Virus record (IMG/VR): IMGVR_UViG_3300044844_000075
Location: 1-23,492 of that record
Source of the DNA: a virus
DNA length: 23,492 nucleotides
Reading direction: 5' to 3' (one strand)
A model generated the notes under the pieces. The model was not told the origin of the DNA, did not search any database, and saw only the letters and a list, made by a program, of their open reading frames with translations. Made by a program: the position numbers and the translations under genes. Each line of letters begins with the position of its first letter. Positions within the stretch are counted from its first letter, which is position 1. This document shows positions 1 through 23,492 of this stretch, piece after piece.

Positions 1-480
1 AGCTAAAGCCTTTTCCTCTTGATTTAAAGTTTTCCAAGCCTTTTCTGCTTTATCCCTAGATTTCTTATAATCGTATAAATCCCAAAATTCCTCAAACTGC
101 TCATCTAGTATTTTAGTTTTATTTATAGTTACAGTTCTAGTTTCAGTTTCAGTTTCCATATGCTTAGCATATGCTTTGCTAGTGCTTTCGCTTTTAGGGG
201 TTAAAGCGTTGTTTCTCCTACTTTCTGTAAACTTTTGCCTACGAATTGTCTCGTTTGACATCTTTTCATTAATGTAAAAGCCATCTTCCATCTTGAATTT
301 TTCCCAAATGTCGGAATCATATGCAGAGCATATGCTTAGCATATCCTTGTCATTTAATCTTCCTTTTTGATGCTGGAGGCATAATAGTCTAATGTATTTG
401 CCAACTTGTTCGTTAGTCATAGTAAATGTTCCACTTAAAAAATCAGAAGTGTAAAACAATACTGCTGGGTCTTTAGCCAT
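1..480 (-). CDS. DUF1376-like phage replication protein, 3' end cut by window edge
   Basis: The reading frame is open from ATG at 480 to the left edge (160 residues, C-terminus missing). The N-terminal part (residues 4-40, with PAVLFYTSDFLSGT and GKYIRLLCLQHQKGRL) matches the start of DUF1376/YdaU-type phage replication proteins, which sit where an initiator or helicase-loader gene would be. Residues 95-120 are a low-complexity linker rich in Ser, Thr and Glu. From about residue 130 the FWDLYDYKKSRDKAEKAWKTL-type segment resembles the C-terminal domain shared by many phage primosome and helicase-loader proteins. The gene has its own promoter and a structured leader (481-604). Its DNA carries iteron-like repeats in two clusters. 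A role in initiating phage replication is inferred from family resemblance and neighbours (ERF, DnaA-like, SSB-tip proteins); the exact biochemical role is not visible. Confidence 0.75.
   Translation of the reverse strand, partial: MAKDPAVLFYTSDFLSGTFTMTNEQVGKYIRLLCLQHQKGRLNDKDMLSICSAYDSDIWEKFKMEDGFYINEKMSNETIRRQKFTESRRNNALTPKSESTSKAYAKHMETETETRTVTINKTKILDEQFEEFWDLYDYKKSRDKAEKAWKTLNQEEKALA
155..176 (-). repeat. Iteron pair A (two 11-bp units) inside the replication gene
   Basis: Two adjacent 11-bp units read on the minus strand as AAGCATATGCT (176-166) and AAGCATATGGA (165-155). Together they also form a 17-bp dyad, CATATGCTTAGCATATG (157-173), with 8-bp arms and one central base. On its left the array abuts three AGTTTC hexamers (139-156) and an AT-rich tract. 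The same core recurs at 316-348 in a different reading frame. Confidence 0.6.
316..348 (-). repeat. Iteron triplet B (three 11-bp units) inside the replication gene
   Basis: Three abutting 11-bp units read on the minus strand as AAGGATATGCT (348-338), AAGCATATGCT (337-327) and CTGCATATGAT (326-316). They share the core GATATG/GCATATG with pair A. The 16-base core ATATGCTAAGCATATG is identical in both arrays, but here it is read as MLSIC and in array A as AYAKHM, so the repeat is conserved as DNA rather than as protein. Confidence 0.6.
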
Positions 481-485
481 AAAAT

Positions 486-563
486 AAAAAGGCTCTAGGC
501 ATTCCCCCCAGTAGGATTAGGGGTTCAGCTTCGAGCCAATAAGTTTAAAATTCGGTATCCTAC
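486..563 (-). promoter_or_regulatory. Structured leader RNA with terminator-like hairpin before the replication gene
   Basis: Read on the minus strand, the leader contains in order GTAGGAT (563-557), GGCTC (537-533), ACCCC (524-520), ATCCTAC (517-511), GGGGGG (509-504) and GAGCC (495-491), followed by TTTTTATTTT directly before the ATG at 480. GGCTC/GAGCC with nested ACCCC/GGGGG forms a hairpin ending in a U-run, like an intrinsic terminator. GTAGGAT/ATCCTAC (7 bp) crosses it, giving either a pseudoknot or a competing fold. The pairing is seen directly. Regulation by attenuation or by hiding the translation start is inferred. I do not recognise a known riboswitch family. Confidence 0.5.
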
Positions 564-571
564 ACCTATTG

Positions 572-604
572 CAAATATAACCTATTTTAACGAATATTGT
601 GCAA
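572..604 (-). promoter_or_regulatory. Bacteroidota-type promoter for the replication gene
   Basis: On the minus strand there is a perfect -7 box, TATATTTG (579-572), and an upstream TTG (604-602) separated by 22 bases. This fits the TTTG/TAnnTTTG consensus of Bacteroidota promoters, with a spacer at the long end. Transcription would start near 565, just before the structured leader. The -33 element lies in the 3' end of the upstream winged-helix gene. Confidence 0.45.
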
Positions 605-776
605 TCTGCTTCTTATTCTCTAGCTTAATAATCTTAGTCGATATATTCATTCCTTCATTCCTTAAATCGTTAATTCTTGATGCTAATCTAAAGCATCCAA
701 ATTTGTTTAAGGCATCTAATGTAGTTAGCTTCTTACCTTTGTTTAAGTAGTCTGCAATTTGTTTGTTTTGGCTCAT
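582..776 (-). CDS. Small winged-helix/HTH protein
   Basis: This is a 64-residue basic protein. Residues 3-50 (IADYLNKGKKLTTLDALNKF, then RLASRINDLRNEGMNI) have the helix, helix, recognition helix and wing layout of short phage winged-helix proteins, in which a conserved R-L-x-x-x-I-x-x-L-R motif forms the recognition helix. It starts at ATG 776, 23 bases after the SSB-tip gene, and is the last gene before the promoter at 572-604. A DNA-binding role, possibly in control of the replication gene just downstream, is inferred. The fold call comes from sequence pattern only. Confidence 0.65.
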   Translation of the reverse strand: MSQNKQIADYLNKGKKLTTLDALNKFGCFRLASRINDLRNEGMNISTKIIKLENKKQIAQYSLK

Positions 777-799
777 AGTTTTTGTTTTTAGATAGTTAA

Positions 800-1036
800 T
801 TAAAACGGCAAATCATCTTCGCTTTCTTGTTGGTTTACTGGGGTTGCGTATTCCATTTTAGTTTCGGCTTTAGGCTTGTAATCATTAGGATAGATTTTGT
901 AATCTGGTTCTTTTGATTCAGGCTTTTTATATTGATTTAACCACATTGAGTAGCGTTTGTCCTCAATAGTAAATTCAATTACTTCGCCTTTTGATGTTGT
1001 TTTTTTCCAAGCACCATAGTTTTGTTTCTTTTCCAT
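800..1036 (-). CDS. Small protein with SSB-type C-terminal tip
   Basis: This is a 78-residue protein. Residues 8-35 look like a short beta-rich segment (GEVIEFTIEDKRYSMWL). Residues 36-72 are a charged, proline-containing linker. The last five residues are DDLPF (74-78), preceded by acidic residues. In bacterial single-stranded DNA binding proteins an acidic tip ending DDLPF or DDIPF docks SSB partner proteins such as primase, RecO, RecQ and exonuclease I. The N-terminal part is too short for a full OB fold. The gene sits with ERF and replication genes. I infer a DNA-metabolism protein that uses or competes for SSB-partner sites; whether it binds DNA itself is unknown. Confidence 0.55.
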   Translation of the reverse strand: MEKKQNYGAWKKTTSKGEVIEFTIEDKRYSMWLNQYKKPESKEPDYKIYPNDYKPKAETKMEYATPVNQQESEDDLPF

Positions 1037-1038
1037 TT

Positions 1039-1236
1039 TTATTTGTTTTGTTTATTAATTAAATCTTCATCAATTTGATTTTCTGCATCTATATCCTTTT
1101 GTATTTCATCTTCATCCTCCTCCTCCCAGTCGCAATGCTCTAAACATTCAGGACATATTCCTATTTCATCCATATCGGTTTCTGCTCCGCAGCAAGTACT
1201 AATCGGCATAGTTTTCATAGTTTTCAGTCCAATCAT
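1039..1236 (-). CDS. Small acidic zinc-ribbon protein
   Basis: This protein has up to 65 residues. It carries a CC-G-A-E pair (residues 15-16) and a later C-P-E-C-L-E-H-C group (residues 28-35), a likely zinc ribbon or knuckle, followed by a strongly acidic tail. Three in-frame ATGs are possible (1236, 1218, 1209). The two shorter starts reduce the overlap with the upstream gene, which ends at 1199, and keep all the cysteines, so the true start may be 1218 or 1209. Small CCGA...CPxC proteins of this kind are common in phage early regions. Its function is unknown. Confidence 0.6.
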   Translation of the reverse strand: MIGLKTMKTMPISTCCGAETDMDEIGICPECLEHCDWEEEDEDEIQKDIDAENQIDEDLINKQNK

Positions 1237-1432
1237 TCATTCTAGAGAATGGCTTAGGCTGGGTTAATAATGGGGTTAATGGGTAATGTTTAGACTTGTA
1301 GTCTTTTAGGTTTTGTCTTGCCTTTACAAGTTCCTGATAGGTTTCATTTATCCAAAACTTATGACAAGCACTATGTTTCCATTCCCAATAAGAAACCAAG
1401 TCTCTTAGTTTGATTAGTTTTTGGTCAATCAT
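1199..1432 (-). CDS. Hypothetical early protein
   Basis: This 77-residue basic protein is not one I recognise. It is rich in Lys, Tyr and Trp, with a helical N-terminal half (KLIKLRDLVSYWEWKHSA) and a proline-rich turn near residues 50-60. Its ATG at 1432 overlaps the stop of the ERF gene in an ATGA, so translation is probably coupled to it. The close linkage suggests a role in the recombination/replication module, but the sequence shows no catalytic motif. Confidence 0.55.
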   Translation of the reverse strand: MIDQKLIKLRDLVSYWEWKHSACHKFWINETYQELVKARQNLKDYKSKHYPLTPLLTQPKPFSRMNDWTENYENYAD

Positions 1433-1983
1433 AATTTAGATTTTTTGCTAGTGAATAATGCAGTAATTCCGTCATTCATCAAATCTTTATTCAAAGTATG
1501 AAGTTTAGCTAATTCGTTTAAGTTTTCGCACATATCAATAGCTAATGTTAAATCTAGTATTGACTTGTGTTTCTTAATAAATACGGATGCAGTTTTCTCT
1601 CCAGAGGCATCGGTATCTTTATCAGTTACCAACCCAAGAGCAGCAGATAGGGCATATCTCCTGTAATAAGTAATACCACTACCGAATGATTGATACTCGT
1701 TCATACCTCTAAGAGTAATTTGTGGAATCGTTGCATTTGATTCAATTGCCTCTCCACTAATAGTGTGAAAGATAATTGTCTTTAAGCCATCTTCAATAAG
1801 AAGCTGGGTAAATCCTAGATTGTGTTTCTTGAGTATCGGATTGATTACTTCAAGAATTGTAGGGAAATCGGCATATGTGTAATTATGCCCAGTCGTTCCC
1901 TTGTGAATTACAGGGCATTCCTGCTGAAAAGCAGCTAAAGCCTTGTAAATGTTGATAAGTGAGTTTGTTTGTAAGTTAATCAT
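1429..1983 (-). CDS. erf: ERF family single-strand annealing protein
   Basis: This is a 184-residue protein, close to the usual size of short ERF (P22 Erf-like) recombinases. Family hallmarks are the YTYADFPTI block (residues 35-43), the GSGITYYRRYALSAALGL core (101-118) and the acidic DKDTDA stretch after it (121-126). Such proteins coat single-stranded DNA and anneal complementary strands during phage recombination and genome circularisation. It lies directly downstream of a DnaA domain IV-like gene and is translationally coupled to the next gene. No exonuclease partner is visible in the window. Confidence 0.9.
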   Translation of the reverse strand: MINLQTNSLINIYKALAAFQQECPVIHKGTTGHNYTYADFPTILEVINPILKKHNLGFTQLLIEDGLKTIIFHTISGEAIESNATIPQITLRGMNEYQSFGSGITYYRRYALSAALGLVTDKDTDASGEKTASVFIKKHKSILDLTLAIDMCENLNELAKLHTLNKDLMNDGITALFTSKKSKL

Positions 1984-2026
1984 ACTATGGTTTTTTGGTA
2001 AATAATAATTAAAAATAAGACTATTT

Positions 2027-2035
2027 TGTGAATAA
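2027..2035 (-). promoter_or_regulatory. Candidate DnaA box
   Basis: The minus strand reads TTATTCACA (2035-2027), which fits the TTWTNCACA DnaA-box consensus. It lies in the 59-base gap between the stop of the DnaA domain IV-like gene (2043) and the start of erf (1983). I saw no second close match by eye in the window. A single 9-mer can occur by chance, so the placement beside a DnaA-like gene is the main argument. Confidence 0.4.
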
Positions 2036-2042
2036 CAAAAAT

Positions 2043-2384
2043 TTATATTAATCTTTTTATTTCGTTTAATTCATCCTTTAAATCGGTATCGTAATGCAAG
2101 TTTATAGTGTTTTGTATAGTCTTTAAAGAGTGTATAATCGTAGTGTGGTCTCTGCCTACCATATCTGCAATTGCCTTTAATGTTAAAGTTGTGTTATTTT
2201 TTATACAATACATTGCTATAAATCTAGCTTTAACAAAATGCCTTTTCCTACTTTTGCCTTTAATGTCCTTAGGTAATATTTTGTAATATTCTGCAATTTT
2301 ATCTATAATTGTTTCAGAATACTTAATCATTTCCTTCGTTGTCAGTCTGCTCTCTTTTTGACTTGGTATTGACCAGTAGTTCAT
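2043..2384 (-). CDS. Stand-alone DnaA domain IV-like DNA-binding protein
   Basis: This is a 113-residue protein. Residues 18-95 match the C-terminal DNA-binding domain of the replication initiator DnaA, including the basic helix (KSRKRHFVKARFIAMYCI) and the signature GRDHTTIIHSLKTI (77-90), whose Arg-Asp-His-Thr-Thr residues contact the DnaA box. The AAA+ ATPase and domains I-II are absent, so it can bind DnaA boxes but cannot form the ATP-driven initiator filament itself. It could load host DnaA or DnaB at a phage origin, compete with host DnaA, or act as a regulator. Its start overlaps the end of a small leucine-zipper-like gene by 62 bases. Confidence 0.85.
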   Translation of the reverse strand: MNYWSIPSQKESRLTTKEMIKYSETIIDKIAEYYKILPKDIKGKSRKRHFVKARFIAMYCIKNNTTLTLKAIADMVGRDHTTIIHSLKTIQNTINLHYDTDLKDELNEIKRLI

Positions 2385-2493
2385 TCTTTTCTATTTTAAG
2401 TTTAATAATTTGGTTTCTCAACATCTCATTCTCTACCTCTAGAATGTAGATTTCTCTTTGCAATTGGAACTTGCTATTATCTATGTATGTCAT
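2323..2493 (-). CDS. Small leucine-zipper-like coiled-coil protein
   Basis: This 56-residue reading frame starts at ATG 2493, one base after the stop of the upstream gene, and ends with TAA inside the DnaA-like gene. Residues 12-40 (LQREIYILEVENEMLRNQII and on) have Leu/Ile/Val at regular heptad-like spacing with charged residues between, as in a parallel coiled coil. The tail is polar. It fills a gap in an otherwise continuous operon, which supports it being real. A role as an oligomerisation partner of the DnaA-like protein is speculative. Confidence 0.5.
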   Translation of the reverse strand: MTYIDNSKFQLQREIYILEVENEMLRNQIIKLKIEKNELLVNTKSKREQTDNEGND

Positions 2494-2494
2494 A

Positions 2495-2800
2495 TTAAAA
2501 GTGTAAAAGGTTTATAGGTAACATAAAATCTTCGGTAATCTCGTAAAGGTCCAGTATCAGGAAGTGATAAGACTTTAAGATTCGCTTTTGTATTTGGTTC
2601 ATCCTAGCAATCTTAATAAGGTAGTCATCCTCATACTTGTTCATTAACTTAATAGGATTGTCCCAAGTTGCTCCTCTCCATTTGGTTAAATCTGATTCAA
2701 TACTAGATTGCCTTGCTTGAGCCTTCTTAAGTAGTTCTAGTAGGCAAGTTGCTCTCTGGTGTAGTTTAAGTTGTTTTCCTTGATAGATTAATGGTTGCAT
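2495..2800 (-). CDS. Hypothetical early protein
   Basis: This 101-residue basic, mostly helical protein is not one I recognise. It contains an amphipathic N-terminal helix (LHQRATCLLELLKKAQARQS), a central RGATWDNPIKLM segment and a hydrophobic C-terminus (residues 78-101). There are no cysteine clusters or catalytic motifs. It starts at ATG 2800, three bases after the ribbon-helix-helix gene stop, and is followed after one base by the coiled-coil gene, so it belongs to the same transcript. Confidence 0.55.
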   Translation of the reverse strand: MQPLIYQGKQLKLHQRATCLLELLKKAQARQSSIESDLTKWRGATWDNPIKLMNKYEDDYLIKIARMNQIQKRILKSYHFLILDLYEITEDFMLPINLLHF

Positions 2801-2803
2801 AGT

Positions 2804-2950
2804 TTAGTTTTTAGTTTCGTAATATTTTTGTACTATTATGGACACTAATTTACTTGGTGCTAAATACATCTTTTTAGCTTCGGCATCTACTTTTTTCTTG
2901 ATTGATTCTGGCAGTCGGATGCAGACTACTTCTTTTTTTTCTACTTTCAT
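2804..2950 (-). CDS. Small ribbon-helix-helix (CopG/Arc-like) protein
   Basis: This 48-residue frame starts at ATG 2950. It shows the ribbon-helix-helix pattern: a short beta strand with alternating residues (EVVCIRLP), a helix beginning ESIKKKVDAEAKKM, the APSKL turn and a second helix (SKLVSIIVQKYYE). The length is right for a single RHH DNA-binding domain, which acts as a dimer, often as a repressor. It sits near the start of the early operon and may autoregulate the promoter around 3250-3280 or act on the nearby palindromes. It is too short for routine gene finding and was identified by translating the gap. Confidence 0.6.
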   Translation of the reverse strand: MKVEKKEVVCIRLPESIKKKVDAEAKKMYLAPSKLVSIIVQKYYETKN

Positions 2951-2958
2951 ATTTTGGT

Positions 2959-3045
2959 TTAAATGTTTTGTAAGATTCCTGTTACAATAAAGACAAAGAT
3001 TAAAATAACGATTGCCTGAAAATTCTTGTTTTGTTGGTCTGTCAT
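2959..3045 (-). CDS. 28-residue single-span membrane peptide
   Basis: The ATG at 3045 lies three bases after the stop of the first early gene. The product is a polar N-terminus (MTDQQNKNFQ), then about 15 hydrophobic residues (AIVILIFVFIVTGIL) and a short QNI tail. This is a clean single transmembrane segment of very small phage-peptide type. The exact spacing to its neighbours on both sides argues for a real gene, but at this length the evidence is limited. Its function is unknown. Confidence 0.4.
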   Translation of the reverse strand: MTDQQNKNFQAIVILIFVFIVTGILQNI

Positions 3046-3048
3046 AAT

Positions 3049-3228
3049 TTAGATTTTTTCGATTGAGATAATGATTTGATTGTTTGCAAGGTCAATAGTC
3101 CTAAACTTTACTACAAAGAACTTAGTATCTTCTATTGTATAGTCTAAGAAAATGTTGTCCCCAGCTTGAGGAATAAAGTTCCCATTGTAAGGGTAGAAAT
3201 TGTTGTTGAGGCTTAATAGTGTTTTCAT
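3049..3228 (-). CDS. First gene of the early operon, hypothetical
   Basis: This is a 59-residue protein from ATG 3228. The frame is open further to a TTG at 3264, but that region contains the promoter, so the ATG is preferred. The sequence is short and beta-rich (FIPQAGDNIFLDYTIEDTKFFVVKF and IIISIEKI), resembling a small barrel or SH3-like fold, but I cannot assign a family. It is the promoter-proximal gene, with a predicted untranslated leader of only about 15 bases. Its function is unknown. Confidence 0.55.
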   Translation of the reverse strand: MKTLLSLNNNFYPYNGNFIPQAGDNIFLDYTIEDTKFFVVKFRTIDLANNQIIISIEKI

Positions 3229-3249
3229 ACTAATTTGGTTTTGTTTCAA

Positions 3250-3280
3250 CAAAAATACAAACAATTACAATACAAACAAT
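3250..3280 (-). promoter_or_regulatory. Early-operon promoter (Bacteroidota consensus)
   Basis: On the minus strand a perfect -7 box, TATTTTTG (3257-3250), is preceded after 19 bases by ATTG (3280-3277), a near match to the TTTG -33 element at the preferred spacing. Transcription would start near 3243, just before the ATG at 3228. It lies downstream of the tandem terminators and of several dyads, so it is probably the regulated start of the replication operon. Confidence 0.6.
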
Positions 3281-3299
3281 AAATTATTTAAATTTCTTT

Positions 3300-3330
3300 T
3301 TATCAGTCTAAAATGAGCCAATTATCAGTC
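3300..3330. repeat. Direct repeat TTATCAGTC upstream of the early promoter
   Basis: TTATCAGTC occurs at 3300-3308 and 3322-3330, 22 bases apart (about two helical turns). An inverted pair TGAGCC (3314-3319) and GGCTCA (3337-3342) overlaps the second copy. The first copy lies about 20 bases upstream of the -33 element at 3277-3280, a position typical of activator sites. The regulator is unknown. Confidence 0.35.
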
Positions 3331-3398
3331 ATTTACGGCTCAAAGTTGCCTTATTGGGTAACTTTTATGATTGATATAGTTTACTATTAGCAAACTTT

Positions 3399-3445
3399 TG
3401 TAACCAAATTGGTAACATTGTACAATGTTTTAGGTAGTAATACTA
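3399..3445. promoter_or_regulatory. Cluster of operator-like palindromes
   Basis: Three dyads lie close together. TGTAACCAAATTGGTAACA (3399-3417) is symmetric except at one position in each arm and the centre. CATTGTACAATG (3416-3427) is a perfect 12-bp palindrome that shares two bases with the first. TAGTAATACTA (3435-3445) is perfect around one central base. They sit in the non-coding gap between the late terminators and the early promoter, so repressor or activator binding is likely. No protein can be assigned. Confidence 0.4.
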
Positions 3446-3488
3446 AGGAAATTAGTAAAAAAGTAAAGCTATAACTTGACTAAAGGGC

Positions 3489-3521
3489 AAAAAAAGGGGG
3501 GACAAGTAGAAACAAGTCCCC
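3489..3521 (-). terminator. Second tandem intrinsic terminator of the late operon
   Basis: Read on the minus strand, GGGGAC (3521-3516) pairs with GTCCCC (3503-3498) around a 12-base loop. This is followed by two C and then seven T (3495-3489). It lies 41 bases beyond the first terminator. Confidence 0.65.
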
Positions 3522-3551
3522 GCTAAACCATTAGTATATCTGAATACAAAT

Positions 3552-3586
3552 ATAATAAAAACTCCCCAGCTTTTTACACTGAGGAG
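3552..3586 (-). terminator. First intrinsic terminator of the late operon
   Basis: Read on the minus strand, CTCCTCAG (3586-3579) pairs with CTGGGGAG (3569-3562), eight pairs with one G-U, around a 9-base loop. This is followed by TTTTTATTAT. It starts 25 bases after the stop of the HExxH gene and closes the long late transcript. Confidence 0.75.
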
Positions 3587-3610
3587 AACCTATGAACAAG
3601 AAAAAACAAC

Positions 3611-3880
3611 CTAAATTGAACCATCTTGCAAAGGCAGGTCGATTGTATCATCAATTTTCCGATACCCTTCACTCCACAAGACTTTAGTCAAAGTTACACT
3701 TTTGCGAATTATGGTTTTTTCATCATCCTTTGGGTTTAATAAATGTAATATCTCGTGAATTAATATCTCCATCATTTTCTTACCTTTTAGCCTTTCATCA
3801 ATCTCTATTACTCCATCACTAGAGGATATGCCGTAAGCCTGTTCCTTACCAAGTTTACGATATATGATTTTGATTCTCAC
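3611..3880 (-). CDS. Small HExxH metallopeptidase-like protein
   Basis: This is an 89-residue protein. The segment MMEILIHEILHLLNPKDDEK carries HEILH (residues 42-46), the zinc-binding and catalytic motif of gluzincin/SprT-like metallopeptidases, set in a hydrophobic helix as usual. The preceding DGVIEIDERLKG strand is like the segment before the active helix in M78/SprT-type folds. A third zinc ligand is not obvious; a Glu or His after residue 50 would be needed. The start is GTG at 3880, overlapping the upstream stop in GTGA. It is the last gene of the late unit. Peptidase activity is inferred from the motif only; a non-catalytic zinc fold is possible. Confidence 0.6.
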   Translation of the reverse strand: MRIKIIYRKLGKEQAYGISSSDGVIEIDERLKGKKMMEILIHEILHLLNPKDDEKTIIRKSVTLTKVLWSEGYRKIDDTIDLPLQDGSI

Positions 3881-4062
3881 GCTTTCAGTAAGGCTTCATC
3901 TGGTCTTTCAATCTCCTTTACTACGATTTTATTGCCACCTCTTATCTTGGCTAACATCTTACTTACTGATTCTACTTCGCTAATCATCTCTTGATACTTC
4001 TTTACTAACCAGCTTTCTTGTTCTGATATGTTTAAACGATTCCAATTTTTAGGCATCTTCAT
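3877..4062 (-). CDS. Hypothetical helical protein
   Basis: This 61-residue protein is not one I recognise. It starts MKMPKNWNRL, then forms a charged helix (EQESWLVKKYQEMISEVESVSKMLAKI) with coiled-coil character and a short basic tail. ATGs at codons 1 and 3 are both possible. It lies 10 bases after the metallophosphoesterase and is coupled by GTGA to the HExxH gene, so the two may act together. Confidence 0.5.
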   Translation of the reverse strand: MKMPKNWNRLNISEQESWLVKKYQEMISEVESVSKMLAKIRGGNKIVVKEIERPDEALLKA

Positions 4063-4072
4063 AGTTTTTTAT

Positions 4073-5089
4073 TTAAAATACTTTTCCTTTTGTTATTCTC
4101 TTATTGTGAACTCTATAATCTCCATTAGTCTCTTTCTCTAGTAAAGCAAACCCAGCATTATACTGGTCCACGTGCTTACAATACTCAACGTTCGGATGCA
4201 TTAGCATTCCAGTTGTCCAACAAGTAAACATTTCGCCATCAAATTGGTTCTTAGTAGTGTACTCGCTTGTCCTATGAACGTGAGATGCAATAGCCGATTG
4301 CTTAACCCTATCGTAAAGGGTCTTAGCAGGGCTTACACCGCTTCCTCTCTTAAAAGTAGTATCTCCGTGTATAATTGGCAACTTGCCAAATTTAACGTGG
4401 TCTAAGTTCTTTAGAGGCTTTATCCCAAATTCATTTAGCTTCAACAAATCTTCTAACTCGAACAATTGCAAACTTAACAATTCTGGTGCTTTTGTCCTCA
4501 TATATCTTTCGTAGCGAAATTCGTGATTTGCATCCAAATTGTAATAAATAATTAAATTAGGGAATGACCTTCTTATAAATCCTAGCATCTCTAATATGCT
4601 CTCATATTCATCGTTAAACTTTCTTACTCTTGGGTCTTTTTGGAAGTCGCTTAATTGGTAGAAATCCACTAAGTCGCCATTTATAAATAACGTATCTATC
4701 CCTTCTTTGTTTAAGTAGTTAAAGCAAACATCTATCGCTTTTGGGTCGTGGAATGGGACTTGTATATCACTAATAAATCCCATCTTCTTAATTCCTAATG
4801 GTAAATCAAATACAACCTTTTCCTCTGCCCAAGTATCAGGTTGCACAAAATGACTGCAACTTCTTTTAGTCTTTTCTAAATATTCTTTATTGTTTACTGA
4901 AATCTTATCTGTACCAGTCTTGCCTCTGTAATAGCGTATTAGATAACGCACATTCTCTTGGTCGCTAAAGTGATTCTTATTCTCTTTAAGGATTAAACTA
5001 GCTAATGTATTTGAGGGCATCCACGCAGGATACTTTGCCAAGTAGTCTAAGACTATTTGACCACTCATTGTTGGTTTACTTCCAGCCAT
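4073..5089 (-). CDS. Calcineurin-like metallophosphoesterase with N-terminal helical domain
   Basis: This is a 338-residue protein. The phosphoesterase core spans about residues 100-300. Its motifs are SDIQVPFHD (107-115), NGDLVDFY (137-144), DANHEFR (186-192), IIHGD (239-243) and ASHVHR (268-273), which supply metal ligands Asp108, Asp139, Asn188, His241, His270 and His272. The first motif is D-I-Q where most relatives have D-x-H. Residues 7-60 look like a helix-turn-helix or winged domain, which suggests nucleic acid binding. Such enzymes hydrolyse phosphodiester or phosphomonoester bonds; the substrate is not predictable here. It sits between the endolysin and two small genes in the late unit. 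Confidence 0.8.
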   Translation of the reverse strand: MAGSKPTMSGQIVLDYLAKYPAWMPSNTLASLILKENKNHFSDQENVRYLIRYYRGKTGTDKISVNNKEYLEKTKRSCSHFVQPDTWAEEKVVFDLPLGIKKMGFISDIQVPFHDPKAIDVCFNYLNKEGIDTLFINGDLVDFYQLSDFQKDPRVRKFNDEYESILEMLGFIRRSFPNLIIYYNLDANHEFRYERYMRTKAPELLSLQLFELEDLLKLNEFGIKPLKNLDHVKFGKLPIIHGDTTFKRGSGVSPAKTLYDRVKQSAIASHVHRTSEYTTKNQFDGEMFTCWTTGMLMHPNVEYCKHVDQYNAGFALLEKETNGDYRVHNKRITKGKVF

Positions 5090-5103
5090 ATTTTAGGTTT
5101 TTG

Positions 5104-5709
5104 TTATGCTAACGAATCGCGAATCAAGTCTGCTTCTGCTTCCCTTCTCACTACTAAACCATCTAATCCTTTGCCTTCCCAATGTCTCTTACTGCTCTCT
5201 ATTGCCTCTGCAATTCCATCATAATCCTTGTTCTTAACCATCTCTACTATTCGCTTCATCTCAATCCTTGAATCACCTTCTAGCTTATTGCCTCTATTGT
5301 AAACCATAGAAACCAACGCACCCTGAGTGTCCTCATTTAACGTTTCTAACTCTGGGTATATTGCCTTAGTCATTTTAAAATACTTAGGCACTGAGCATTT
5401 AACGAATACCTCGTATGCAATATTGTATGAGATTTTAACCTGCATTAATTCCCCTCTTAACATTTGTTTTGCTTGTATGCCTTTAAGTCCAATAGTCTTT
5501 CTTAATGGCTCTAAAAAGTTAGGAGTAAGTTTATTACCCCAGTCTAAAAAGAATTGCTTTTCATTTACAAAACCACAATCGTAACCCATTCCAATAGTGA
5601 TGCCTGATTCTCCACCTGCCCAAATAGGAGATTGTAGTTTCTTATCATAGTATGCTCTACCTCCAACCTCAAATTGGATAATAAGGTCTATTGCTTTTTT
5701 ACTTAACAT
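5104..5709 (-). CDS. Endolysin, GH24/pesticin-like lysozyme
   Basis: This is a 201-residue protein with no signal peptide. The N-terminus FEVGGRAYYDKKLQSPIWAG, followed by GITIGMGYDCG, has the E-x(7)-D arrangement and the following T of T4-type/pesticin-like lysozymes: Glu14 as the general acid, with Asp22 and Thr38 nearby. A later MVYNRG segment and the C-terminal VRREAEADLIRD motif are also typical. It would cleave peptidoglycan after a holin lets it through the inner membrane. Its ATG overlaps the end of a 28-residue membrane peptide gene by 11 bases. It is the last gene of the lysis cassette. Confidence 0.85.
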   Translation of the reverse strand: MLSKKAIDLIIQFEVGGRAYYDKKLQSPIWAGGESGITIGMGYDCGFVNEKQFFLDWGNKLTPNFLEPLRKTIGLKGIQAKQMLRGELMQVKISYNIAYEVFVKCSVPKYFKMTKAIYPELETLNEDTQGALVSMVYNRGNKLEGDSRIEMKRIVEMVKNKDYDGIAEAIESSKRHWEGKGLDGLVVRREAEADLIRDSLA

Positions 5710-5785
5710 ATCTTGCCGTTATAAAGAATATTAATAATACAAACCAAAGCACTAAGGCTAGTCTAAGGATTGTTTGTTGTTTCAT
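5699..5785 (-). CDS. 28-residue membrane peptide between holin and endolysin
   Basis: The ATG at 5785 overlaps the TGA of the holin-like gene as ATGA, and its stop lies 11 bases inside the endolysin gene. The product has a basic start (MKQQTILR), a run of about 17 hydrophobic residues (LALVLWFVLLIFFITA) and a basic end (RYVK). The position and topology suit a small holin, antiholin or pinholin-like regulator. Because both edges are interlocked with its neighbours, translation is likely even though it is very short. The function is inferred. Confidence 0.5.
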   Translation of the reverse strand: MKQQTILRLALVLWFVLLIFFITARYVK

Positions 5786-5997
5786 TTTGAGAATTTATCT
5801 ATCGTTGTAGTTCCCATTGCAGCAATACATATTACCATTACTGCATCTACTAATTTATCACTAGGTGCTACTTCAATATGACTAAATGAATTAGCTATCA
5901 AAGTAATACATAGAAATAATGCAGATATTAAAGCAATCACTCTTTTAGTGCTTATGCTTCCTCTTTCATCACTAAGTAAATTTTTTATCCATTCCAT
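5782..5997 (-). CDS. Holin-like protein
   Basis: This 71-residue protein has a cytoplasmic amphipathic start (MEWIKNLLSDERGSISTKRV) and two hydrophobic spans (about residues 20-37 and 47-65), ending in the basic IDKFSK. Bacteroidota phages commonly carry two-span holins of this form, with an N-terminal ERGSxSTKR-like segment, next to the endolysin. Holins make the inner membrane lesion that times lysis. It is followed by the 28-residue peptide through ATGA. Confidence 0.7.
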   Translation of the reverse strand: MEWIKNLLSDERGSISTKRVIALISALFLCITLIANSFSHIEVAPSDKLVDAVMVICIAAMGTTTIDKFSK

Positions 5998-5999
5998 AT

Positions 6000-6392
6000 T
6001 TAAAGTTTGCTAAATTGTAAAATAATTATAAAGATTAAAAGGTATTTACCTATTTCTTTGGCTTTGTCGTCTTTTTCGTGGTCTTTGGTTCTATAATTGG
6101 TAAGTTCTCTTGCAGCTTCATACCTAACTTTCCATAGATAGATAGAATCAGTTTTCTCAAATATTTTTTTATTAAGTTTTGCATAGTTTAAGTTTGAATT
6201 GATTATTGAATCATTTAATTTAACAATTGAATCGTTGTAGTTCTTGTATAGGTTGTTTATGTTATTCGCTTGGTCAATAGTTATTATTATAACAGAATCA
6301 GCACCTATTCTTTTACTTCTTGGGTATTGGCAATAAGCTGAATGAACTTCCAGTATCAATAGTAATAGAATCCAACCTAGCTTTAACCTCAC
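6000..6392 (-). CDS. Secreted/membrane coiled-coil protein of the lysis cassette
   Basis: This is a 130-residue protein with a GTG start at 6392. A signal-like or anchor segment (GWILLLLILEVHSAYC, residues 6-21) is followed by a long charged Asn- and Lys-rich coiled coil (about 45-105) and a C-terminal hydrophobic segment (GKYLLIFIIILQF). Its first 80 bases overlap the upstream lipoprotein gene in another frame, an arrangement like overlapped Rz/Rz1 spanins. It could be a spanin component or a membrane protein tying the envelope layers together. There is no clear family match. Confidence 0.55.
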   Translation of the reverse strand: MRLKLGWILLLLILEVHSAYCQYPRSKRIGADSVIIITIDQANNINNLYKNYNDSIVKLNDSIINSNLNYAKLNKKIFEKTDSIYLWKVRYEAARELTNYRTKDHEKDDKAKEIGKYLLIFIIILQFSKL

Positions 6393-6609
6393 TTAATTCA
6401 GTTTTTAAATTGTTAATATTATTTATCGTATTAGTAATTATTTTCTTTTCTTTTTTAGATGCCTCTTTTTGAACTAAAGATGAATTAAGATTGTTTTCAT
6501 TTACTTTGTTAAGCAATAATTGAAACTCATTATCTATCTTTTGTTCTTTACTTGGCTCTTGAGCAGTCAAACTACAACCATACAAAAATATGAATAATAA
6601 ATACCTCAT
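6313..6609 (-). CDS. Putative lipoprotein, o-spanin candidate
   Basis: This 98-residue protein has a short signal sequence ending in a lipobox-like LYGC (Cys12), so the mature N-terminus would be lipidated and held at the outer membrane. The rest is a polar coiled coil (residues 25-80). Small lipoproteins next to a one-span membrane protein are the usual form of outer-membrane spanins. It starts at 6609, in TAATG overlap with a one-span coiled-coil gene that would be the inner-membrane partner, and overlaps the next gene by 80 bases. The signal segment is rather short. Confidence 0.55.
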   Translation of the reverse strand: MRYLLFIFLYGCSLTAQEPSKEQKIDNEFQLLLNKVNENNLNSSLVQKEASKKEKKIITNTINNINNLKTELSEVKARLDSITIDTGSSFSLLPIPKK

Positions 6610-6872
6610 TATTTTGGTATCATTTTAAGGTCAGTTAGAACCTGAAGTTTAGTAGTAGAAACTGCACTCAATGAATCTGATTTCCTTAATGCGTTTTGTA
6701 CTAAATCTAATCTGCCCTCTACCTTTTCTATTCGTACATTTTGTGCTTTTGCTTGGTCTTGAAACGTTGACCTTACATCAATATACAAAGCCGATATTCC
6801 ACATAGTACAATGAATAAAGTAGCCACAATGGGTTGCTTAACAAACTCTTTATATGATACAGGTAGTTTCAT
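6609..6872 (-). CDS. One-span coiled-coil membrane protein, i-spanin candidate
   Basis: This is an 87-residue protein. A short cytoplasmic start (MKLPVSYKEFVKQ) is followed by one transmembrane segment (PIVATLFIVLCGISALYI) and a periplasmic coiled coil (about 35-75, FQDQAKAQNVRIEKVEGRLD and on). This is the topology of an Rz-type inner-membrane spanin. Its stop overlaps the start of the lipoprotein gene (TAATG), matching the i-spanin then o-spanin gene order. The role is inferred from topology and placement, not sequence identity. Confidence 0.5.
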   Translation of the reverse strand: MKLPVSYKEFVKQPIVATLFIVLCGISALYIDVRSTFQDQAKAQNVRIEKVEGRLDLVQNALRKSDSLSAVSTTKLQVLTDLKMIPK

Positions 6873-7405
6873 TAGAATTTTTTGTAATATCCGATTGAAT
6901 ATTGATTAGTAGTAGCTGATATAGTAAATAAGCCCTTTTTAGGCATTTTAAACGCTAAACCAACTCCTATCCCAACTTTATTGTCAAATGCCCTTAAATC
7001 GGCTAATATACCCCAATAAAGCTCATTTTTGGATGGTATTATCCTAATGGTTTCCACTTTTATAGTTTTTTGACTTATATCTGCGTAAAAACCACGATTT
7101 TTTATCTTGTTTTGACTGATTGTGTCGTTAATAATAAATGTGCTTGAATCTATCTTTATAGTGTCCGAGTAGGCTCGTACGTACGCATAATCTTGAACTA
7201 TACGTACAGTATCGTGTACAATGGTCGTATCAATACCTAAAACGACAAAAGGGATAGAATCCCCTTTAATATATTTCTTTGTTATGTCGTGCTTATAGAT
7301 AGTATCGGTATGCGTTACTATTGTAGGCTCATTGCCGTTATACCTTCCGTTGAAGATGAAGATAAGTGCTACTGCAATCACTAAAGTAATTACAATGTCT
7401 CTCAT
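6872..7405 (-). CDS. Membrane-anchored protein of the lysis region
   Basis: This is a 177-residue protein. One N-terminal hydrophobic segment (IVITLVIAVALIFIF, residues 4-18) anchors it. The rest is beta-rich and Thr/Asp/Ile-rich (HTDTIYKH, DTTIVHDTVRIV), and the C-terminus ends in alternating aromatic strands (NQYSIGYYKKF) reminiscent of an outer-membrane-associated beta structure. Similar proteins with an anchor and repeated TDTI-type strands occur in Bacteroidota phages near lysis genes, but I cannot name the family with confidence. It has TAATG overlaps with both neighbours. Confidence 0.5.
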   Translation of the reverse strand: MRDIVITLVIAVALIFIFNGRYNGNEPTIVTHTDTIYKHDITKKYIKGDSIPFVVLGIDTTIVHDTVRIVQDYAYVRAYSDTIKIDSSTFIINDTISQNKIKNRGFYADISQKTIKVETIRIIPSKNELYWGILADLRAFDNKVGIGVGLAFKMPKKGLFTISATTNQYSIGYYKKF

Positions 7406-7578
7406 TACTTAAACTTTTTAGCTGCCTTGTAATAATATCTAATGGCGAAAAGTCCAGATGCAATAGCAACCAAACTACCAAAGAATGTTACAATAGGTTG
7501 AATACTTGCGATGCTGATTGCAGCACTTGTGATACTCAGTACCATTCCAAAGTCGGCTTGATTGCTATGTGGAGTCAT
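7405..7578 (-). CDS. Small two-span membrane protein, holin-like
   Basis: This 57-residue frame starts at ATG 7578 and ends at TAA 7407-7405, with single-base TAATG overlaps at both ends. The hydrophobic stretches are roughly residues 11-27 (GMVLSITSAAISIASIQ) and 30-47 (VTFFGSLVAIASGLFAI), ending in a basic tail (RYYYKAAKKFK). The two spans, short loop and basic end are holin-like. With the separate holin-like gene at 5782-5997, one of the two may be an antiholin. Confidence 0.6.
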   Translation of the reverse strand: MTPHSNQADFGMVLSITSAAISIASIQPIVTFFGSLVAIASGLFAIRYYYKAAKKFK

Positions 7579-7724
7579 TATACTTCTTTTGCTTCCTCTA
7601 TTGGAGGATTTTGTTCTGCATTTAATTTGCCTAAAAACTGCAATAGGGGTAAGCCATAAGCAGTTGGGATAGTGTTGATAAATGCTTCTAATTCTTTGAT
7701 TTGTTGTTCGTTGATTGTTATCAT
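7578..7724 (-). CDS. Small hypothetical protein at the head of the lysis cassette
   Basis: This 48-residue frame starts at ATG 7724. It has a helical acidic N-terminal half (INEQQIKELEAFINTIPTAY), a short hydrophobic segment (GLPLLQFLGKL) and an acidic tail (NPPIEEAKEV). It is joined to the next gene by TAATG. Similar 45-50-residue proteins beside fibre or lysis genes are common in Bacteroidota phages, but their role is unknown. Confidence 0.5.
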   Translation of the reverse strand: MITINEQQIKELEAFINTIPTAYGLPLLQFLGKLNAEQNPPIEEAKEV

Positions 7725-7739
7725 AATATTGATTTTTTA

Positions 7740-7747
7740 CAAATATA
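7740..7747 (-). promoter_or_regulatory. Possible -7 promoter box before the lysis cassette
   Basis: The minus strand reads TATATTTG, a perfect match to the Bacteroidota -7 box, in the 41-base gap before ATG 7724. No convincing -33 TTTG occurs 17-23 bases upstream, so this is a weak candidate for a lysis-cassette promoter. Confidence 0.25.
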
Positions 7748-7765
7748 AGTATTATTCAGATATAA

Positions 7766-8086
7766 TTATGGATTAGTAAAAGGCAAAGGTAAAACTACAA
7801 TTGAAGGGTTAATTATATTCTCTATTTCTGCGTCTAATCGCAAGTCAATTGATTCAACATCTAATCCAGCATCTAACCAGCCACAAACTTGCTCGTAAGT
7901 TAAATCAGGATATGCAGTAAAGTCAGTTTCGCTAGGAGTTGTGCAACTCATAGTTCCATAACAAGAAACATTAATATCTTCTTGTTGTGCAGTTCTATTC
8001 CAATTAACTACTTTGACTACATCTATTAATCCATCCTCACTTGGTGCAGTATCTAATTGGCCTATAAGCCATTGATAAGTATTCAT
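7766..8086 (-). CDS. Small fibre-adjacent protein, possible assembly chaperone
   Basis: This is a 106-residue acidic protein with a hydrophobic C-terminus. The segment SEDGLIDVVKVVNWNRTAQQ, followed by CYGTMSCTTP, is a pattern found in small phage proteins downstream of tail genes (strand, V-V-x-V-x-W, then a Y-G-T turn). A second half (TYEQVCGWLDAGLDVESID) forms a helical EQ-type segment like those near the ends of Tfa-like fibre accessory proteins. It lies one base beyond the fibre gene. An accessory or chaperone role for the fibre is inferred from position. Confidence 0.5.
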   Translation of the reverse strand: MNTYQWLIGQLDTAPSEDGLIDVVKVVNWNRTAQQEDINVSCYGTMSCTTPSETDFTAYPDLTYEQVCGWLDAGLDVESIDLRLDAEIENIINPSIVVLPLPFTNP

Positions 8087-8087
8087 A

Positions 8088-11000
8088 TTATTTATTTTTT
8101 AACTCGTTTATTTGTTCTTGTAATAATGTTATTATTGCTTGTTGTTCTTGCATTCCTTTAGTTAACATTGCTATTATAGCTCTATCATAAATACCCCATT
8201 TTTCATTTTCTTTTTTTGGAGTATTAGCACCTTCCTCACCAATTGCCTCATTAACCTCTTGAGCATAAAATCCTAATTGTCTTAAATCAGTTGGTAATCC
8301 ACTTTCTTCTTTCCAATAGAAATATCTAGGAGTTAATTTTAATATTTTATCTAAAGCACTATCTATGTAACCATCTGATATTTTTAGATTCATATCTGAA
8401 GTAGTAGATAATACTCCTCCTGTTGCAGTAACTGCTCCACTACCAAGAGTAGAAATAGTAACAAGACCAGCAGTGCCTTGAACTTTCATTACTAGACTAT
8501 TACCAACAAAAAAAGCGTGAGCTCCAAGAGTATTATTTCCGCTTGTATGATATTGTAAGTCAAATGAAGGTCCAGAAGTAAATCCTTGTATAGTTGAACC
8601 TAGATTAAAAAGATATAATTTTAATGAAGCATCAGTAGCACCACTAGAATAATCATTATTAAATCTAAAATTTTTAGGAGTAGCAGTTGAATTTCCTGCA
8701 GAGCCACTTCCACCATTAAACGAAATATCACCCCCATTTGAAATAGCTAATCTATCAAAGCCATTTGTAAATATATTAAATGCGTGATTGCTTTCTGTTC
8801 CTATACTACCAAATCCTAACCCAAAATTAGCAAATAAACCAATATTTACATCACCTGATGTACCACCTGTAAATCTTGAAATAAAACCATTTGCATTATT
8901 AGTAACGTGCAATTTATAACTAGGTGAAGTTGTACCAACACCCACATTACCTCCTCTTGGATTTAATGCTAAAGATGGAAAAGCACCACTAGAAACTATA
9001 GTTGATTGAATCCAAGCATAAGATGTTCCAAATGCCCCAAAACAAAGACTATTATCAGATGAATTTCTAAGTGTTAAAATACCAAAAGAATTTGCTTCAC
9101 TACTTTGACCAAGTATATCTAAGCTAGTACTTTGTGGGCTACTTGTACCAATACCTACACGACCTGATGCTGTAATACGCATTCTTTCTAAATCGTTAGT
9201 AGCTATTACAATAGCAGTATTACCTACATTATATATATATGCGTTATTTTGTAAATTACTATTAGGAACAGCACTTCCGCCAATTCCAACGAAAAAATTT
9301 GCACCTGAATTTGGATTTGTATAACGAGTTGAATTATATACACTTGCTCCAGTTCTTTCTAAATGCAAGGTATCGCTTGGAGTAATTGTTCCAATACCTA
9401 CATTACCTCCACTTGCAACTGTGAATCTTACATTACCTCCTACAGTGCCATAAGTTGTTCTTTGAGCAATATTAAAGTTTGAATCTGGACCAGTAAAAAA
9501 TAAATCAACACCTCTACCAGCTACTTTTTGTACTCCGTATTCATAAGTTCCATTTCTATAATAATTTTGTTCGGTTACATTATCAGCTGCACCTCTATTA
9601 TTTAATATTCCATTTACTGTAAAATCACTACTAAAATACCCTGTACCAACAACATCAAAAGTAGCTGCTGGACTTCCAGTTCCAATTCCAATATTATTAC
9701 CTCCTGTAATATACATTGCTGGGCTTCCGTTAACTCCACTTGCACTTGATGTATAAAAAGCTAAATCAGTTCCATAAGTTCCACCAAATCCACTAGCAGT
9801 TAATTGAATTAATGTACCACTACCCATTGTCATCACTAATTGTCTCTTAAAACCTTCTAGGTTATCACTTCTAAATCTTGTATTGTTACTTGCTACATCT
9901 AATCCAACAGTTCCAGTATTAGTAGGGTTAATATAAAGTTGACCTGTTAAAGTACCTCCTGTTAAAAGAAGATAGTTAGCTAAAGAAGCAGTAGATGCTT
10001 TATTATTAAAAGTTGTCCAATCAGCAGAACTTAATGCACCTCTGTTTGTTGCACTTGCAGTAGGAACATTTAAAGTAATTACAGGAGTTGTTGTACTATT
10101 TGCAACACTTGAACTTAAATCAGTTCCACTTGTGCCTAAAGTTAAAGCAGATACCGATGTAACAGTTCCACTTGTTAATTGAGATGTTAAAGCCAAAGTA
10201 CCACTAGCAGATGGAAAATTATAAGTATATGCACCTTGTCCTATTGTACTACCAAATATTACACCTAATCCAACTCCATCAATAAGTATTTTATTAGAAG
10301 GACTCATTATCATCATTGTAGCATAACTACTTGTTCCAAAAAGTTGTCCTTGTATAGGAATATTATTATTTAATAATAAACTTCCAGTCATTATTCCACC
10401 AGCTAAAGGTAGATAAGAACCTAATTGACTTGTTAAAGCTACTGTTCCTGAAAAGTCTGGAAAAGTATAAGTATATGGAGTTGAAACTGGAGAACCAACA
10501 AAATCTAAACTTATATTCTTTACTGAATTACCATCTGCTATTTTCATTGATAAAGTAGAACTTGCTCCTGTACCTGTTTTATCATATCCTTGTGATATAT
10601 AACCACTTACTCCAACTAAAACACCACCTGTTTTATAGTTAACTGATTGGTCAAACATAGTTACAAGTGAAAAATAGTTTTCACCAGTAAAAGTTTGATT
10701 TGCTGATAATAAAGCTATTGTACCACTTGCATCTGGAAGTGTGTATGCTCTATTTGTATTATTGGTTAATGAACCTAAATTAAAACTTGCATATTTATAA
10801 TTAGTTCCATCAACATCAGATATTAAAATAAAGCTACTTGAAACTGCAGCTATTAATCCATAATTTGCAGCATTAGTAAAAAATGGAGATGAACCTTTCT
10901 TTAAATATAAATTTGCTGGGTTTGTGCCATTGCCATTTAATACACCATTTGTAAAAGTTCCTATTCCTCCTGTAATTGAAAAAGTACCTAAATTAACATC

Positions 11001-12086
11001 AGCAGTTGCTCCTGTGTAAGGAACGTAACTAGATAAACTTGAAGTAAGTGCTATTGTGCCACTTGCGTTAGGAAATGCATAACTATTACTTGAATTACCA
11101 AAATCTAAATTATTAGTATATACAGTTGAACCTACTTTACTTATTATTGAAAGTCCTGAACCACTACCTGCTAATCCTGTATCACCAGCAATTGGTACTG
11201 GATAAAATCCACCTTTTAAAGATAAACCATTATTAAATGTATTTATATTAGTAAATGTTTTTGCACCTCCTATTGTTTGAGTTCCTGTTGTAATCAATCC
11301 TCTTGCACTTGCACTTGCATCTGGAATATTAAAAGTATGCGTAGCCGTTACACTTGAGATGTTAAAATCACTTCCACTTGTGCCTGTTTGAAAGAATTGT
11401 ACTTGTCTTGTTAAACTATTTAATGTAGTCAATCCCTTAGAAAAAGTTGTAACTACTTGACACAAATGATTGTTCTCAGTATGTAAAGTAACTGTTCTAC
11501 CATCTACGTTTACATATATTCTAATTGATAATCTATCGGTTATTGTCAAAGCAGCAGTAGCCACAGGAATAGCAAAGTAATAAGCACTTAATGTAGTTCC
11601 ATTAGTTAAATATTCTGGGATTGCTTGATTAGAACCTAATAAAGTAAAAGTTGTTCCATCGTACTTGTAAAGTTCTGCATAAACATAAGGATTGTGAGCA
11701 TTAGAGTTTACACTAAAATAAAACTCACAATTAAAGTTTCCAGCAGGTACTTCTAATAAAGCAGGGTCATTAGCATCAGTAATATAACTAGCTATGTAAC
11801 CATTAGCAGAAATAGTAACATCAGTTCCAGCACCGCTAATAGGAACTTTACTTAATTGTTTATAAGCAACCCCACCTATTGTACCTTGACTTACACTTGT
11901 ATTAAGATAATAAGAAACCGAACTACCTCCACCTGTTGATGTAGGGAAATCAGCTAAAGTACCATCTCCTCTTACATATTGAGAAGCATCGCCATCTAAG
12001 GCACTTATTACACCACTATTAGCCACTACTGGACCTTGTATGCTCCTAATCTTTGCTGCTCCTGATATTTGTAATTGATTGCTCAT
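8088..12086 (-). CDS. Tail fibre with C-terminal S74 intramolecular chaperone
   Basis: This is a 1332-residue protein. Residues 59-225 are homologous to a segment of the next tail gene. The middle has four Y-x-[FL]-P-x-x-S-G-T-x-A-L motifs (336, 448, 540 and 622), which mark repeated fibre units, and four G-[IV]-G-T-x-x-P motifs (799-804, 897-902, 978-983 and 1048-1053), typical of phage fibre shafts. From residue 1228 comes the peptidase S74 chaperone: Ser1230-Asp and Lys1235 (SDMNLK) form the expected Ser-Lys dyad, followed by FYAQEVNEA (about 1273-1281) and a C-terminal coiled coil. The chaperone trimerises the fibre and then cuts itself off, releasing about 103 residues. The protein is likely the receptor-binding fibre. 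Confidence 0.85.
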   Translation of the reverse strand: MSNQLQISGAAKIRSIQGPVVANSGVISALDGDASQYVRGDGTLADFPTSTGGGSSVSYYLNTSVSQGTIGGVAYKQLSKVPISGAGTDVTISANGYIASYITDANDPALLEVPAGNFNCEFYFSVNSNAHNPYVYAELYKYDGTTFTLLGSNQAIPEYLTNGTTLSAYYFAIPVATAALTITDRLSIRIYVNVDGRTVTLHTENNHLCQVVTTFSKGLTTLNSLTRQVQFFQTGTSGSDFNISSVTATHTFNIPDASASARGLITTGTQTIGGAKTFTNINTFNNGLSLKGGFYPVPIAGDTGLAGSGSGLSIISKVGSTVYTNNLDFGNSSNSYAFPNASGTIALTSSLSSYVPYTGATADVNLGTFSITGGIGTFTNGVLNGNGTNPANLYLKKGSSPFFTNAANYGLIAAVSSSFILISDVDGTNYKYASFNLGSLTNNTNRAYTLPDASGTIALLSANQTFTGENYFSLVTMFDQSVNYKTGGVLVGVSGYISQGYDKTGTGASSTLSMKIADGNSVKNISLDFVGSPVSTPYTYTFPDFSGTVALTSQLGSYLPLAGGIMTGSLLLNNNIPIQGQLFGTSSYATMMIMSPSNKILIDGVGLGVIFGSTIGQGAYTYNFPSASGTLALTSQLTSGTVTSVSALTLGTSGTDLSSSVANSTTTPVITLNVPTASATNRGALSSADWTTFNNKASTASLANYLLLTGGTLTGQLYINPTNTGTVGLDVASNNTRFRSDNLEGFKRQLVMTMGSGTLIQLTASGFGGTYGTDLAFYTSSASGVNGSPAMYITGGNNIGIGTGSPAATFDVVGTGYFSSDFTVNGILNNRGAADNVTEQNYYRNGTYEYGVQKVAGRGVDLFFTGPDSNFNIAQRTTYGTVGGNVRFTVASGGNVGIGTITPSDTLHLERTGASVYNSTRYTNPNSGANFFVGIGGSAVPNSNLQNNAYIYNVGNTAIVIATNDLERMRITASGRVGIGTSSPQSTSLDILGQSSEANSFGILTLRNSSDNSLCFGAFGTSYAWIQSTIVSSGAFPSLALNPRGGNVGVGTTSPSYKLHVTNNANGFISRFTGGTSGDVNIGLFANFGLGFGSIGTESNHAFNIFTNGFDRLAISNGGDISFNGGSGSAGNSTATPKNFRFNNDYSSGATDASLKLYLFNLGSTIQGFTSGPSFDLQYHTSGNNTLGAHAFFVGNSLVMKVQGTAGLVTISTLGSGAVTATGGVLSTTSDMNLKISDGYIDSALDKILKLTPRYFYWKEESGLPTDLRQLGFYAQEVNEAIGEEGANTPKKENEKWGIYDRAIIAMLTKGMQEQQAIITLLQEQINELKNK

Positions 12087-12091
12087 ATTAA

Positions 12092-13252
12092 TTATTGAAA
12101 TATTCCTCTAATAAATTCATCTGCTTCTAATGCTCTACCAAAAGTAACCACACCACTCGCACTATTAAACTTAATCTGGTCGTTTGTAGGAGTTCCTGTT
12201 GTAAGTATCTCTCTTACCTCTACACCACCTCTTGTAAAGCCTAAACAACTCTTTCCTATCATATCTGCAAAAGTAATAGTAGTCTCTCCACCTGCTGCCG
12301 TTGCAAACTTCATATACACTTGACCATTTGCTATTACTATCACACCATTTTGATTTATTGAAGTTCCTGTTGTAGAATAAGCACCAGAACCTTGTAAACT
12401 AACCGAATAAGTACCTATGTCTTTGTAAGGAGCATTGATTTGCAAACTCGTAAGATTGCAATTTCCTGCTATTATTACTAAACCATTTACTCCATTGTCA
12501 ATAGCAAATTTAATGGCTATTTGAGTTCTATTTTGTTGCGTTTGTAATAGGTATAAATATCCGTAATTATCCAAAGTTATTAATCCATCGCAGTTTACAC
12601 TCCAATTAGCTATGTCGTTTTTAAATTCTCTATACCAAGCACTCGTTTGACTTGTTACCTCTTTTTGGTCCACATTAACCGAGAAAGAACAATTTGTAGA
12701 ACAAGCAAAAGGAATATCCGTTGGCATTGTAGTCGTAACCTTAGCTACATTAGTTCCCTGAGTATAAAAGAAAATATCTCTTGCACCTACGTTTAAAGGA
12801 TAGACAGTTACTACTATTCTATCAGTTGCACCAAGAGATGTTGCTGGGAAAGTTAATGAAGTAGTATATAATGTCTTACTAAGTGAAGTTAAAGCAGTAG
12901 TCTCACTTGTAGCTATTGTTGTAAATGTACTTCCGTTGTACTTAGAGACAACAAAGTAAAAAGAAGGCGAATAATCTAAACTAAAAGTTAAAGAAACATA
13001 AGAACTAAAAGTCCAAGTTCCAGCAGGAATAGTAGTCATATTAGGCTTATTTACATCTGTAATAAACCTAGCTATAACATTGTCTCCAGTTGCAGTAAAG
13101 TCAGCACTAGCTCCTACATTTTGAGTAGAACTTAATTGATAGTAAGAATTACCACCTATTGTGCCTTTTGACACCCCTCCGTTTAGATAGAATTGTCCAT
13201 TGGGATTTTGCCAATAGAGAATCATATTATTACCTTGTACTTTATCTGCCAT
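12092..13252 (-). CDS. Tail protein: duplicated N-terminal module plus tail-tube-like domain
   Basis: This is a 386-residue protein. Residues 21-176 align with residues 59-225 of the neighbouring fibre (shared YLN, GTIGG, QLS, ITD, P-AG, KY-G-TFT, DR and VTT positions). Residues 183-297 look like a tail tube domain of the TP901-1 major tail protein kind: a strand, WSVNCDGLITLD, then AGNCNLTSLQINAPYKDIGTYSVSLQGSGAY. A C-terminal part (about 305-386) has ANGQVYMKFATAAGGETTIT and RALEADEFIRGIF. It sits between the baseplate protein and the fibre, so it probably joins the fibre to the tail tip. The specific role is inferred. Confidence 0.65.
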   Translation of the reverse strand: MADKVQGNNMILYWQNPNGQFYLNGGVSKGTIGGNSYYQLSSTQNVGASADFTATGDNVIARFITDVNKPNMTTIPAGTWTFSSYVSLTFSLDYSPSFYFVVSKYNGSTFTTIATSETTALTSLSKTLYTTSLTFPATSLGATDRIVVTVYPLNVGARDIFFYTQGTNVAKVTTTMPTDIPFACSTNCSFSVNVDQKEVTSQTSAWYREFKNDIANWSVNCDGLITLDNYGYLYLLQTQQNRTQIAIKFAIDNGVNGLVIIAGNCNLTSLQINAPYKDIGTYSVSLQGSGAYSTTGTSINQNGVIVIANGQVYMKFATAAGGETTITFADMIGKSCLGFTRGGVEVREILTTGTPTNDQIKFNSASGVVTFGRALEADEFIRGIFQ

Positions 13253-13261
13253 ATTGCAAAG

Positions 13262-15214
13262 TTAAACTATATTAATATTAAATTGTGCTATCCAAAATGG
13301 ACCAAGTTGACCTGTATCTGTTATGTAATTAGGAATGATAAATGCAGATACTTCAGCGACACTTACCTCAATTAATTGAACTGAGTTTAATTCGTTTACA
13401 TAAGCATTTTGGCTTACTCTATTCATAATGAATTTTTTACCATTATAAGATAAATTACCTGTAACTGTGTCCGTTGTAGTAAAAACCTTATCTAAATAGA
13501 CAAATCCTCCACCGCTTATATGTTCTCCTAAATCACACTCAACAGTTGCTACGTTCTTATTTAGGTTTCTTATGTTTTGATAAGTCATAAAAGTTATCAA
13601 ATCTACTGCTCCTAAAGGAGTACCACTAGGACAAGATGAATACCAATTCTCTAAGAATGTGCCATCGGAAGCACATAAAACACCTTTATTAGATGAATAA
13701 TTATAAGTTGTAGGATAGTTATTGCCATAAGGTTGTTCAAATACTTTTAAAGTAGATTGAATAGTATTATCAGCTACAAAGTTTGCTTCGATAAACTTTA
13801 CTTCACTATCTCCTCTTTGTATGATAAAGTTTTGAAGTGATGTTGCTTGACCTGATGCATCACAAACTATTTTAAACTTTAAATACCCAAATATTGCAAC
13901 ACCTGATACAAAATATGGTGGAATATCTCTACTATATGTAGATAAAGTTTCAGATGGATTTATTGTTATATTTTGTAATGTAGTTTGCCATTGCCCATTA
14001 GTATCTAAATATCTAAGTCCTCCTGCCGTATTCATTGAAATTTGCAATTTAGCACCTGTTGAAGTTATATGTTCAAAACTTAACTTAAAAGGTACTTCGC
14101 CAATGTAAGGAAGGAAATAATTTATAGCAATTAAATTACCATTTTCAATACTAGCAGAACCACTTGTATTTCTTACTAAAGAAACTCCATCAAATTGACC
14201 TGCCGTATCTGGAACTATTGTTGCCGTTGAATCTCCTGTTGCAGCTAGAATAAAACCAGTCGCAGTATTAGTTGGGAATGCATTTAACTTTAAGTTTCCA
14301 TTGTCGCAATAGTTTAAAGCTGATTCATAAGCACCTCTACCTTGTATATTGTAAAATCCTTTTTTTAATAGCTTTATTTGGCTATTATTTATAAAATGCA
14401 CATTGCCATCTGCATAAGGAAGTATGTTAACTGTATTGTTTAAAACACCACTACTTGTAATTGTAGGAGTAGCTAAAATATTATATTTAGTAAAATAATT
14501 TGTAGATGCTGCCATCTCATTCATTGAAAATATACACCAGTCTCCATTGGCTTGAAACATTCTACAATTAAATGAGGTCATTATTTTGCCAATAATATCA
14601 TAGTATGACTCACCCATAAAATCCCTTCTATACTGATAGATTTGGCTAAATGGCTCGTTACTTACGCCATCTTGTCTATCAAGCATACCGCCTGCAAAGT
14701 ATGAACAAGCTACAACTAAATTTAATATATCTGGATAAGCTAATAATTTTAAGCCATCACTAATTACATTTAATTGAGTGTCTAATTGATTAATACTATC
14801 ATCTCTTACATATTCAATATTTTGTATAAATGAAATACCATCAATACAAGTAAAGTCTGCTTGAGTAATGCCTGTTGAAAAACCCATTTGAGTATAATCA
14901 TTAAACATATAACCTCTCCACATTACGTTTGTACTTTCTTTAAGTATTACATAATACTTCCTATCATCTTGACTAAGTACATTGGGGAATTGGTCGTAAT
15001 CATCTTGTGTTTCTAATAATATAGAAAAGTTAACCTGAGTAGATATTATTGTAGGGTATGGGTATTCCTCGTTTGAGTTAGGTTGTACTATTATTGATAC
15101 TGGCTTATAGGTTTTAACTACTCCAGCAGCATAATCTCTTTCATAAATCTCAATTACTTGGTTAGTACCATTCCTTAAGATTTGAGTTATTGTATATCTT
15201 AATCCGTAAGCCAT
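13262..15214 (-). CDS. Baseplate/tail-tip hub-like protein
   Basis: This is a 650-residue protein directly after the tape measure, the usual place of a distal-tail or hub protein. The N-terminal 120 residues (RYTITQILRNGTNQVIEIYE, then YPYPTIISTQVNFSILLETQ and VMWRGYMFNDYTQ) resemble the tail-tip proteins found at this place in Bacteroidota siphophages. The middle has a globular segment (FMGESYYDIIGKIMTSFNCR) and the C-terminal half is beta-rich. Its start overlaps the tape measure stop by one base (TAATG). I am confident it is a tail-tip component but not of the exact homologue. Confidence 0.7.
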   Translation of the reverse strand: MAYGLRYTITQILRNGTNQVIEIYERDYAAGVVKTYKPVSIIVQPNSNEEYPYPTIISTQVNFSILLETQDDYDQFPNVLSQDDRKYYVILKESTNVMWRGYMFNDYTQMGFSTGITQADFTCIDGISFIQNIEYVRDDSINQLDTQLNVISDGLKLLAYPDILNLVVACSYFAGGMLDRQDGVSNEPFSQIYQYRRDFMGESYYDIIGKIMTSFNCRMFQANGDWCIFSMNEMAASTNYFTKYNILATPTITSSGVLNNTVNILPYADGNVHFINNSQIKLLKKGFYNIQGRGAYESALNYCDNGNLKLNAFPTNTATGFILAATGDSTATIVPDTAGQFDGVSLVRNTSGSASIENGNLIAINYFLPYIGEVPFKLSFEHITSTGAKLQISMNTAGGLRYLDTNGQWQTTLQNITINPSETLSTYSRDIPPYFVSGVAIFGYLKFKIVCDASGQATSLQNFIIQRGDSEVKFIEANFVADNTIQSTLKVFEQPYGNNYPTTYNYSSNKGVLCASDGTFLENWYSSCPSGTPLGAVDLITFMTYQNIRNLNKNVATVECDLGEHISGGGFVYLDKVFTTTDTVTGNLSYNGKKFIMNRVSQNAYVNELNSVQLIEVSVAEVSAFIIPNYITDTGQLGPFWIAQFNINIV

Positions 15215-17040
15215 TATGCTAAACTGATTGATTGTCCTTTAATGTTTGATGCCTTTTGACTTCTATTTACTGAAAGTAATAAGTCTTGACCTCTTAATAC
15301 AAATTGACCCCCACTACCAGCAGAACTACCACTCATTGCTCCTGCGTTAAAAGAAGTATTTAAGAAACTTGATAACTTACTTAAAGGCATAATTGCCTCA
15401 GGTCCAGCTTCTCCAATTAAACCTAAAGATGGTCCATTAGTAATACCTCCTTTAGCATTTTTAGTAACACCAAGACCTAATAAATTCATTAGCATATTTA
15501 AAATTCCTCCTCCTCCTGCTGCTGCACCTGCTAATCCTGTTCCACTTGTTGCAAGACCTGCTTGTATATAAGCTAATAATTGTGCTCTAATAATTGCAAA
15601 TCCTAAATCTGCTGCAAATTGCAATACTGAATTACTTAATGCTTCAAATACATTTTCTCCTTTCATTAAAGCATCAAAAGCACTTTGTAATGAATTTGTA
15701 ACTCCACTTGCCATTTGATTAGCAAATTGATTAGCTTCCATATTTGCTTGAGCAAACCCTTCTTTAGTTTGTTTAAGGAAATCACTTAATTCATTTTTGG
15801 TAGTTCTAATCTTACCATTCAAATTTTCATCAAACATTCCAAATAAAGTACCAGTACCTATATTTGCTGCTTCAGGAATTTTACTTACAAATGGTGTTTT
15901 ACTTAATTGCTCTCGTGCTTCTGTTTCTAAAGATGCATCGTAAACTCCATCAGATATTTGCTCTACTGGAGATTTAATTTTCTTTTCTTTCTTAACTTTT
16001 ATAACCTTGTCTGGAGTATTAAATTTTAATACATCTTTTATTGTTCTTGTTAAAGCATCATTAGCATTTTTTATTTTTTCTGTTGCTTCTTTTAATGGTT
16101 TTACATATTGAGCATCAATTTTTGCTCTCAATGATTCTGTTGTAACTCCCATTTCCAACTGCTTGGTAGTAGCAAGTTGTTGGTCTTTTAACTTATCTCT
16201 TTCATCAATTAATTTTTTATAAGCAGCATTTGCAGCAGATAAAGCATCTATATAATTTTTTTCTTTACCAATTGCATCTTTTTGAACGGCAGCTAAATTA
16301 TTTATTGAATTTAAATAACTAGCTGTATAAGTGTCAAGATTTTTTACATCTAAATCTTGTATTTCTTTATTTTCACTATATTGTTTTTTTAACTCTTTTA
16401 AAGCATTTTTTCTAGTATTAGTATCAATAGATTTATCTGATATAATATTTGCTAAAGTTCCACCTAAAATTTGACTTGTTTGAGCAGCACCAGTTATTTT
16501 ATAAATGTCATCATTTAATTTCTTTAATTCATCTCTTAATTCTTTTACTTTATCTGCTGAACCTGTAAATGCTTCGGATATTTGTTTTTGGAATACAACT
16601 GCTAAAGAAGATACTATACCAATTACTACACCAAGACCCGCTGGTCCAGATAGACCATCAATCATAGCAGATAATGCCTTTTTTGTACCTCCTTCAGTCT
16701 TAGCTAATCTTTGGAACGACTCAACCATAGGGTTTAAGTTATTCGCAATACCCATTATACCATAAGGAGCATCTTGAGCAATTCTAGAGAAGTTTATAAG
16801 AGATTGAGAAGCATCCCCAATTGGTCTACCTAATTGATTAGCTTGTTGCTTTAAATTACTAATTGTAGTGTTTAAATTAGCTATGTTTTTATTTAAATAG
16901 TTAATTTCTCCAATACTTGTAGCTTTCTTTAATGCACTTTCAAATTGGGCAAGTGTATTTTCGGCAGCCTTTAAGCTAGATTGTAACGATGAAACATCTG
17001 CATCAATGCTAATGCTAAACTTATCAAAATTTTCTGCCAT
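15214..17040 (-). CDS. Tape measure protein
   Basis: This is a 608-residue protein. A helical, Asn/Gln-rich N-terminal half (residues 10-130) is followed by a hydrophobic GPAGLGVVIGIVSSLAVVF segment (132-150), a long charged coiled coil (160-370), Ala/Gly-rich hydrophobic segments (about 485-530) and a C-terminal GLIGEAGPEAIMPLSKL motif, which is a hallmark of siphovirus tape measures. It sets tail length and is injected with the DNA. At the usual 0.15 nm per residue the tail would be about 90 nm. It follows the tail chaperone genes and precedes the tail-tip gene, as is canonical. Confidence 0.9.
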   Translation of the reverse strand: MAENFDKFSISIDADVSSLQSSLKAAENTLAQFESALKKATSIGEINYLNKNIANLNTTISNLKQQANQLGRPIGDASQSLINFSRIAQDAPYGIMGIANNLNPMVESFQRLAKTEGGTKKALSAMIDGLSGPAGLGVVIGIVSSLAVVFQKQISEAFTGSADKVKELRDELKKLNDDIYKITGAAQTSQILGGTLANIISDKSIDTNTRKNALKELKKQYSENKEIQDLDVKNLDTYTASYLNSINNLAAVQKDAIGKEKNYIDALSAANAAYKKLIDERDKLKDQQLATTKQLEMGVTTESLRAKIDAQYVKPLKEATEKIKNANDALTRTIKDVLKFNTPDKVIKVKKEKKIKSPVEQISDGVYDASLETEAREQLSKTPFVSKIPEAANIGTGTLFGMFDENLNGKIRTTKNELSDFLKQTKEGFAQANMEANQFANQMASGVTNSLQSAFDALMKGENVFEALSNSVLQFAADLGFAIIRAQLLAYIQAGLATSGTGLAGAAAGGGGILNMLMNLLGLGVTKNAKGGITNGPSLGLIGEAGPEAIMPLSKLSSFLNTSFNAGAMSGSSAGSGGQFVLRGQDLLLSVNRSQKASNIKGQSISLA

Positions 17041-17046
17041 CTTATA

Positions 17047-17421
17047 TTAATTTACTCCGTACAATTTTAATGTCCTTGCCAATTGGTCGTTTGTTAACAT
17101 TACCTTTTCCTCTTCAATATCTAAATCATCAATAGCTGGTATGCTCCAAAATGACTTAATTGATTTAGGAGATTTTTCAGTAGTGTTACTTAAATATACA
17201 ATATAGGCAAGGTTTCTAGTCCTTGCCCATTCGTTTAACTCTTGCCTTTCTTTACCCATTACGATAATAGAAAAGTCTTTCCAAGTCATCTCCCAAAACT
17301 CGTTTGGGCGTATATTACATTCAGCAGCCTTTACTAAAATATCATCCCAATTTAGCTTTGTTAGACTTTTTTTTTTCCTCTTTAGGAGTACCTTGCACTG
17401 CCGTAATTGTGTTTTGCACAA
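17047..17421 (-). CDS. Tail assembly chaperone, downstream frame (made by frameshift)
   Basis: The open frame runs to a TTG at 17421, but the part upstream of 17376 only shadows the gpG-like gene, and its first internal ATG lies inside the conserved domain (E-M-T-W). It therefore has no good start of its own and is best read as the T half of a G-T fusion made at the A10 run. The protein segment (PNEFWEMTWKDFSIIVMGKE and on) has the F-W-x-M-T pattern typical of the second tail chaperone frame. The fusion guides tape measure and tail tube assembly and is absent from the mature virion. Confidence 0.75.
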   Translation of the reverse strand: MCKTQLRQCKVLLKRKKKSLTKLNWDDILVKAAECNIRPNEFWEMTWKDFSIIVMGKERQELNEWARTRNLAYIVYLSNTTEKSPKSIKSFWSIPAIDDLDIEEEKVMLTNDQLARTLKLYGVN

Positions 17422-17713
17422 TATACTTTAAGTAACCAAGTACTTGCCCTTCGGATTGAAAAATTGAGCCTATTTCATCCATCCAATCGCAAACATCGTT
17501 TTCAGTATATTCAACTTCTTGTTTATTTGTTAAACAAGCTGATTTATATCCGATATATATTAATTTAACAATAATATCTAAATCAAATTGATTATTACCT
17601 AGAACTTCAAAGTATTTGTCTATTGTGATATTTCGTTCGTTACAAAATTCACGCATTGACCAAGTACCCCATTTTAATTGAATTGTGTTGTTGTTTAGTC
17701 TTAATTCAAACAT
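17342..17713 (-). CDS. Tail assembly chaperone, upstream frame (gpG-like)
   Basis: This is a 123-residue protein between the tail tube and tape measure genes. The N-terminal region (FELRLNNNTIQLKWGTWSMREFCNERNITIDKYFEVL) and the all-helical body fit the phage tail chaperone (gpG-type) fold. The last part (TPKEEKKKSNKAKLG) covers the A10 run. In lambda-like siphoviruses this protein is made alone and also as a minority frameshift fusion. No membrane or catalytic motifs are present. Confidence 0.8.
   Translation of the reverse strand: MFELRLNNNTIQLKWGTWSMREFCNERNITIDKYFEVLGNNQFDLDIIVKLIYIGYKSACLTNKQEVEYTENDVCDWMDEIGSIFQSEGQVLGYLKYIVQNTITAVQGTPKEEKKKSNKAKLG
17367..17376 (-). other. A10 slippery run, candidate recoding site
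   Basis: On the minus strand GAGG is followed by ten A and then GTC. The upstream frame reads GAA AAA AAA AAG and the downstream frame AAA AAA AAA AGT, so joining them needs a +1 or -2 shift, not the -1 shift most common in tail chaperones. Slippage by ribosome or RNA polymerase on A10 would provide it. Confidence 0.6.
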
Positions 17714-17723
17714 AGGTTATTGT

Positions 17724-18164
17724 TTATGCAGTTTCAGTTTGTGTTAATGGTGGTACAGTTACTACAAAAGTTGCAGTAAATTTAACATCATCTTTATCGT
17801 CAGCGTTTACTTCAAAATCGCTAATAAATACCTGACCTGAATAAACTATATCACCAGAGGTTGGAGTTGCTTTACCCATCTTCATATTGAAAGATGTTCT
17901 TGCAGCGTGAGCAGCATACAATTGTTGGTAAGAATCCTTACTTGGAGTTCCTGTTTCATCAATTGCAAAACCATCACCTTTGAATGATTGAGTAAATGAA
18001 GGACCAGCTTGATATTGGTCTCCACATTTTGAAGTTGCATCAATAGTGTTAACATTTGATGTCATTGAGTTAGTTGTAAGACAAGCAACAGGTTTAAATG
18101 TTGCGTCTCCGTCTATGTCAGCTAATAGGATATAATCCCTTGCCGATACTTTTGTTTCTGCCAT
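17724..18164 (-). CDS. Major tail (tube) protein
   Basis: This is a 146-residue protein, short but in range for tail tube proteins of the TP901-1/HK97 types. It lies between the tail completion protein and the tail chaperones. The sequence has the tube-domain layout: a start strand YILLADIDGDATFKPVACLT, a central QSFKGDGFAIDE strand pair and the C-terminal DIVYSGQVFISDFEVNADDKD beta hairpin. It probably stacks as hexameric rings round the tape measure. The C-terminus is a short Thr/Pro-rich tail. Confidence 0.85.
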   Translation of the reverse strand: MAETKVSARDYILLADIDGDATFKPVACLTTNSMTSNVNTIDATSKCGDQYQAGPSFTQSFKGDGFAIDETGTPSKDSYQQLYAAHAARTSFNMKMGKATPTSGDIVYSGQVFISDFEVNADDKDDVKFTATFVVTVPPLTQTETA

Positions 18165-18170
18165 TTTATT

Positions 18171-18578
18171 TTAATTTTGAGTTATTATTAAATTATAAGT
18201 TATTATTGTTCTAAATATATTGTCCGAAGGTTCTAAGGCATCTAAGTTTCTAATTGCACCTACCACTAAACTTGAAGCATAAAACCCATTTGTAAGGGTT
18301 ATTGCAGTTTGTGAATTGATTGCAGCTAGTATTAAATCACTTATAGTTTCGGCTCTTTTATAGCCAAAGTTACTATTTTTTATTACAATGTCAACATCAA
18401 TCGTAACTCCATTAGTATAACTGATTTTGCCTTGCTCTTGCGTTGATGCTCTGCCGTTCATAATGATATATTCATTTACCCCATTATTAGGTGCATAACC
18501 ATCAAAGACAGGCAACCCACTTGAACTTGTCAAGTTGGTATAAAACCACTTCTTTATTTCAATATTAGGATTTAACAT
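18171..18578 (-). CDS. Tail completion protein, DUF3168-like
   Basis: This is a 135-residue protein. It starts with an amphipathic helix (IEIKKWFYTNL), followed by LPVFDGYAPNNGVNEYIIMN, a YTNGVTIDVDIVIKN strand, a helix (AETISDLILAAINS) and a C-terminal strand pair, the pattern of DUF3168 (HK97 gp11/SPP1 gp17-like) proteins that join the tail to the connector. It overlaps the upstream HK97 gp10-like gene by 14 bases. The position between gp10-like and tail tube genes is canonical. Confidence 0.75.
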   Translation of the reverse strand: MLNPNIEIKKWFYTNLTSSSGLPVFDGYAPNNGVNEYIIMNGRASTQEQGKISYTNGVTIDVDIVIKNSNFGYKRAETISDLILAAINSQTAITLTNGFYASSLVVGAIRNLDALEPSDNIFRTIITYNLIITQN

Positions 18579-19005
18579 TAGCTATTACATTTTTTATGTT
18601 CTTTCTTAAAATAGGAATCTCACTTTCAAATGCTGGTATTAAATAAGGTCTTGCTCTTAAGTTAATTTTTCTAATTCCTTTACCTTTAAATTGTATTGCA
18701 AAGGTCTCATAACCAGCAGGTACATTAACTTCTCCACCTGTTCCAAATTCTACATAAGGAGCATATTTTAAAGCACTTCCTACTGTATAAACTATTTTAG
18801 TACCTACATTAACTTCTTTTAATTGTATTGAATTTCTTAGAGTACCATTATCAACCTTTACATCTCTTTTAGCTTTGCTTTGTATAGCTAATGCAGAGGC
18901 ATTTACTTCCATAGCAACCTCTTTAGCAATCTTAGGGGGTAATTTACCTAATCTTTTAATAAGAGCATCTAAACCTTCAATCTTAAAAGAAATTTGGTCT
19001 GCCAT
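18565..19005 (-). CDS. HK97 gp10-like head-tail/tail component
   Basis: This 146-residue protein starts FKIEGLDALIKRLGKLPPKI, followed by an AMEVNASALAIQSKAKRDV helix with basic residues, then VDNGTLRNSI and a VEFGTG turn, all characteristic of the HK97 gp10 family. The C-terminus has ARPYLIPAFESEIPILRKNI, also typical. These proteins act at the neck or tail top during joining of head and tail. The start at 19005 shares TAATG with the head closure gene. Confidence 0.85.
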   Translation of the reverse strand: MADQISFKIEGLDALIKRLGKLPPKIAKEVAMEVNASALAIQSKAKRDVKVDNGTLRNSIQLKEVNVGTKIVYTVGSALKYAPYVEFGTGGEVNVPAGYETFAIQFKGKGIRKINLRARPYLIPAFESEIPILRKNIKNVIANVKS

Positions 19006-19346
19006 TAGAAGTACATTAATATTTCGTAAAATCTAAACTGATTCTCTACATCTTTGATAGAGTGTATTGTATATCTTTCCCCTTCAGCATCAATTTGATA
19101 ATTTTCAGTAATAGTTACATCGTATCTAATAAATAACTTAGCTGCACGAGTAAAAGTTATTTGTGCCTCTTGCAATGTTCTATTTTGATTCTCTGGTCTA
19201 AAATCACCAAATACAACCTCTTGCAAGGCAAAGGTAGTCGTAAAGCCACCTTGACCATCAGATGCCCTTGTAGGAGCATACAAGCCGATTTCAGCGTACA
19301 TTGTATTGGCATCTACATAATTTGCTTTCTTGCTTCCTAATCTCAT
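19005..19346 (-). CDS. Head closure/head-tail joining protein (SPP1 gp16-like)
   Basis: This is a 113-residue protein from ATG 19346. An alternative TTG at 19388 lies inside the upstream gene and is rejected because the ATG forms an ATGA overlap with that gene's stop. The sequence has the small-barrel pattern of phage head-tail joining proteins: MYAEIGLYAPT, TRASDGQGGFTTTF and a core R-P-E-N-Q-N-R strand, then ADLFIRYD-like and EGERYTIHSIKDV strands. The protein plugs the connector after DNA packaging. Confidence 0.75.
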   Translation of the reverse strand: MRLGSKKANYVDANTMYAEIGLYAPTRASDGQGGFTTTFALQEVVFGDFRPENQNRTLQEAQITFTRAAKLFIRYDVTITENYQIDAEGERYTIHSIKDVENQFRFYEILMYF

Positions 19347-19876
19347 AATATTGGGCTTATTCTTGTCCAGCGTTGACAGGCTTTCCAAGACTTTTCACAA
19401 ATACCTGTATTTGAATCTAATCCTCTATTCTCGTAATCGTAGCTTACTTGGTCTAAAATAGCAATCTTTAGGTCATTAGGGACAGTTGCATATCCAACCA
19501 CATAAGTAGCCTTTAAGTTTCTAAAAGGAGGTCTTTGTAATTGTGGAAACTTACCTCCTACTAAAGTATAATCAGCAGCTACTATTGCATCGTTATTTTC
19601 ATCTATTAATGAAGTAAAACTATTTACTGGCCCATAAGGAAGGTTAAAACCACCATTAAAATTAGTAAACCAAACAACGGCAGTCTTAGGTATCAAACTC
19701 AAGCCTGTACCTACTTCAATGGCTTCTCTTGCTTGTTTAATCATTAAAGAGATTTGGTTATCATCAACAGAACTACTTACTCTGCAATACAATTTAGCCT
19801 CTGCTAAAGTAACTGGCTCAACAACTGGAGCAATATCGGTTAAAGTAAAATCTATTATAAAATTAGAATATGCCAT
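19343..19876 (-). CDS. Head-tail connector protein (gp6-like)
   Basis: This is a 177-residue protein. PVTLAEAKLYCRVSSSVDDNQ, then QAREAIEVGTGLSLI, is the signature helical N-terminus of the phage gp6-like DNA packaging/connector family, in which PxTLxEAK starts helix 1. The middle is beta-rich (YGPVNSFTSLIDENNDA), followed by ATYVVGYATVPNDLKIAILD, the usual C-terminal helix. It would form a ring beneath the portal. It is the first gene after the terminator that follows the capsid gene. Confidence 0.85.
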   Translation of the reverse strand: MAYSNFIIDFTLTDIAPVVEPVTLAEAKLYCRVSSSVDDNQISLMIKQAREAIEVGTGLSLIPKTAVVWFTNFNGGFNLPYGPVNSFTSLIDENNDAIVAADYTLVGGKFPQLQRPPFRNLKATYVVGYATVPNDLKIAILDQVSYDYENRGLDSNTGICEKSWKACQRWTRISPIL

Positions 19877-19888
19877 ACATCTTTTTTA

Positions 19889-19896
19889 CAAATTTA
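19889..19896 (-). promoter_or_regulatory. Possible -7 box between capsid and connector genes
   Basis: The minus strand reads TAAATTTG, a TAnnTTTG match, 14 bases after the T-run of the capsid terminator and just before ATG 19876. No -33 element is evident, so it may only be AT-rich chance. Confidence 0.2.
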
Positions 19897-19909
19897 CATT
19901 ATTTATAAT

Positions 19910-19938
19910 AAAAAACCCCCTACTAAATAGCAAGGGGT
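19910..19938 (-). terminator. Intrinsic terminator after the major capsid gene
   Basis: On the minus strand ACCCC (19938-19934) pairs with GGGGT (19919-19915) around a 14-base loop, followed by six T (19915-19910). It lies 25 bases beyond the capsid stop. A partial terminator at this place lets capsid protein be made in excess over the neck and tail proteins. Confidence 0.65.
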
Positions 19939-19962
19939 CTTTATATCTATGTAAGATTAGAA

Positions 19963-21051
19963 CTATACGTTTCCTAAGTCAGCATAAATAGCTGAAGTTG
20001 GTTGCATTAAGTTAATATCTTCATAACACTCGATACGAGCAGTAACCATATTTTGTTGGAAGTTACTAGCATTCTCATAAGAGAACTCAATAGCCATTCC
20101 TTCAACCTCAATTCTTTCTACGAAGTTGTTATCTAAGATAAGAACCTTATCATCAGTAACCCAAGATGCAGCAATTACTGGAGTTCCCCAGATTGTCATA
20201 CCACCATTAGGATTAACGATAACTGAACCAGAACCAGCATAATAACCAGCAGTGATAGTTTCTTTCAATAAGCGACCTAATTGTGCAGGGCTTACTAAAG
20301 CAACAGAAGATACAAAGTTTGCACTCTTTTGGTTGCCAATATAGTCAACTAATTGCTTTAAATCAACAGTTTCAGCAGTTGTAGTAGAACCAGTTGCAGC
20401 AGCAGAAACAGTAGAGAAAAACGCAGCATTCTCAGCTTTGTAGAAATCTCTAGTTAACATTCTTGGTAAAGTTGTACTCAAGAAAGGTAAACTTCTAGCC
20501 ATTTGCTTTGAGAAAGTTGAGAAACCAGCGATGTAGTCATTAACTACTTTCACTTCGCTTAATGCGTAGTTGTTCTCACCTTTGTTAGAACCTTCAGTTT
20601 GAGCAGCAATGTTGTTAGTTGTTGCAGTTTCTTTGTAGAATACATACAAACCACTTTCAGAACGAACAGTAGGGATTAAATCTCTAAAGTTGATTGCTTG
20701 ACTTGGCAATACAGATGCATTAAGAGCATAAGATGCTTGAGCATCTCCTGTTAAACTTGCACTTAAAGTCATAGACTTTACATCTCTTAAATCTAAACGG
20801 AATTTACCATTTGATTTCATTGATTTCTCCATCTCATCTAATTTACCATCTAATTTCTCAATGATAACTTCGTCAAGATGTTTTACTTCACGCTTTGCAG
20901 CTTTTTTTGTTGCAGCAGCTTGAGCATCAAATTGTTTTTGTGCTTCATCTCTTACAACTTTAATCTCAGCTTTAGTTTCTTCTAACTTAGCTTCGATGTT
21001 AGCTTGAAAACCTTTAAGGTTCTCAGCCATTTCGTTAATTACGTTTTCCAT
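19963..21051 (-). CDS. Major capsid protein, HK97 fold
   Basis: This is a 362-residue protein. Residues 1-85 form a strongly charged coiled coil (FQANIEAKLEETKAEIKVVRD and on), matching the delta scaffold domain that the prohead protease removes. The remainder is an HK97-fold body, with a FRDLIPTVRSESGLYVFYKET N-arm to E-loop region, an AGFSTFSKQMARSLPFLST segment, a spine helix region (DFYKAENAAFF) and the IVNPNGGMTIWGTPVIAA P-domain strand. It is encoded immediately after the protease. About 415 copies would make a T=7 shell, but the T number is not visible from sequence. Confidence 0.95.
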   Translation of the reverse strand: MENVINEMAENLKGFQANIEAKLEETKAEIKVVRDEAQKQFDAQAAATKKAAKREVKHLDEVIIEKLDGKLDEMEKSMKSNGKFRLDLRDVKSMTLSASLTGDAQASYALNASVLPSQAINFRDLIPTVRSESGLYVFYKETATTNNIAAQTEGSNKGENNYALSEVKVVNDYIAGFSTFSKQMARSLPFLSTTLPRMLTRDFYKAENAAFFSTVSAAATGSTTTAETVDLKQLVDYIGNQKSANFVSSVALVSPAQLGRLLKETITAGYYAGSGSVIVNPNGGMTIWGTPVIAASWVTDDKVLILDNNFVERIEVEGMAIEFSYENASNFQQNMVTARIECYEDINLMQPTSAIYADLGNV

Positions 21052-21053
21052 TT

Positions 21054-21809
21054 TTACTTTTTTAATATTTTATTAAATTCTTTAATTGCCTTCAGGACTT
21101 GTTCATCATTGTTTTTAATTTCTTCGATTATCGGCTCAGGTGATTGCTCGGTCTGAGTGATTTCTTTTACGATTTCAATTTCTAATAATTCTGATTGAAT
21201 CCTTTTTATTTCAATCTCCATCAACGCAAAGGTCTCATCTGTGAAACGACCACCTTTAAACGCTTTCAAGAGTTTCTCTAGCCTATTTGCTAATTGCTCT
21301 TTCTTAACTTCACTTTTAACAGAGATAGTTGGTGTCTCTGGGTTTGCTGCCCATAATACTGCACTACCTTCGTAAAGTTTAAGTTCACTTATTGTTCTTA
21401 TTCCGTTCTTATCTACACTTGAATTAATTGTGCTAAATCCAATTGAATGTTGATTGATAAGACCAGCATCATACATTTTAATCATATCCTCACCAGTCTC
21501 AGTTTCTACTATTGGGGTAATAGCTATAAGCATATCTCCCTCAACATATAATTGCTCTGGTTTACCGATTACGGCTTCCATTTCAGCACAATGGTCAACT
21601 AAAGACCAGATTAAGTTTTTACCTGCTGGACCTCTTTCCTTTAGAGTTTTGGTAAAGGCTTCAGGAACTATAATGTCATTATCTAAATCAATGTTTCCTG
21701 TTCTAGCCCAAACTGCTTTAACTCTACGAGTTTCGGTATCAACATCCATTACCTCGTAACCGATATCTTGTTTTTCAACAATAGTATCTTTTGATGCGTA
21801 TGTTTTCAT
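21054..21809 (-). CDS. Prohead protease (HK97 U35 family)
   Basis: This is a 251-residue protein. The family motifs are VDTETRRVKAVWARTGNIDLDND (residues 23-45), SLVDHCAEMEAVIG (69-82, with catalytic His73) and the NQHSIGFSTI segment (119-128) with the catalytic Ser122. The C-terminal third (170-251) is charged and helical. It cleaves the delta domain of the capsid protein and itself during head maturation. It is followed two bases later by the capsid gene, the standard order. Confidence 0.9.
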   Translation of the reverse strand: MKTYASKDTIVEKQDIGYEVMDVDTETRRVKAVWARTGNIDLDNDIIVPEAFTKTLKERGPAGKNLIWSLVDHCAEMEAVIGKPEQLYVEGDMLIAITPIVETETGEDMIKMYDAGLINQHSIGFSTINSSVDKNGIRTISELKLYEGSAVLWAANPETPTISVKSEVKKEQLANRLEKLLKAFKGGRFTDETFALMEIEIKRIQSELLEIEIVKEITQTEQSPEPIIEEIKNNDEQVLKAIKEFNKILKK

Positions 21810-21834
21810 ATTGACAAAGTTATTATTTTTTTTA

Positions 21835-22719
21835 TTATTGTATTAATGATGCTATAAGTTTTGATATTGCTTGACCCATTACATTTTGTAAGGCATTCCA
21901 AATAACTGCTATTCTACCCATTGGAGGATTGTCTGCTAAGGTCAAAAGTTTACCATTTGCACCTCTTACTGCCTCATATCCTAAAGTACATCTGCAATTA
22001 CAAACATTGGCAGCACTTGCCTTTGAATCGCAAGGATGGTCCATTAGTTCATAACCTAATCCTACTTGATTATTAGGAACTTGAAATTGTTTCTCCATTG
22101 GTAGTTTAGTTCCATCCATAATTAAATGGTCGGTATGGTCTCTTGGCTCTCTCCTTGTTCTGTTGTCTCTAGCTGCAATCCACTCTTTGATAGTTACTAA
22201 TCCTGTACTCGTTGCACCTACCATTGAACCAATATTGGCTGCTCTGCCTGTTTCCGTTCTAGCAATAAGTTCTGCTCTATAATCGGTAATGCCTGAAGTT
22301 CTAAGCAAGGCAATTGTCTCTGGTAAAGTATAATTCTTTTGAGCAGACTCAACTAAGAATCTTCTTATTTGTTCTTTAGTTGTATCGGTAATATCTGCTG
22401 CTAATTGGTCTAAGCCATCATTTTGTAGGACTTGAATAATAGCATACTGAAAAGCATCTGTCTTAGCAGATTTATACTCCATAGACACATAAACCCCCTT
22501 TACAGACTTTTTAACGGCACTTTCGCTTATTAGAGCCATCTTAGTACCCATTGCTAAATGGAGCTTGTAAATGGTCTTTTTTAGGGCTTTGTCGCTAATT
22601 TTATTATAGTCTAGCGTACGGCAATAGGTATTCACCTGATTTTGTAGTTCTTTCTTGAACTTAGGCGAATATTGTTTTAATGCGTTGGCATATAGTTTTC
22701 TATAATCTTGCCAAATCAT
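21835..22719 (-). CDS. Minor head/head morphogenesis protein (SPP1 gp7-like)
   Basis: This is a 294-residue protein. The N-terminal 130 residues are helical. LIARTETGRAANIGSMVGA (151-169) is the conserved motif of the phage Mu gpF/SPP1 gp7 family, followed by EWIAARDNRTRREPRDHTDH (179-198) and the C-terminal cysteine group VCNCRC (239-244), as in other family members. It enters the prohead near the portal and is thought to help DNA ejection or portal incorporation. It starts one base after the portal stop. Confidence 0.9.
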   Translation of the reverse strand: MIWQDYRKLYANALKQYSPKFKKELQNQVNTYCRTLDYNKISDKALKKTIYKLHLAMGTKMALISESAVKKSVKGVYVSMEYKSAKTDAFQYAIIQVLQNDGLDQLAADITDTTKEQIRRFLVESAQKNYTLPETIALLRTSGITDYRAELIARTETGRAANIGSMVGATSTGLVTIKEWIAARDNRTRREPRDHTDHLIMDGTKLPMEKQFQVPNNQVGLGYELMDHPCDSKASAANVCNCRCTLGYEAVRGANGKLLTLADNPPMGRIAVIWNALQNVMGQAISKLIASLIQ

Positions 22720-22720
22720 T

Positions 22721-23492
22721 TTATGGGTTTAGGTTGTCAGGAATATTCAAAGGTTGAAATTGGTCCGTAGGTTGCAAAGATGAAGGAATATAAAGTTTCT
22801 CCATTTCCTCTTGTGGAATATAGTCTGGAGTTCTAATGCCCATTATCTCATTCTTTTGTGCTGGTGCAATCCACCAAGCCGTATTTAACCAAGCAACTTG
22901 CTCTGTTTTATTAGCCTCTAATTCTTGATAGACTTTCATATCATATCCTACATACAATCCACTATTTCTATATCCCCAGTCAGTATGCAATTTTCTATTT
23001 AAGTTCTCAGTCAAAGCATCCAACAAAGGAATAGCACATCTTAAAGTTAAAGCCTTCTCTCCTTCTAATTGATTATTGTAAGTCTTATTATCTGCATCGT
23101 TTAATAGTTGTGATGGTACTCCGTAAATATTACAAAGTGCCTTCATATCCCATTTCTCTGATTCAATAATATTAAGTTCTACTGGACTTAAACCGATTTG
23201 TTTCCAATCTACTTTATAACCACTTACGGCAATAGAGTTAAAGTTAGCTGCTCCACCTTTCTCGCTTACTGCTCTTTTTAATGCTTGTGCTTGTGCTTGA
23301 CCACTTGTAGGGTCGAATCTTTCATCGTTCATAAATAGAACACCTGCTGGTCCACCATTTTGGAATGATGCAACGGCAGCAGTCTTAGCTTCATTACTTC
23401 TAGTTAAAGTTCTTGCTGCTGCAAGTAAAGGACTTTGTCCGTATAATTGTCCACCTGTAACTGTCCACTCAGGATTAAAGTATTTGTCGTGT
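22721..23492 (-). CDS. HK97-type portal protein, 5' part outside the window
   Basis: The frame is open from the right edge, so the N-terminus is missing. The visible part (257 codons) includes the conserved GQLYGQSPLLAAARTLTR and FQNGGPAGVLF segments just before an internal Met at 23332 that is not a true start. It continues with MNDERFDPTSGQ, then the ALCNIYGVPSQLLNDADNKTYNNQ segment, typical of HK97/SPP1-like portals. The C-terminal part has GYDMKVYQELEANKTEQ. Portal dodecamers form the vertex through which DNA enters and leaves. Confidence 0.95.
   Translation of the reverse strand, partial: HDKYFNPEWTVTGGQLYGQSPLLAAARTLTRSNEAKTAAVASFQNGGPAGVLFMNDERFDPTSGQAQAQALKRAVSEKGGAANFNSIAVSGYKVDWKQIGLSPVELNIIESEKWDMKALCNIYGVPSQLLNDADNKTYNNQLEGEKALTLRCAIPLLDALTENLNRKLHTDWGYRNSGLYVGYDMKVYQELEANKTEQVAWLNTAWWIAPAQKNEIMGIRTPDYIPQEEMEKLYIPSSLQPTDQFQPLNIPDNLNP

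Follow-up and report, generated by a model that had tools for sequence, protein, structure and literature searches.

Among described replication origins, that of phage lambda has its iterons and AT-rich DNA within the initiator gene O, and the O protein interacts with A/T-rich single strands (PMC7466680). At P1 oriL, synonymous changes in the AT-rich element within repL are reported to inhibit replication (PMC9948254). The Rep proteins of iteron plasmids (TrfA of RK2 and RepE of F) bind the repeated AT-rich sequences (13-mers) of the DUE as single strand (PMC4081077, PMC10797057). Double-strand sites followed by an array of short units that is held single-stranded are found in the combination of DnaA-boxes and DnaA-trio (PMC10797057) and in the motifs of V. 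cholerae ori2. In open-access text, we found no published origin in DUF1376-like initiators.

Here, we analyzed a stretch of viral DNA of 23,492 nucleotides (IMG/VR record IMGVR_UViG_3300044844_000075; hereafter, the window). Based on comparisons of its sequence with those of relatives, the stretch 112-348 is probably the replication origin of this phage, embedded in its own initiator gene; we estimate the probability of this at roughly 0.84. The features of the region are the following:

1-480, minus strand: initiator gene, truncated at the 3' end where the window stops (PHROG, Pfam, AlphaFold2)
112-156, minus strand: hexamer array NNA-ANT of 15 codons, third base alternating A/T; proposed unwinding element
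155-176, minus strand: iteron array 2, two 11-bp units in the linker coding region, with CATATG at 157-162 and 168-173
316-348, minus strand: iteron array 1, three 11-bp units in the N-domain coding region, with CATATG at 318-323 and 329-334 and a degenerate CATATC at 340-345
582-776, minus strand: HTH_39 winged-helix protein (Pfam PF14090, E=3e-15), directly upstream of the initiator
800-1036, minus strand: small protein of 78 aa that ends in DDLPF; no Pfam or PHROG family above the cut-off
1429-1983, minus strand: ERF-family single-strand annealing protein (PF04404, E=5e-26; PHROG Erf-like, E=3e-28)
2043-2384, minus strand: stand-alone DnaA domain IV protein (PF08299 Bac_DnaA_C, E=4e-23)

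The lambda origin in O resembles the window gene in that repeated sites for the initiator (putative in the window) and an AT-rich stretch lie mid-gene, and along the coding strand the AT-rich DNA comes downstream of the iterons, as checked on the lambda gene. A NinG gene is nearby in lambda, as in the window's group. However, the lambda iterons number four, measure 18 bp, and form a single cluster, whereas the palindromes of the window family measure 11/12 bp and form two clusters, of which one is inside the folded N-domain. Moreover, the AT-rich tract of lambda is not a phased hexamer array, and the window initiator is not a recognized member of the lambda O family. The analogy with lambda that was drawn in the first-pass annotation is apt in architecture, i.e., in the presence of iterons and an AT-rich stretch inside the initiator gene. 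P1 oriL has an AT-rich origin element inside an initiator gene, as is proposed for the window gene. However, an AT-rich region and not palindromic iterons is described for P1, and repL is unrelated to the window gene (PMC9948254). The RK2 and F origins share with the window element the iterons beside a DUE, putative in the window, of sequence-specific repeats, but they lie outside the rep gene, have 13-mers instead of hexamers, and belong with another protein family. The likeness to DnaA-boxes with DnaA-trio and to V. cholerae ori2 lies in the succession of double-strand sites and short-unit array, for which the holding as single strand is proposed here. The DnaA-trio unit 3'-(G/A)AT-5' recurs every 3 nt, whereas the window unit NNA-ANT recurs every 6 nt. 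Identity of the hexamer array with a DnaA-trio was rejected on account of this six-base unit and because a TTWTNCACA scan found no DnaA box within 1-480.

The initiator gene encodes 160 aa within the window; in L002, a near-identical relative, it encodes 216 aa. Its product matched the PHROG family of primosomal/replication initiation proteins (E=3e-9, or 2e-15 with the full-length relative). The match to Pfam DUF1376 (PF07120) was weak (E=0.002, 18.8-19.8 bits) and under the curated cut-off of 30.1; in terms of sequence, the initiator is DUF1376-like only, below the family cut-off. The Pfam and PHROG scans, which gave DUF1376-like, primosomal, and generic replication-initiation families, did not match the initiator to any Pfam O-family (lambda O) model. 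The AlphaFold2 model consists of a winged-helix-like N-domain (about residues 8-95), a disordered linker, and a helical C-domain. Residues 109-124, which are encoded by the hexamer array, have pLDDT below 50 and are predicted to be disordered. A Foldseek search with this model gave no match below E=0.6, and the best Z in VIA-align was about 5, to winged-helix domains including that of ORC2. The predicted N-domain is therefore described only as winged-helix-like. Neither lambda O nor DnaD was among the matches in these two fold comparisons, where such an absence carries no weight.

The palindrome AGCATATGCT occurs inside the initiator gene as five 11-bp units, at 155-176 and 316-348, with the sequence and positions given in the first-pass annotation. 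The unit spacing of 11 bp is about one helical turn, and the distance between the two clusters is 161 bp. Six of the seven GCATATG matches of the whole window fall inside the initiator gene. These six positions (both strands) correspond to P of about 3e-4 against a synonymous-codon null, and the best-7-mer count of 6, which is an unbiased measure, was unmatched in 3000 synonymous shuffles. The maximum of GCATATG per 250 bp in simulations was 3. For the window gene taken alone, this is a significant although modest excess of repeats. The gene contains the common core as AGC ATA TGC (SIC), GCA TAT (AY), and AAG CAT ATG (KHM). The earlier statement that more than one frame is used therefore holds, but it counted two frames where all three are used.

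Protein searches of viral contigs yielded hundreds of relatives, and the first set comprised 65 distinct genes. In these 65 genes, the repeat codons within 45-54 and 98-123 showed almost no synonymous variation, whereas for most other codons this variation was near the codon-usage expectation, i.e., near saturation. The ratios of synonymous variation were 0.00-0.07 for AGC, ATA, GCA, TAT, CAT, and the entire hexamer stretch; a few of the repeat codons depart from this, such as the Leu and Cys codons (48 and 51) and codon 105 (GCT/GCA). In relatives, the CATATG core encodes (S)IC, (A)Y(A/D), and (K)HM, and because it is thus read in three frames, it is not a product of protein selection. When the linker site C has been destroyed by an amino-acid change (GCA CTT, GCA CAT, GCA AGT), an extra AAG CAT ATG adjoins it, inserted beside the lost site as AAGCATATG. 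The coding position of array 1 also varies by subfamily (about nt 105, 120, 135, 146, and 157), while the DNA motif is kept.

The iteron type differs by subfamily as well, with GCATATGC changed to ACATATGT or GGTCATATGACC and with AACATATGT or GGTCATATGACC as the palindrome, and each change is present in both clusters, although the two encode different parts of the protein. When 67 clusters (80% identity) were compared, the share of G in the bases that flank CATATG in array 1 correlated with the share in array 2 (r=0.91; 0 of 20,000 permutations), as did the shares of A (r=0.61) and T (r=0.52). Some loci in this flank comparison were found by a scan for a DNA pattern in which the last CATATG and the first hexamers are prescribed; the scan did not select the array 1 flank or the other sites. 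These loci were excluded from the codon statistics because the scan selects codons.

For the 83 clusters that protein searches alone had brought up, the CATATG density was 5.57/kb in the initiator gene and 0.17/kb in the flanks, and 308 copies were observed compared to 199 (sd 7.4) in synonymous shuffles. At least two exact CATATG were present in the linker (array 2) in 76 of the 83 clusters, and at least one in array 1 in 67 of 83, with array 1 missing or degenerate in some clusters. As the relatives share ancestry, these counts are not independent events, and the main control is provided by the near-saturated neighboring codons of the same genes. The comparison with hundreds of relatives is strong evidence for a DNA-level element in the initiator gene. 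It bears out the first-pass annotation in that the repetition does not come from protein selection, with the same core in three frames and the synonymous sites fixed in relatives. The refuting condition named there, loss or scrambling of the repeats in close relatives with a retained protein sequence, was checked and the outcome was strongly in favor of the element: the repeats persist at synonymous sites, and they move and mutate in concert. In these alignments, the gene carries multiple copies of one candidate binding-site sequence that are conserved as DNA, as at origins of the lambda type.

The hexamer array begins at the base directly after the last iteron, with no gap. Its typical units are GAAACT/GAAAAT on the coding strand, i.e., AGTTTC/ATTTTC on the plus strand, and in the window the coding strand from 156 to 112 reads GAA ACT GAA ACT GAA ACT AGA ACT GTA ACT ATA AAT AAA ACT AAA. 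The three copies of AGTTTC initially noted at 139-156 are present, but they are not the full extent of the hexamers, as the degenerate array runs on to position 112. The AT-rich DNA noted beside array 2 was likewise confirmed: the 60-bp hexamer stretch is 81% AT, compared to 67% for the gene, and its duplex stability is at the median 2nd percentile within the gene, of which it is the part richest in AT and lowest in stability. An AT-rich, easily melted stretch thus adjoins the iterons inside the gene, as at lambda-type origins.

Phasing was counted in the 76 protein-found clusters with an HM-E anchor; the 7 clusters without the anchor were left out. After the last HM, the third bases alternate A, T, A, T in 95-100% of clusters over the first eight codons and in 83-93% over the next two, where roughly 50-75% would be expected for the same amino acids. 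The alternating run averages 12.5 codons compared to 2.35 in synonymous shuffles. In one phase, isoleucine is ATA in 81 cases and ATT in 9; in the other, it is ATA in 12 and ATT in 40 (p=4e-16). For valine, GTA prevails at 50:1 in one phase and GTT at 12:5 in the other (p=1e-8). The alternation persists where amino acids differ. Within a single array, the first two bases of the codons vary from unit to unit, and the fixed third bases are therefore not explained by slippage alone. Runs of 12-16 codons were found at the same place in 5 of the 6 initiators of the window and five related records, whereas the 244 other ORFs of these records contained one run of 13 and two of 12. The same array grammar is common to different N-domains (elemoA; Aquimarina L087/L525, with a 21-codon run) and to several C-domains. 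The junction pattern of iteron and hexamers was found in 0 of 395 bacterial genomes of the phylum of the Aquimarina genome. It is possible, and here proposed tentatively, that the phased hexamers are a new sequence-specific strand-opening element. This element would be a six-nucleotide counterpart of the DnaA-trio, read single-stranded by a factor shared among phages with differing iterons, N-domains, and C-domains. If this is true, the low-complexity E-N/E-T/V-N linkers of the initiators would be explained at the DNA level by the hexamer element.

The ERF and DnaA domain IV genes lie upstream of the initiator, and helicase genes are adjacent to it in several relatives; this agrees with the replication module proposed at first. 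The gene after the initiator encodes a DnaB-type helicase in L372, L452, and L475 (Pfam E down to 3e-86), a loader-like ATPase in L082, and a primase-helicase in L473 and elemoA. A helicase or loader directly downstream of the initiator is thus found across the family, in relatives other than the window's own group. In that group, the gene order is initiator, an ORF without recognized family, and NinG, and Pfam and PHROG recognized no helicase or loader family in the downstream ORF of the closest relatives. In L002, a 257-aa ORF (3500-4273) takes the place that P has in lambda, overlapping the initiator gene at its end, and has no convincing Pfam or PHROG family; across relatives, this slot is occupied by several unrelated small proteins. 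The phage-encoded DnaA domain IV (DNA-binding domain) protein at 2043-2384 is without ATPase. DnaA-box-like TTWTNCACA occurs in the window only at 17412 (plus strand) and 2027 (minus strand), the latter right beside the DnaA domain IV gene. The DDLPF end of the 800-1036 protein resembles the acidic tip of SSB proteins, which suggests that it may be an SSB.

If the stretch 112-348 is the origin, the winged-helix domain of the initiator would bind the helically phased palindromic iterons in both clusters, and a nucleoprotein complex would be assembled on them. This complex would strain and open the adjacent AT-rich hexamer array (GAAAMT)n. The exposed single strand would be held by the initiator or another factor, and a replicative helicase of the phage or the host would meanwhile be loaded. 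Array 2 adjoins the putative unwinding stretch, and array 1 would be an auxiliary cluster. Iteron binding by the initiator, strand opening, helicase loading, and the start of replication at 112-348 are all steps that we infer; for the binding, the winged-helix-like N-domain and the concerted iteron change are indirect pointers. GC skew showed no sign change in six records, and the detrended minimum was near the iterons in three of five long records. The synonymous-site conservation of the repeats, their concerted change, and the replication module together support the in-gene origin that the first-pass annotation had put forward as a candidate.

DNA-level constraint does not by itself specify replication and alone would also fit an operator. 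The palindromes could then be sites through which the initiator or a phage repressor regulates transcription from within the gene, with replication starting elsewhere, and palindromic, helically phased sites do suit a dimeric repressor. We nevertheless consider this improbable: the sites are about 130-325 bp into the coding region and not at a promoter, the AT-rich phased hexamer array at the last site would have no obvious role there, and the encoded protein is of replication type and beside helicases. Furthermore, dense GCATATG clusters were found only in the initiator gene in 12 whole records, with scattered copies elsewhere. Still less probable is that the initiator, when bound to these sites, serves partition or exerts negative control through handcuffing or titration, and that strand opening occurs at another origin. 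The two separate clusters resemble the control and origin clusters of iteron plasmids, and the absence or degeneration of array 1 in some clusters would be in line with this, but array 2, with its exact copies in most clusters, abuts the unwinding-like stretch and fits a core origin, for which array 1 could well be an auxiliary. Least probable, and already strongly contradicted, is that the repeats arose incidentally from the protein sequence together with replication slippage (a flexible E-T/E-N linker from tandem duplications and a conserved N-domain peptide motif): hexamer copy number does differ by whole units between near relatives, and AT-rich codon usage favors A/T third positions, but one DNA core occurs in three frames, synonymous sites stay fixed where the amino acids differ, the codon used for Ile and Val depends on the phase, and homologues sharing only the C-domain are without such an array (longest runs 3-6).

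Several relatives carry variants of these elements. In L120 (2569-3258) and its relatives L121-L136, L152, and L153, the same C-domain is combined with another N-domain (MAIFRKIHVSFW), and the gene contains 11-bp tandem repeats of another sequence (ATACAGTATNG), after which comes a GAA/CAA trimer array; it appears that the N-domain was exchanged together with its putative sites, as one unit. The initiator of Vibrio phage 1.079.O (L510, 1108-1767) has a related C-domain and GTGACA...TGTCA palindromes repeated in the linker, with no hexamer array, and from this case in-gene iterons may be general for these modular initiators. The replication protein gene of the cultured Flavobacterium phage elemoA (L348, 3755-4489) has the linker repeats TCGCATAGCGATAAAAA and then a GTAAGT-type hexamer array. 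An initiator-like gene in the bacterial genome of Aquimarina sediminis w01 (L087, 5001-5933) contains an array (ANGDVNANASINVNKNEDEDA) in which A and T alternate over 21 codons and the units are not identical. A very long (GAAACT/AAAACT)n array with a 31-codon run was found in a Clostridia MAG (L084, 5001-5762); the element or phage group may reach beyond Bacteroidota, or this bin may hold a stray contig. Many phages of the set probably infect Bacteroidota.

For a large set of environmental phages that is nearly uncharacterized, the stretch 112-348 provides a candidate replication origin open to testing, and a "simple" low-complexity protein linker proves to be a DNA element. The natural variants, with at least three iteron types that change in concert and one hexamer grammar, would allow initiator-site specificity and strand-opening signals to be derived from sequence. 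Flavobacterium phage elemoA and the Aquimarina strain that carries such a gene are cultured systems suited to tests.
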